Part shown: positions 1 through 49,347 of the stretch, piece by piece
Layout: every line of letters begins with the position of its first letter
How positions within the stretch are numbered: the stretch's first letter is position 1
From: an uncultured Bacteroidia bacterium
Lineage (GTDB): Bacteria; Bacteroidota; Bacteroidia; Bacteroidales; F082
Length of the DNA: 49,347 nucleotides
NCBI GenBank assembly: GCA_902791165.1
Contig: CADAVB010000033.1
Location: 1-49,347 of the forward strand
Reading direction: 5' to 3'
Translations under genes and position numbers: made by a program
The notes under the pieces: generated by a model
The model's database searches: none
Told to the model about the DNA's origin: nothing
The model's input: only the letters and a program-made list of their open reading frames with translations

Positions 1-828
1 GAAAGCGAGGAAGAAGGACTCCAAATCATCCGCAGGCTGATGTCGTTCATCCCGCAGAACAACATGGAGAACGCTCCGCTGGTGGAATGCAACGACCCCG
101 TCGACCGCTTGGAGGATTCGCTCAACCAAATCATTCCTGATAACCCGAACAAGCCTTACAATGTCGGCGACATCATCAATGCCATTGTGGATAACGGCGA
201 CTTCCTCGAAATCCATAAGAACTACGCCAAGAACATCATCGTCGGCTTCGCCCGTTTCGATGGTATGTCGGTTGGTATCGTGGCCAACAACCCGGCCTTC
301 TTCGCTGGTGTGTTGGACTGCGACGCCTCGCGCAAGGGCGCTCGTTTCGTCCGCTTCTGCGACGCCTTCAACATCCCGATTGTGACCTTGGTCGATGTGC
401 CTGGTTTCTTGCCTGGCACGGGCCAAGAGTACAACGGTATCATCGTCCACGGTGCCAAACTGCTCTATGCCTACGGTGAATCCACCGTGCCGAAAGTGAC
501 CGTCACCCTGCGTAAGTCATACGGTGGCTCTCACCTTGTGATGGGCTGCAAGCAGCTGCGCAACGACGTGAACTACGCCTGGCCGACCGCCGAGATCGCC
601 GTCATGGGTGCCAGCGGTGCAGTTGAGGTGCTTGATGGCAAGAAGATTTCCGAAATCGAGAATCCCGAAGAACGCGCCGAGTTCGTCGCCAAGAAGGTGG
701 ACGAATACACCAAGAAGTTCGCCAACCCCTACCGCAACACCCGTTTCCGTGTCATCCGTGCACTGCGCACGCTTGAAACGAAGCGCTTGGCCAATCCCGA
801 GAAGAAACATTCGAATATCCCGCTGTAA
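1..828 (+). CDS. mmdA: Acyl-CoA carboxylase / methylmalonyl-CoA decarboxylase carboxyltransferase subunit (5' partial)
   Basis: C-terminal 275 residues of a carboxyltransferase of the PccB/MmdA family; the frame is open to the window edge, so roughly the first half of a normally ~515-residue protein is missing. It moves a carboxyl group between an acyl-CoA and biotin on the carrier subunit. Visible family motifs are DVPGFLPGTGQEYNGII, HGAKLLYAYGE, KVTVTLRKSYGG and NYAWPTAEIAVMGASGAVE, and the C-terminus KKHSNIPL is typical of the PccB branch. It heads a four-gene operon with an OadG-like subunit 18 nt downstream, a biotin carrier and an OadB-like pump subunit. That partnership favours a Na+-translocating methylmalonyl-CoA decarboxylase (succinate to propionate) over plain propionyl-CoA carboxylase. 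The substrate is inferred, since sequence alone does not separate methylmalonyl-CoA from other acyl-CoAs. Confidence 0.9.
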   Translation, partial: ESEEEGLQIIRRLMSFIPQNNMENAPLVECNDPVDRLEDSLNQIIPDNPNKPYNVGDIINAIVDNGDFLEIHKNYAKNIIVGFARFDGMSVGIVANNPAFFAGVLDCDASRKGARFVRFCDAFNIPIVTLVDVPGFLPGTGQEYNGIIVHGAKLLYAYGESTVPKVTVTLRKSYGGSHLVMGCKQLRNDVNYAWPTAEIAVMGASGAVEVLDGKKISEIENPEERAEFVAKKVDEYTKKFANPYRNTRFRVIRALRTLETKRLANPEKKHSNIPL

Positions 829-846
829 CCGTAAATCTCTGAAACG

Positions 847-1230
847 ATGAACCTGTTACAAATAACATTACTGTTGGCTCACGAAGATTGGGTCTATACC
901 AAAGGCTGGATCGTCACCATCGCGGGATTCCTCATCGTCATCATCGCCCTCTTCATCCTTTCTACCATTTTCCGTGGCGTGGCTTCCTATTTCACGAAGC
1001 AAGACGCCAAGAAATTGGAAGGTCTGAAGGAAGAGGTGAAGAAGATTGCGGAGAAGCCCAAGGCCAAATTAGCCGAAGGTGAAATCGCGCCCGAGGTGCT
1101 GACCGCTATCGGCATGGCCTTGTACCTCTCGACCAACCTTCACGACGAGGAGAGCAACGTGATCACCATCGAAAGAAGGGCGACTTCTTGGAACGACAAA
1201 AATTACGGAGTTAGACACTGGAAACGTTAA
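847..1230 (+). CDS. OadG-family sodium pump decarboxylase small subunit
   Basis: 127 residues. One membrane helix (about residues 21-42) is followed by a charged Lys/Glu-rich stretch (about 52-77) and a C-terminal segment, SWNDKNYGVRHWKR, resembling the conserved tail of OadG/MmdD subunits. These small subunits anchor and assemble the carboxyltransferase, biotin carrier and beta subunit at the inner membrane. It lies 18 nt after the carboxyltransferase and 11 nt before the carrier, so it is co-transcribed. Family assignment rests on topology, size and operon position because the sequence is poorly conserved. Confidence 0.8.
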   Translation: MNLLQITLLLAHEDWVYTKGWIVTIAGFLIVIIALFILSTIFRGVASYFTKQDAKKLEGLKEEVKKIAEKPKAKLAEGEIAPEVLTAIGMALYLSTNLHDEESNVITIERRATSWNDKNYGVRHWKR

Positions 1231-1241
1231 ATCGAACAATC

Positions 1242-1682
1242 ATGAAAAAATTCAAATTCACCATTAGTGGGAAACCATACGAAGTAGAAGTCCAGAACAT
1301 TGAGGGCAACATGGCCACTGTCAATGTGAATGGCACTGAATATCAAGTGGAAATGGAAGAGCAAGCCGCTCCGGTGGTGGCTCCCGTGGCCCGTCCGGCC
1401 GCCAAGCCCGCCGCTGCCGCGCCTGCCCAGAGTGCCGCTCCAAAACCGGCCGCTGCCGCAGGTGGCGCCGGCTACAAGATGGCCGCTCCGCTTCCCGGAA
1501 CCATCATGCAGATCTTCGTCAAGCAAGGCGACGCCGTCAAGAAGGGCGACAAGCTGCTCATGTACGAAGCCATGAAGATGGAAAACAACCTGCTGGCTGA
1601 GGCTGACGGTACCATTACCGCCATCAACTGCCGCCAGGGCGACAATGTGCTTCAAGGTGATACTTTAATCGTAATCGGATAA
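1242..1682 (+). CDS. Biotin/lipoyl-attachment carrier protein of the decarboxylase
   Basis: 146 residues in three parts: an N-terminal small domain (1-41), a Pro/Ala-rich flexible linker (about 42-75) and a biotinyl domain. The biotinylation motif EAMKM is present with acceptor Lys112, in the context YEAMKMENNL. It carries CO2 between the carboxyltransferase encoded at 1-828 and the membrane pump subunit encoded next, whose start lies only 4 nt downstream. Size and arrangement match MmdC/OadA-type free carriers. The linker lets the biotin arm swing between active sites. Confidence 0.93.
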   Translation: MKKFKFTISGKPYEVEVQNIEGNMATVNVNGTEYQVEMEEQAAPVVAPVARPAAKPAAAAPAQSAAPKPAAAAGGAGYKMAAPLPGTIMQIFVKQGDAVKKGDKLLMYEAMKMENNLLAEADGTITAINCRQGDNVLQGDTLIVIG

Positions 1683-1686
1683 GGTC

Positions 1687-3151
1687 ATGCTACGCAAGAA
1701 AAGTATTTACAGAAAACCTGCGGTCATCATCGCCTCTGTGGTGATCTTGCTGCTGCTTAACATCGTGGTCGTCAACAATCCCGCATTTGCCAAGCGAATC
1801 GTGGAATCGGAAACGATAGAGCAGGTCAGCGAAATGACTTCGCAGGAAAGCAACGCCCAGTTGGCTGAAACAGCCGACGCGATTGCAGCCGAGCAAGCCG
1901 CTTTGGGCCAACAGATTGAAAGCCTCAACCAGCGCGTGGCTGCCCTCGAAGGCCAAAACGCCGTTGCCCAAGTGGCGCATCAGGAGGAAGTTCAAGAAAT
2001 GTCAACCCGTGACCGCTTGAGCGAAGGCCTGCACAACTTCTGGCTGCTCACGGGCTTCCGCAACTGCAAGCTCGGCAACATCATTATGATTCTGGTGGGT
2101 ATCCTCTTCATTTTCTTGGCCATACGCTACGAGTTTGAGCCCATGCTGCTCATCCCGATTGGCACGGGTATCATCATTGGCAACATCCCGTTCTTCGAGG
2201 CCGACGGCATCAACCTGCAAACCGGCCTTTACCAAGAAGGAAGTGTGCTGAACTACCTCTATTTTGGCGTGACCAAGGGTATTTATCCGCCTTTGATTTT
2301 CTTGGGCATTGGTGCCATGACCGACTTTTCCTCGCTTATCGCCAATCCCAAACTGATGATTCTCGGTGCGGCCGCCCAATTGGGTGTGTTCATCACCTTC
2401 ATCGGAGCCTTGTATCTCGGTTTCAGCCTGCGTGAGGCTGGCGCTATCGGTATCATCGGCGGCGCCGACGCGACTGGCCAACGGCTTGAACGGCACGAAG
2501 AACCTCATCGGCCCCATCGCCATCGCGGCCTATTCCTACATGGCTTTGGTGCCCGTGATTCAGCCGCCCATCATCCGCCTGCTGACCACCAAGGAAGAGC
2601 GTATGATTAAGATGGCGGCTCCGCGCATGGTGAACAAGACCGAAAAGATCATGTTCCCCATCGTCGGCCTCATCCTGACTACTTTCATCAGCCCCACGGC
2701 CCTGCCGCTGCTGGGTATGCTGTTCTTCGGCAACATCATCAAGGAGTCGGGCGTGGTGAAGCGTTTGCAAAACACCGCCGCCAATCCTTTGATTGACATT
2801 GTGACCATCATCCTCGGTCTGACGGTGGGTGCTTCGACGCAAGCCTCCGTGTTCCTCACCCCCGAATCCATCAAGATTTTCGCCCTCGGTGCCGCTTCGT
2901 TCTGCGTGGCCACCGCCGGCGGTCTGCTCGGTGCCAAGTTGATGAACGTCTTCCTGAAGGAGAAGATCAACCCGATGATTGGTGCCGCTGGCGTTTCGGC
3001 TGTGCCAGACAGCGCGCGCGTCGTCGAAGTGGAAGGTCAGAAGTACGACCCGTCGAACCACCTGCTTATGCACGCCATGGCCCCGAATGTTTCGGGCGTT
3101 ATCGGCTCGGCAGTGGCAGCTGGTGTGATGATGTCGTTCCTGATGATGTAA
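1687..3151 (+). pseudogene. oadB: Sodium-translocating decarboxylase beta subunit (OadB-like), frameshifted
   Basis: Polytopic membrane subunit that would couple decarboxylation of carboxybiotin to Na+ export. Reading starts at 1687 and is in frame to about 2469 (...IGIIGGAD); the rest of the family continues one frame over from about 2474 (LANGLNGTKNLIGPIAIAAYSY...) to a stop at 3151. The first frame runs on to 2610 as unrelated sequence. Family members read GADGPT plus about three residues at the junction, and only 4 nt are present where about 18 are expected, so some 14 nt are missing. The Asp of GADGPT is a known Na+ ligand of OadB; the Asp remains (residue 261) but GPT and what follows are lost. 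The protein also has an unusual ~105-residue N-terminal extension: a membrane helix (about 10-30) and a predicted coiled coil (about 40-105). It is last in the operon and is followed by a strong terminator. Confidence 0.85.
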
Positions 3152-3178
3152 TTCACACCTTATTGATTAATAAATGAA

Positions 3179-3207
3179 AATCCGCCTCGGTTTGGGGCGG
3201 ATTTTTT
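3179..3207 (+). terminator. Rho-independent terminator of the decarboxylase operon
   Basis: Perfect 8-bp stem AATCCGCC/GGCGGATT (3179-3186 and 3196-3203) with a 9-nt loop and a T6 tract, 28 nt after the stop of the OadB-like gene. Confidence 0.9.
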
Positions 3208-3268
3208 GTGTTCGATTCGGGTCATAATTTTTTCAAAAAAAAAAGGAACAATGTACCAATAATTTCAC

Positions 3269-3276
3269 TAATTTTG
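3269..3276 (+). promoter_or_regulatory. -7 box of the small OMP gene
   Basis: TAATTTTG followed by C matches the Bacteroidetes TAnnTTTG element, 29 nt before the ATG at 3306. No clear -33 TTTG was found at the expected distance. Confidence 0.65.
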
Positions 3277-3305
3277 CGGAACAAACAACATCAAATCTCA
3301 TCGTT

Positions 3306-3881
3306 ATGAAGAAAAAATCCATTATCCTGTTTGCTTTGTTGGCTTTTGCAGTGGGAAGCGCCAAGGCACAATTGTTTGACTTCCGAAACAACCTCACCGA
3401 TTTCACCGTTGGCGTCAATGCAGGTGTGGTGGGCTATCATTTCAATGGCTCAATCGACAAGACTTATGCCGGTTTTGGAGCGGGTATAAGTGCTTCAATT
3501 TTGGGCGTTTATCTTGATTTTATCTATCAAAACCCCGAACACCGCTGGGATCGTACGATTACCTTTGAGGAATATGACGACCATACGGCACTCAGCATCA
3601 ATATGGGCTACAAGATTCCGGTCACCTCGTGGCTGAACATTACGCCATTGATTGGCTACAGCAACGAAACCACAGGCAAAACGCTGGGTAACTCCATCGG
3701 TGTTGATGCGGAAAGCAGCTCCATCTACCACGATTACGAGCGCGAGCACACTTACAACCATTTCAACTATGGACTTGGCCTTTCGGTAAAGCCTATTCGT
3801 TGGTTGGAAATAGGTGGCGTTTGCACCTCACATGCCGTTTATGGCAACATTTCGGTCAATCTTTTTGAACTTCAGGAATAA
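3306..3881 (+). CDS. Small outer-membrane beta-barrel protein, unknown function
   Basis: 191 residues. A signal peptide (1-22, cleavage after AKA before Gln) is followed by alternating hydrophobic/aromatic stretches typical of an 8- to 10-strand barrel of the OmpW/OmpA-barrel type, such as FTVGVNAGVVGYHFNG and FNYGLGLSVKPIRWLEIGG. There is no peptidoglycan-binding domain and no C-terminal sorting domain. It stands alone, with its own -7 box upstream and a convergent terminator downstream. Substrate and role cannot be inferred. Confidence 0.7.
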   Translation: MKKKSIILFALLAFAVGSAKAQLFDFRNNLTDFTVGVNAGVVGYHFNGSIDKTYAGFGAGISASILGVYLDFIYQNPEHRWDRTITFEEYDDHTALSINMGYKIPVTSWLNITPLIGYSNETTGKTLGNSIGVDAESSSIYHDYEREHTYNHFNYGLGLSVKPIRWLEIGGVCTSHAVYGNISVNLFELQE

Positions 3882-3938
3882 AGGAACCGTATTTGAAAGC
3901 CAAAGAAGAAATTAGGTTTTTTCAATGAAGCAAAAGAG

Positions 3939-3966
3939 AAGGCCATCCGTTTGGGTGGCCTTTCTT
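3939..3966. terminator. Bidirectional terminator between convergent genes
   Basis: 10-bp stem AAGGCCATCC/GGGTGGCCTT (one G-T pair) with loop GTTT, between the OMP stop (3881) and the isomerase stop (3969). A short T-rich run follows on the + strand and A/T-rich sequence on the other. Confidence 0.7.
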
Positions 3967-3968
3967 GA

Positions 3969-5219
3969 TTATTGCATACTTGGCAAAACGCCGTTACTTC
4001 GCATGAAGCACTCGATTTCATCCGCGTGCCGTCCACGGATGATGACGTGGTGGTTGCCAATGCTGTGTTGCAGCAGGTAAGGCTTGAGATTCACGTTGAG
4101 TGTGATTTGTGTGCGGCAGAAATGGTCGCTATACGGCGTTTCAATGGCTTGCGCCTCGGCAACGAAATAACGGTCCAACTGCGGGCCTCCCCATTTGAAT
4201 AAGGTGTAATCGGTTAAAGGCAGCAAGCCTTGCACGGCCACGCCGATGCCCGACTCGAAATGCGAGCGGACGATGGTTTCGTCGCAGAAACTGAGCGGGA
4301 TGGTGCAATGCGCGAGCATCGAAGACTGGTCGGTGAGTTGCGATGGGTTGGCCATGAAGGCCGTTTCGCCGCAAATTCGCTTGGCCAAATACATGCTTAT
4401 CAGCGACTGCATGTCGCCTTCGCAGCCGGCCACGATACCTTCGTCGTTGAGCAAGGCCAATGCCAAACAACTCGTTGTTTTGCATGATGTTACAATGTCG
4501 AAACAACGGATGGTCAGCGCGTTCAAACGTTCTTCAGCGCAAATCTTTTTGAGGGTCAGATACACCTTGGCGCCTTCAATCATGTCGGCGTTGGTCGGTT
4601 CTTTGACGGCTTTGGCTCGTTCCAACAAGGCTTGCGCCACCTTTGCGGCCTTGTCTTGCGGTGTCGCATTAATGCCGTCTTTGACCCGTTGCAGGTCAAT
4701 ATCAATAGTTTCGATGCCATAGCGTTGGCGGAGCATTTCGCGGTCCACGCCGCTGGCAATGAGCCAATCCGACGGTTGGCCGAACAACCCGATTCGTCCC
4801 CGTAGTAGAGAGGCACGGCCGAGCCTCTCTACGAGGTTCGATACAATTTCATTGTCCGTCCCGTGCAAAATCTTCCCTTCCACCCCGATATTTTCCAAAT
4901 AGGTCAATATTTCCAAGGATGCGGCCAAGGAATTGTTGCGTCCGTCGGCAATCATGGTCACGGTTTTATGGCCAAGCGGCGAACACGTCATTTCCACGTC
5001 GATGACCTCCCAAATGCGTTTGAACAGGTTCTCGACGCCGCCAGTGGCAATCATAAAGGCATCGGGCAATATTTGTGCGGTCGGCGTTTCCGCGTTTTCA
5101 TCGCCAACAATGCTGATTTCAGCATGACATTCGTTTTCAAGCCGTTGAATCAGGTCGGCATATTCTGTCCTGACAAATTCGTCGGTTTGGAACGAAGAAC
5201 GGAGGATGAATATTTTCAT
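3969..5219 (-). CDS. L-fucose/L-arabinose isomerase-family protein
   Basis: 416 residues resembling the FucI/AraA C-terminal-domain superfamily of Mn2+-dependent aldose-ketose isomerases. Visible family features are GQPSDWLIASG (148-158), a Cys-Glu-x-Asp metal/catalytic motif in GCEGDMQSLISMYLA (265-279), and a C-terminal beta region with HCTIPLS (304-310) and GNHHVIIRG. It is shorter than FucI (~590) or AraA (~500), as in the small isomerase-like proteins common in Bacteroidetes. The real sugar is unknown. Residues 130-139 (VERLGRASLL) are encoded by a 28-nt palindromic repeat that looks inserted in frame. It follows the T9SS thioredoxin gene by 3 nt and is probably co-transcribed with it. 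Confidence 0.65.
   Translation of the reverse strand: MKIFILRSSFQTDEFVRTEYADLIQRLENECHAEISIVGDENAETPTAQILPDAFMIATGGVENLFKRIWEVIDVEMTCSPLGHKTVTMIADGRNNSLAASLEILTYLENIGVEGKILHGTDNEIVSNLVERLGRASLLRGRIGLFGQPSDWLIASGVDREMLRQRYGIETIDIDLQRVKDGINATPQDKAAKVAQALLERAKAVKEPTNADMIEGAKVYLTLKKICAEERLNALTIRCFDIVTSCKTTSCLALALLNDEGIVAGCEGDMQSLISMYLAKRICGETAFMANPSQLTDQSSMLAHCTIPLSFCDETIVRSHFESGIGVAVQGLLPLTDYTLFKWGGPQLDRYFVAEAQAIETPYSDHFCRTQITLNVNLKPYLLQHSIGNHHVIIRGRHADEIECFMRSNGVLPSMQ
4805..4832. repeat. GTAG...CTAC palindromic repeat inside the isomerase gene
   Basis: Arms GTAGAGAGGC and GCCTCTCTAC (perfect 10 bp) around loop ACGGCCGA. On the coding strand it reads VERLGRASLL. It shares sequence and reading frame with the two halves of the repeat inside malQ at 19487-19559. 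Confidence 0.8.
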
Positions 5220-5222
5220 GGT

Positions 5223-6755
5223 TTAATGTTTCACTACAAATTTCATCATTTTCTCGCTATTTCTGACGACATAAACGCCGTTATCATAGTTCGCCGTGTT
5301 GATGCGTAGCTCGTTGCCGGTGGCTTCAAATTCATCCAATTTCTGGCCGAGGGTGTTATAGACGCTTACCGTGCCGAGGTTTTCGCCCTTTACGGTCACG
5401 AAATCGTTGGCAGGGTTGGGGAAGAGGATGAGCGCTTGTTGTTCGGCTTCGTCCACTCCAGTTTCGCAGGTATGCTGCTCGTAGCCTTCGGCTTCCATGG
5501 CTTGGATGATGTATTCAAGTGTAGGCGGATAGATGTCGCGTTTGGCGATGGTGTGGTCGGGGCGGATGAGCATGAGGCCGGGATAAAGGGCCACGGGGAT
5601 GGCTTGGACGATGTCGTTGCCGCCGCCGGCACGGCTGATGATGGGATATTCCACGTTGAATTGTTCTACCCAGTTTTGGCAGGCCGCGTCATTGCCGTTG
5701 GGGGAGATTCCCATGAAGAACACGTCGTGTTGGTTGCAACCGAATACGTGGTAGGCTTCGATGATGTCGCGCATGGGCCGTTCGCTGAACGAGTCGCCAG
5801 TGAGGAAGAAGTTGATGAACACGGCTTGGCCAGCGTCGAGGATGTCGTAAAGGTGGATTTCCTTGCCTTCGAGGTCGGTGCCGGTGAAATCAATTATGAT
5901 TTCGGCAGTGCCGCCCGTGCCTGTAACGACGGTTTCTTGTACGACTTCGCCGAGGTTGCCGTCAAAGTCGGCGGGAACGGCGTAAATCACATATTCTGTG
6001 TTGGTTTCCAGTTCGGTGAAGGTGTGCGAAAAAACGCCTTCGGCGGGGAAGCCGTAGTTGGCGAGATATTGCGGCAGTTCGAGGCCCGCCAAGCCCATCC
6101 ATTGCTGGATTTCGCTCTCGGTGGCCATCATGTAGTTGTAGGATGCGCAGTCGGCGTTAGGCGTGAAGGTTACAGTAACCTCGGTTTCAAGGATTTGGTC
6201 AATGTAGATGCTTACCTCTGGATTGCTGACGGGCGCAGGAGCGCTGCAGTCGTGCTGTTCGATGCCGTATGGTTGCAAAGCATTGATGATGGCGTTGGCG
6301 CTACCGATTGGCCACAATTCTTGGATGACAATCTGGCGGTCGGGGGCAATGAGGATGACGGTGGGATAGATGGATACGCCGTAGTCAATGCAAATGTTTG
6401 TGCCTCCTGCGTCCCCGCTAATGGTGGGGTAATCCACTGCGTAGTTGGTGGCCCAGTTGATACAGTCTGCTTCGCTGTCCAAGAAGTCAACTTCCATGAA
6501 GAATACATCGTGCATGTTGCAACCGAGAGACTGATAGGCTTGCCCGACGTATGGAATGGTTTGGATGCAGCCGCTGCAAGTGGTGTAGAAGAAGTCGATG
6601 AGCACATACTGTCCGCCGTCGAGGATGTCGAACAGGTGGATTTCGCGGCCGTAAATGTCGGTCACCGTGAAATCAACGGCTTCGGAGATGTGGCATTGCG
6701 CTTTCAGGCTCATGCCAAAAGCCAGCGCGAGAAACAGGGTAAGGAGTTTTTTCAT
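5223..6755 (-). CDS. T9SS-secreted protein with two thioredoxin-like domains
   Basis: 510 residues. Signal peptide (1-19, MSLKAQ); thioredoxin/TlpA-like domain 1 (about 27-165) with redox pair C60-S-G-C63 and cis-Pro131; a fibronectin-like linker (about 175-280); thioredoxin-like domain 2 (about 285-425); T9SS type A sorting domain (about 440-510, with LFPNPANDFV and GVYVV motifs). Domain 2 aligns with domain 1 (FFLTGDSFS against FFYTTCSGC), but both cysteines are replaced (Asp321, Ser324) while cis-Pro392 stays, so it should be redox-dead. The protein is predicted to be exported and surface-attached or released. Its role in disulphide handling outside the cell is inferred. It is first gene of a likely pair with the isomerase. 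Confidence 0.85.
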   Translation of the reverse strand: MKKLLTLFLALAFGMSLKAQCHISEAVDFTVTDIYGREIHLFDILDGGQYVLIDFFYTTCSGCIQTIPYVGQAYQSLGCNMHDVFFMEVDFLDSEADCINWATNYAVDYPTISGDAGGTNICIDYGVSIYPTVILIAPDRQIVIQELWPIGSANAIINALQPYGIEQHDCSAPAPVSNPEVSIYIDQILETEVTVTFTPNADCASYNYMMATESEIQQWMGLAGLELPQYLANYGFPAEGVFSHTFTELETNTEYVIYAVPADFDGNLGEVVQETVVTGTGGTAEIIIDFTGTDLEGKEIHLYDILDAGQAVFINFFLTGDSFSERPMRDIIEAYHVFGCNQHDVFFMGISPNGNDAACQNWVEQFNVEYPIISRAGGGNDIVQAIPVALYPGLMLIRPDHTIAKRDIYPPTLEYIIQAMEAEGYEQHTCETGVDEAEQQALILFPNPANDFVTVKGENLGTVSVYNTLGQKLDEFEATGNELRINTANYDNGVYVVRNSEKMMKFVVKH

Positions 6756-6786
6756 TGATGATAAATTATTAATTAGTTTGAGGGAG

Positions 6787-6794
6787 CAAAAATA
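6787..6794 (-). promoter_or_regulatory. -7 box of the double-thioredoxin gene
   Basis: TATTTTTGC on the minus strand, with the box edge 31 nt upstream of the ATG at 6755. The heptad repeat of 6803-6879 covers the -33 region. Confidence 0.7.
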
Positions 6795-6802
6795 ATAAGA
6801 AA

Positions 6803-6879
6803 TTCGGAATTTGGAATGCTGAATGCGGAATATTTTCGTCCGATAGGTTTATTCCGTATTCCACATTCATAATTCCGCA
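6803..6879. repeat. Heptad-periodic palindromic repeat after lptD
   Basis: Four consecutive 7-mers TTCGGAA, TTTGGAA, TGCTGAA, TGCGGAA (6803-6830), a 21-nt centre, then four 7-mers TTCCGTA, TTCCACA, TTCATAA, TTCCGCA (6852-6879) that pair with the left arm. The element ends exactly where the lptD stop codon begins (6880). Confidence 0.85.
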
Positions 6880-9714
6880 TTAATTATCCCGATAGTCTTT
6901 TTTCTTCGAGAGCTTCAAGTCCTTCAGAGCCTGAGCCTTCACGTTGATGGTGAAGTTCCAGCTTTTGTAGCTACCGATGGGAATCCAGTTGAAGCGCATT
7001 TCCCAGCAGTGCAGGTCGCGATAAACGCTCAAATTGGTATAGGAAAGGCCGTGGTTGGTGAAGTCCCAGCCGGTGGAGAAGGTAAATTTCCACTTGGGCG
7101 TGAGGCTGATGTCGCCGTTGAGGTTGAGCGTTTGCACGACGCGGTTGGTGGGCATTCCAATGGCGGCAGCGTATAGGATGTTGGTGGTGTAGGTGAAGTT
7201 ATAGCTCAGCGTGAGCGACCACGGCGTGGTCCAGTCCACGTAAGCGTTGGGGTTGCCCATGATGTCGCTCAGTTCGTCTTCGGTGATGTTCATCGACTGC
7301 TGGGCGCGGTTTTGGATGTCGTCTTGGAACGATGCCGGATCGTCCTTTTTCTTTCCGCGCAACTTGTCGAGGTCGTTTTGGTTGAACGAGTAGCTCATGC
7401 TGAACTGCCATGAGGAGCTGTTTTTGCGGAAAAGGCGTTTGTTTTCGATGATTTCGAACTTGTTGATGCGGCGGCCAAGCGAGTCGGCGGCGTAGGGGTC
7501 CCAAACGCTGCTGTAGTTGATTTTCAGCTTTTTGAACAAAGTGGTGCGCCCGCTGAGGCCAAGGCTGGAGAACCGCAACGAGTCCTTGGTGATGTCGTAG
7601 TTGCCCGAAATACTGAACGATTCCAGGAGCGTGATTTTCTTCACGCCCGTGATGGTGTCGGATTTCGAGGGCACTTTCATGTCGAGGGTGTTGCCGATGT
7701 TATAGGTAATCAGTCCTTGCTGCATTTGCGAGGGCGTTCCATAGAGCGACGAGCCGAATTTGTTGTAGGTTTGCTCAACGCCGTTGCCGTCGATGTAGGA
7801 GCCGTAAACGCCCCATTTCGGGTCGCCAAAGTTGGGCTTGTAGGTGAAGCCGACCGTGGGCGTGATGACGTGGCGGATGGCGCGAATCGGGCCTTTGGCG
7901 AAGTTCACCATGCCGTAAACCTTGGTGGTGAGGTTGCTCGAAAGGTTGAAGTCCACGAGGTTGCGGAAGCCGTGTAAGGTGTCGGTTTGCAGATGGCCAG
8001 TCGAATCGGTGTCGGCAATCCATTGTTTTTCAACGTGTTTGAAATACATGTAGTCGCTGAAATTGGCCGAATTGGTCCAAGTGAAATGCTTGAACAGCTT
8101 GATGGGAAGATTGATGGGCATGTTGTGTTTCACGCCCATTTGCGCGTGGTTGCGCATCACGTTATTGGCCCAGAGGCCGAAGTTGTCGGTGAAGCCGTTG
8201 AACAGCACCGTGTCGATGTCGTTCACATAGATTTTGCCGTTCATCGTGTAGCTCGCGTTCAGTTCTTGGTACCAGCGTTTCTTGCCTACCTTGCCGACTT
8301 TTTTCAAAGGATAGAAACGGTTCACGGTGAGGGTCATCTCGGGCAGCGAGGCGGTCACCTGCCGTGTCAGTGTGTTTTGGCTATGGCTGGCGTTAAGGGT
8401 GAGATAGACCTTGCCGCCGAAGTTGGTCTGGTAGCTGATGCTCGACTGGAAAGTGTTGCTCAACTGGTCGTTGACGGTGGTGGCGTTGTATTTGTTGAAG
8501 TTGGAACTCACGATATTGACATTGGCCGAAAAACTGCGGCGCGGATGTGCCTTTTGGTCTTGCTTGTGGGTCCACTGAATCTTGAAGTCGGTGCTTTCTT
8601 GATAGTCGGCGGCGCCTTTCGTCCCGATTTTGTTCACGGCGAAGCCCAAGGCCAATGAGCCATTGAATCGGTAGCGCTGGTTGTAGCGGAAAGTCGGCTT
8701 GATGCCCCACGATCCGCGTGTGTAGATGTCGCCCAAAATCTGGAAATCATAGTTGTCGTTGATGGCCCAGTAGTAGCCGCCGTTTTCGAGATAGAAGCCT
8801 CGGTTGGCCGACTCGCCGTAGGTGGGGATGATGAGGCCTGTTTTTCGTCCTTTTGAGTTGGGAATCAGTGCGAAGGGCAGCGCGAGCGGCAGCGGCACAT
8901 CGGCAATGGTCATGTAAATTGGGCCAGTAACGATTTTGTCGTCGGGGATGACCTTGGCCTTTGAGAAACGGAACAGATAGTGCGGATGGTCTTTGAGGTC
9001 GCAGGTGGTGAAGCCGCCCGACTTGATGTTGATGGAGTTGTCGTCCATGCGCTTCACGCGCTCGCCGTGTAGGTAACCGCCGCTTTCCTCGGTCCAAACC
9101 TTGGTGATGACACCTTTCTTCGACTTGAAGTTGTAAAGCATTTCAGCCGCCTCAAAGGTGGTTTCGCCCTGGGTGAACACAGGCCGGCCTTGCGGTTTGC
9201 CTAACGAATCAGCGACGCCGAAGGCGCGGCAAGTGCTGGTTTCAAGGTCGAATTCGAGGCAGGCCGCCGTTAGCGTGATGTCGTCGTATTTGGCCTCGGC
9301 GTTGCCGTAATAGTAGATTTTCTTGCGGTTCATGTCGCGCCAAACCGAGTCGGAGGCCGAACAAACCACTTTCGTGTCGATGGCCGACTCCGATCGTTTC
9401 GGGGTAAAGCGTTGTGTCCGAATGGGTTTCGTCGTATCAACGGCTAGAGTGTCGTGCGGAGCGGAAATACTATCCATTCCAATGATGGAATCAAGAGCGG
9501 GAAGGCTGTCGGCCACGGCAATCGAATCCATCGGGATAAGAATCGTGTCCGTGATGCGCGGCTTCTCAATCAATACGGAATCGACCTCAAAATCGTGCGT
9601 ATGTTTTTCAATATGAGCGGTTTGTTTGCATCCATAGAACAAAACAACGAACACCGACAGCAGGCAAAATGCCGCCGTAGGAAAATATTTTCTATGGTTT
9701 GTGCGTTCTGTCAA
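6880..9714 (-). CDS. lptD: LPS-assembly outer membrane protein LptD
   Basis: 944 residues. An N-terminal membrane-export segment (about 11-29, FCLLSVFVVLFYGC, possibly an atypical lipobox at Cys30) and a Ser/Asp-rich low-complexity spacer (about 40-105) are followed by an OstA/LptA-like beta-jellyroll (about 120-260: MNRKKIYYYGNAEAKYDDI, ACLEFDLET, GYLHGERVKRM). A large barrel with many aromatic strands runs to the C-terminus (FNFTINVKAQALKDLKLSKK). LptD places lipopolysaccharide in the outer leaflet. The divergent N-acetylmuramoyl-alanine amidase next door is the usual neighbour in Bacteroidetes. LPS transport is also represented here by the permease at 48084-49347 and WaaA. Confidence 0.88.
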   Translation of the reverse strand: MTERTNHRKYFPTAAFCLLSVFVVLFYGCKQTAHIEKHTHDFEVDSVLIEKPRITDTILIPMDSIAVADSLPALDSIIGMDSISAPHDTLAVDTTKPIRTQRFTPKRSESAIDTKVVCSASDSVWRDMNRKKIYYYGNAEAKYDDITLTAACLEFDLETSTCRAFGVADSLGKPQGRPVFTQGETTFEAAEMLYNFKSKKGVITKVWTEESGGYLHGERVKRMDDNSINIKSGGFTTCDLKDHPHYLFRFSKAKVIPDDKIVTGPIYMTIADVPLPLALPFALIPNSKGRKTGLIIPTYGESANRGFYLENGGYYWAINDNYDFQILGDIYTRGSWGIKPTFRYNQRYRFNGSLALGFAVNKIGTKGAADYQESTDFKIQWTHKQDQKAHPRRSFSANVNIVSSNFNKYNATTVNDQLSNTFQSSISYQTNFGGKVYLTLNASHSQNTLTRQVTASLPEMTLTVNRFYPLKKVGKVGKKRWYQELNASYTMNGKIYVNDIDTVLFNGFTDNFGLWANNVMRNHAQMGVKHNMPINLPIKLFKHFTWTNSANFSDYMYFKHVEKQWIADTDSTGHLQTDTLHGFRNLVDFNLSSNLTTKVYGMVNFAKGPIRAIRHVITPTVGFTYKPNFGDPKWGVYGSYIDGNGVEQTYNKFGSSLYGTPSQMQQGLITYNIGNTLDMKVPSKSDTITGVKKITLLESFSISGNYDITKDSLRFSSLGLSGRTTLFKKLKINYSSVWDPYAADSLGRRINKFEIIENKRLFRKNSSSWQFSMSYSFNQNDLDKLRGKKKDDPASFQDDIQNRAQQSMNITEDELSDIMGNPNAYVDWTTPWSLTLSYNFTYTTNILYAAAIGMPTNRVVQTLNLNGDISLTPKWKFTFSTGWDFTNHGLSYTNLSVYRDLHCWEMRFNWIPIGSYKSWNFTINVKAQALKDLKLSKKKDYRDN

Positions 9715-9726
9715 GGCGAAAACGAT

Positions 9727-9734
9727 TACTTTTG
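9727..9734 (+). promoter_or_regulatory. -7 box of the amidase gene
   Basis: TACTTTTG matches TAnnTTTG, 55 nt before the ATG at 9790. It faces the lptD promoter box at 9752-9759, so the two transcription starts would nearly coincide. Confidence 0.55.
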
Positions 9735-9751
9735 TTGGTCGAAATCCGCTG

Positions 9752-9759
9752 CAAAGATA
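9752..9759 (-). promoter_or_regulatory. -7 box of lptD
   Basis: TATCTTTGC on the minus strand, 37 nt from the lptD ATG (9714), matching TAnnTTTG exactly. Confidence 0.65.
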
Positions 9760-9789
9760 GTTTTTCTTTGCGCATTAAACGAACTCAAT

Positions 9790-10908
9790 ATGATAGAACG
9801 CAAGATTTTCCGATTTGGTGCATTGGCGCTGCTATTTCTGCTGCCTCTGCTTTCTTTGGCCCAAAAGGGCGAAAAGATACAGACCATCGTCATCGACGCA
9901 GGTCATGGCGGAAAAGACACCGGAGCCTTGGGTACCGTCACCACCGAGAAGGCTGTCAATCTGGCCGTGGCCAAAAAATTGGGTGCCTACATCGAAGAGA
10001 ACCTGCCCGACGTGAAAGTGGTCTATACGCGCAAGACCGACAAGTTCGTTGAACTGAGCGAGCGCGCCGCAATCGCCAACCGCAACAACGCCGACGTGTT
10101 CATCTCCATCCACTGCAACTCCACCGAAGGCACCACCACGGCCCGAGGCGCGGAAACCTTCGTGATGGGTGAGTCGAAAAACGAGAAGAACCTCGCCGTA
10201 GCTAAAAAGGAAAACGCGGCCATCTTGCTCGAAGACAACACCGACGCATACGACAACTTCGACCCCAACAGCACCGAAGCATACATCCTCTTCTCGCTCA
10301 CGCAAAGCCTCTACCAAAGCCAAAGCCTCAACATCGCCGACAAGGTGCAGAAGCAATTCTCCACCAAGGCAGGTCGACATGATAGGGGAGTGCAACAGGC
10401 TGGTTTTCTGGTGCTTTGGAAAACATCCATGCCGAGTATCTTGGTCGAGTTGGGCTTCATCAACAACGCGAAGGAGGAGCAGTTCCTCGCCTCCGAGAAA
10501 GGTCAGACGCAGATGGCCTTGGCGCTCTATCGCGCCTTCGAGGAATACAAGCGCGAGTTTGAGTCGGAAAACCATACCGCCCCGAAACCAGCCGAAAAAC
10601 CTGTCGCCAACAACGACACAAAGCCCGCCCAAAGCGGCAACAAGGACACCTATTTCACGGTGCAGTTCTCGTCGTTGGACAAAAAACTCTCCACCACCGA
10701 CAAGGCCTTCAAGGGCGTGAAGGAAGTGGAAGTGTATCATTACAACGGTGCCTATCGCTACACCTCAGGTCGTTTCCAAACCAAAGCCGACGCCATAGCG
10801 CGGCAAAACGAGGTGCGCAACTTGGGCTTCAAGGATGCCTTCGTCATCGCCTTCATCAACGGCGAGCGCGGCACGCTCAAGCAGGCCGAGGAGGCGCTGA
10901 GGAAATGA
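9790..10908 (+). CDS. N-acetylmuramoyl-L-alanine amidase with SPOR domain
   Basis: 372 residues. Signal peptide (about 1-24, SLAQ). Amidase_3 zinc hydrolase domain (about 30-245) with the three expected ligands His39 (DAGHGGKDTG), Glu53 (TEKAVN) and His108 (SIHCNS), plus the catalytic Glu in LVELGFINN. A proline-rich linker and a C-terminal SPOR domain (about 290-372, YFTVQFSSL...FVIAFINGER) would bind denuded glycan at the septum. It cleaves peptide stems from peptidoglycan during daughter-cell separation. I chose the ATG at 9790 because it starts the signal peptide; longer frames overlap lptD. It is divergent from lptD. Confidence 0.92.
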   Translation: MIERKIFRFGALALLFLLPLLSLAQKGEKIQTIVIDAGHGGKDTGALGTVTTEKAVNLAVAKKLGAYIEENLPDVKVVYTRKTDKFVELSERAAIANRNNADVFISIHCNSTEGTTTARGAETFVMGESKNEKNLAVAKKENAAILLEDNTDAYDNFDPNSTEAYILFSLTQSLYQSQSLNIADKVQKQFSTKAGRHDRGVQQAGFLVLWKTSMPSILVELGFINNAKEEQFLASEKGQTQMALALYRAFEEYKREFESENHTAPKPAEKPVANNDTKPAQSGNKDTYFTVQFSSLDKKLSTTDKAFKGVKEVEVYHYNGAYRYTSGRFQTKADAIARQNEVRNLGFKDAFVIAFINGERGTLKQAEEALRK

Positions 10909-10912
10909 TATG

Positions 10913-10986
10913 TGTAGGGCTGTCGTACCACGGCAGCCGCATATCGCAATTACATTATGCGGCAGCCACGATGTGACAGCCCTACA
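10913..10986. repeat. Nested palindromic repeat after the amidase gene
   Basis: Outer arms TGTAGGGCTGTC/GACAGCCCTACA (perfect 12 bp) enclose an inner hairpin GCCGCATA/TATGCGGC. It fills the gap between two convergent stops (10908 and 10993), where it may also act as a terminator. It is related to the copy at 40968-41020. Confidence 0.85.
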
Positions 10987-10992
10987 AATCCA

Positions 10993-12054
10993 TTACCAAA
11001 CCGGAAAACCAATCATTTTGTCGTTGCTGCCGGCCACGAGGCCGAAGCCGTTTTGCACGTTGGAATATACGCCGACAGGTTCGCTGTAATATTGCGAGTA
11101 GCTGTTGCCCGAGGTGATGGTAGTGTAGTAATTGTATGCCCCTTCGGTCAAATGCCGCAACTTGATTTCAACGTAGGCATTGATGCTGTCGTTGGCATTG
11201 AAAAGCGTATGGGTGACCATCGGGATCTCCATGCGGTAGGTGCCGCCGTCGAAAGTGGCATCGTTGAAGGTGCTTTTGGCGCGGTTGCTCAGGCCGACAT
11301 TAATGCCGAACTGGTCTTCCAACTGCGCCGTCGAGGTGCCGATGATGGGGTCGTTGAAATAGACTTGGTCCAACTCGGCAGGCTGTTCATGGTGTTCGCG
11401 TCCATCGGGGAAGGTCCAGTCGCCTTCAGTGCGCATCGATGCTTCAAGGCAATAAAGATCCAACACGCCTGGATTGGGGTCGGTGATTTCTATCGTGACC
11501 GTGAGGTGCTTGCGGTAATGGGTGAGCCAAACGATGATGGTGGAATCGGCGTCGGGCACGGGGATGTGATACCCGCTTGCGCTCGTGGTGTCCCATTTCG
11601 TGACGCGAGCATCCATAAAACCGCCCAATGGCGCGTTGGGCAAAGGTTCCGAACAGCCTTCTATCTCGTCAAATCCAGGTGCCGTCACGCTGATTTTGAC
11701 CACATCGCCGATCTGCGGCACATAGTCGTGCGTGAAGTAATAGTTGATAGTGAACACGGGAGGATTCAAATAGTTATAATAGGTTGTGTCGGCGTTCAGC
11801 TGCATCTCGCCCTTGCTTTCGCCGTTCACTGAAAGGAAGGCCTGTGTGCCTTCGGGCATGGTGTAGTCGGTGATGGTGTCGAAAACGAAGTCGCTTTTGT
11901 AAACGACAGCCTTGACGGGTTCGCCAGGAACGGCGATGCAATTGACGACCAACTTGGGTTCAACATATTCGCCGTTGAATTTCAAGGGTTTTGTGCAGGC
12001 AGAAAGAAGTGTTATGACCGTGAGGGTTACTAAGGTTAAAAGGTTGGTTTTCAT
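10993..12054 (-). CDS. DUF4249 family lipoprotein
   Basis: 353 residues. Lipoprotein signal with lipobox LLSAC (Cys about residue 20), then an all-beta body with the DUF4249 hallmarks: an N-terminal PKLVVNCIAVPGEPVKAVVYKS strand segment and a final GFGLVAGSNDKMIGF-like motif. In Bacteroidetes these lipoproteins are encoded next to SusC-like or CarboxypepD_reg TonB receptors, as here (receptor gene 93 nt upstream), and probably act as surface lids or partners. I placed the start at 12054 because it begins the signal peptide; an upstream in-frame ATG at 12099 lies inside repeat-rich leader sequence. The ligand is unknown. Confidence 0.85.
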   Translation of the reverse strand: MKTNLLTLVTLTVITLLSACTKPLKFNGEYVEPKLVVNCIAVPGEPVKAVVYKSDFVFDTITDYTMPEGTQAFLSVNGESKGEMQLNADTTYYNYLNPPVFTINYYFTHDYVPQIGDVVKISVTAPGFDEIEGCSEPLPNAPLGGFMDARVTKWDTTSASGYHIPVPDADSTIIVWLTHYRKHLTVTIEITDPNPGVLDLYCLEASMRTEGDWTFPDGREHHEQPAELDQVYFNDPIIGTSTAQLEDQFGINVGLSNRAKSTFNDATFDGGTYRMEIPMVTHTLFNANDSINAYVEIKLRHLTEGAYNYYTTITSGNSYSQYYSEPVGVYSNVQNGFGLVAGSNDKMIGFPVW

Positions 12055-12073
12055 TGTTGTATTGTGTTTTTTT

Positions 12074-12142
12074 TGACCCAGACAATTGACCCAGACCATG
12101 ACCCTATGGAATGGTCTGGGTCAGGGTCATCGGTCAGGGTCA
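12074..12142. repeat. TGAC-word palindromic repeat between receptor and lipoprotein genes
   Basis: Built of TGACCC words spaced 12-13 nt on the left and GGGTCA words on the right, with a perfect 12-bp hairpin GACCCAGACCAT/ATGGTCTGGGTC (12088-12099 and 12111-12122). It ends 5 nt from the receptor stop (12148). Confidence 0.8.
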
Positions 12143-12147
12143 CGAAT

Positions 12148-14568
12148 TTAGAATTTAAAACTATAACTCACTGAAGGAATAATCGGGAAGATGCTGACTT
12201 GTTGCAACTGCGTTTGGCCTGTGTTTTGGTCAATGCCACGAATGACGATAAAGGGGTTCTGACGGTTGTAAACATTGTAGATGCTGATGTTCCACACGCG
12301 CTCGCCGTGTTTCTTCTGCTTGCGGAAGTTCATGCCGAGGTCGAGGCGATGATAAACGGGCATCCTGAAATTGTTGCGCTCAACATGGCCGATGATTGGT
12401 GTGCCGACAACGCTTCCGCCGTATTGTGAATAATAGGTAATAGGAATGCCCGGATAGGCTTGTGTGGGCAAGGTGCCGCAATTGCCGCTGCTAATCACCC
12501 ATGAGCCAGACAAATCGAAGCGGTCGTTGAACTTGTGCTGCACGGTGATGCTGAGGTCATGGCGACGGTCGTATTTGGCCGGAAAAGGCTTGCCGCTGTT
12601 GATTTCCATGCCCTCGCGGTCGAACTGCCGCATGGAACGCGCCCAAGTGTAGCCTAACCAGCCCGTGGTCTTTCCGAAAGAGCGTTGCACAAGCAGCTCT
12701 ATGCCGTAGGCCCAGCCTCTGCCGAGGTTCACCTTGTCCTCCCAGCCTTGACTCGTGCCGAAGAACGAGGTGCCGTCCTTGTACTCTAACACGTTGTCCA
12801 TCAGCTTGTAATAGCCTTCAAGCGAGATGTCGAACAGGTTGGGCACTTCGTAGAAGCCGCCGAGCGAGAACTGGTGGCCTTTCTCTGGCGCGATGCGGGC
12901 TGTGACAGGTACCCAAAGGTCGGTGGGCATGGTGATGTTGCTATTGGAAAGCAGGTGGATGTATTGCGTCATATAGGCATAACCCGCCTTGAGCGAGAAA
13001 TGCGGCGCAATCATCGTGCTCATGCTGAAACGGGGTTGCAACGAGTGGTAGAAGTTGCCCTGCACCGCGAAGGCCGAGTAGTGCAGCCCGACGTTCATCT
13101 TGACGGCCTCGCCCAGCGCGAAGTTGTCCTCAACGTAGAGCATGGCCTCATGGGCGTTTACGTCGCCCGAGTTGGCCACGGTGTCCATGTTGGACTCCGC
13201 TTCGGTGAAGTTGATCTTCATCGACTGTACTTCGGGACGGAAGAAATGGTAGGTGTAGCCGCCGCCGAAGCGGATGTCATGCCTCGGGTTGGGTGTGTAG
13301 TGGAAGTCGGTGCGCGCCGTGAGGTCGTGGATGCCGGAACGGAAACTCATGGCCATCTCGTCGGTCGAGGTGAAATGCGTCGGCTTGAACTCCTCGTAGG
13401 TATAGTTTTGGCTCATGCCGAGGTCGTGGCGGTATTGCGTGTAGCTCGCCGAAGCGTCCATGAAAAGCCGTGGCGAAATGATGTGGTTCCAGCGGAGCGC
13501 GCCCACTTTGTTGCCCCATTTCCAGTTCATGCCGAGCTTCTCGTGGTCGGCGAAGAGGTCCTCGTGTTGGTAGTCCCACTTCACGTTGGCGTAAATCTTG
13601 TCGTCGCCGCTGTACCAACTCAGAAACAGGCGGTCTTTGTCGGAGATTTTCCAGTTGAGCTTGGCGTTGAGGTCGTAGAAATAATAGCCCACCGAGAACT
13701 TTTCCACGTCGGGTTCGGCGATTTTTGCGATGAGGCCGTAGAGGTTGGTGAGCGCGTCGGAATAGGTGCGGCGTAGCGACAGGTTGAACGAGAGCTTGTC
13801 CTTCACAATCGGGCCTTCAAGGTTGAGTTTGCTGGAAATCAGGCCGATGCTGAAGTTGCCGTGGTAATGCTGCATATCTCCGTCTTTCATGCGCACATCG
13901 ACGACCGACGAGATGCGGCCGCCGTAGCGAGCCGGAAAGCCGCCTTTGTACAAGGTGACGTTTTTCAGCGCGTCGGGGTTGAAGACCGAGAAGAAGCCGA
14001 ACATGTGATTGACATTGTAGAGCGGCACGCCGTCCATGAGAAGCAGGTTCTCGTCGGGGCCGCCGCCGCGCACATAGAGTCCGGCCGAACCTTCCGAGCC
14101 GTTCTGCACGCCAGGCAGCAACTGTATGGCTTTCAGCACGTCGGCCTCGCCCATCAAGGTCGGAATCGTCTTGATTTGCTGGACGGGCAGCTCGATGACG
14201 CTCATTTGCGGGTTGTTGGCGCCCACCGTGGCGCGGTTGGCCTCCACCGTGACTTCCTGCAATTGCAGGTTGGTGTTCAGCCCCACATTAATCAAGGTGT
14301 CGGAAAGCAGTTGAAAGCGTTGGTTTTCAGTGTTGTAGCCTACAAAAGAGAATTGCAGGTCGATGGTGCCTTCGTCCAAGGTCAGGGAATAGTAGCCGTA
14401 GTTGTTGGTGGCGCAGCCGTGGCCCGAGTTGCGGTCGTAAACCGTCGCCCCGATGAGCGTTTCGCGGCTCGCGGCATCCGTCACATACCCGCTGATGCTG
14501 TGCTTCTTTTGTGCCGTTGCCGAAAGCGAAAGCAGCAGAAAGAGAAGGAAATAGAAGGTTTTGCGCAT
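12148..14568 (-). CDS. TonB-dependent receptor with carboxypeptidase-regulatory-like N-domain
   Basis: 806 residues. Signal peptide (1-20, LSATAQ); CarboxypepD_reg-like domain (about 23-105, ISGYVTDAASRETLIGATV); plug domain (about 120-235) with the family motifs LKAIQLLPGV, GLYVRGGGPDENLLLMDGVPLYN and GGFPARYGGRISSVVDVRMKDG; then a 22-strand-type barrel ending in Phe (VSYSFKF). It imports an unidentified ligand across the outer membrane using TonB energy. The downstream DUF4249 gene is the usual partner. I used the ATG at 14568 because it starts a clean signal peptide, instead of the longer frame starting at 14655. Confidence 0.92.
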   Translation of the reverse strand: MRKTFYFLLFLLLSLSATAQKKHSISGYVTDAASRETLIGATVYDRNSGHGCATNNYGYYSLTLDEGTIDLQFSFVGYNTENQRFQLLSDTLINVGLNTNLQLQEVTVEANRATVGANNPQMSVIELPVQQIKTIPTLMGEADVLKAIQLLPGVQNGSEGSAGLYVRGGGPDENLLLMDGVPLYNVNHMFGFFSVFNPDALKNVTLYKGGFPARYGGRISSVVDVRMKDGDMQHYHGNFSIGLISSKLNLEGPIVKDKLSFNLSLRRTYSDALTNLYGLIAKIAEPDVEKFSVGYYFYDLNAKLNWKISDKDRLFLSWYSGDDKIYANVKWDYQHEDLFADHEKLGMNWKWGNKVGALRWNHIISPRLFMDASASYTQYRHDLGMSQNYTYEEFKPTHFTSTDEMAMSFRSGIHDLTARTDFHYTPNPRHDIRFGGGYTYHFFRPEVQSMKINFTEAESNMDTVANSGDVNAHEAMLYVEDNFALGEAVKMNVGLHYSAFAVQGNFYHSLQPRFSMSTMIAPHFSLKAGYAYMTQYIHLLSNSNITMPTDLWVPVTARIAPEKGHQFSLGGFYEVPNLFDISLEGYYKLMDNVLEYKDGTSFFGTSQGWEDKVNLGRGWAYGIELLVQRSFGKTTGWLGYTWARSMRQFDREGMEINSGKPFPAKYDRRHDLSITVQHKFNDRFDLSGSWVISSGNCGTLPTQAYPGIPITYYSQYGGSVVGTPIIGHVERNNFRMPVYHRLDLGMNFRKQKKHGERVWNISIYNVYNRQNPFIVIRGIDQNTGQTQLQQVSIFPIIPSVSYSFKF

Positions 14569-14701
14569 GTTTTGCCCGTTTTGTAAAACAGCAATATAAA
14601 CGCTGAAAGAGCTTTTTAATTGTCTGAAACGGGGAAAACCGTATCGACATCCCAAAAAAGGTATGGGCTGAGGCCGTGCAGCTTGTCCGCGTTTTCCATG
14701 T

Positions 14702-15949
14702 TTATTCCACCACTACCAAATAATAATTCTTCTTGCCCTTCTGCACGAGGATATATTTCCCGTCGATGAGGTCGGCGGAGGTCATCACCTTGTCCACAGT
14801 GACCTTTTCCTTATTGACGCTCACGCCGTTGGCCTGCGTCATCTTGCGAGCCTCGGCCTTGGAAGGGAAGATGTGCGTGCTGAGGGCCATGAAATCCACG
14901 ATAGGGATGCCAGCTTCGAGGTCGGTGCGGGCGATGCGCTCTTGCGGCACGCCGTCGAAAATGTCGAGGAAGGTTTCCTCGTCGAGTTTCTCCAAACCTT
15001 CCTTGGTCGATTTGCCAAAGAGGATGTTGCTGGCTTCGATGGCGGTATCCAAAGCCTCTTGCGAGTGCACCATGACGGTGACTTCCTCAGCCAAACGCTT
15101 TTGCAACACACGCAAGCCCGGGTCTTTCTTGTGCTCCTCAACGAGCGCATCGATGACGTCTTTTTCCAGCGAAGTGAAAATCTTGATGTATTTCTCCGCG
15201 TCGTCGTCGCTGACGTTGAGCCAGAACTGGTAGAACTTGTAGGGCGTGGTGCGCTTCGGGTCGAGCCAGATGTTGCCGCTTTCGGTCTTGCCGAACTTCT
15301 TGCCGTCGGCCTTGGTGATGAGCGGGCAGGTGAGGGCGAAGGCTTCGTTCTCGAATCCCAACGTTCTGCGAATCAGCTCCGTGCCCGTGGTGATGTTGCC
15401 CCATTGGTCGTTGCCGCCGAGTTGGAGTTTGCAGTTCTTGTGCTGATATAAATAGAGAAAGTCGTAGCCTTGCAGGAGCTGGTAGGTGAACTCGGTGAAG
15501 CTCAAGCCGTCGCGGGCGGTGCCGTTGAGGCGTTGTTGCACACTGTCCTTGGCCATCATGTAGTTCACGGTGATGTGCTTGCCCACCTCGCGGGCGAAGT
15601 CGAGGAAGGTGAAGTCCTTCATCCAGTCGTAGTTGTTCACCATTTCGGCGGCGTTGGCTTCCTTCGCGTCGAAGTCGAGGAACTTGGCCACTTGCTTCTT
15701 GATACACTCTTGGTTGTGGCGCAAAGCCTCTTCGTTCAGCAAGTTACGCTCTTGGCTCTTGCCCGATGGGTCGCCGATCATGCCCGTGGCACCGCCGACA
15801 AGGATGATGGGTTTGTGGCCGCAGCGTTGCAGATGGCGAAGCATCATGATGCCGCAGAGGTGTCCGATATGCAGTGAGTCGGCGGTCGGGTCGGTGCCCA
15901 AGTAAGCCGTCACCATTTCTTTCTGGAGGAGTTCTTCCGTTCCTGGCAT
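14702..15949 (-). CDS. tyrS: Tyrosyl-tRNA synthetase
   Basis: 415 residues from the ATG at 15949. Class I synthetase core with HIGH (27-30), [14 protein letters not shown], tyrosine-pocket motifs ([26 protein letters not shown]), a KMSKS-equivalent KFGKT, and a C-terminal S4-like RNA-binding domain ([21 protein letters not shown]). It charges tRNA-Tyr in the cytoplasm. The start is decided by the promoter: the only longer in-frame start, a TTG at 15979, is the last three bases of a perfect -7 box, so the mRNA begins downstream of it. That leaves the protein about 15-20 residues shorter at the N-terminus than Bacteroides TyrS, missing the first helix. Everything else looks intact. Confidence 0.95.
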
Positions 15950-15976
15950 GATTTGTTTTACTTCAGTTTTGAGGTG

Positions 15977-15984
15977 CAAAAATA
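15977..15984 (-). promoter_or_regulatory. -7 box of tyrS, overlapping a false start codon
   Basis: TATTTTTGC on the minus strand. Transcription should begin about 15970, giving a leader of about 20 nt before the ATG at 15949 and excluding the TTG at 15977-15979. Confidence 0.75.
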
Positions 15985-16042
15985 CGAAGAATTGAAGATA
16001 CTTGACGGGTTTTAAGCATAAAAATCTGAAATGAAAGCTTTG

Positions 16043-16291
16043 TTATCCTTCCATCGCTTCCCGGATGCCTTTGCAAAGCTGGTCGGGACAAGAGGTGTTC
16101 TTGAAGCCGCAGCGGATGCCTTCGAGGCGTTGCAGCACGTCTTCGACTTTCATGCCTTCCACTAACGCGCTCACGCCCTGTGTGTTACCGTTGCAGCCGC
16201 CGTAAAACTGCACATTTTTTACGATGCCGTCCTCAATCTCAAACTCGATGGCTTGACTACAGGTGCCTTGGGTTCGGTAGGTGTATTTCAT
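16043..16291 (-). CDS. TSCPD domain-containing protein
   Basis: 82 residues. Matches the small TIGR03905-type TSCPD proteins: MKYTYRTQGTCSQAIEFEI at the start, YGGCNGNTQGVSALVEG in the middle and the name-giving TSCPDQL near the end. Five cysteines (about residues 11, 33, 62, 69, 74) are arranged as in the C-terminal domain of class II ribonucleotide reductases and may bind metal. The biochemical role is unknown. Its ATG overlaps the TGA of the upstream osmC-like gene by one base (TGATG), indicating translational coupling. Confidence 0.85.
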   Translation of the reverse strand: MKYTYRTQGTCSQAIEFEIEDGIVKNVQFYGGCNGNTQGVSALVEGMKVEDVLQRLEGIRCGFKNTSCPDQLCKGIREAMEG

Positions 16292-16701
16292 CAGCCTTGG
16301 AAATTCATGGTGATGTTTACGATGACGTCGGGGTGCAGTGAGTGGCCCACGGGACAACTCTCGGCTGCAGCCCAAAGCAGCGTCTTTTGCCTTTCGGTGT
16401 ATTCCTTTGTGGGGAAGTTGAACACGATGTCGATTTGCCCGATGCGGCGCGGGTCGGTGTTCATGGTCTTTTTCACCGTGTAGGTTGTGCCGTCGATGTC
16501 GAACTTGTGGCCTTGCGCGCTGATGCCCATGATGGTCATCATGCAAGCGGCGAGAGCGCCACAGGCGAGGTCGGTGGGTGAGAAGGCTTCGCCTTTGCCG
16601 TGGTTGTCGGTGGGTGCGTCGGTGAGGATGGTCGCGCCCGACTGCACATGGGTCATCTCATTGCGTAGATTACCCTGATACGTTCCTTTTATTGTTGCCA
16701 T
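16291..16701 (-). CDS. OsmC family peroxiredoxin-like protein
   Basis: 136 residues, the usual OsmC/YhfA length. The two redox cysteines are Cys53 (ALAACMMTIMG) and Cys116 (AAAESCPVGHSL), within the family landmarks GKGEAFSPTDLACGALAAC and CPVGHSLHPDV. It is thought to detoxify organic hydroperoxides, or persulfides in some members, in the cytoplasm. It forms a two-gene unit with the TSCPD gene (1-nt overlap). No clear -7 box precedes it; the upstream spacer is the heptad repeat at 16723-16785. Confidence 0.9.
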   Translation of the reverse strand: MATIKGTYQGNLRNEMTHVQSGATILTDAPTDNHGKGEAFSPTDLACGALAACMMTIMGISAQGHKFDIDGTTYTVKKTMNTDPRRIGQIDIVFNFPTKEYTERQKTLLWAAAESCPVGHSLHPDVIVNITMNFQG

Positions 16702-16722
16702 ATTGTTAGTTGTTTAATTAGT

Positions 16723-16785
16723 GTGGAGTGTGGAGTGAGCAGTTAGGAGTTGTGAGAATTACTCAACACTCCTAACTCCAAACTC
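16723..16785. repeat. Heptad-periodic palindromic repeat after deoC
   Basis: Nine consecutive 7-mers: GTGGAGT, GTGGAGT, GAGCAGT, TAGGAGT, TGTGAGA, then ATTACTC, AACACTC, CTAACTC, CAAACTC. The first half pairs with the second, including perfect 10-bp arms AGTTAGGAGT/ACTCCTAACT at 16741-16750 and 16768-16777. The last heptad supplies two bases of the deoC stop codon (16784-16786). Confidence 0.85.
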
Positions 16786-17620
16786 ATAATTGTTCCAAAA
16801 TAAGTCCAGCCAGTCGGCTCGTGCCCACGCGGAAGAGATTCGGGTTGAGCCACTGTTCGCCGAGGATGTTTTTCACTAAATAATAATAGGTGAGCGCGTC
16901 GTCGGGTGTTTTCATGCCGCCGGCTGGCTTGAAGCCGACCTTCTTGCCCGTGGCCTCGTAGTATTCCTTGATGGTGTCAATCATGATGATGGCGGCCAAA
17001 GGCGTGGCGGCCACCGGCACCTTGCCCGTCGAGGTCTTGATGAAGTCGGCACCGGCGAGGATGGCCAATTCGCTGGCCTTGCGGATGTTTTCGACGGTTT
17101 GCAATTCGCCCGTTTCGAGGATGACTTTCAAATGCGCCTTGTCGCCGCAAGTTTCCTTGACGGCCTTGATTTCGTTGAAGACCTCATCATATTTTCCGGC
17201 AAGGAATGTGCCGCGTGAGATGACCATATCGACCTCATCCGCGCCTTCGTTGACGCAATACTCCACCTCCTTGATTTTCAGGTCGAAAGGCATCATACCC
17301 GAAGGGAAGGCGCAAGCCACCGTGGCCACACGGATGCCGCTGCCAGCCAACAGCTGCTTGGCCTGACGGATGAAGGGACTGTAAATGCAGATGGCAGGTA
17401 CGCTGAGATACGGCTTCTGCTTCGGGAAAGCCAGTGCCTTTTCGCAGAAGTCCTTGATTTTGGTCTCGTTGTCGAAGGCTTCCAAAGTGGTGAAGTCGAT
17501 GCTTTGGAAAATGGTTTTCAAGGCTTCTTTTTCGTGGCCTCTTTTCTTTTCTTCGTTGAGAATCAGCGCAATGCGCTCGTTGAGCGCGGCTTCGCTATGG
17601 TTGTAGGGTTTGAATTTCAT
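16784..17620 (-). CDS. deoC: Deoxyribose-phosphate aldolase
   Basis: 278 residues. TIM-barrel class I aldolase that splits 2-deoxyribose-5-phosphate into acetaldehyde and glyceraldehyde-3-phosphate in deoxynucleoside catabolism. Catalytic residues are visible: Schiff-base Lys195 in DFIKTSTGK, Lys231 in GFKPAGGM, and Asp131 in ADEVDMV. It belongs to the long-form DeoC group common in Bacteroidetes. It is probably monocistronic: a -7 box lies 18 nt upstream and the heptad repeat forms its 3' end. Confidence 0.96.
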   Translation of the reverse strand: MKFKPYNHSEAALNERIALILNEEKKRGHEKEALKTIFQSIDFTTLEAFDNETKIKDFCEKALAFPKQKPYLSVPAICIYSPFIRQAKQLLAGSGIRVATVACAFPSGMMPFDLKIKEVEYCVNEGADEVDMVISRGTFLAGKYDEVFNEIKAVKETCGDKAHLKVILETGELQTVENIRKASELAILAGADFIKTSTGKVPVAATPLAAIIMIDTIKEYYEATGKKVGFKPAGGMKTPDDALTYYYLVKNILGEQWLNPNLFRVGTSRLAGLILEQL

Positions 17621-17637
17621 GGTGATAGAATTTTAGG

Positions 17638-17645
17638 CAAAGGTA
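17638..17645 (-). promoter_or_regulatory. -7 box of deoC
   Basis: TACCTTTGC on the minus strand, 17 nt between the box and the ATG at 17620, which predicts a leader of about 10 nt. Confidence 0.7.
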
Positions 17646-17738
17646 AAGGTTTTTCTTGAAACAGTTCTCATTTTCTCAACCAAAGTCCAAAAAACCTGTC
17701 ATAAATATTGTATGATTTTTCGGTGTTCCCACCATCAA

Positions 17739-19703
17739 TTAGCCACGACGCACTTCATCCGTAAGTGATTCTATCGTCATCCTCATCCGCCATTTCCATT
17801 GGTTTTTGGCGTTTGCAGGCACATTGATTTGGTCGTCCGCTGGGTTGGGCGACCAAATTTTTTCGTCCAAGTCCAACAAGTCTTGCAGCGGGTAGATGTT
17901 CCATTTCGAGGGACTGTCCTGATGTTTTTCCATGATTTTCTTGAGCGTCTTGGCGGTGACTTTGCGGTCGTCAAGGTCGAGGTCGTCAAGAAATTGGCGG
18001 GTTCTGACTTTGTCTTCGGCCAACCAGCCGCGCAAGGAGGGCATATCGTGGGTGCCGGTGGTATAGACGCAGTTTTCGGGTAGGTCTTCGGTCTGTACAA
18101 ATTGGTGGCCAAAGACCTTGGGCATACGCTGCACCTCAAGGCTCAAGATGCCCAACCGTTGCATCACTTCAGGCACACAAGCGGGAATCATGCCGAGGTC
18201 TTCACCGCAGGCAATCATTTTCGTTGTATTGACCAAAGCGGGCAGTTTTTCCAAAGCTTTCTGTTTCCAAAACTCGTTGTGGCGGTGGTAATAGAAATCC
18301 TCGTAAATGCGGTCGATGGTCTGTTTTTGGTCGTCGCTGAGGGCTTGATAGGCCTTGGTTTTTTGCAGTTCGATGCGGGGATGGTACTTTTCGCTGTCGT
18401 GCGGGTCGGATATGAAAAGTGTATCGATATCTTTCTTCAAATGCTTGCTTTTGATGAAATGAAAACCTTGGTTTTCAATTTCTTCCATACTCAAAGGCAG
18501 GGCAGGGGAGAAATGCCCCAACAAGCCCGATTTGGCGGTTTTGGGAACCTCCCAAATGCGGAAAAAGCCCAAGATATGGTCGATGCGGTAGGCGTCGAAA
18601 TAGCGGGCCATCACTTGCAGGCGGCGTTGCCACCACGCATAGTCGTCCTTGGCCATTGCCTCCCAGTTGTAGGACGGGAAGCCCCAATTCTGACCCTCGG
18701 CGGCGAAGTCGTCGGGCGGCGCGCCCACTTGCACATCGAGGTTGAACAAGTCGGGATGCGATTTCACGTCCACGCCTGCGGGATTCACGCCAATAGGGAT
18801 GTCGCCTTTCAGCAGCAAGCCCTTGTCGTGCAAGGCTTTGACGGCTTCGCGCAGTTGCTTGTCGCAATGGTATTGCAGAAAAAGGTGGATTTCTGTGCCG
18901 TTGCCGTCGCGCTTGGCGCAAAATTGGGCGTAGTCGGGCAACCAGTCTTCGTTTTCTTTTACAAATTGCTGGAAATCATCGCTGTTTTTCAGTGTTTCCC
19001 ATTGCTGCTCGAAGGCGATTTGGAAGTGTTTCCATTTGGCTTTCAGCACCTTGGGATAATCGACTGAATCTTTTCCGTTGAGCGTCGTCCTCGTCCGCTT
19101 GAAAGCCGCGTCTTCCTTGATGCCCAATTGCTTGAGGTTCAGGTAAATCGGATTCAGAGCAAAGGCCGAAATGGCGTTGTATGGATAGGAATCGCGCCAG
19201 TCGTAGTGTGCCGTTGTGTCGTTGATGGGTAGGATTTGTATGATTTTCAGTCCGTTGGCCACGCACCAATCACCCAATTTCGGCAGGTCGGCATATTCCC
19301 CGATGCCGAAATCGTCCTCTGTGCGCAGGCTGAACAATGGCACGGCCACGCCTTTCATGGTTTGCCTTTCGGTGAGGCCGAACCAGTCCCAAATGCGGTC
19401 TTTGCCCTCGGGCAGGATGCGGTTGGGACCGTCCTCCCAACGGATTTGGCCGTTTTCGCGGATGAAATATTTGTATTCCGTGGTCGGTAGAGACGCACGG
19501 CCGTTCGTCTCGATTCTTGGTTTTGTTTTTTTAGGAGACGCAAGGCATTGCGTCTCTACAGAGGCAGACCAAATCCCAGGCCCCACATATTCCATCGGAA
19601 TGGCCTTTTCCGTGTTCCAATTGCCTAATGCTGCGCTGTTTCCCGTGAGGAACAATTCCTCGCCCCAGCGGCTGTCGTATCTGAGTTTGAATAGGGTTTT
19701 CAT
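17739..19703 (-). CDS. malQ: 4-alpha-glucanotransferase (GH77) with one starch-binding domain
   Basis: 654 residues. One CBM20-like domain (about 1-105, WGEELFLTGNSAALGNWNTEKAIPM) is followed by a GH77 amylomaltase domain. Catalytic signatures are the nucleophile Asp in YFDAYRIDHILGFFR, the acid/base Glu in ACGEDLGMIP and the third carboxylate in TGTHDMPSLRGW. It transfers maltodextrin segments in glycogen/starch metabolism. Bacteroides MalQ usually carries two CBM20 domains (~890 residues), so this is a short form. Residues 49-73 are encoded by a double palindromic repeat (19487-19559) that interrupts the CBM20 in frame. The predicted promoter sits 5 nt before the ATG, implying a nearly leaderless mRNA. 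Confidence 0.92.
   Translation of the reverse strand: MKTLFKLRYDSRWGEELFLTGNSAALGNWNTEKAIPMEYVGPGIWSASVETQCLASPKKTKPRIETNGRASLPTTEYKYFIRENGQIRWEDGPNRILPEGKDRIWDWFGLTERQTMKGVAVPLFSLRTEDDFGIGEYADLPKLGDWCVANGLKIIQILPINDTTAHYDWRDSYPYNAISAFALNPIYLNLKQLGIKEDAAFKRTRTTLNGKDSVDYPKVLKAKWKHFQIAFEQQWETLKNSDDFQQFVKENEDWLPDYAQFCAKRDGNGTEIHLFLQYHCDKQLREAVKALHDKGLLLKGDIPIGVNPAGVDVKSHPDLFNLDVQVGAPPDDFAAEGQNWGFPSYNWEAMAKDDYAWWQRRLQVMARYFDAYRIDHILGFFRIWEVPKTAKSGLLGHFSPALPLSMEEIENQGFHFIKSKHLKKDIDTLFISDPHDSEKYHPRIELQKTKAYQALSDDQKQTIDRIYEDFYYHRHNEFWKQKALEKLPALVNTTKMIACGEDLGMIPACVPEVMQRLGILSLEVQRMPKVFGHQFVQTEDLPENCVYTTGTHDMPSLRGWLAEDKVRTRQFLDDLDLDDRKVTAKTLKKIMEKHQDSPSKWNIYPLQDLLDLDEKIWSPNPADDQINVPANAKNQWKWRMRMTIESLTDEVRRG
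19487..19559. repeat. Double GTAG...CTAC palindrome inserted in malQ
   Basis: Outer arms GTAGAGACGC/GCGTCTCTAC. The right half is a perfect hairpin GAGACGCAA/TTGCGTCTC; the left half, GAGACGCACGGCCGTTCGTCTC, is near-palindromic. The two are joined by a T-rich 21-nt linker. On the coding strand they give VETQCLASP and IETNGRASLP, in the same frame as the isomerase copy. Confidence 0.85.
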
Positions 19704-19707
19704 GCCG

Positions 19708-19715
19708 CAAAGGTA
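19708..19715 (-). promoter_or_regulatory. -7 box of malQ directly before the start codon
   Basis: TACCTTTGC on the minus strand. Only 4 nt separate the box from the ATG at 19703, so transcription should start at or within a base or two of the ATG. Confidence 0.65.
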
Positions 19716-19720
19716 GTGAA

Positions 19721-21139
19721 TTATTCCAAGCGCATCTTATAAAGACTTCTTCTGTCGCTTCCTGCGGTTTGTGTGTTGTTCAAAAACAGGTAATACACTT
19801 CGCCGTTATAGACTTGGATGTTTTGCGGGAAAGTGTGCTCCGAGAGGCGTATCTCATGTTTTGGTTTGCCATCGGCCAAATCGATTTCCTTCAAGGTGAC
19901 GATGCCGTTGGATGAGAATTGGGCATAACACTGGCCAGTGACTTCATCTATGATGAGTTTTTCGTCCCAAGGATTGTTGATCATCAAATTCTTGAAATAG
20001 CCTGTCTTGTGAAAACCAATCTCACAAGTGGCCGTTTGACGCCCCAGGTTGTCGAATTTTAGCAGGTTGTCGTTTTGGAAATCAAAAATATAGATGGAGT
20101 CTTTGATAAGGATGGCGGGACAATAGATTGGCTTGAAAAGGATGCGGTTATACAGATGGCTCATCATCTGTCTCCGTTCTTCTACCTCGTTGTCTTTTTG
20201 ATAGTTCATTTCGGACCGCTGCCGTGAGCTTGCAACCGATTTTTCGATTCCTTTCTCCGTTGGCGCATCTTCTTGAAACTCATCCAGCATCATATCTATT
20301 TTTCGGTCTCTTATCGCATCCCTTTGGGCGTTCCGGGCCATTTCCGAGGCGGCACCGTCCAAGTTGGCCATTATGCTTGTTTCTTTGGTGTTGCGGTTCA
20401 CCATCACATAAGCCAGCTGCTGCTGCATATTGTAATAGTTCTGAAGCACCATGATGCTGTCTGTCAATATCTTGACGGGTTTCAGCTTCTGCCCGAACAG
20501 TTCTTTCTTGCAGCCGTAGAGCAGTTGCAGTTGCTTGCCGTCGCAATAGATTTGATAGGTGGAGTCGGGGCCGATGAGATGCAGGTTGTCGAAGGCATCG
20601 CGGTATAGTTCCTGATATTTGCGCGAGATGGGCTTGCGCGAAATGGTATCTTGTTCGAAACCAAGATGAAGCAACACGGATTCGTAGCCGTTGCCCGCCA
20701 CCATATAAATGCCGTCGTGCTGCACCTTGTAGTCGATAACCCAGACTTTTTTGTTGGCGTAGGCCAAATGTGGCGCGTTTTCCGTTACCGTCACCTCTTG
20801 CAAGGTGTTGGTTTTGTCCTGCATGATGACGAGCATGGAATAACGGCCTTTCTCGTTGATAACAAGTATGTCTTTCTCGATACGTATGAACTTGGTGTTG
20901 AAACTCAAATGCGAAAGGCTAAACGTTTCATCCAAGCGTGTGGCAATGCGGGCAAATCCATCCCCATCGGTGACGCTGCGGAGGTTGTTTTTCGCGTCAT
21001 ATATGGCCACGTCTTTGATGCCAGTGCCTGTGGAGTCGCAAACCAACGCATCCACCACAAAAACTTCGTTTTTTGTTTGGGCGGAAATAGTTAATATGGT
21101 GAAAATCAATAATATGAAAAGGATAAAGCTCTTTTTCAT
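19721..21139 (-). CDS. Predicted secreted protein with carboxypeptidase-like domain and beta-propeller, paralogue 1
   Basis: 472 residues. Signal peptide (1-20, LTISAQ), a CarboxypepD_reg-like beta-sandwich (about 25-115, DALVCDSTGTGIKDVAIYDAK), the linking motif LQEVTVTENAPHLAYANKKVWVIDY, then repeated beta-blade-like segments suggesting a 6-bladed propeller, interrupted by a charged helical insert (about 265-330). There is no sorting domain. It is clearly related to the gene at 23585-24850. Function is unknown. I chose the start at 21139 because it opens the signal peptide; ATGs at 21166 and 21187 are in frame but add a charged leader. The two paralogues flank the hipBA/YARHG segment. Confidence 0.75.
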   Translation of the reverse strand: MKKSFILFILLIFTILTISAQTKNEVFVVDALVCDSTGTGIKDVAIYDAKNNLRSVTDGDGFARIATRLDETFSLSHLSFNTKFIRIEKDILVINEKGRYSMLVIMQDKTNTLQEVTVTENAPHLAYANKKVWVIDYKVQHDGIYMVAGNGYESVLLHLGFEQDTISRKPISRKYQELYRDAFDNLHLIGPDSTYQIYCDGKQLQLLYGCKKELFGQKLKPVKILTDSIMVLQNYYNMQQQLAYVMVNRNTKETSIMANLDGAASEMARNAQRDAIRDRKIDMMLDEFQEDAPTEKGIEKSVASSRQRSEMNYQKDNEVEERRQMMSHLYNRILFKPIYCPAILIKDSIYIFDFQNDNLLKFDNLGRQTATCEIGFHKTGYFKNLMINNPWDEKLIIDEVTGQCYAQFSSNGIVTLKEIDLADGKPKHEIRLSEHTFPQNIQVYNGEVYYLFLNNTQTAGSDRRSLYKMRLE

Positions 21140-21177
21140 AAGCGGGGATTTTCGCGGGTTTTTCATTGAAAAACTCA

Positions 21178-21185
21178 CAAAAATC
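21178..21185 (-). promoter_or_regulatory. Degenerate -7 box in the leader of paralogue 1
   Basis: GATTTTTG on the minus strand (one mismatch to TAnnTTTG), 38 nt from the ATG at 21139. The surrounding ~60 nt resemble the leader at 22024-22080 almost base for base. Confidence 0.4.
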
Positions 21186-21222
21186 ATTCCAAAAACTGGC
21201 TGGGATTAGGAATTTGTTTATT

Positions 21223-22023
21223 TCATTGTTGCGGCTCCGTCACATAGTCGTCGTGATTGGGGTCGTTTTCCACGGCTTTGATAAGCTCGACGTTCAGTCT
21301 CTCGATGAAATTGAGCTTGACCTCGTCGTTGGAAGCGGCGGGCTTGTACCAAGGCATACTGGAAAAATACTCCTGCAAGTCCTTCGACTGGAAACGGTAG
21401 CCGTGTCGTGCCATGATTTCGTTGCGCATGATGCGTAGCGTCGATTTGTTCATCTTGCGGAACTGCTTGTCGTTGAGCAGGGTGGTGCTGGTGTAGGCGA
21501 AGCGTGGCACATCGGGATTTGATTTGTGGAACTCGATGTAATTGATGCCATCGCGCTCCCACCAGCCGCTGTCATCGTTGAACGTGAGGCCGCAAAGAAT
21601 GAAACCGTCCAAAGTGGAAATGATTTCCCAAGTGCCCTGCAAGCGGTGGTTGCGCTTGGCATCGTCGGGGACGACGGTGATGTAGCCCATCACCAAGCCG
21701 TTGAAGGTTTCCACCTCGTAGTTGGCCGGCACAGAGTTGTCAATGACCTTGTCCCACTCGATGACAAGTTCCGAAGGGCTGCCTTTCTGCTCAAATTCTC
21801 CGATGAGTTGCTCCTTGAACCTCGCTATGTTGAGCTTTTGCGCGTCCCATTCGGTCTCGTTCGACATCACGGTTTGCAGCAGGTTATAGCTGTCGTAGAA
21901 GCAGAGCACGTCTAAGCCGTCGCGCTTCTGGTGGCGCACGGTGGCGATGTCGCTGTGCAGGTTGAGGTAGTCGTTTGGCCCGTCGGCGACGGTGTAGATA
22001 ACGAGGATAAAATTCTTTTTGAT
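21223..22023 (-). CDS. YARHG domain protein with a lost or non-standard start codon
   Basis: The frame is open from just after hipA to 21223. The C-terminal region has an intact YARHG domain: RIMRNEIMARHGYRFQSKDLQEYFSSMPWYKP-like, ending about 35 residues before the stop. No ATG exists in the upstream part of the frame; the first usual start is a GTG at 21939 (238 residues). The coding sequence visibly continues upstream, and alignment with the leader and first codons of the neighbouring gene (start 21139) puts the original start at 22021-22023, which now reads ATC: (I)KKNFILVI against MKKSFILFI. From there it would be 266 residues. YARHG domains are extracellular modules of unknown function. 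It follows hipA by 58 nt. Confidence 0.6.
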   Translation of the reverse strand: MKKNFILVIYTVADGPNDYLNLHSDIATVRHQKRDGLDVLCFYDSYNLLQTVMSNETEWDAQKLNIARFKEQLIGEFEQKGSPSELVIEWDKVIDNSVPANYEVETFNGLVMGYITVVPDDAKRNHRLQGTWEIISTLDGFILCGLTFNDDSGWWERDGINYIEFHKSNPDVPRFAYTSTTLLNDKQFRKMNKSTLRIMRNEIMARHGYRFQSKDLQEYFSSMPWYKPAASNDEVKLNFIERLNVELIKAVENDPNHDDYVTEPQQ

Positions 22024-22060
22024 AAGTGTTTTTTTGCGGGTAAAACTGATGGAATTGCTA

Positions 22061-22068
22061 CAAAAATC
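22061..22068 (-). promoter_or_regulatory. Degenerate -7 box in the leader of the YARHG gene
   Basis: GATTTTTG on the minus strand, 37 nt upstream of the mutated start ATC (22021-22023). It matches the box of the 21139 gene in sequence and spacing. Confidence 0.4.
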
Positions 22069-22081
22069 GCTCCAAAAAGTG

Positions 22082-23164
22082 TTATCTCACCTTACAAATC
22101 TTACGGATTTCCTCAAACACCGCGTCGGCTTCTTCTTTGGACAATCCAAACTTCGCGGCAAGTTGAACGGCATCCGTTTTTCCAGGGTCTTTGTAGTTGC
22201 CGTTCACAGAAAGGCTGTGGAACCCGCCGAAGCCTTCGCAGGGCAACACATCGTAAGCGGGTGCTAATTGCCATGCGTCGTTGCGGTGGATGAAGGCGAA
22301 GTTCTTCACATGGTCGTCGCAGTTGCCGATGAGGAGGTTGAACGCCATCAAACGGAACACTTTCCAGAGTTCCTTGACGGAATGGGTCAGTTGGCTACAC
22401 GCCCAAAACAAGTGCCCGTAGTCGGCGGTGGGCAGGTGAAAATCGAGATTCATCAGGGCGGAGAGGCTGATAACGTGAAGTTTACCGCCTTCTTCGGTGC
22501 GGTCGAAACGCTTGGTGCCGAAATATTTGCCGTCAAAAAGCCGTGTTTCAGCCATCTCGATGCCACATTCGCGGGCCAGGAGCGAGGTCTCGTATTCGAT
22601 TTTGCCCACATGGGGCGGGTCGGTGCGGTCGCGGAACTTCACTAACCACTCGGCTCCGTCATAATGCACAAACACTTTGGGCCTCGTTCCGCCCGAAGAA
22701 CCGCCGCGCCGCCAAGCCTTGTCGAGGTTGTCGGAATAGTCGGTGTTCAGCACGCGCTGCGATTCTTCCGCCATGCGGTCGAGGTCGATGATGTCTTGCT
22801 CATCAACGGTGCTGAGGTCGGGATGGTATTCCAGTGCGCCGCGACCTCGGCTCCCGACAAACATCAGTTGCTCAAGTAAGTTCAAGGAAGCCAACGACTT
22901 GCCTTGTGCTCTCAAATAGCGGTCGAGTATCAAGGCACTCCATCCGTCGGGAAGGCTGTCGTCGAACACGCCGAAGTTGCCCTCAAAAGGCTTGGCTTCG
23001 GCGGTAAACAACCTTGACTCTAAAGGCAGGTGAAACGGCGAAATGGAAATACCGTTCCGAATCCAGTCCGCATCATATTCAAACAAAGCCCGGCCATCCT
23101 TGTCCAAGGCTATCCGCCCGACTTTGCGGGAGTCCATCGTCACTTCTACAACCTTCTCATTCAT
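22082..23164 (-). CDS. hipA: HipA-family serine/threonine kinase toxin
   Basis: 360 residues. N-terminal couple_hipA domain (about 5-110, VGRIALDKDGRALFEYDADWI...PDGWSALILDRYL) and HipA_C kinase domain. Kinase residues are in place: Gly-rich GGSSGGTRPKVF (154-165), catalytic motif NCDDHVKN (281-288), metal-binding Asp305 in LAPAYDVLP. HipA toxins phosphorylate aminoacyl-tRNA synthetases such as GltX in E. coli, causing growth arrest and persistence; the target here is unknown. The start at 23164 overlaps hipB by 8 nt. It is in an operon with hipB and the kinase looks intact. Confidence 0.92.
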   Translation of the reverse strand: MNEKVVEVTMDSRKVGRIALDKDGRALFEYDADWIRNGISISPFHLPLESRLFTAEAKPFEGNFGVFDDSLPDGWSALILDRYLRAQGKSLASLNLLEQLMFVGSRGRGALEYHPDLSTVDEQDIIDLDRMAEESQRVLNTDYSDNLDKAWRRGGSSGGTRPKVFVHYDGAEWLVKFRDRTDPPHVGKIEYETSLLARECGIEMAETRLFDGKYFGTKRFDRTEEGGKLHVISLSALMNLDFHLPTADYGHLFWACSQLTHSVKELWKVFRLMAFNLLIGNCDDHVKNFAFIHRNDAWQLAPAYDVLPCEGFGGFHSLSVNGNYKDPGKTDAVQLAAKFGLSKEEADAVFEEIRKICKVR

Positions 23165-23483
23165 TGCGTTTCCCTCGCTTTCTGTTGTTTTGTGAGGCGT
23201 TGATTGCCTCGTCCAAAGTGGCGTATTTGTGTGCAGCAAACACTTGGTCGAAGTCGTTCAAGGCATCCAAGGCGTAGGCGACATGAAGCAACCCGTCCAA
23301 GGAAATCTTGCCTGTCCGCTCAAAGCGGCGGTAAGTCGCCAAAGGCAATCCCGACCGCACCGAAAGCCCTTCCTGCGTCAGGTTCATTTCCAATCGGCGT
23401 GTCTTTGCCCGTTGCGCCAAAGCCTTTGCCTTTCCCTCTGGCGAAACAATATCAAATGATAATATATTATTAGTTTTTGCCAT
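23157..23483 (-). CDS. hipB: HipB-type HTH antitoxin
   Basis: 108 residues. Xre-family helix-turn-helix at about 33-85 (TQEGLSVRSGLPLATYRRFERTGK, SLDGLLHVAYALDAL), with a basic C-terminal tail (NNRKRGKRNE). It would bind and neutralise HipA and repress its own promoter. The gene precedes hipA with an 8-nt overlap, the classic hipBA order. An exact -7 box lies 34 nt upstream. The 35 nt upstream of the ATG contain the direct repeat ATAAC-ATT-ATAAC, a possible operator, but this is weak evidence. Confidence 0.88.
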   Translation of the reverse strand: MAKTNNILSFDIVSPEGKAKALAQRAKTRRLEMNLTQEGLSVRSGLPLATYRRFERTGKISLDGLLHVAYALDALNDFDQVFAAHKYATLDEAINASQNNRKRGKRNE

Positions 23484-23517
23484 TTTTTACAATCAACTGT
23501 TATAATGTTATCACTTG

Positions 23518-23525
23518 CAAAGATA
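23518..23525 (-). promoter_or_regulatory. -7 box of hipBA
   Basis: TATCTTTGC on the minus strand, predicting a leader of about 25-30 nt that contains the ATAAC direct repeat. Confidence 0.65.
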
Positions 23526-23584
23526 CGACTTTTTGCAAATATGGAGGTGTTTATTCAGATTTTTTTTGCAATACATCCTTCCTT

Positions 23585-24850
23585 TTACTCGATTTTCACC
23601 TGATACAACGCCTTCCTTTTATTAATCCCCGTCGGGTAGATGAAATACAAAACCCCGTCGTGAACCCTCATATTCTGCGCGAAGGGATAGCCGCTGAGGT
23701 CCATCACGGAGGTGACGGTGCCGGTTTTCAAATCGATGCGTTTCAGGGTATAAATGCCGTCGGTGACGAAGAAGGTGTAGAACTCCTTCCGTGCCGCGTC
23801 CACCATCATCTTTTGTTTCCAGCGGCGGTCGGGTTCCATCTTGCCGTTCCATTTGCGGTATTCATGGAAGGTGAGGGGATGGCGTTCCAATTCATTGCCT
23901 ACTGCATCAAAAACAATGGTCTCGTGGTCGGTGTAGGCGAAGAGGTAGAACTTGTTGTCGATGGCGTAAATTGGGTTATAAATCGGGTCGGCGACCCAAA
24001 AGTTGGCACCGATACCGCCTCTTGTATGCGTTAACAACCAGATGTCGTCGCGGCCTTCCTCGTCCACGATGTAATGGAGCAGTTCAGGCTCTTCGTCGCT
24101 GCCCAAACGATGGCGGTAATAGCCCATCTCCTTGTTGTAATAGAAATAACGCCCCGTGATGTAAACACTATCGATGGCAGCTACAATGCCGGAGAACTTG
24201 TCGTAGAAAGCCTTGCGCGACATGGAATGGTAGAAATTCATCATCATTTTCTTTCCATTGTCTAACTCCATGAACCCGACCAAACTGGCTTGGTAGTCGT
24301 TGAGAGCGTAAATGTCGCCGAATGCGTCCTTGTTGAGGTACTTGTAGCGTGATGAAATCGGCAATTCGTGCAGTGTGTCCAAATCAAAAGAGAGGTGGAG
24401 TAGGGCGGAGTTGCGGCGGCGGTAGGCAATCAGATAGATGCCGTCCTCGCGGAGGGTGTAATCAATGACGGTCATCACCGGGTTGTCGAAGGCGATGTGC
24501 GGCGCGTTGGCCGTGATTTCCACCTCAAGCAACTCATGACTCTTGGTTTTCATCCTGACGGTCAGGTTCTTGCCGTTGATGTCCTTTTCTTTGATGGTGT
24601 AATAAGTAGGCTCGAAGACCATGTGGGCAAAACGGAGTTTTAAGTCCGATTTGGCCAAACTATAGGTAAAACGTCCTTGCTCATCAGTAACCGAGACGAG
24701 GAGTGAATCATGTACATAAACACTCACGTTTTCAATAGGTTTGCCGTTTTCGTCCTTGCAATAGCCTTGGATGATTTGGCGTTCTTGGGCAATGGCCTGA
24801 TGGAAGAAAACCATGCCGAAAAACAGCAAGAATAGAGTAAGCTTTTTCAC
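23585..24850 (-). CDS. Predicted secreted protein with carboxypeptidase-like domain and beta-propeller, paralogue 2
   Basis: 421 residues, starting with GTG at 24850. Signal peptide (1-21, HQAIAQ), CarboxypepD_reg-like domain (about 25-105, IQGYCKDENGKPIENVSVYVHD), the shared motif LLEVEITANAPHIAFDNPVMTVIDY, then propeller-like repeats ending LYQVKIE. Compared with paralogue 1 it lacks the ~60-residue charged helical insert. No sorting domain and no characterised homologue are recognised. A -7 box lies upstream, so it is transcribed separately from hipBA. Confidence 0.72.
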   Translation of the reverse strand: MKKLTLFLLFFGMVFFHQAIAQERQIIQGYCKDENGKPIENVSVYVHDSLLVSVTDEQGRFTYSLAKSDLKLRFAHMVFEPTYYTIKEKDINGKNLTVRMKTKSHELLEVEITANAPHIAFDNPVMTVIDYTLREDGIYLIAYRRRNSALLHLSFDLDTLHELPISSRYKYLNKDAFGDIYALNDYQASLVGFMELDNGKKMMMNFYHSMSRKAFYDKFSGIVAAIDSVYITGRYFYYNKEMGYYRHRLGSDEEPELLHYIVDEEGRDDIWLLTHTRGGIGANFWVADPIYNPIYAIDNKFYLFAYTDHETIVFDAVGNELERHPLTFHEYRKWNGKMEPDRRWKQKMMVDAARKEFYTFFVTDGIYTLKRIDLKTGTVTSVMDLSGYPFAQNMRVHDGVLYFIYPTGINKRKALYQVKIE

Positions 24851-24873
24851 AGTATTGAGTTTTTTTGACAGGA

Positions 24874-24881
24874 CAAAAATA
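24874..24881 (-). promoter_or_regulatory. -7 box of the paralogue 2 gene
   Basis: TATTTTTG on the minus strand, 23 nt upstream of the GTG start at 24850; exact match to TAnnTTTG. Confidence 0.65.
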
Positions 24882-24940
24882 GGGAATCATTCAATTCAAA
24901 TTCTTTTTTTTGTGTTTCAGCAGCAGCATTTTTTTTATAA

Positions 24941-25017
24941 ACACGAATTGCCAAAAATGGTTCACGAATTTTCATGTAATTGTTTTTGAAAAATTCGTGT
25001 TCAATTCATGGCAATTA
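24941..25017. repeat. AT-rich nested inverted repeat between divergent genes
   Basis: Arms CACGAATTTT/AAAATTCGTG (24963-24972 and 24990-24999) lie inside outer arms AATTGCCA/TGGCAATT (24946-24953 and 25009-25016). It is built of AATTCGTG/AATTCATGG-like words about 11-12 nt apart. It separates the divergent promoters at 24874 and 25033. Confidence 0.7.
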
Positions 25018-25032
25018 TATGTGTAAAATCTT

Positions 25033-25040
25033 TATTTTTG
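25033..25040 (+). promoter_or_regulatory. -7 box of the acyltransferase gene
   Basis: TATTTTTGC, 19 nt before the ATG at 25060, predicting a leader of about 12 nt. Confidence 0.7.
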
Positions 25041-25059
25041 CCCAATCAATACAAAGTCC

Positions 25060-25722
25060 ATGACCGCTTTTGATTTCTTCAACATCATCCGCTCGATACC
25101 GAAGACCTTGCGCTTCAACCTGCATTATTTTCCGCTGAAAACGGCTTTGAAACTGCCCGTTGTGGTGTCGCATCGCACCTATTTGCGCGAACTGCGCGGC
25201 AAAGTGGAACTGCCTGAAAAGGTTGAAACAGCGATGATTAAAATCGGCTTCGGCGATGTGGGGCATTACGACCGCAAGCGTTCACGCAGCATCTGGCAGG
25301 TGAGCGGAACGGTGAGTTTCGGCGGCAAGGCGAGCATCGGGCACGGCTCGAAAATTTCGGTGCGGGGGCATCTGAGCCTCGGCGCGGACTTCAACATAAC
25401 GGCGGAAAGCACCATCGTCTGCGCCAAGGAAATCCGTTTTGGGCGCGACTGCCTCCTGAGTTGGGACATCCTCGTGATGGACACCGACGAGCATCCGTTA
25501 TATAATAAGGAAAACGAGCGCATCAATCCCGACAAGGCCATCCATGTGGGCGACCATGTGTGGATTGGTTGCAAATGCGTGTTATTAAAAGGCGCAGAAG
25601 TGCCTGACAATACGGTGGTTGCGGCTGGAACGATGGTAAAATCGAACTTTTCAGGCGAATATCAAGTTCTTGGCGGGACTCCGCCTGCTGTCCTCAAAAG
25701 CGATGTTCGCTGGGAACATTAA
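25060..25722 (+). CDS. Hexapeptide-repeat O-acetyltransferase-like protein
   Basis: 220 residues. N-terminal basic/hydrophobic region, then a left-handed beta-helix of hexapeptide repeats (about 80-205: VSFGGKASIGHGSKISVRGHL..., VCAKEIRFG, AIHVGDHVWIGCKCVLLKGAEVPDNTVVAAGTMV). The catalytic-type His is probably in TDEHPL (about 143-148). The closest families are WbbJ/Maa-type acetyltransferases that modify surface polysaccharide or LPS sugars. The acceptor is unknown. Its stop codon overlaps the adk stop on the other strand by 2 nt (TTAA), with no terminator visible between them. Confidence 0.82.
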   Translation: MTAFDFFNIIRSIPKTLRFNLHYFPLKTALKLPVVVSHRTYLRELRGKVELPEKVETAMIKIGFGDVGHYDRKRSRSIWQVSGTVSFGGKASIGHGSKISVRGHLSLGADFNITAESTIVCAKEIRFGRDCLLSWDILVMDTDEHPLYNKENERINPDKAIHVGDHVWIGCKCVLLKGAEVPDNTVVAAGTMVKSNFSGEYQVLGGTPPAVLKSDVRWEH

Positions 25723-26288
25723 AGCGCGTCAATCACCGTGCAGAGGTGCTCGAAAATCTCCGGAATATCGCCCACGCCGTTCACTGGATGCAGACAGCCT
25801 TTCTCCAGATAGAAATCCGTCACGGGGTGCGTCTTCTCGTAGTATTCCTCAAAGCGGTGCTTGATGGACTCGAGGTTGTCGTCGGCGCGACCGCTGGTCT
25901 TGCCGCGCTCCAACATGCGCTCGATGAGCATCTCCTCGGGCACTTCCAAGCTCAACACGCCCGTCAGCGACATGTCGTATTTCTTCAACAGCTCCTCAAG
26001 CATTTCGGCTTGGCGCACCGTGCGCGGGAAGCCGTCGAAGAGGAAACCAGCAGTATCGGGGTGGTCGATGAATTTCTTCTCGATGATATGTGCCACGATT
26101 TCGTCGGAAACGAGGCCGCCTCCGCCGATGAGTTCCTTTATCTGAAGCCCTAATTCGCTCTCGGCGGCGATTTCTTCGCGCAGAATCTGTCCCGTCGAGA
26201 TGTAGGTCAAGTCGTATTTTTCGCGCAAGAACTGCGACTGGGTTCCCTTGCCTGCCCCGGGAGGGCCGAATAGTATGATGTTTAGCAT
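25719..26288 (-). CDS. adk: Adenylate kinase
   Basis: 189 residues, the short-LID form. P-loop GPPGAGKGTQ (8-17), AMP-site motifs STGQILREE and LFDGFPRTVRQAE, and LERGKTSGRADDN in the LID segment. It interconverts ATP + AMP and 2 ADP in the cytoplasm. It lies downstream of hpt on the same strand, separated by the heptad repeat at 26305-26399. Head-on with the acyltransferase gene. Confidence 0.97.
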   Translation of the reverse strand: MLNIILFGPPGAGKGTQSQFLREKYDLTYISTGQILREEIAAESELGLQIKELIGGGGLVSDEIVAHIIEKKFIDHPDTAGFLFDGFPRTVRQAEMLEELLKKYDMSLTGVLSLEVPEEMLIERMLERGKTSGRADDNLESIKHRFEEYYEKTHPVTDFYLEKGCLHPVNGVGDIPEIFEHLCTVIDAL

Positions 26289-26304
26289 GGTGTTATTGTT
26301 TTAA

Positions 26305-26399
26305 TTCGGAATTCGGAATGCTGAATTCGGAATGTCGCGATACGACGCTGGGCTTCGCCCCTTATTCCGCATTCCGCATTCATAATTCTGCATTCAATT
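26305..26399. repeat. Heptad-periodic palindromic repeat between hpt and adk
   Basis: Left arm: four 7-mers TTCGGAA, TTCGGAA, TGCTGAA, TTCGGAA (26305-26332). Centre of 32 nt with its own GGGC/GCCC hairpin. Right arm: TTCCGCA, TTCCGCA, TTCATAA, TTCTGCA, TTCAATT (26365-26399). Same design and same third heptads as 6803-6879. The final heptad contains the hpt stop codon (26394-26396). Confidence 0.85.
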
Positions 26400-26933
26400 T
26401 TCAATTATCTTATAAATATCCGGTAAATTCCGCCCTTGTTGGTCATAATCCAGGCCGTAGCCCACGATGAAGTCGTTGCCGATGTCCATGCCCTTGTAGT
26501 CGATGGGATAGTCGTATTGGAACGAGTTGGGCTTGAAGAACAGCGTGGCAATGCGCACGTCGGCGGCTTTCAGGTCGCGGAGCTTCTTGATGGTGTAGCG
26601 CATGGTGTGGCCCGTATCGACGATGTCTTCCACGATGACCACATGGCGGCCGTCAAGCGAGTGGTCGAGGCCGATGAGTTCGCGCACGACGTTGGTGGTC
26701 TCCGTGCCCGAATAGGAGGTGAGTTTCACGAAACTGATCTCGCACGGGATGGTCAGCCGCTTGAACAGCTCGGAAGCAAACATGAACGCGCCGTTGAGCA
26801 CCACCAGGAACATGGGATTCATGCCATCCAGGTCACGGTTGATTTGTTCGGCCACATTTTGGATTTCAGCCTCGATTTTTTCTTGGGGAATATACAGCCC
26901 AAATTCCTTGTCTAAAACTTTTACTGTTTTCAT
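26394..26933 (-). CDS. hpt: Hypoxanthine phosphoribosyltransferase
   Basis: 179 residues. Type I PRTase with the PRPP-binding motif VVIVEDIVDTGHTM (about 98-111), the flexible-loop region KLTSYSGTETTN and base-contacting FIVGYGLDYDQQGRNLPDIY near the C-terminus. It salvages hypoxanthine and guanine to IMP/GMP. It precedes adk and faces away from purE, so purine salvage, interconversion and synthesis genes are clustered. No exact -7 box was found upstream. Confidence 0.96.
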   Translation of the reverse strand: MKTVKVLDKEFGLYIPQEKIEAEIQNVAEQINRDLDGMNPMFLVVLNGAFMFASELFKRLTIPCEISFVKLTSYSGTETTNVVRELIGLDHSLDGRHVVIVEDIVDTGHTMRYTIKKLRDLKAADVRIATLFFKPNSFQYDYPIDYKGMDIGNDFIVGYGLDYDQQGRNLPDIYKIIEN

Positions 26934-27011
26934 TTTCAGACGATTAGTTGTTTTCTTGCCTTGGTCAAATACAAAATGAAATCATAGATACAATCGAACC
27001 CGAAAAAAAAC

Positions 27012-27019
27012 TATTTTTG
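27012..27019 (+). promoter_or_regulatory. -7 box of purE
   Basis: TATTTTTGC, 65 nt before the ATG at 27085. The heptad array 27031-27086 forms nearly the whole predicted 5' leader. Confidence 0.65.
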
Positions 27020-27030
27020 CCCCCACAAAC

Positions 27031-27086
27031 CTTGAAACTGATAATTGACAACTGACAACTTTCAACTTTCAACTGACAACTGATAT
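27031..27086 (+). repeat. Heptad array forming the purE leader
   Basis: Eight uninterrupted 7-mers: CTTGAAA, CTGATAA, TTGACAA, CTGACAA, CTTTCAA, CTTTCAA, CTGACAA, CTGATAT. The last overlaps the purE ATG (27085). A single arm without an inverted partner. Its end, GACAACTGATATG, is identical to the end of the array before ettA. Confidence 0.85.
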
Positions 27087-27591
27087 GACCCCAATAGTAA
27101 GCATCATCATGGGAAGCACCTCCGACCTTCCCGTTCTTGAAAAAGCCGCGCAGTTCTTCGATGAGATGGAAATCCCGTTTGAGATGAACGCCCTCAGCGC
27201 GCACCGCACACCGCAAGAGGTGGAACAGTTTGCCCGCGAAGCCCAAGGTCGTGGCATCAAAGTGATTATCGCCGCCGCTGGCATGGCCGCCGCCTTGCCG
27301 GGCGTGATTGCCGCCAATACGACCTTGCCCGTTATCGGCGTGCCCGTAAAAGGTATGCTCGACGGCCTCGATGCTATGCTCTCCATTATCCAAATGCCTC
27401 CTGGGATTCCTGTGGCCACGATGGGTGTGAACGGTGCCCTCAATGCCGCCATCCTCGCCGCCGAAATGCTGGCTTTAGGCGACCCGCAAATCGCTGCCAA
27501 AGTGTTGAATTACAAGGAAAACCTGAAGAGTAAAATCACGAAGGCGAACGCCGAATTAAAAGAGGTGAAGTATAATTTTAAGACCAATTGA
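27085..27591 (+). CDS. purE: N5-carboxyaminoimidazole ribonucleotide mutase
   Basis: 168 residues. Class I PurE: MGSTSDLPVLEKA at the nucleotide site, SAHRTP with His40, AAAGMAAALPGVIAA and PVIGVPVKGMLDGLDAMLSIIQMPPGIPV. It converts N5-CAIR to CAIR in de novo purine synthesis. The leader is a heptad array that runs into the start codon. The stop codon lies in the left arm of a 17-bp perfect palindrome shared with the convergent M16 gene. Confidence 0.97.
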   Translation: MTPIVSIIMGSTSDLPVLEKAAQFFDEMEIPFEMNALSAHRTPQEVEQFAREAQGRGIKVIIAAAGMAAALPGVIAANTTLPVIGVPVKGMLDGLDAMLSIIQMPPGIPVATMGVNGALNAAILAAEMLALGDPQIAAKVLNYKENLKSKITKANAELKEVKYNFKTN

Positions 27592-27620
27592 AAATTTTTC
27601 CACGGAAAAATTTTCAATTG
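27585..27620. terminator. Palindromic convergent terminator containing both stop codons
   Basis: Perfect 17-nt arms at 27585-27601 and 27604-27620 (start CAATTGAAAATTTTTCC) separated by AC. The purE TGA (27589-27591) and the M16 TGA (27614-27616) sit symmetrically in the two arms. Likely a bidirectional hairpin terminator. Confidence 0.75.
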
Positions 27621-28762
27621 CCTTTAAACACTATCCTACTCAACCTATCCTTGTCAAACACCTGATTCGCCATGTCAAGGATGTCGTTTGCGCTGACGGC
27701 TTCCACCTTGCGGATGATTTCGTCCATGTATTCGATGGGCTCGCCCATGAGCAGCGAACGGGTTGCGCTGAGGAGTTCGGTCATGCCGCTTTCGAAGCCG
27801 AGCGCGGCTTGTCCGATGAGTTGCTGTTTGGCGTGGTGTAGTTGCAAAGTGCCTAATTTCTGGGTGCGAAGTTTCTCCAACTCTTTGTGTACCAATCCAA
27901 TCGTCTTTTCCAACGAGTCGGGATCGACGGCCATATAGACGTTGATAAGTCCGATGTCGGAATAGGCGGTGTATTGCGATTCGATGGTGTAGGCGAAGCC
28001 GTATTTCTCGCGGATGTTCAGCCCGAGGCGCGAACTCATCGCGGGACCGCCGAGTATGTTGTTGAGCATGACGATGGGCATCCGCAGATGGCTGCCGTAT
28101 TCGGGTGCTATTCCGCCTATGATGCAGTGGCTCAGGTGGTTGTTTCGTTCCAAAGTGCGGTTTTCAGGCTCGTAGCCGTTGAAAACCTCACGTTTTTGGC
28201 TGACGATATGCGCTGGTTGGCTGCCAAAATAAGTCACGGCCAAACGCTCAAATTCCTTGAAACTGATGTTGCCGACGGTGGCCAAAACCATGGTGTCGGT
28301 GCTGTAGTTGCAGGCCATGAAGTCGAGAACGCTCTGTTGGTTGAATCCTTTTACTAAATCCTTGGTTCCCAAAATATTGCGCGACAACGGGTGGCCCTTG
28401 AACACCATTTCCTCAAAGAGGTCGTAGATTTCGTCGGAAGGCGAGTCTAGATAGGAGTGGATTTCGTCCAACACGACTTCCTTCTCCTTGGCTAACTCAT
28501 TTTCGGGGAAGGTGGAGCGGAAGGTGATGTCGGCGAAGAGGTCGAGGGCGCGGCCGTAATGTTGTTTCAGGAACGAGGCCTGGATGCAGGTTTCTTCCTT
28601 GGTGGTGAAAGCGTTGAGGTCGCCGCCGTTTTGGTGGGCTTGCTCGTCGCGGGTGCCAGTTTCCACCATCAGCACCAAATGGGCTATTTCGCCCGCTTTT
28701 TCCCTGTGTATCAGTTTGATTCCGTTGGGTAGGACGGATTCATTGTATTTGTTTTCTTGCAT
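27614..28762 (-). CDS. M16-family peptidase homologue lacking the HxxEH zinc motif
   Basis: 382 residues from the ATG at 28762. The fold is recognisable: LPNGIKLIHREK, ETGTRDE, GGDLNAFTTKEET, a middle zinc-ligand-type region (KEVVLDEIHSYLDSPSDEIYDLFEEMVFKGHPL) and a second M16 domain (LNNILGGPAMSSRLGLNIREKYGFAYTIES). Between QAHQNG (41-46) and GDLNAF (47 onward) a normal M16 protein has about 30 residues including HFxEH; here they are absent without breaking the frame. Active members are ~410 residues. As read, it cannot bind zinc and would be a non-peptidase, unless the gap is an assembly artefact. It shares a palindromic promoter with the divergent OMP gene. Confidence 0.88.
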   Translation of the reverse strand: MQENKYNESVLPNGIKLIHREKAGEIAHLVLMVETGTRDEQAHQNGGDLNAFTTKEETCIQASFLKQHYGRALDLFADITFRSTFPENELAKEKEVVLDEIHSYLDSPSDEIYDLFEEMVFKGHPLSRNILGTKDLVKGFNQQSVLDFMACNYSTDTMVLATVGNISFKEFERLAVTYFGSQPAHIVSQKREVFNGYEPENRTLERNNHLSHCIIGGIAPEYGSHLRMPIVMLNNILGGPAMSSRLGLNIREKYGFAYTIESQYTAYSDIGLINVYMAVDPDSLEKTIGLVHKELEKLRTQKLGTLQLHHAKQQLIGQAALGFESGMTELLSATRSLLMGEPIEYMDEIIRKVEAVSANDILDMANQVFDKDRLSRIVFKGN

Positions 28763-28780
28763 TTTTTCTTCAAATTGCGT

Positions 28781-28800
28781 GCAAAAATACGTATTTTTGC
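28781..28800. promoter_or_regulatory. Perfectly palindromic divergent promoter
   Basis: A 20-nt perfect palindrome made of two back-to-back exact -7 boxes: CAAAAATA at 28782-28789 (minus strand TATTTTTG, for the M16 gene) and TATTTTTG at 28792-28799 (plus strand, for the OMP gene at 28852). Only CG separates them, so each promoter's -33 region lies in the other's initially transcribed region. Confidence 0.75.
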
Positions 28801-28851
28801 GGCGCAATACTAAAACTGCCTTTTGCCCGTTGAATAAAAAAATGGAAAATC

Positions 28852-29667
28852 ATGCGCAAAGTTCTCTTACCCTTGTTGCTTTTGATTGGCATTTCGCTGC
28901 AAGTTTCGGCACAGCGTTCCAAAGACATTATGAAAGAGCCTATCCCTGTGGCGATGTTTCAGGTTACCTACGGTTTTCAGATTCCTGGTCTTGACACGAG
29001 GACAGATTTTGGCGTGAGCCACACCATCGGCGGCAGTTTCTGCTACAAGACCGAGTCGAACTGGCTGCTCACGGCCAATGGCAACTACCTCTTCGGGAGG
29101 AATGTGAAGGGCGACCGTATCAGCATTTTTGGCGAAGGCATCACTACCGAGCACGGCGAAATCATCGGTGGCGAGGGCAGCGTGGCCCAGTTTTCCATCA
29201 ACCAGCGCGGTTTCCACTTCCAAGCGGAGTTGGGCAAGCTGTTTCCCGTTGGTCCTAACCCCAACAGCGGTATCTTTGTGCAGGCGGGTTTGGGCTACCT
29301 GATGAACCGCATCCGTATCGACTTCCAGCACGAGATGTACAACACGCCTTATATGGTCAATGGCGACTACAAGTATGGCTACGACCGTATGCGTGGCGGA
29401 CCGGCCTTCCATCTCGAAACGGGTTATTTGCTGTTGAGCGACAACCGTGTCACCAACCTTGCGATTTCGCTTGAGGCTACATACGCCCGCGCCCGCCACC
29501 TCCGCGACTACGATTTTCGCGTGTTCACCGACCCCGAAACGGGCGAAATGCTACCCGTTGGCCGCACCGATCCGGCGCAACGCTTCAATTTCCTCTACTA
29601 CGGCATCCGACTCACTTGGATCATCCCGACCTACCAACGCCAACCCGAAGAGTTCTATTATAACTAA
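28852..29667 (+). CDS. Predicted outer-membrane beta-barrel protein upstream of waaA
   Basis: 271 residues. Signal peptide (1-20, LQVSAQ). The mature protein has repeated amphipathic aromatic strands (FQVTYGFQIPG, SFCYKTESNWLLTANGNYLFGR, FVQAGLGYLMNRIRIDF, LAISLEATYARARHL) and ends in FLYYGIRLTWIIP, consistent with a barrel. No enzymatic motif. It lies 52 nt before waaA and is likely co-transcribed with it, which suggests a role in envelope or LPS biogenesis. That is inference from position only. Confidence 0.72.
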   Translation: MRKVLLPLLLLIGISLQVSAQRSKDIMKEPIPVAMFQVTYGFQIPGLDTRTDFGVSHTIGGSFCYKTESNWLLTANGNYLFGRNVKGDRISIFGEGITTEHGEIIGGEGSVAQFSINQRGFHFQAELGKLFPVGPNPNSGIFVQAGLGYLMNRIRIDFQHEMYNTPYMVNGDYKYGYDRMRGGPAFHLETGYLLLSDNRVTNLAISLEATYARARHLRDYDFRVFTDPETGEMLPVGRTDPAQRFNFLYYGIRLTWIIPTYQRQPEEFYYN

Positions 29668-29682
29668 TTGTGTCGCTTTGCG

Positions 29683-29708
29683 CCTGCCCCCTTTGAAAAG
29701 GGGACAGG
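29683..29708. repeat. Short hairpin repeat before waaA
   Basis: Arms CCTGCCCCCTTT/AAAGGGGACAGG (12 nt, one mismatch) around GA, between the OMP stop and the waaA ATG (29720). It resembles a dispersed intergenic repeat more than a terminator because no T tract follows. Confidence 0.65.
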
Positions 29709-29719
29709 AGGATTAAACC

Positions 29720-30958
29720 ATGCGCATCCTCTACACCATAGCCATTCGTCTTTACTCCCTCGGCGTGAGGGTGGCCGCGCTGTTCGGCAATGCCAAGGCC
29801 AAACTGTGGGTTGAAGGAAGGCGATCTTTTGCCCCCAAGTCGGTTGCTACGCCTACCGAGCAGTGGATTTGGTTTCACGCGGCCTCCTTGGGCGAGTTTG
29901 AGCAGGGAAGGCCGGTCATCGAGGCACTAAAACGCGACCGCCCGCAACACAAGATCCTGCTTTCGTTCTTCTCGCCGTCGGGCTATGAGATACGGAAGGA
30001 CTACCCGCTTGCCGACGAAGTGCTTTATCTGCCCATCGACACGCCACAAAACGCCAAGGCATGGCTCAACCGACACCATTTCGCGGCCGCCTTCTTCATC
30101 AAATACGAGTTTTGGTTCAACTATATGGCTGAACTGCAACGAAGAAACATTCCACTGTTCTACATTTCATTGATACTCAACCGAAAATCTTTTTTCTTCA
30201 AGCCCTACGGACAATGGTTCCGCAAACAGTTGTCGGCGGTGAGCCATTTCTTTGTGCAGGACGAAACCACGGGGAAGTTGTTGCAAGGAATTGGATATGA
30301 AAATGTTACCGTGTGCGGCGACACGCGCTTCGACCGTGTGGCGGCCATCGCGGAGCAGGCCAAGCCTTTCCCCGAAATCGAGCGGTTTATCGACGGAAGG
30401 AAGTGCATCGTGGCAGGAAGCACTTGGCCGCCCGACGAGCAGTTGTTGTCGGCCATCATGCCCGACCTGCCCGCCGACTATTGCCTCATCGTGGCTCCGC
30501 ACAATGTTGCAGAAAGCCATGTTGCCCAAATCAAGGCACAATTCACTCCATGCGTTCTCTATTCGGAATTATCTTGCGGAAAACAAGGTAAAGTATTGAT
30601 AATAAACACAATAGGAATCCTATCCCAACTCTATCAATATGCTCGCTTCGTGTATATCGGCGGTGGATTCGGAGCGGGTATTCACAACATCCAGGAACCA
30701 GTCAGTTTCGGCTGTCCCGTGGTGTTTGGCCCCAAATACAAGGGATTCAAGGAGGCTGTTGATTTGGTCTGTTCAGGAGGCGCATTTTGCGTCAGCGAGG
30801 CTTCGGGATTGAAGCAGGCCTTTGACGAGCTGATGGCGGACGAAGGCCTTTTTGACAATGCCTCAAGGATTTGCAGCGACTATCTCCAAAACCAACTCGG
30901 AGCGACCCGAAAAATCATGGATATGGTGGGAAATCGGCTCACTGCCTCGGAAAATTAA
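29720..30958 (+). CDS. waaA: 3-deoxy-D-manno-octulosonic acid (Kdo) transferase
   Basis: 412 residues. GT30 glycosyltransferase that adds Kdo to lipid A precursor on the cytoplasmic side of the inner membrane. N-terminal membrane-associated helix (about 3-22), catalytic Glu59 in FHAASLGEFEQG, KYEFWFNYMAELQRRNIP, VCGDTRFDRV, AGSTWPPDEQLL and APHNV, and the C-terminal donor-binding YIGGGFGAGIHNIQEPVSFGCPVVFGP. It probably forms a unit with the preceding OMP gene. A hairpin terminator follows. Confidence 0.95.
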   Translation: MRILYTIAIRLYSLGVRVAALFGNAKAKLWVEGRRSFAPKSVATPTEQWIWFHAASLGEFEQGRPVIEALKRDRPQHKILLSFFSPSGYEIRKDYPLADEVLYLPIDTPQNAKAWLNRHHFAAAFFIKYEFWFNYMAELQRRNIPLFYISLILNRKSFFFKPYGQWFRKQLSAVSHFFVQDETTGKLLQGIGYENVTVCGDTRFDRVAAIAEQAKPFPEIERFIDGRKCIVAGSTWPPDEQLLSAIMPDLPADYCLIVAPHNVAESHVAQIKAQFTPCVLYSELSCGKQGKVLIINTIGILSQLYQYARFVYIGGGFGAGIHNIQEPVSFGCPVVFGPKYKGFKEAVDLVCSGGAFCVSEASGLKQAFDELMADEGLFDNASRICSDYLQNQLGATRKIMDMVGNRLTASEN

Positions 30959-30971
30959 TGCCGTTTTTGAA

Positions 30972-31005
30972 AAAAAACACACAAAATTTTGTTTTTGTGT
31001 TTTTT
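30972..31005 (+). terminator. Terminator of waaA overlapping the next promoter
   Basis: 10-bp stem AAAAAACACA/TGTGTTTTTT (30972-30981 and 30996-31005) with a 14-nt loop, 14 nt after the waaA stop. The loop carries the -33 TTTG of the downstream promoter. Confidence 0.6.
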
Positions 31006-31018
31006 ATGTCTAATTTTG
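30988..31018 (+). promoter_or_regulatory. Complete Bacteroidetes promoter of the PdxA-like gene
   Basis: TTTG (30988-30991), exactly 19 nt, then TAATTTTG (31011-31018): the full TTTG-N19-TAnnTTTG consensus. The clearest two-element promoter in the window. Start codon at 31064. Confidence 0.8.
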
Positions 31019-31063
31019 AAGTCCGAATCCGCGCTGATTTTCAGCGTATAAAAACCTTTGGCC

Positions 31064-32038
31064 ATGTCAGACAACTACTCCATCTCTTCGCCGCCTCGCA
31101 TAGGCATTACCCATGGCGACATCAACGGCATCAGCTACGAACTCATCCTGAAAGCCTTCTCCGACTCGCGGATCTTAGGCATGACCACGCCCATCCTTTA
31201 CGGACAGTCGAAGGCTTTGTCATACTACAAAAAGAATTTCGGGATGGACGACTTCACCTATTCCCTGACCCGCGATGCGCGCCAGGCTTGGAAACAGAAG
31301 TTCAACATTATTAATATTGTTGAGCAGGAACTGAAAATCGAGCCAGGCGCTGTTACGGCGGTTTCGGCTGATATGTCGGCACTCTCAATGAAGAAGGGTA
31401 CCGACGACCTGAAGGATGGCTATATCGACGCATTGTTGCTTGCGCCCTCGTGCCACGAAGTTGACAAGACCCAGCAGGCTTTGTTTCAAGCCTTGTTCGG
31501 CGCCACCGATGTGCTGCGGTTGTTGGTCAGCGACCGTTTGCGGGTGGCTTTGGCCACCGATATGATGTCGCCCAAGGAAGCTTTGGCATCGATTGATGCG
31601 GCCTTGGTAGGCAAAAAGCTGGCAACGCTTTCGGCGGCGCTCAAGACAGACTTTGGTGTAACCGCGCCCAAAATCGCGGTACTGGCTCTCGATCCATCCG
31701 CTTTGGCCGACGATGTTACGGCGGTGGCGGTGGCCGAGGCGCGCAAGAAGAATCTCTTCGCTTTTGGTCCGTTCCGCGCCGACGCGTTGTTTGCCTCTGG
31801 CGATTGGACCAAATACGATGCCGTTTTGGCCTTGTATTTCGACCAAGGAACGCTCCCGTTCCGTTTGCTCTCCACTAATGGCGTGGCTTTCTATTGGGCG
31901 GGTTTGCCGGCCATCTGCGCCGGTCCTCTGCAAGGGCCAGAGTTTGCCCAGGCCAATGCCAATCAAGCCGCTCCCGACTCGTTGCGGCAGGCGCTCTATC
32001 TTGCGCTCGACATCATTGGGCAACGAAGCCAGCAATGA
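31064..32038 (+). CDS. PdxA-like protein without the metal-binding histidines
   Basis: 324 residues. Clear PdxA (4-hydroxythreonine-4-phosphate dehydrogenase) fold signature: PRIGITHGDINGISYELILKA at the start, FGPFRADALFASGDWTKYDAVLALYFDQG and AGLPAICAGPLQGPEF later, DSLRQALYLALDI at the end. The three divalent-metal ligands of PdxA are all replaced: GHTE is FGATDVL (145-151), NPHAGE is LDPSALADD (209-217), YHDQG is YFDQG (258-262). Length is about 30 short of Bacteroides PdxA. It is therefore unlikely to catalyse the PdxA reaction and may be a paralogue with a new role. I start at the ATG at 31064; a TTG two codons earlier is less likely. Confidence 0.8.
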   Translation: MSDNYSISSPPRIGITHGDINGISYELILKAFSDSRILGMTTPILYGQSKALSYYKKNFGMDDFTYSLTRDARQAWKQKFNIINIVEQELKIEPGAVTAVSADMSALSMKKGTDDLKDGYIDALLLAPSCHEVDKTQQALFQALFGATDVLRLLVSDRLRVALATDMMSPKEALASIDAALVGKKLATLSAALKTDFGVTAPKIAVLALDPSALADDVTAVAVAEARKKNLFAFGPFRADALFASGDWTKYDAVLALYFDQGTLPFRLLSTNGVAFYWAGLPAICAGPLQGPEFAQANANQAAPDSLRQALYLALDIIGQRSQQ

Positions 32039-32052
32039 GAGAAACAGACAAC

Positions 32053-32084
32053 AAAAAAAGGAGGCTTTCGAGCCTCCTTTTTTT
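32053..32084. terminator. Strong bidirectional terminator
   Basis: 14-bp stem (32053-32066 and 32071-32084) with core GGAGGCT/AGCCTCC, tetraloop TTCG and A/T tracts on both sides. Serves the PdxA-like gene (+) and the T9SS gene at 32103 (-). Confidence 0.93.
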
Positions 32085-32102
32085 GTTTGGGTTCGTGTGA
32101 AT

Positions 32103-34175
32103 TTACTTCACGATGAACTTCATGGTGTTCTCGAAGCCGTTGGCCTTCACAGTGACGAAGTAGATGCCGCTGCTGAGGTCGGTGGTGCTGATCGAGGGAG
32201 TGTTGATGCCAGCGTGGAGGTTCACGTTCTTCTCCATCACCTTTTGGCCGGTGATGTTGAACACGGCGATGTTCATGTCGGAGCTTTGCGAGGCATTCAC
32301 TTCGATGTTGAGCACGCTCGTGGCGGGGTTGGGATACACGCGGGTGGTGGTCATCGGGTTGACGGCAACGTGTTCTTCGGTGTTGAGGAGAAGGTCGCTG
32401 TCCGGAACCAGTTTCACAGCCCAGATGATGCCATCGGAGGCAGCGGTTTGGGTGGCGCCGTTACCCACGTTCAGACCCACCATTTGGTCGGCTTGGAAGC
32501 TGAACCAGAACTCGTGATCAACCGTGTTGGTGATGCCGTTGACGAAAATGGCTTCGTCCATCGAGTGGAAGAATCCCCATTCTTCGTCTTCAACATCTTG
32601 CAGATACTCCATGTTGTAGAAGTAGTTGCCGGGATGGTCGGTGTAGCTTTCTTCTTCCGGATTGTCGTATTGGTTGTAGAAAGCGTCGCCAGCGATATAG
32701 GGAGCTTCAAGGTAGGAAACCACAACGCTTCTGTAGTACTTGTTGGTGGAAGCATCGATACGGCTCGGGTCCACCATGCTGAAGGCGATGGCGATGGTGC
32801 CGTCGGCATCCACGCAGATGGCCGGCGAGCAGGACATACCAAGCCAGAAGCCACGGTAGTCCTGTTCGTCGTGTACGAGGTCGTTGTTGAATTCACCAGC
32901 TTGTTGGATCAAACCGAGGTCAACGAAACCGATGACGTTTTGGTTGAAGTTGCGTCTTACGTATTCACCACTTTCGTCGGTGGGGAACCAGAAACGGAAA
33001 GCGTTGCGCTTGCTAGGCTCGATCACGAAGCCGTCGTCGGGGCAAGTCCAACCGGGACCCACGACAGTGCCCATGGTTTCGTTCCAGTAGAAGATACCGT
33101 CCATGGTGAGGCCGCCGCCAACCATCCAAGTGTCGCCCAATTCGGGGTGATAGAACATCATGGAAGAGTAGGCTGCGTGAACCATACCGTTGTTGTCGAT
33201 GCAGATGGAGGCGTTATCAGGACCGAACATTCTTTGGTCGTCTCCAAAGACCGAGGCTTCGTCGTTCTCCCAGTCGAGGCCAGCGTAGGGGTTGTCCCAC
33301 ACCTTGATTTGGGTCCAGGTTTCGCCGTTGTCGGTCGATTTGATGATGTAAGCGTTTTCTTGAGCGCTGCCCGAGAACGACATGGCCACGACATTGCCGT
33401 TGGCGGCCAGGCTGTAGGTGTCGGCGCTGAAGTTCTCACCGTCTTGGAGGGTGGGGATGGTGGTCACCGTCCAGTTTTCACCGTCGGTGCTGCGGGCGTA
33501 GTAGTCGTAAGAAATGAAGTCGTCGGCTTGGTCGGCGGCAATCACGTGGATGATGTCGTGGTTGGGGCCAGAGGTGACCACTTTGGGCCAGGTCATGACT
33601 TCGGCCGGATAGCCCAGGTCGGGGTTCGGGATGTACTTGGGGCCAACCCATTCGCCTTCGCCTTTGGTGGCGCGGGTGTAGTAAACGAGGTCGTTACCGG
33701 TGTGGGCCACGACGATTTCGCCGTTGGTGCCGTATTGGCAGTACACGGGCCAGCCAGTACGCATTCCTTCGATGCGGGCTTCGGGCTGGTCGCCAAATTC
33801 GCTACCGTCATAGAAGTTGTAGCCAGTGCCACGGTTGGCGCTGTTGTCGGGGAATTGTCCCACGAGACCGACCGAACCGTCGTCGAAACGCCACATGCGG
33901 TTGGCGACGAAACCGTTGGCACCGAGGTCCATTTGGGTGGTCATGGTTTCAAAGTCGGCGCGGGCATCGTATCTGGTGCCGTAGTGGGCCGTGGCAGGAA
34001 CGCCAGCGTTGGGAGTGAATTGAGCGGCTTCAGTAGCAGCTTCTTTGCCAAAAGCCATCGTCTTGTTGCTCACTTTGACGAAGTTGCTCTTGTCGTTCTT
34101 AACCCGAAGGTCCTTTTGGGCAAAGCCCGTCATTCCTACTGCGAGGATGAGCGATAAGAATAATACTTTCTTCAT
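32103..34175 (-). CDS. T9SS-secreted propeller (sialidase-fold-like) protein A
   Basis: 690 residues. Signal peptide (1-19, MTGFAQ); a long beta-propeller-like body with Asp-box-type turns (STDGENWT, STDNGETWT) as in BNR/sialidase-fold proteins; C-terminal T9SS type A sorting domain (about 605-690, RVYPNPATSVLNIEV, NITGQKVMEKNV, GIYFVTVKANG, ending MKFIVK). No sialidase catalytic set is recognised, so binding or structural roles are possible. It is a close paralogue of the next gene (34359-36413), with near-identical signal peptide and sorting domain. Expected on or outside the cell surface. Confidence 0.85.
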   Translation of the reverse strand: MKKVLFLSLILAVGMTGFAQKDLRVKNDKSNFVKVSNKTMAFGKEAATEAAQFTPNAGVPATAHYGTRYDARADFETMTTQMDLGANGFVANRMWRFDDGSVGLVGQFPDNSANRGTGYNFYDGSEFGDQPEARIEGMRTGWPVYCQYGTNGEIVVAHTGNDLVYYTRATKGEGEWVGPKYIPNPDLGYPAEVMTWPKVVTSGPNHDIIHVIAADQADDFISYDYYARSTDGENWTVTTIPTLQDGENFSADTYSLAANGNVVAMSFSGSAQENAYIIKSTDNGETWTQIKVWDNPYAGLDWENDEASVFGDDQRMFGPDNASICIDNNGMVHAAYSSMMFYHPELGDTWMVGGGLTMDGIFYWNETMGTVVGPGWTCPDDGFVIEPSKRNAFRFWFPTDESGEYVRRNFNQNVIGFVDLGLIQQAGEFNNDLVHDEQDYRGFWLGMSCSPAICVDADGTIAIAFSMVDPSRIDASTNKYYRSVVVSYLEAPYIAGDAFYNQYDNPEEESYTDHPGNYFYNMEYLQDVEDEEWGFFHSMDEAIFVNGITNTVDHEFWFSFQADQMVGLNVGNGATQTAASDGIIWAVKLVPDSDLLLNTEEHVAVNPMTTTRVYPNPATSVLNIEVNASQSSDMNIAVFNITGQKVMEKNVNLHAGINTPSISTTDLSSGIYFVTVKANGFENTMKFIVK

Positions 34176-34243
34176 GTTGTTTAGTTTTAGATAAATAATG
34201 AATTAATGTGTTTAGTGTGTTTCAAATTGAAGTTTAAGAGCGA

Positions 34244-34251
34244 CAAAAATA
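34244..34251 (-). promoter_or_regulatory. -7 box of T9SS propeller gene A
   Basis: TATTTTTG on the minus strand, 68 nt upstream of the ATG at 34175, giving an AT-rich leader of about 60 nt. Confidence 0.65.
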
Positions 34252-34305
34252 GACATTTTCTTTCAATTGGCAACTTTTTTTCTGAAAAAAACTGCATTTT
34301 TAACG

Positions 34306-34334
34306 AAAAAAGGAGGCCCGAAGCCTCCTTTTTT
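34306..34334 (-). terminator. Terminator of T9SS propeller gene B
   Basis: 12-bp stem AAAAAAGGAGGC/GCCTCCTTTTTT with loop CCGAA, 24 nt beyond the gene B stop (34359). Same GGAGGC core as the terminator of gene A at 32053-32084. Confidence 0.9.
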
Positions 34335-34358
34335 TCATGCTTAAAGTCGTGTGTGTGC

Positions 34359-36413
34359 TTACTTCACGATGAACTTCATGGTGTTCTCGAAGCCGTTGGC
34401 CTTCACAGTGACGAAGTAGATGCCGCTGCTGAGGTCGGTCGTGCTGATCGAGGGCGTGTTGATGCCAGCGTTGATGTTCACGTTCTTTTCCATCACCTTT
34501 TGGCCGGTGATGTTGAACACGGCGATGTTCATGTCGGAGCTTTGCGAGGCATTCACTTCGATGTTGAGCACGCTCGTGGCAGGGTTGGGATACACGCGGG
34601 TGTTGGTCATCGGGTTGACGACTTCGTTCTCTTCGATGGAAACGGGTGATTCGGGAACGATCTTGACCGCCCAGAGGATGTTCTCGGTGGCGGCGGTTTG
34701 GGTGGCGCCGTTGCCAATGTTCAGACCCACCATTTGGTCAGCTTGGAAGGCGAACCAATACTCGCGATTAACCGTGTTGGAGATGCCGTTGACGAACAGG
34801 GCTTCGTCCATGCTGTGGAAGAATCCCCAGTCTTCGTCGTCGATGTCTTGGAGATTCTCTATGTTGTAGTAGTAGTCGCCTTGATAGTCGGTGTAGCCTT
34901 CCTCGGTGCCGCCATTGAGGGCGTCGCCAATGTTGTAGGGAGAATCGATGTAGGAAACGAAAACGCTTCTGTAGTACTTGTTGGAAGAAGCATCAACGCG
35001 GGTAGGATCCACGACGCTGTAGGCGATGGCGACGGTGCCTTCGGCATCCACGCAGATGGCAGGGGTGCAGGAGCATCCTAACCAGTGGCCGTTGTAGTCT
35101 CTCTCGTGGTGGAAATTGTCGTTGCTCCATTCTTGGGCAGCAAGTGGATCGACGAAACCGATAAGGGGTTGGTCGAAGTTGCGGCGCACATATTCGTCAG
35201 CTTCAGAGGTGGGATACCACATGCGGAACACGTTGTGCGGGTCGGGTTCGAGCACGTAGCCGTCTTCAGGGCAGGTCCATTCGGGAGCTTGCATGACACC
35301 CATGTTCTCATTCCAGTAGAAGATGCCTTCCGAGGCGGTCAGACCGCTCCAGATGTAAACGCCAACACCTTCGCCACGGTCTTCGTGGGTAATCATCCAT
35401 GATGAGAAGGCGGCGTGAACCATGCCGTTGTTGTCGATGCAAAGGGTGCCGTTTTCAGGGCAGTACATGGGGTGTTCTTCGCCGAAGAGGGCCGAAGGCT
35501 CCTCGTCCCAGTTCTCGAAGTGGGAATAGGGGTTCTTCCACACGGTGATGCGGTTCCAGGTCTCGCCGTTGTCAGTCGATTTGACGATGAAGGCATCGTA
35601 GGGCGCGGCGCCGCAGAACAGCATGGCTACGGTGTTGCCATTGACGGCCAAAGCGTAGCTGTCGGCAGTGAAACGCTCGTAGCTGTTGAACGTGGGAACA
35701 GTGGTCACCGTCCAGTTTTCGCCGTCGGTCGATCTGCCGTAGAAATTGTAGGAAATGTTGTCGCTGTCTTGCGAGGCGGCAACAACGTGGATGATGTCGT
35801 GGTTGGGGCCGGAAGTAATCACTCTGGGCCAGGTCAAATCTTCATCGGGGAAACCGAGTTCGGGGTTCGGCACATACTTGGGGCCAACCCATTCGCCTTC
35901 GCCTTTGGTGGCGCGGGTGTAATAAACGAGGTCGGAGCCAGTGTGGGCCATGACGAGTTCGCCGTTGGGGCCATACTGGCAGTAGCTCGGCCAACCAGTC
36001 TTGATGCCTTCGATGCGAACATCGGGTTGTTCGCCAAATTCGTTGCCGTCGTAGAAGTTGTAGCCCGTGCCACGGTCAGAGCCGTTGGAGGGGAAGGTGG
36101 TCACCACGCCGACGCTGCCGTCGTCGAAACGCCACATGCGGTTGGCGACGAAAGCATTCGACTGGAGGTCCATCTGGGTTACCATGGTCTCGAAATCGAC
36201 GCGCGAATCGTACCTGCTGCCGTAGTGAGCCGTGGCGGGAGCGCCTGCCACAGGGGCGAAGCTGCTGGTTTCAGCAGAGGTTTCCTTGCCAAAAGCCTTC
36301 TTTTGTTCCAGTCTGATGCATTGGTTCTTGCCAACCTTTACATCTTGGTTCTTTTGGGCGAAGCCCGTTGTTCCTGCTGCGAGGAGGAGCGATAAGAATA
36401 GAACTTTCTTCAT
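34359..36413 (-). CDS. T9SS-secreted propeller (sialidase-fold-like) protein B
   Basis: 684 residues from the ATG at 36413, which opens the signal peptide (TTGFAQK). Same layout as protein A: a short variable region, a propeller body sharing long collinear blocks (TAHYGSRYDSRVDFETMVTQMDL, NRMWRFDDGSVGVV, YYTRATKGEGEWVGPKY, SGPNHDIIHVVAA), Asp-box turns, and a T9SS type A sorting domain. The body has diverged widely from A, but the last ~240 coding bases differ at only about eight positions. Each copy has its own promoter and terminator. Function unknown; likely surface-displayed or released. Confidence 0.85.
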   Translation of the reverse strand: MKKVLFLSLLLAAGTTGFAQKNQDVKVGKNQCIRLEQKKAFGKETSAETSSFAPVAGAPATAHYGSRYDSRVDFETMVTQMDLQSNAFVANRMWRFDDGSVGVVTTFPSNGSDRGTGYNFYDGNEFGEQPDVRIEGIKTGWPSYCQYGPNGELVMAHTGSDLVYYTRATKGEGEWVGPKYVPNPELGFPDEDLTWPRVITSGPNHDIIHVVAASQDSDNISYNFYGRSTDGENWTVTTVPTFNSYERFTADSYALAVNGNTVAMLFCGAAPYDAFIVKSTDNGETWNRITVWKNPYSHFENWDEEPSALFGEEHPMYCPENGTLCIDNNGMVHAAFSSWMITHEDRGEGVGVYIWSGLTASEGIFYWNENMGVMQAPEWTCPEDGYVLEPDPHNVFRMWYPTSEADEYVRRNFDQPLIGFVDPLAAQEWSNDNFHHERDYNGHWLGCSCTPAICVDAEGTVAIAYSVVDPTRVDASSNKYYRSVFVSYIDSPYNIGDALNGGTEEGYTDYQGDYYYNIENLQDIDDEDWGFFHSMDEALFVNGISNTVNREYWFAFQADQMVGLNIGNGATQTAATENILWAVKIVPESPVSIEENEVVNPMTNTRVYPNPATSVLNIEVNASQSSDMNIAVFNITGQKVMEKNVNINAGINTPSISTTDLSSGIYFVTVKANGFENTMKFIVK

Positions 36414-36473
36414 GATGTGTAAGTTTTTGTTTATAATAAATGAATTAGTGCCATTTTGTGAATATTCAGCCTG

Positions 36474-36481
36474 CAAATATA
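36474..36481 (-). promoter_or_regulatory. -7 box of T9SS propeller gene B
   Basis: TATATTTGC on the minus strand, 60 nt upstream of the ATG at 36413. Confidence 0.65.
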
Positions 36482-36622
36482 GGCATATTTTTGAAAACGG
36501 AAAGTTTTTTCTGTTTTTTTTTGTGCGAAACCGTTCCGCACACCCATGCCAGAAAAAATATGCCCTATTTGCGAAACCAAAAAGGATTATTCCTAATTTT
36601 ACGGCCTCAAATTCAATTCAAC

Positions 36623-39580
36623 ATGAAAAAAAACCTTTTACCTTTTTTGCTTTTGGCGCTTGCGGCTTGCACGACGACACCCAAGGCCGACTATGTTGCT
36701 AATCCCGCCGATTACATCGACCCGTTCATCGGCACGGGCGGCCACGGCCACACCTTCCCGGGCGCGACGGTGCCTTTCGGCATGGTGCAGTTCAGCCCCG
36801 ACACCCGCATGAACGACTGGGATGGCTGCTCGGGTTATCACACCTCAGACAACTCCATCCTCGGCTTCAGCACCACCCATCTCAGCGGCACGGGCTGCTC
36901 CGACTATGGCGATTTTAGGTTTATGCCGGTTGTCGGCATTGGCAACATCAACAAGGACCTCGACTTTCCTTCAGCCTTCCAGCATGAGAACGAGGATGCC
37001 AAGGCAGGCTATTATGCCGTCCTCCTCGACGACTACGACACCAAAGTGGAACTCACCACGGGCGACCGCGTTGGGATGATGCGATGCACTTTCCCCAAGA
37101 GCGACGACGCACACATTTTCCTCGACATGGTGAAAGGCGTGAACGACGAGTTCGTCTATGAGTCGTGGCTCCAAATAGAGGGCGACAACGCCATCAGCGG
37201 TTTCCGCAAGACCCGCGACTGGGCCAACGAGCAACACCTCTATTTTTACGCCGAGTTCTCGAAGCCGTTCACAAACCACTCCTCTATTAATAAAGTTGTT
37301 GGGGAACAGCAAGTTGAAGGTAGAATAGAGGGTAATTACATTAAGGCGTTGTTCGATTTCGAGACTGAGGAAGGCGAGCAAATCACCATGCGCATCGCCC
37401 TCTCCGCCGTCGATGTGGAAGGCGCGAAGAACAACCTGAAAGCCGAACTCGCCGAAAACGACTTCGACTTCGACGCGCTGAAACAAAAGGCTTACGACAA
37501 ATGGAACACCGAGCTGAAACGCTACGAGGTGGCCGACAACAACGAATCGAACAAGACCGTTTTCTATTCGGCCTTGTATCATGCCATGGTGGCCCCCAAC
37601 CTCTTCAGCGATGCCGACGGACGTTATCGTGCCCACGACTTGAAGGTTTACAAGTCGGAGAGGCCGGTCTATACCGTGTTTTCCTTGTGGGACACCTTCC
37701 GCAGCCTGCACCCGCTCTTCAGTCTCATGCAGCGCGAGCGCACCACCGATTTCATCCACACCTTTATTAATAAGTACGAAACCAGCGCCGACCACATGCT
37801 GCCCGTTTGGGAACTGGCCGCCAACGAGACCTACTGCATGATTGGCAACCACGCCATCCCCGTCATTGCCGACGCTTATTTTGCGGGCATCCGCGACTTC
37901 GACACGGAGAAGGCATTGGAGGCCATGGTCAATTCGTCGAAGGCCGATTTCCGTGGCATGGGCGCCTACATGAAATATGGCTACATCCCGATTGAAGCCG
38001 AAGGCGAGGCCACTTCCAAGACCCTCGAATACGCCTACGACGACTGGTGTGTGGCGCGTATGGCCGAAGACATGGGCAAACAGGACATCGCAGATGAGTT
38101 CTATGCCCGCGCACAGGCCTACAAGAATATCTACAACCCTGAAAACCAGTTTTTCCAAGGCCGCAGAAACGGCGGCTGGATGCAACCTTTCGACCCCGCG
38201 CAGGTGAATTTCACCCTGACTGAGGCCAACTCCTACCAATATGGTTTCTTCGTGCCGCAAGACGTGAACGGCCACATCGACCTGATGGGCGGCTGGGACA
38301 GTTACGAGGCCAAGCTCGACGGACTTTTCAACGCGCCCTCCGACCTGACGGGTCGTGTGCAGCCCGACATCACGGGCCTCATCGGGCAATACGCCCACGG
38401 CAACGAGCCGAGCCACAACACCGTGTATATGTACAACTTCGTCGGCAAGCCCACCAAGACGCAAAGGTATGTGAAACAAGTGATGGACGACTTCTACACC
38501 GACCGCCGCGACGGCTATTCGGGCAACGAAGACTGCGGCCAGATGTCGGCCTGGGCGGTGTTCTCCGCCATGGGATTCTATCCTGCCACACCCGCTGCGG
38601 GCTACTATGTCTTAGGCCTGCCGCGTTTCGAGAAAACGAGATTGAGCTTCGAAAACGGCAAGCAGTTCGAGGTAATTGCTGAGAATTTGAGCGACAGAAA
38701 CTGCTATGTGCAGTCGGTCAAGCTGAACGGCAAACCCTTGGAACGCAGCTACATCACCTTCGAGGAAGTCCACAGCGGCGGCATGTTGGAGTTTGCCATG
38801 ACCGACCAGCCCAACTCCACTTGGGCCACGCAGCCCGAAAACTGCCCCGTGGTGCGTATTCCCACCGAGCAAATCGTCATCGTGCCGACCATCAACGCTG
38901 GTTCCGACACCTTCTTCGACAGCCTCATGGTCAGCATGAGCCATCCCATGGAGGGTGTGACGATCCACTATACTTTGGACGGTACCGAGCCTAACGAAAA
39001 CAGCGCCGTTTTCGCCAACCCCATCTGCTTGAAGGAAACCACCACGGTGAAAGCCGCTGTTTTGCAGGACGGTCGCTGGAGCCGCGTGATGGATGCCACC
39101 TACCACCTCATCGATGCGCGTCATTCGGTGAAGCTCGAAAACATGTACAACGACCAATACGAGGCCGGCGGAGATAAAGCCCTCATCGACCACCAGCGCG
39201 GCGGCGAGAACTTCCGCACCGGATCGTGGCAAGGCTACTATGGCGTGGACCTCGTCGCCACCATCGACTTGGGCGTGTCGAAGCGCATCAGCCGTTTGGC
39301 GGGCAGCTTCCTGCAAGAGCAGAAGTCGTGGATTTTCATGCCCACGGAGGTGGAATACTTCGTCAGCGACGACGGCAAGAGCTTCCGCAGCGTCGGCAAG
39401 GTGAAAAACACGGTGCCGCTCGATGCCGAGGATGCCGTTGTGCAAGAGATGGAAGTGCGTCCGCATACCAACGCCCGCTATGTGAAAATGGTCGCCAAGA
39501 CCCTCGGCACTTGTCCAGACTGGCACGTCGGCGCAGGGCAGAAGGCTTGGATTTTCTGTGACGAGTTGGTGATAGAATGA
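36623..39580 (+). CDS. GH92 alpha-mannosidase lipoprotein
   Basis: 985 residues. Lipoprotein signal (LALAAC, Cys about 16). GH92 core (about 30-735): DYIDPFIGTGGHGHTFPGATVPFGMVQFSPD at the start, HMLPVWELAANETYCMIGNHAIPV in the catalytic (alpha/alpha)6 domain, and the family signature NEDCGQMSAWAVFSAMGFYP. A chitobiase-C-like beta-sandwich follows (about 770-835, VTIHYTLDGTEPNENSAVF), then an F5/8-type C or CBM32-like domain to the end. GH92 enzymes are Ca2+-dependent exo-alpha-mannosidases acting on N-glycans or mannoproteins. Predicted to sit on the outer membrane or in the periplasm. I chose the start at the lipoprotein signal. A weak -7-like TAATTTTA lies at 36594. Confidence 0.93.
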   Translation: MKKNLLPFLLLALAACTTTPKADYVANPADYIDPFIGTGGHGHTFPGATVPFGMVQFSPDTRMNDWDGCSGYHTSDNSILGFSTTHLSGTGCSDYGDFRFMPVVGIGNINKDLDFPSAFQHENEDAKAGYYAVLLDDYDTKVELTTGDRVGMMRCTFPKSDDAHIFLDMVKGVNDEFVYESWLQIEGDNAISGFRKTRDWANEQHLYFYAEFSKPFTNHSSINKVVGEQQVEGRIEGNYIKALFDFETEEGEQITMRIALSAVDVEGAKNNLKAELAENDFDFDALKQKAYDKWNTELKRYEVADNNESNKTVFYSALYHAMVAPNLFSDADGRYRAHDLKVYKSERPVYTVFSLWDTFRSLHPLFSLMQRERTTDFIHTFINKYETSADHMLPVWELAANETYCMIGNHAIPVIADAYFAGIRDFDTEKALEAMVNSSKADFRGMGAYMKYGYIPIEAEGEATSKTLEYAYDDWCVARMAEDMGKQDIADEFYARAQAYKNIYNPENQFFQGRRNGGWMQPFDPAQVNFTLTEANSYQYGFFVPQDVNGHIDLMGGWDSYEAKLDGLFNAPSDLTGRVQPDITGLIGQYAHGNEPSHNTVYMYNFVGKPTKTQRYVKQVMDDFYTDRRDGYSGNEDCGQMSAWAVFSAMGFYPATPAAGYYVLGLPRFEKTRLSFENGKQFEVIAENLSDRNCYVQSVKLNGKPLERSYITFEEVHSGGMLEFAMTDQPNSTWATQPENCPVVRIPTEQIVIVPTINAGSDTFFDSLMVSMSHPMEGVTIHYTLDGTEPNENSAVFANPICLKETTTVKAAVLQDGRWSRVMDATYHLIDARHSVKLENMYNDQYEAGGDKALIDHQRGGENFRTGSWQGYYGVDLVATIDLGVSKRISRLAGSFLQEQKSWIFMPTEVEYFVSDDGKSFRSVGKVKNTVPLDAEDAVVQEMEVRPHTNARYVKMVAKTLGTCPDWHVGAGQKAWIFCDELVIE

Positions 39581-39619
39581 CAGACTGACAGACTGGGAAC
39601 GACAACACTAACCCATGAA

Positions 39620-39706
39620 CGTCATGGCGGAGGAACATCCGCCATCTCCTGAGCGCGAAGGATAACCCTAATGGTCAGGAGATCGCGGATCAAGTCCGCG
39701 ATGACG
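39620..39706. repeat. Three-hairpin palindromic repeat after the GH92 gene
   Basis: Outer arms CGTCATGGCGGA/TCCGCGATGACG (39620-39631, 39695-39706, one mismatch) and middle arms CTCCTGA/TCAGGAG (39646-39652, 39675-39681). The same bases can instead fold as local hairpins ATGGCGGA/TCCGCCAT and ATCGCGGA/TCCGCGAT. Looks like a dispersed repeat unit. Confidence 0.8.
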
Positions 39707-39744
39707 ATGAAAAAGAAACAACGAACTAATTAAACAACATAACA

Positions 39745-40962
39745 ATGAAAGAATCCATCGTAATCCTCGCCGGCGGCGGTCCGGCACCCGGCATCAACAC
39801 GGTCATCAGCACTGTGGCGAAGACCTTCCTCAAGGACGGCTATCGCGTTCTCGGCCTCAACGAAGGCTACAAAAACCTCTTCCAACCCAACCCCAACGTC
39901 ATCGACATGGACTTCCTCTATGCCGATGCCATCCTCAAGCAAGGCGGTTCGGCCTTGAAGATGAGCCGATACAAGCCTAAGAACGAGGAGTTCAACACCG
40001 ACTTTTTCGTGAAAAACAACGTGAAACTGCTCGTCACCATCGGTGGCGACGACACCGCTTCAACGGCCAACCGCATCTCCAAGTTCTTGGCCAACAGTGG
40101 TTTCCCCATCCAGAATATCCATGTGCCCAAGACCATCGACAACGACCTGCCGTTGCCCGAAGGCAGCCCGACTTTCGGCTACTATTCGGCCAAAGACGCC
40201 GCTGTGAATTTGGTGCAGACGATTTACGAAGACGCCCGCACCAGTGGCAACTGGTTCGTGGTTTCCGCCATGGGTCGCGAGGCCGGCCATTTGGCCTTCG
40301 GCATGACTTCGGCATGCCACTGCCCGATGGTGGTCATCCCCGAGATGTTCAACAAGGCGGAAGTCACTTTCGACTCCATCATCAAGTTGGTGGTCAGTTC
40401 CATCGTGAAGCGCAAGTTGCTGGGTGTCAATTATGGCGTGGCCATCATCAGCGAGGGCGTGTTCCACTTCATGAGCGACGAGGAAATCGAGCGCTCGGGC
40501 GTGGCCTTCACCTACGATGAGCACGGCCATCCCGAATTGGGTAATGTTAGTAAAGCGCACATTTTCAATCTCTTGTTGCAACAAAGACTGAAAGCCCTTG
40601 GCCTCAACGTGAAGAGCCGTCCCGTCGAAATCGGCTACGGCATCCGTTGCGTGGAGCCTAACGGCTACGACCTGACTTATTGCTCGCTGCTCGGCTATGG
40701 CGTGAAGAAGCTTTTCGACAAGGGCGTGAGCGGTGCCATGGTCACGGCCAACCCGAAGGGCGAAATCGAGCCGCTGTACCTGAAGGACGTGGAAGACGAG
40801 AACGGCAAGATCAAGCCGCGCTTGGTGAACCTCAGCGGTCCGAAGGCCGAGCTGATTTTCAACGACGGGCTGCAATACATCAGCCCTGCCGACTACGAGG
40901 CTGCCAAGGCCTATCTGCCCGACCCCGAGAACTACGATTTCAAGAAGATTCTGAAATGGTAA
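39745..40962 (+). CDS. pfp: 6-phosphofructokinase, pyrophosphate-dependent type
   Basis: 405 residues. PFK family: N-terminal GGGPAPGINTVI, substrate-site PKTIDNDLP (128-136), MGREAGHLAF, IPEMF and YGIRCVEPNGYD. The phosphoryl-donor motif is GGDDT (100-104, with Asp103 where ATP enzymes have Gly) and Lys129 replaces the Gly of PGTIDND; this pair marks PPi-dependent PFKs. It makes fructose-1,6-bisphosphate using PPi, reversibly, saving ATP in glycolysis. Upstream is the palindromic repeat; downstream are another repeat and a terminator. Donor specificity is inferred from the motifs. Confidence 0.92.
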   Translation: MKESIVILAGGGPAPGINTVISTVAKTFLKDGYRVLGLNEGYKNLFQPNPNVIDMDFLYADAILKQGGSALKMSRYKPKNEEFNTDFFVKNNVKLLVTIGGDDTASTANRISKFLANSGFPIQNIHVPKTIDNDLPLPEGSPTFGYYSAKDAAVNLVQTIYEDARTSGNWFVVSAMGREAGHLAFGMTSACHCPMVVIPEMFNKAEVTFDSIIKLVVSSIVKRKLLGVNYGVAIISEGVFHFMSDEEIERSGVAFTYDEHGHPELGNVSKAHIFNLLLQQRLKALGLNVKSRPVEIGYGIRCVEPNGYDLTYCSLLGYGVKKLFDKGVSGAMVTANPKGEIEPLYLKDVEDENGKIKPRLVNLSGPKAELIFNDGLQYISPADYEAAKAYLPDPENYDFKKILKW

Positions 40963-40967
40963 TGCGT

Positions 40968-41020
40968 TGTAGGGCTGCCGTGATACGACAGCCCTACAGG
41001 TACGGTGTGACAGCCCCGCA
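40968..41020. repeat. GTAG...CTAC palindromic repeat after the PFK gene
   Basis: Arms TGTAGGGCTG/CAGCCCTACA (40968-40977 and 40989-40998), followed by a partial third arm (GTGTGACAGCCCC). Related to 10913-10986, sharing the run ACGACAGCCCTAC and the ACGxTGTGACAGCCC end. It starts 6 nt after the PFK stop. Confidence 0.8.
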
Positions 41021-41033
41021 ATACCCAAAACAG

Positions 41034-41063
41034 AAAGCCGCCTCAAGTAATCAAGGCGGCTTT
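41034..41063. terminator. Convergent terminator between PFK and C10 protease genes
   Basis: Perfect 10-bp stem AAAGCCGCCT/AGGCGGCTTT with a 10-nt loop. T-rich sequence follows on the minus strand, 23 nt beyond the protease stop. Confidence 0.85.
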
Positions 41064-41085
41064 CAACATTATGAAAAACACTAAC

Positions 41086-43131
41086 TCATTTTCTTAAATT
41101 GATTTTCTGTACACTCACGCCGTTTTCTGTCTTGATGCGAATGAGGTAGATGCCTGAATCGAAGCGGCTTAGGTCGATGCTGGTGTCGCCTTCGGCGTTC
41201 AATTCCATGACTTTTTGGCCGAGCAAATTGCTGACGCTAATGTGCATCGAGCCTTGGCCTTCAAGGTTGAGCAGGCCGTTGGTCGGGTTGGGGTAAACTT
41301 GGATGTCTTGGTTGATGACCGTTTCTGTCACCTCGTCCCAATCACAGTCGTTGTTGTGGGTCAGGAAGATGCCATCTTCGAGGTCGCTTGAAACAAAAAG
41401 TTCGTTGCCATCGCCGTCGAGGATGCTGAATGAACATTCGCCGTCGGTGTCGTGTTCTTCGTAGGCGTGATACCAGCCGTGGTTCCAGATGAAGTTGAGG
41501 TTACCTTTCAGCAGGGGCATGGTGAGGGTTTGCTCCGAGCCTTCTGTCATGGTGACGATGGCGATGCGTTGGCCGCTTTCGGAGGTCACGCTGATGGCTG
41601 CGCCTTTCCAGCCGTTGCCGCCGTCGTCGTGGAGTTGGAAGACGATGTCGCATTTCTCGCCGACGAGGATGCTTTGGTATTCGGTCTGGCTGATGCCGGC
41701 CTCGTTGGTGACGAAGATGGCGTATTCGTAGAGGCCAGGTTCAAGGCCGTTGTCCTCGTATTCCATGCTGGCACCTACTTCGGCATTGGTCAGTTCGGCG
41801 ATAAGCTCGAAGTTGCGGCGGATGGTCACGGAAGTGATTCCGTCCAAGGTGTTGCCGTTAAGGTCGGTGGCGGGGTTTTGCCAATTCAGTTTCACGCCGT
41901 TGAAGGTGTCGTTTTCGGTGGTTATGAGGCTTTTGATTCTATCGGGACGTGCAAGATAGGTGTCGTTGTTCGGGACGACGTGTCCGATGAAGGCGTTGAG
42001 GAGGTTGAAATTGTAGCGGGTGGTGTTGAGTGCCCCGATGGCGCACCAAGCGTCGTCGCGGCCGCTCCAGCCCCAGTTGAAGTGGAAGTAGTCGTTCTCG
42101 TCGTAGCCGTCGCAAACGTAGGCATGGCCGCCGGCGCCTTCGTCGTCGGAACCGCTGTAGTAAAGCGGCAGTTGCTCGTCCAGACCGCCGTTTTTCAACA
42201 TTTGTGCCCATTCCTCGTTGGTGTATTCGCTCCAACCGAAACCGAATCCGATGTAGTTTTGGATGAGGTCGTCGCAGGTGTAGCGGAAACAATTGCGGAA
42301 GGCATGCGGTACAAACTCTGAATAGGCTCCGCTGCCGTTGGCACCGTATTTCATATTGACGGCGACGCCTGCATGGTGCAGCAGTTGGGCAATGTGGAAA
42401 TACTCCTCTTCGGTGCTGGTGGAGTCGAGGGTCAAAGGCATGAGCTCGAAGTGGTATTCCGTTTCTCCGAAATTGGCCGTTTGGGAGTCGTAGCCTTCAG
42501 GCTGATAAGTAGCCGTTCCTTCGCCTTGTGCGGGCCATTCATGGAACTTCATCACTTGACCCATGGCCGTGGCCACGCATCCGGCATAAACATAGCCGCC
42601 GCTTCCAGCCGTATCGGCGGGACATTGGCTGTTCCAAGGGTAGTTTTGGTTCCAAAGGGTCTGGCAGAGCGGACCTACCACGGCGCGGGTTTGCTTGCCA
42701 CGGTTGAGGCTGCCCGTTTCGTTCACCGACTTCCATTCGGCGGTGATGTCGGGCGTGGCCGTGAGGTTGTGTTCGCGGACGTACTGGATTTCCTCCTGGA
42801 AGTTCATCAAAGTGAACGCGAAGGCTTCAGACACGTCTTGCGGATTGTAGTTGCCCGAAGTGGAGTAGGCGAGGATGGGCTTCACACGGTCGTCGGCAGA
42901 AACGACGACGAAGCCTTCGCCGTTTTCGACATTGAAGACGTAATAGTCAGTGGCACCGCGCTCGGCGGCCACGCTGACCAATTGCAGTTGGATGCCAGCG
43001 TTTTTCTGGCTGAGTGATGTGGTGCTCAAAAACTTGGCACCAATTTTTTGGGCCTTCTGTTGGCTGACAGGGCCTGCCATCAGGCTGCCGAAAGCAGCGA
43101 TGAGGCATAATGTTAAAGTCAGTTTTTTCAT
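41086..43131 (-). CDS. T9SS-secreted C10 (streptopain-type) cysteine protease
   Basis: 681 residues from the ATG at 43131. Signal peptide (about 1-20, GSLMAGP); Spi/propeptide region (about 21-150, DYYVFNVENGEGFVVVSADDRVKPILAYS); peptidase C10 domain (about 150-395) with catalytic Cys185 (YVYAGCVATAMGQVM) and His336 (GGHAYVCDGYD), and Trp-rich HFNWGWSG; Ig/FN-like beta domains (about 410-610); T9SS type A sorting domain (about 615-681, VYPNPTNGLLNLEG, GIYLIRIKTENG). Homologues include SpeB of Streptococcus, interpain A and PrtT of Prevotella/Porphyromonas. Made as a zymogen and secreted to degrade host or dietary protein. All active-site residues are present. Confidence 0.93.
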   Translation of the reverse strand: MKKLTLTLCLIAAFGSLMAGPVSQQKAQKIGAKFLSTTSLSQKNAGIQLQLVSVAAERGATDYYVFNVENGEGFVVVSADDRVKPILAYSTSGNYNPQDVSEAFAFTLMNFQEEIQYVREHNLTATPDITAEWKSVNETGSLNRGKQTRAVVGPLCQTLWNQNYPWNSQCPADTAGSGGYVYAGCVATAMGQVMKFHEWPAQGEGTATYQPEGYDSQTANFGETEYHFELMPLTLDSTSTEEEYFHIAQLLHHAGVAVNMKYGANGSGAYSEFVPHAFRNCFRYTCDDLIQNYIGFGFGWSEYTNEEWAQMLKNGGLDEQLPLYYSGSDDEGAGGHAYVCDGYDENDYFHFNWGWSGRDDAWCAIGALNTTRYNFNLLNAFIGHVVPNNDTYLARPDRIKSLITTENDTFNGVKLNWQNPATDLNGNTLDGITSVTIRRNFELIAELTNAEVGASMEYEDNGLEPGLYEYAIFVTNEAGISQTEYQSILVGEKCDIVFQLHDDGGNGWKGAAISVTSESGQRIAIVTMTEGSEQTLTMPLLKGNLNFIWNHGWYHAYEEHDTDGECSFSILDGDGNELFVSSDLEDGIFLTHNNDCDWDEVTETVINQDIQVYPNPTNGLLNLEGQGSMHISVSNLLGQKVMELNAEGDTSIDLSRFDSGIYLIRIKTENGVSVQKINLRK

Positions 43132-43212
43132 ATTAAATGGTTTTGAGATTAATTTCGAAGGGGCAAAAAGTAATGCCTTTTTCATATTAGGTGCACAAAA
43201 TGGAAAAAAATA

Positions 43213-43241
43213 ACGGAGTGTTGTTTTTGGCAACACTCCGT
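43213..43241 (-). terminator. Terminator of the DUF805 gene
   Basis: Perfect 11-bp stem ACGGAGTGTTG/CAACACTCCGT with a 7-nt loop; read on the minus strand it is followed by TTATTTTTTT. Located 22 nt after the DUF805 stop. Confidence 0.88.
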
Positions 43242-43263
43242 AGAAACAATGTAGAAGAAAAAC

Positions 43264-43638
43264 TCAATAATTCTCGGCTGTGGGAGTCACCGGCACAGGA
43301 CCGTATTGGTTTTCTGTCGTGTCGCCTTCCTTAGCCCACCAAATGATGAGGATGATGGCTCCCACAATCGGGATGAGGCAGAGCAGCAAGAGCCAACCGC
43401 TCTTGTTGATGTCGTGCAAACGGCGTACAGACAAGCCCAAGTCGGGCAGCAAAAGGGCGATGCTGATAATGTATGAAAGTATCGTTCCGAATTTGCCCAA
43501 AAGGCTGCAAATGACACCCAAAACAAGGGTGAACAGGAAGAACCACCAGAACTCGGCACGGCTGGCACGGCCTTCAAAATTGCAATAGTTTTTCAAGATG
43601 ACGCTCTTGACGATGGCGATGATGTTGTTGAAATTCAT
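43264..43638 (-). CDS. DUF805 membrane protein
   Basis: 124 residues. Three to four hydrophobic helices (about 32-48, 50-66, 80-100) with the DUF805 landmarks FEGRASRAEFWWFFLF, LLLPDLGLSVRRLHDINKSGWLLL and a final WWAKEGDTTENQYGPVP. DUF805 proteins are small inner-membrane proteins of unknown function, widespread and often single genes. It has its own -7 box and terminator, so it appears monocistronic. Confidence 0.9.
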   Translation of the reverse strand: MNFNNIIAIVKSVILKNYCNFEGRASRAEFWWFFLFTLVLGVICSLLGKFGTILSYIISIALLLPDLGLSVRRLHDINKSGWLLLLCLIPIVGAIILIIWWAKEGDTTENQYGPVPVTPTAENY

Positions 43639-43667
43639 GTTTGTTGTTTTTATGGTTAAAGATGGTG

Positions 43668-43675
43668 CAAATGTA
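43668..43675 (-). promoter_or_regulatory. -7 box of the DUF805 gene
   Basis: TACATTTGC on the minus strand, 29 nt upstream of the ATG at 43638. Confidence 0.7.
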
Positions 43676-43695
43676 TGAATTTTTCTTTTTGAAAA

Positions 43696-45375
43696 CTAAT
43701 CGTTCTTCAATTTCTTGTATCTGAACCGTTTCGGCTCCACATTGCCGAGGCGTTTCATCTTGTTTTCCTCGTATTCGGAGTAGCTGCCCTCGAAGAAATA
43801 CACCTGCGAGTTGCCCTCGAAGGCGAGGATGTGGGTGGCCACGCGGTCGAGGAACCAGCGGTCGTGGCTGATGATGACGGCGCAGCCGGCGAAATTCTCC
43901 AAGCCTTCCTCCAAGGCGCGGAGGGTATTCACGTCGATGTCGTTGGTGGGTTCGTCTAAGAGGAGTACATTGGCTTCTTGTTTCAAGGTCAAGGCGAGGT
44001 GCATACGGTTTCTTTCACCGCCCGAAAGCACACCGGCCTTCTTCTGCTGGTCGTTGCCGCCAAAGTTGAAGCGCGAGACGTAGGCGCGGGAGTTCATGCT
44101 GCGTTTGCCCAACTGGATGAGTTCGTTGCCGCCGCTGATGACCTCCCAAACGGTCTTTTCCGGGTCGATTTCGGCGTGTTGTTGATCGACATAGCCGATT
44201 TTCACCGTTTCGCCGACCTCGAAAGTGCCTGAATCGGGTTTCTCCAAGCCCATGATAAGGCGGAACAAGGTGGTCTTGCCTGCGCCGTTCGGCCCGATAA
44301 CACCCACAATGCCGCCTTGCGGCAGGCTGAAGTTCAGGTTCTCGAACAAGAGTTTGTCGCCGTAAGCCTTGGTAACATCATGCGCCTCAATGACTTTTGT
44401 TCCCAAACGGTCGCCATTCGGGATGTAGATTTCGAGTTTTTCTTCCTTTTCCTTCACGTCCTCGTTGAGCATCCTTTCATACGATTCCAAACGCGCCTTG
44501 CCTTTCGCGTGACGGGCTTTCGGGGCCATGCGCACCCATTCCAACTCGCGTTCGAGGGTCTTGCGGCGCTTGCTTTCAGTCTTTTCTTCCATGGCGAGGC
44601 GGGCGGTCTTTTGGTCGAGCCACGAGGAGTAGTTGCCCTTCCACGGGATGCCTTCGCCGCGGTCGAGTTCGAGAATCCAGCCGGCCACATGGTCGAGGAA
44701 GTAACGGTCGTGGGTGACGGCGATGACGGTGCCCTTGTACTGCTGCAAGTGGCTCTCCAACCATTGGATGCTCTCGGCATCAAGGTGGTTGGTAGGCTCG
44801 TCAAGGAGCAGGATGTCAGGCTCTTGCAAGAGAAGCCTGCACAAGGCCACGCGGCGACGCTCGCCGCCGGAAAGGTTTTTCACGGGCGTATCGCCGTCGG
44901 GACAGTTGAGCGCGTCCATGGCGCGTTCCAATTTGCTGTCGAGTTCCCAAGCGTCGTGCTGCTCGATGAGTTCGGTGAGTTCGCCCTGACGGGCAATCAG
45001 TTTGTCAAAGTCCGCGTCGGGTTCGGCGAACTTGTTGTTGATTTCCTCGTATTCCTTGAGGATGTCCACGATTTCCTGCACGCCTTCCTCCACCACTTGG
45101 CGGACGGTCTTGTTGTCGTCCAATTGCGGCTCTTGGTCAAGCATCCCGACCGAATAGCCGGGCGAGAAGACCACTTCTCCGTTGTAAGATTTCTCCTTGC
45201 CCGCGATGATGCGCAGCAAGGTCGATTTTCCCGCTCCGTTCAAACCGATGATGCCGATTTTGGCGCCATAGAAGAAGGAGAGGTAGATGTCTTTCAGGAT
45301 TTGTCGCGACGGCGGGATGATTTTGCTGACGCCCACCATCGAGAAGATGATTTTTTTGTCGTCGGGTTGTGCCAT
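43696..45375 (-). CDS. ettA: Energy-dependent translational throttle protein EttA (ABC-F)
   Basis: 559 residues. Two ABC domains in one chain without membrane segments: Walker A GLNGAGKST and GPNGAGKTT, signature LSGGERRRVALC and LSGGERNRMHLA, Walker B LLLDEPTNHLD and LLLDEPTNDID. The inter-domain linker is rich in Lys/Arg/Glu (EEKTESKRRKTLERELEWVRMAPKARHAKGKARL), and an EttA-type arm insert lies in domain 1 (about 95-165). EttA binds the ribosomal E site and gates the first elongation step according to ADP/ATP ratio. Its start codon is fused to a CTGACAA-type heptad array, like purE. Confidence 0.95.
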   Translation of the reverse strand: MAQPDDKKIIFSMVGVSKIIPPSRQILKDIYLSFFYGAKIGIIGLNGAGKSTLLRIIAGKEKSYNGEVVFSPGYSVGMLDQEPQLDDNKTVRQVVEEGVQEIVDILKEYEEINNKFAEPDADFDKLIARQGELTELIEQHDAWELDSKLERAMDALNCPDGDTPVKNLSGGERRRVALCRLLLQEPDILLLDEPTNHLDAESIQWLESHLQQYKGTVIAVTHDRYFLDHVAGWILELDRGEGIPWKGNYSSWLDQKTARLAMEEKTESKRRKTLERELEWVRMAPKARHAKGKARLESYERMLNEDVKEKEEKLEIYIPNGDRLGTKVIEAHDVTKAYGDKLLFENLNFSLPQGGIVGVIGPNGAGKTTLFRLIMGLEKPDSGTFEVGETVKIGYVDQQHAEIDPEKTVWEVISGGNELIQLGKRSMNSRAYVSRFNFGGNDQQKKAGVLSGGERNRMHLALTLKQEANVLLLDEPTNDIDVNTLRALEEGLENFAGCAVIISHDRWFLDRVATHILAFEGNSQVYFFEGSYSEYEENKMKRLGNVEPKRFRYKKLKND

Positions 45376-45411
45376 ATCAGTTGTCAGTTTATAGTTGTTC
45401 AGTTGTCAGTT
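45376..45411 (-). repeat. Heptad array ending on the ettA start codon
   Basis: Minus-strand units AACTGAC, AACTGAAC (8 nt), AACTATA, AACTGAC, AACTGAT run directly into ATG at 45375. Its final 13 bases, GACAACTGATATG, are identical to the sequence at the purE start. Confidence 0.8.
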
Positions 45412-45440
45412 GTGCAGGGACTTACGTCGCCTGCTTATTG

Positions 45441-45466
45441 GTCTGTCGCCCCTACGGGGCGGGGTG
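45441..45466. repeat. CGCCCC-TAC-GGGGCG repeat at a glycosyltransferase 3' end
   Basis: 6-bp arms CGCCCC/GGGGCG (45447-45452, 45456-45461). The repeat encodes the last residues (HPAP) and the TAG stop of the glycosyltransferase at 45452-46633. Confidence 0.6.
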
Positions 45467-46633
45467 TTGTTTCTTCATCGCCTCCTCCAATCGATCCGTC
45501 GCTTTTCCCCAGTCATAAACCCGATTCGTAAAGTCAAATCCCGCTTGGGCAATTTGTTCTGCTTTTTCGGTATTGGTCAATAAGGTGAGGATGTGTTGCG
45601 CCATTTCCTCAGCATTGCTGCCGATGAGGATTTCCTCATTGGGTTTTGCGCCCAAAGAGGCGTTGGCCAAGGGCGAAGTGATGGCGGGCAGGCGCATCGA
45701 CATAGCCTCCAACAGTTTGTTTTGCAAGCCCGTACCAATCCGCATCGGGGCGATGAAGACGCGACTTTGCGCGTAGGCGTCGCGGATGTCGTCCAACCAG
45801 CCGCTGACGATGATTTTGTCCGAAGCGACCTTCTTCACCTTCGGGTCGGGGGTGGCGCCGGCGATGTAAAGGGTCGTTTCGGGCCGCGTTTTCCACACGA
45901 TGGGAAGGATTTCGTTGGCCAAATATTCCACGGCGTTCACGTTGGGTGGATAGCTCATGTTGCCCGTGAAGACCAAATCGTATTGCTTTTCGCGCTCCAT
46001 CGGCTTGAAAAAGTCGTGATCGACGCCGTTGGGGATGATGAGGATTTCATCGCGTTTCGGATGTGGGAACAAGTTGCGGTCGGGTTCGCTGATGATGCTG
46101 CGCACGTCGAAGTCGTCGAAGATGGCAGCCTCGTAGCGCGTCAGACAGCGGTACTCCATATTATATATAGGTCGCGTCACAAATGAGGCAATGTCGGCTC
46201 GGCGCTTCATGCCGTAGGAAAAAATGTCTTGATAGTCAATGGCTTTCGGGATGTCTTTGTGGCGGATGTATTCAGCTACACGCAACAGTTGCCCATACAG
46301 CATGTCGGGCTTGTGCTTGGCTATCAATGCGTTGACTTTCTTGGCGGCCTTGCGGTTGTAGAAATAGCCGCATTGCAAAGGCAGTCCTTTGAAAAAAGCG
46401 CGAACCAGTCCCAAAAGAATCTGCGGCTTGCTGATTTTGATGAAATTGATGGACTGGCAATAGGGCTGCAAGGCACGAAAAGCGTCTTGTTCGTTCACTT
46501 TGGCGTTGTCGTTCAAGGCACAAAGGACGATTTCGTTGCGCTTCGCGAGTTGCTTTATCTGGTTGAAAGCCCGCAACTTGTCGCCTTTTTCAAGCGGATA
46601 AGGGATGCGGGGCAGGAGTACGAAAATCTTCAT
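45452..46633 (-). CDS. Glycosyltransferase family 4-type protein 1
   Basis: 393 residues. GT-B fold: N-terminal Rossmann half (MKIFVLLPRIPYPLEKGDKLRAFNQIKQLA), hinge segment IIPNGVDHDFFKP (about 200-212), and C-terminal donor-binding half with LVFTGNMSYPPNVNAVEYLANEILP, LYIAGATPDPKVKKVA, VSGWLDDIRDAYAQSRVFIAPMRIGTGLQNKLLEAMSMRLP. Resembles the TIGR03087/PEP-CTERM-locus-like GT4 group common in polysaccharide clusters. Probably adds a sugar to a surface glycan. The C-terminal KKQHPAP and stop come from an overlapping repeat, so the native tail may have been longer. Own -7 box. Confidence 0.87.
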   Translation of the reverse strand: MKIFVLLPRIPYPLEKGDKLRAFNQIKQLAKRNEIVLCALNDNAKVNEQDAFRALQPYCQSINFIKISKPQILLGLVRAFFKGLPLQCGYFYNRKAAKKVNALIAKHKPDMLYGQLLRVAEYIRHKDIPKAIDYQDIFSYGMKRRADIASFVTRPIYNMEYRCLTRYEAAIFDDFDVRSIISEPDRNLFPHPKRDEILIIPNGVDHDFFKPMEREKQYDLVFTGNMSYPPNVNAVEYLANEILPIVWKTRPETTLYIAGATPDPKVKKVASDKIIVSGWLDDIRDAYAQSRVFIAPMRIGTGLQNKLLEAMSMRLPAITSPLANASLGAKPNEEILIGSNAEEMAQHILTLLTNTEKAEQIAQAGFDFTNRVYDWGKATDRLEEAMKKQHPAP

Positions 46634-46652
46634 TACAACTTGTTTGGTGAGG

Positions 46653-46660
46653 CAAAGGTA
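46653..46660 (-). promoter_or_regulatory. -7 box of glycosyltransferase 1
   Basis: TACCTTTGC on the minus strand, 19 nt upstream of the ATG at 46633; the predicted leader is about 12 nt. Confidence 0.7.
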
Positions 46661-46700
46661 ATGATTTTTCTTTAAGTAGTAGTTTTTTTACGATGGCTAA

Positions 46701-46813
46701 TGACTATGACTTGTGACTATGACAATGACAGCTTTATCCAAAGGCCGAAACTTCAGCTTTCCGTTAAAGCGGTCATGGTCATGGTCAATGGTCATGGTCA
46801 AAAAGTCATAGTC
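46701..46813. repeat. TGAC-word palindromic repeat between glycosyltransferase genes
   Basis: Left: TGACTATGACTTG, TGACTATGACAA, TGAC words. Right: GGTCAT hexamers and a terminal GTCATAGTC that pairs with GACTATGAC (46702-46710 with 46805-46813). Same type as 12074-12142. The remaining spacer up to 46860 shows nothing recognisable. Confidence 0.75.
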
Positions 46814-46860
46814 CCGCTGTCTCGCGTCAAAATGTAAACTAAATATGCTCATCTACTTAA

Positions 46861-48078
46861 TCATAGAAAACTAATCTTGCTCCCAGGCTTGATTTGTTCG
46901 TAAAACATCAGCAGTCGGGCGATGATTTTGCGGTTGTCGTAGTTCTCTTCCACGAGTTTTCGTGCGGCTTGTCCGATGCGGACGGCGATTTGCGGGTTCT
47001 CGTTGATGGCGCGGATGGCTTCCACCATCTTGGCGATGTTTTCGGCGATGATGACATTCACTTCCTCGTCGTAGAGGATGCCCTCGGCGCCCACTCGGGT
47101 GGTAATGACAGTCTTGCCCAAAGCCATCGACTCGATAATCTTGATGCGGATGCCGCTGCCCGAAAGCAAAGGCACGATGGCCACATCGTTGTTGGTGACA
47201 AACGCTTTGGCGTCGGGCACTTCGCCGACTACATCAACGTGTTTGTTCTTCAATGTTTTCAGCCATTCAGGCATATTGCGCCCTGCAAGATGATAGACAA
47301 AACCAGGCACTTTCTCCACGGTCTTGGGCAACACTTCTTCAATAAACCAGCGTATGCCTTCCGCGTTGGGCATCCAATTCATGGAGCCGATGTGGTAGAA
47401 CTTGGGTGTGCTTTCGATGTCGTATTTTGGCGTAAATTCCTCTGGATAAACGCCATACGGGATGTCGATGACGGGCTTGGAGCAGTATTTCCGGAAGAAG
47501 GCCGCGTCTTTGCGCGTGATGGCTGCTACGCCGTCAACGGTTTCCAATGCGGAAAGCTCGTAGTCTTTCAAGGTCTTGGCCAAGTGGTTGATATACCAGC
47601 GTTTAAGAAAGAATTTCGTTTCCTTGGCTATGCGTTCCCAAATCTTGTGCTCCACGTTGTGGGCGCGTAGCACAATCATGGCCTTGGAATGTTCGCGGAT
47701 GGTTTCTACGTATGGCGCCATATAAAGCATTTCCAACTGGACGACATCAAATTGCTCCTTTTCGAGAAGCTCCACGAGCCGAGCCTTGAAGTCTTTTGAG
47801 ATAAAACGCTCCACATGGTATGACTTGTTGGTGAATAGGTTGGCGAAGGCTTTCAACGGGCGCACGCGCAGGTCCACGTCAATCAACTCGATGCCGGTCT
47901 TTTTCTTGTAGTCTTCGGGAATGTCGGACTCTTTGACGTTGAATTTTTCGTTGTTGGCAGCCAGCACTTTCAGTTGGTGACCGGCCTCAATCAGCCCGTT
48001 GATGATGCTGTTCATCGCCATGGGTCCGCCTTCGGAGGCTGGGTAGGGTGGTTTATTGCAGAGGAGAAGTATCTTCAT
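46861..48078 (-). CDS. Glycosyltransferase family 4-type protein 2
   Basis: 405 residues from the ATG at 48078. GT-B fold: MKILLLCNKPPYPASEGGPMAMNSIINGL at the N-terminus, LRAHNVEHKIWERIAKETKF, DIPYGVYPEEFTP hinge, FYHIGSMNWMPNAEGIRWFIEEVLP, and donor-site VVGEVPDAKAFVTNNDVAIVPLLSGSGIRIKIIESMALGKTVITTRVGAEGI. Related in layout to glycosyltransferase 1 but diverged. It begins 5 nt after the LptF/G-type gene stop, so it is probably transcribed with it, linking it to LPS or surface glycan assembly. I rejected a longer frame because it reads antisense-like sequence inside the permease gene. Confidence 0.88.
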   Translation of the reverse strand: MKILLLCNKPPYPASEGGPMAMNSIINGLIEAGHQLKVLAANNEKFNVKESDIPEDYKKKTGIELIDVDLRVRPLKAFANLFTNKSYHVERFISKDFKARLVELLEKEQFDVVQLEMLYMAPYVETIREHSKAMIVLRAHNVEHKIWERIAKETKFFLKRWYINHLAKTLKDYELSALETVDGVAAITRKDAAFFRKYCSKPVIDIPYGVYPEEFTPKYDIESTPKFYHIGSMNWMPNAEGIRWFIEEVLPKTVEKVPGFVYHLAGRNMPEWLKTLKNKHVDVVGEVPDAKAFVTNNDVAIVPLLSGSGIRIKIIESMALGKTVITTRVGAEGILYDEEVNVIIAENIAKMVEAIRAINENPQIAVRIGQAARKLVEENYDNRKIIARLLMFYEQIKPGSKISFL

Positions 48079-48083
48079 GTTGA

Positions 48084-49347
48084 TTAACTTCGTTGAATTT
48101 TCGATTTGTTGATTGTTGAATTGTTGAATTCGGATTTCTTCTTGAAAATTTTTTGGAAGAATTTCCTCCAGCTGTCGCCGTCTAGCAGGGCCGCGTCGGT
48201 GGTGGCCTTGAAGGTGAGAAACAGACCGATGGGAAGCAAGATGAGCGACGAAATCCAGACGCCGAAGAACATGTTGAGGCTGCCCGTTACGGCCATGCGT
48301 TCGCACGTGGTGGAGATGATGTGGTAGATAACAAAAAACAGCACGGAGATGACCACGGGGAGGCCTAATCCGCCTTTTCGGATGATACTGCCGAGCGGCG
48401 CGCCGATGAAAAAGAAAATGATACAAGCGATGCTCAAGGTGAATTTCTTGTGCCATTCCCTTTTGTGTTTGTTGATGTTTTCTGTTTGTTGGCTCAAGTC
48501 GAGCTTGTTGAACGAAACGTTGTCTTTGGCGTTTTTTGCGCTGGCCAAAGCCATGTCGCGGATGATAGAGCTGGTGCTATCGCCATATTGCGCCAAGAGG
48601 GGCCATTGTAAGGTCGTGATGCTGTCGGTCAGGCAAGTGTCGGGTTCTAAAGGGGTCGCTGGGCGGTCGGCAATGGTGTTGTAGTTGCTCCATCGACGAA
48701 TGAAATTTCCGTTGAAGGCGGCCTTTTTTTCTTCGTATCGTGTTTCGAGCGAGTCGAGCGAAGTGCTGAGTTGTCGGATGTTCATCATCTTCTGCGAGCT
48801 TTTGTACATCTCCTCGTTGGAGCGTGTCAGGTCGAAGTCTTTGAGGCTGAACTTGATTTGCTCTTGCTTGAACGACATTCGTTCGAACGGACGGGTGGCC
48901 TTAAAGTTGTCGGTGTTGGTGATGTCGGTGTAGTTGTAACCGTTATATAAAGTGAAAATGATGTTGCGTTGGTTGGGACTGAGGGTCATCATGCCTGAGT
49001 CGGCGCTCATGATTTTGGTGTTGCCCATGCGGTCGGTGTGGTCGTAGATCTTCACGCCGTAGATATGGCTGCCGTCTTCCCCTTTCTGGTCAACATAAAT
49101 CACGTAATCTTCAATGTCCTTGTAGAATACGCCTTCCTTGATGTTGAAGGCGAGTTTTTTGCGCTGAACATCAAAAAGCAAGGTCTGCCCCTTGAGGGTG
49201 GCCACCGGAATCAGGTTGTTGGAAATGAAAAACGCCGCCCCGCTGAGCAGCAAGGAAAAGACGACCAAAGGCCGCATCACGCGCCACATCGAAATGCCCG
49301 AGGCTTTCATAGCCACCAATTCGTAGTGCTCGCCGAGGTTGCCGAAA
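48084..49347 (-). CDS. LptF/LptG (YjgP/YjgQ) family permease, 5' partial
   Basis: At least 421 residues; the frame is open past the window edge (FGNLGEHYELVAMKASGISM at the visible start), so the N-terminal helix is missing. One helix (about residues 23-45 as seen), a large periplasmic beta-jellyroll with coiled insertion, then three C-terminal helices (KFTLSIACIIFFFIGAPLGSIIRKGGLGLPVVISVLFFVIYHII...). The ELVAMKASGIS motif and IGAPLGSIIRKGG are hallmark LptF/G sequences. It forms the inner-membrane part of the LPS export ABC transporter with LptB. Whether it is the F or G subunit, or the single Bacteroidetes form, cannot be told. Confidence 0.9.
   Translation of the reverse strand, partial: FGNLGEHYELVAMKASGISMWRVMRPLVVFSLLLSGAAFFISNNLIPVATLKGQTLLFDVQRKKLAFNIKEGVFYKDIEDYVIYVDQKGEDGSHIYGVKIYDHTDRMGNTKIMSADSGMMTLSPNQRNIIFTLYNGYNYTDITNTDNFKATRPFERMSFKQEQIKFSLKDFDLTRSNEEMYKSSQKMMNIRQLSTSLDSLETRYEEKKAAFNGNFIRRWSNYNTIADRPATPLEPDTCLTDSITTLQWPLLAQYGDSTSSIIRDMALASAKNAKDNVSFNKLDLSQQTENINKHKREWHKKFTLSIACIIFFFIGAPLGSIIRKGGLGLPVVISVLFFVIYHIISTTCERMAVTGSLNMFFGVWISSLILLPIGLFLTFKATTDAALLDGDSWRKFFQKIFKKKSEFNNSTINKSKIQRS

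What the first reader, a model, noticed from the sequence alone, without database searches (positions are those of the whole stretch)
19487..19559. Palindromic element inserted in frame inside malQ, encoding a 25-residue peptide
Seen: two linked palindromes with outer GTAG/CTAC arms interrupt the CBM20 domain and keep the frame, encoding VETQCLASP and IETNGRASLP. Similar GTAG...CTAC palindromes lie between genes at 10913 and 40968. Known: Rickettsia palindromic elements insert in frame into genes in the same way. Inference: a protein-tolerated mobile palindrome in Bacteroidetes.
Basis: partly seen in the sequence, partly recalled or inferred. Interest (0 to 1): 0.75.

Follow-up and report, generated by a model that had tools for sequence, protein, structure and literature searches.

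The report
Mobile DNA hairpins inside protein genes
Rumen Bacteroidales carry short mobile DNA hairpins in frame inside loops of their proteins, and across related species the hairpin is kept or swapped as a hairpin even though that changes the protein, so the DNA element rather than the protein seems to set this stretch of sequence.

Summary
Window 19487-19559 is a 73-nt GTAG...CTAC double palindrome lying in frame in malQ. Its GTAGAGACG family occurs in 71 of 75 sampled genomes of the window's genus (up to 78 copies; control 0) but in only 3 of 74 other sampled genomes of the family. At this one malQ site, 44 orthologues are 22 single 28-nt palindromes, 9 doubles, 11 empty and 2 outgroup forms; the singles use 11 inner 10-mers, about six of them unrelated. 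The window holds a second in-frame copy at 4805-4832, in a sugar-isomerase-like gene.

Among palindromic rows, pairing is 93-97% at three sites while paired letters change together. In 11 malQ genes synonymous change is 9/429 codon comparisons inside the element, 1943/7220 beside it. At one isomerase site both halves of a pair changed. So the hairpin appears maintained as DNA inside coding sequence.

In-frame GTAG REPs are already known (PMC3733652). New here: the Bacteroidales family, and fixed protein-loop sites whose palindromes turn over. The agent is unidentified: no Y1 transposase among 71 loci is bracketed by this family.

The parts
19487..19559 (-). 73-nt double palindrome (outward-facing GTAG dimer: 25-nt unit, 23-nt spacer, 25-nt unit) read in frame in malQ as VETQCLASPKKTKPRIETNGRASLP
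   Evidence: (I15)
17739..19703 (-). malQ, 4-alpha-glucanotransferase with N-terminal CBM20; host gene
4805..4832 (-). second in-frame element of the same kind, 28 nt, GTAGAGAGGCTCGGCCGTGCCTCTCTAC in sense, read as VERLGRASL; not listed in the finding
3969..5219 (-). sugar-isomerase-like gene (416 aa; no Pfam match, weak match to sulfoquinovose isomerase NF048012 far below its cut-off); host of the second element
   Evidence: (I4)
40968..41020 (.). GTAGGGCTG palindrome plus a degenerate unit
   Evidence: (D19)

Best explanation
The element is a GTAG-type REP, in its doubled (REPIN-like) form, of a family that multiplied in one genus of rumen Bacteroidales. Copies lie between genes and also in protein loops; those that keep the frame survive as about 9-10 (single, 28 nt) or 25 (double, 73 nt) tolerated residues. 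Shown: the family, the in-frame sites, three states at the malQ site, paired letters changing together, and synonymous conservation. Inferred: once in a loop, the site stays a docking place where the hairpin can be overwritten by a variant active in that genome (copying or renewed transposition through the near-constant GTAGAGACG/CGTCTCTAC ends), and where mismatches between arms can be corrected by template switching at the hairpin during replication. The protein tolerates the change rather than directing it. The enzyme that moves the family is not identified.
For: Family: 71 of 75 genus genomes, 3 of 74 others, controls 0. malQ: 44 orthologues = 22 single, 9 double, 11 empty, 2 outgroup; 11 inner 10-mers in the singles, same frame. 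States are scattered on the malQ tree: 12 changes on 34 tips against 14.0 shuffled, P 0.11. Wholesale swap: L055 against L140 and L058, flanks 92% alike, inner 10-mer 20% alike. Pool: among 21 genomes with a single element in malQ, the two with GTGTGCACAC there rank second and third in genome-wide copies of that variant, permutation P 0.019; a wider test that includes the isomerase gave P 4e-4 but is biased, because G112 was chosen for its many elements and genomes not read counted as lacking it; leaving G112 out, isomerase only, P 0.030 in 36 genomes. Covariation on palindromic rows: malQ 94.3%, isomerase site A 96.9%, site C 93.2% of cells paired, with 26, 41 and 52 cells changed on both sides; partner slid by 1-3 columns gives at most 56%. 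In-place compensation at site C: G083 GAGAGGC/GCCTCTC, G170 GAGAGTC/GCCTCTC, G103 GAGAGTC/GACTCTC, one copy of this arm type found in each genome. DNA-level conservation: 9/429 against 1943/7220, 0 of 90 flank windows as low. The insert is a low-confidence loop between two strands of the modelled CBM20 domain.
Against: Site B of the isomerase is not palindromic in 11 of 13 species read, so upkeep is not universal. In G112 and G167 the malQ copy is the only exact CACGGCCGTG element found in the genome (G167 is 79% complete), so no donor is seen there, and G112, richest in GTGTGCACAC, keeps CACGGCCGTG in malQ. No Y1 transposase locus of 71 is bracketed by this family, and several genomes, 94-100% complete, hold 10-19 copies with no Y1_Tnp match (G014, G067, G076, G079, G095). 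The G170 intermediate lies in a gene whose upstream frame is broken in that draft genome. State scatter on the tree could also come from recombination of malQ between species. Covariation rows were picked as palindromic, which inflates the percentage paired.
Confidence: 0.62

Rival explanations
1. Arm correction alone: the palindromes are old, vertically inherited inserts whose arms are homogenised by replication template switching; no copying between loci is needed.
For: Compensated pairs at isomerase site C with an arm type found once in each of those genomes; further compensated arm pairs at sites A and C. Template switching is reported to create and maintain hairpins (PMC8794818, abstract and opening text).
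Against: Inner 10-mers swap wholesale between near relatives (8 of 10 letters); the same variants, some with the same mismatch, recur at different loci and in both orientations; the in-gene variant leans towards the genomic pool (P 0.019 and 0.030); synonymous identity inside the element is far above the flanks, which arm correction by itself would not give.
Confidence: 0.17
2. The hairpin has a selected function in the mRNA or DNA of these genes (stability, attenuation, protein binding), and purifying selection keeps the pairing.
For: Compensatory changes and strong synonymous constraint.
Against: Orthologues without the hairpin are common: 11 of 44 malQ, 22 of 28 XerD; mismatches in the sense strand are A-C 23 and G-T 23, with no lean to RNA wobble pairs (though shared variants weigh on this count); positions differ from gene to gene; isomerase site B lacks pairing in 11 of 13.
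Confidence: 0.13
3. The changing alleles spread by homologous exchange of malQ and other genes between co-resident rumen species, not by events at the hairpin.
For: States are almost random on the malQ tree; doubles with alike spacers occur in distant branches.
Against: Immediate flanks differ between genes sharing a palindrome (L055 and L067); change of palindrome at a fixed site is seen in two genes; the palindrome differs where flanks are over 90% alike.
Confidence: 0.08

Closest known systems
GTAG-tagged REPs and their HH dimers (Di Nocera et al. 2013, PMC3733652: abstract, Results parts 1-2 of 4 and passages seen)
   Same: GTAG end, short stem, many copies, outward dimers, alternative complementary stem letters, some copies in frame inside genes, dimers or groups coding 20-30 residues.
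   Different: That survey lists GTAG repeats in Proteobacteria, Cyanobacteria, Chloroflexi and the PVC group, and Bacteroidetes under CGTC repeats. The parts seen describe no orthologous in-gene site where the palindrome changes and stays paired. The single form here pairs GTAG with CTAC.
REPINs with RAYTs (Bertels and Rainey 2011, PMC3116915: abstract seen)
   Same: Doublets in inverted order able to form one large hairpin, spread through a genome.
   Different: Those REPINs lie in extragenic space and near specific RAYTs; no such link was found here.
Rickettsia palindromic elements (passages of PMC3733652, and recall)
   Same: Palindromes in frame inside genes that likely code working proteins.
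   Different: Another tag (CGTC for RPE-4 and RPE-6) and host. That RPEs deteriorate with time is recalled; my search for it found no paper on it.
Coding palindromes in nematomorph mitochondria (PMC6649704, abstract seen)
   Same: Coding sequence and strict palindromy kept together.
   Different: There the arms code conserved protein; here the palindrome sits in a loop and its residues change freely.

Membership tests
GTAG REP | terminal GTAG tetranucleotide | tested here: met
   a few in-gene copies have lost it (L053, L080)
GTAG REP | short stem-loop of 20-40 bp in many copies in the genome | tested here: met
   21 palindromes in the window's genome, up to 78 elements in relatives
GTAG REP | GTAG lies unpaired outside the stem | tested here: inconclusive
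   true of each unit of the 73-nt doubles if taken alone; folded whole, and in the 28-nt singles, GTAG pairs with CTAC
GTAG REP | mostly between genes | tested here: inconclusive
   own genome: 5 of 15 palindromes read (of 21) are clearly in genes, malQ's two halves among them, others intergenic or unclear; G112: 7 of 15 places read (of 78) lie in long ORFs
REPIN | inverted doublet with spacer | tested here: met
   window element; 9 of 44 malQ; a doublet also in a rhamnosidase loop, L334
REPIN | RAYT gene near or flanked by the same repeat | tested here: not met
   none of 71 Y1_Tnp loci bracketed; single copies 856 and 1236 nt away in L165 and L227; L191 has GAGACG hairpins on both sides, without GTAG and within unlike repeats. 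The 71 are part of the matches.
Rickettsia palindromic elements RPE-4/RPE-6 | CGTC-tagged repeat | tested here: not met
   tag is GTAG; tag of RPE-4/-6 from PMC3733652
Rickettsia palindromic elements | in-frame insertion tolerated by protein | tested here: met
   open frames (sequence only; activity of the proteins not tested)

The most novel reading that the evidence does not exclude
In a whole bacterial genus, certain protein loops are long-lived docking sites for replicating DNA hairpins: palindromes there are repeatedly overwritten by the genome's current variant and their arms repaired, so that a selfish or self-correcting DNA structure, not the protein, dictates the coding sequence.
Probability: 0.42. 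Interest if true: 0.85.

Novelty: new variant of a known kind. Interest (0 to 1): 0.7.

Why it matters
In-frame REPs and RPEs are usually treated as chance passengers. Here dozens of related species give a natural time series of the same in-gene sites: empty, single and double states, wholesale swaps, compensated base pairs, and a site without pairing beside sites that kept it. That makes two questions testable: how palindromic repeats stay palindromic, and how REPs spread when no flanking transposase is found. It also warns that residues at such loops, and their apparent covariation, report on DNA events and not on protein function.

Tried and rejected
Accidental palindrome or conserved protein segment: rejected by shuffles, reversed-pattern controls and free change of the residues. 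Phage origin: no match in 50,697 phage records. A flanking RAYT as mover: 71 Y1_Tnp loci read, none bracketed by the family (one search looked only for perfect stems of 8 or more, so one search repeated the scan by pattern); the window genome's one Y1_Tnp has other repeats around it. Clean 25-residue insertion: single-form sites gain 9 nt (most malQ singles against two outgroups, most of isomerase site A against the window) or 12 nt (XerD) for a 28-nt element, so 16-19 nt of native sequence is absent there; against the 36-nt empty malQ form the gain is 12-18 nt. Whether bases were replaced or trimmed later was not resolved. RNA-wobble signature: none, A-C 23 and G-T 23. A literal search for GTAGAGACG gave 143 papers; the 40 listed had titles unrelated to bacterial repeats. 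Searches that bear on what is in print; only CC0/CC BY/CC BY-SA papers are held, so 'not found' is weak.

Rows dropped. malQ: L077 (begins inside the element), L085, L086, L088 (about 41% alike), L236, L248, L249, L250 (no N-terminus found); L246 was left out of the 44 by the script but reads as empty. The tree used 34 sequences of at least 600 residues. Isomerase sites: of 38 sequences aligned (the window twice), the anchors found site A in 27, B in 14 and C in 33; L263 is the window's own gene and was then counted once. Covariation used distinct palindromic rows: 15 malQ, 16 site A and 19 site C; empty or decayed rows are not in those percentages. The first site C count (16 rows) had left out L284, L294 and L296; one search includes them. 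XerD, rhamnosidase and the isomerase were chosen because G112 carries elements in them.

Full report
What is there. Window 19487-19559 is a 73-nt double palindrome inside malQ (17739-19703, minus strand), read in frame as VETQCLASPKKTKPRIETNGRASLP. It folds far better than shuffled sequence (z -6.1, 0 of 200). malQ codes a 4-alpha-glucanotransferase with an N-terminal CBM20 domain. A model of the first 130 residues puts the insert in a loop of low confidence (pLDDT under 50 for 55-63 and 65-71; the C-terminal tail of the fragment is low too) between strands 44-50 and 76-83.

The family. GAGACG..CGTCTC palindromes occur at 21 places in the window's genome against 2 for the reversed control. GTAGAGACG..CGTCTCTAC elements occur in 71 of 75 sampled genomes of the same genus, up to 78 copies in G112, with 0 control matches; of 74 sampled genomes from other genera of the family 3 have 1-2 copies. 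Named relatives found with MalQ are mostly rumen and other ruminant-gut Bacteroidales, among them bacterium F082. The palindromes at 10913 and 40968 belong to a second GTAG family, GTAGGGCTG; of the loci read most copies lie outside long ORFs or where a coding reading is doubtful, and L027 and L035 lie in likely genes.

The malQ site. Of 44 orthologues scored, 22 carry a single 28-nt palindrome, 9 a double, 11 are empty at 36 nt and 2 outgroups have an uninserted 42-nt form. The element starts at the same place and frame in the filled forms, but the inner ten bases of the singles take 11 forms, about six of them unrelated, such as CACGGCCGTG, GTGTGCACAC, TTGCGCGCAA, CAAAATTTTG, CGCCATGGCA and CGGCGCGCCA. 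The states fall almost at random on the malQ tree: 12 changes against 14.0 for shuffled labels, P 0.11; the finer palindrome types follow the tree a little, 20 against 23.0, P 0.007. L055 differs from its near relatives L140 and L058 in 8 of 10 inner bases with flanks 92% alike.

A second copy in the window and three sites in one gene. A sugar-isomerase-like gene at 3969-5219 holds an in-frame palindrome at 4805-4832. Counting the window once, its orthologues have nearly perfect palindromes at site A in 18 of 26 species read (at most 2 of 14 pairs broken) and at site C in 19 of 32 (at most 3 broken). At site B only 2 of 13 are palindromic and 11 have 6-10 pairs broken while coding a similar VE..C peptide; I read these as decayed copies, which is inference. 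Site B thus serves as an internal control: pairing can be lost. Random 28-mers of these genes average 10.5 broken pairs.

Pairing is maintained while letters change. Counting base pairs on the distinct palindromic rows gives 94.3% (malQ, 15 rows), 96.9% (site A, 16) and 93.2% (site C, 19) of cells paired, with 26, 41 and 52 cells changed on both sides; no shuffle of 500 reaches these values for cells paired or cells changed on both sides, and sliding the partner by 1-3 columns gives 26-56%. Because rows were chosen as palindromic, the percentage paired is inflated; the both-sided changes are the telling part, and related rows are not independent. At site C, G083 has GAGAGGC/GCCTCTC, G170 GAGAGTC/GCCTCTC and G103 GAGAGTC/GACTCTC, in stretches 94-96% alike; the arm type was found once in each of these genomes and in 7 of 90 genomes in all, four times at this site and three times inside malQ-like genes of another branch. 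The window shares the first form, so the order given is likely but inferred. Both steps change the amino acid (R to S, A to D). In G170's draft the reading frame upstream is broken, which weakens that one intermediate.

Conservation at the DNA level. Among 11 malQ genes with the CACGG-type palindrome, synonymous differences are 9 of 429 codon comparisons in the element and 1943 of 7220 in the flanks; none of 90 flank windows of nine codons is as low. In G112 and G167 that copy is the only exact one of its type found in the genome, so continued resupply is not shown there. On the other side, of 21 genomes with a single element in malQ the two with GTGTGCACAC rank second and third in genome-wide copies of that variant (P 0.019), and for the isomerase without G112 P is 0.030 in 36 genomes; the stronger value, 4e-4, rests on a biased choice of genomes. 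G112, the richest in GTGTGCACAC, keeps CACGGCCGTG in malQ. The evidence therefore allows both occasional overwriting from the genomic pool and repair or conservation in place; their balance is unresolved.

Other genes. In G112, 7 of 15 element places read (of 78) lie in frame in long ORFs, including XerD, a rhamnosidase and the isomerase. XerD holds an element in 6 of 28 species read, 78 nt against 66 nt for the empty form. In the rhamnosidase loop 6 of 28 hold this family or a near variant and others hold unrelated repeats. In the window's genome an AcrB-type transporter and a surface protein carry elements in frame. Element lengths of 28 and 73 are both 1 modulo 3, so an in-frame result needs a further change of length; nets of +9 and +12 show that native bases were lost as well.

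Mechanism. No Y1 transposase locus of 71 is bracketed by the family; the nearest full copies are 856 and 1236 nt away, on one side. Of 90 genus genomes 65 have a Y1_Tnp match while some element-rich genomes have none. Template switching is a reported way to create and maintain hairpins (PMC8794818, abstract and opening text), and gene conversion was raised for REPs before (a title in the reference list of PMC3733652). I favour docking in tolerant loops followed by overwriting and arm correction; the agent is inferred.

Known or new. In-frame GTAG REPs, inserts coding 20-30 residues and Rickettsia elements are in print (PMC3733652). In the passages seen and the searches I found no report of GTAG REPs in Bacteroidales, nor of orthologous in-gene sites whose palindromes turn over while staying paired. 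I therefore rate it a new variant of a known kind.

Noticed in passing
L061-L063, L065, L066, L068, L070-L072, L078: malQ alignment columns 194-262: A second in-frame insertion site in malQ holds another repeat type around ATAGATTC..GAATGACAT; in L063, L065 and L066 a further palindrome seems nested inside it; not seen in the window's malQ.
   Followed up: partly
rhamnosidase loop in L159, L257, L265-L267, L270, L273, L277, L321-L340: One orthologous protein loop holds several unrelated repeats in different species: GTAG singles and a double, GTCATTGCGAG-type palindromes, ACTCTCAACT tracts, and others.
   Followed up: partly
L010/L011/L035, window genome contig C23: One surface protein gene carries two GAGACG palindromes and a GTAGGGCTG unit in frame, plus a peptide SLRAQRSNPG that looks like yet another repeat.
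   Followed up: no
L091:1501-1528: In a genome of another genus of the family the element lies in frame inside what reads, by eye, as a Y1-type transposase gene.
   Followed up: no
L191:1293-2276: A Y1 transposase of G124 has GAGACGCTGAAAGCGTCTC hairpins on both sides, within longer unlike repeats and without GTAG.
   Followed up: partly
L341, L345, L346: Three genomes of another branch share the GAGAGGC-arm palindrome at a different in-frame site of a malQ-like gene, just before LLICGEDLG.
   Followed up: no
L284, isomerase site C: A fully paired 28-mer with quite different arms, TCAGGGGCGG..CCGCCCCTGA, around a GTGTGCACAC-like core.
   Followed up: no
window 32054-36476: Two neighbouring paralogous ORFs (32103-34175 and 34359-36476) share 288 nt at 94%; GGAGGC hairpins with T runs lie at 32054-32087 and 34302-34335.
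   Followed up: no
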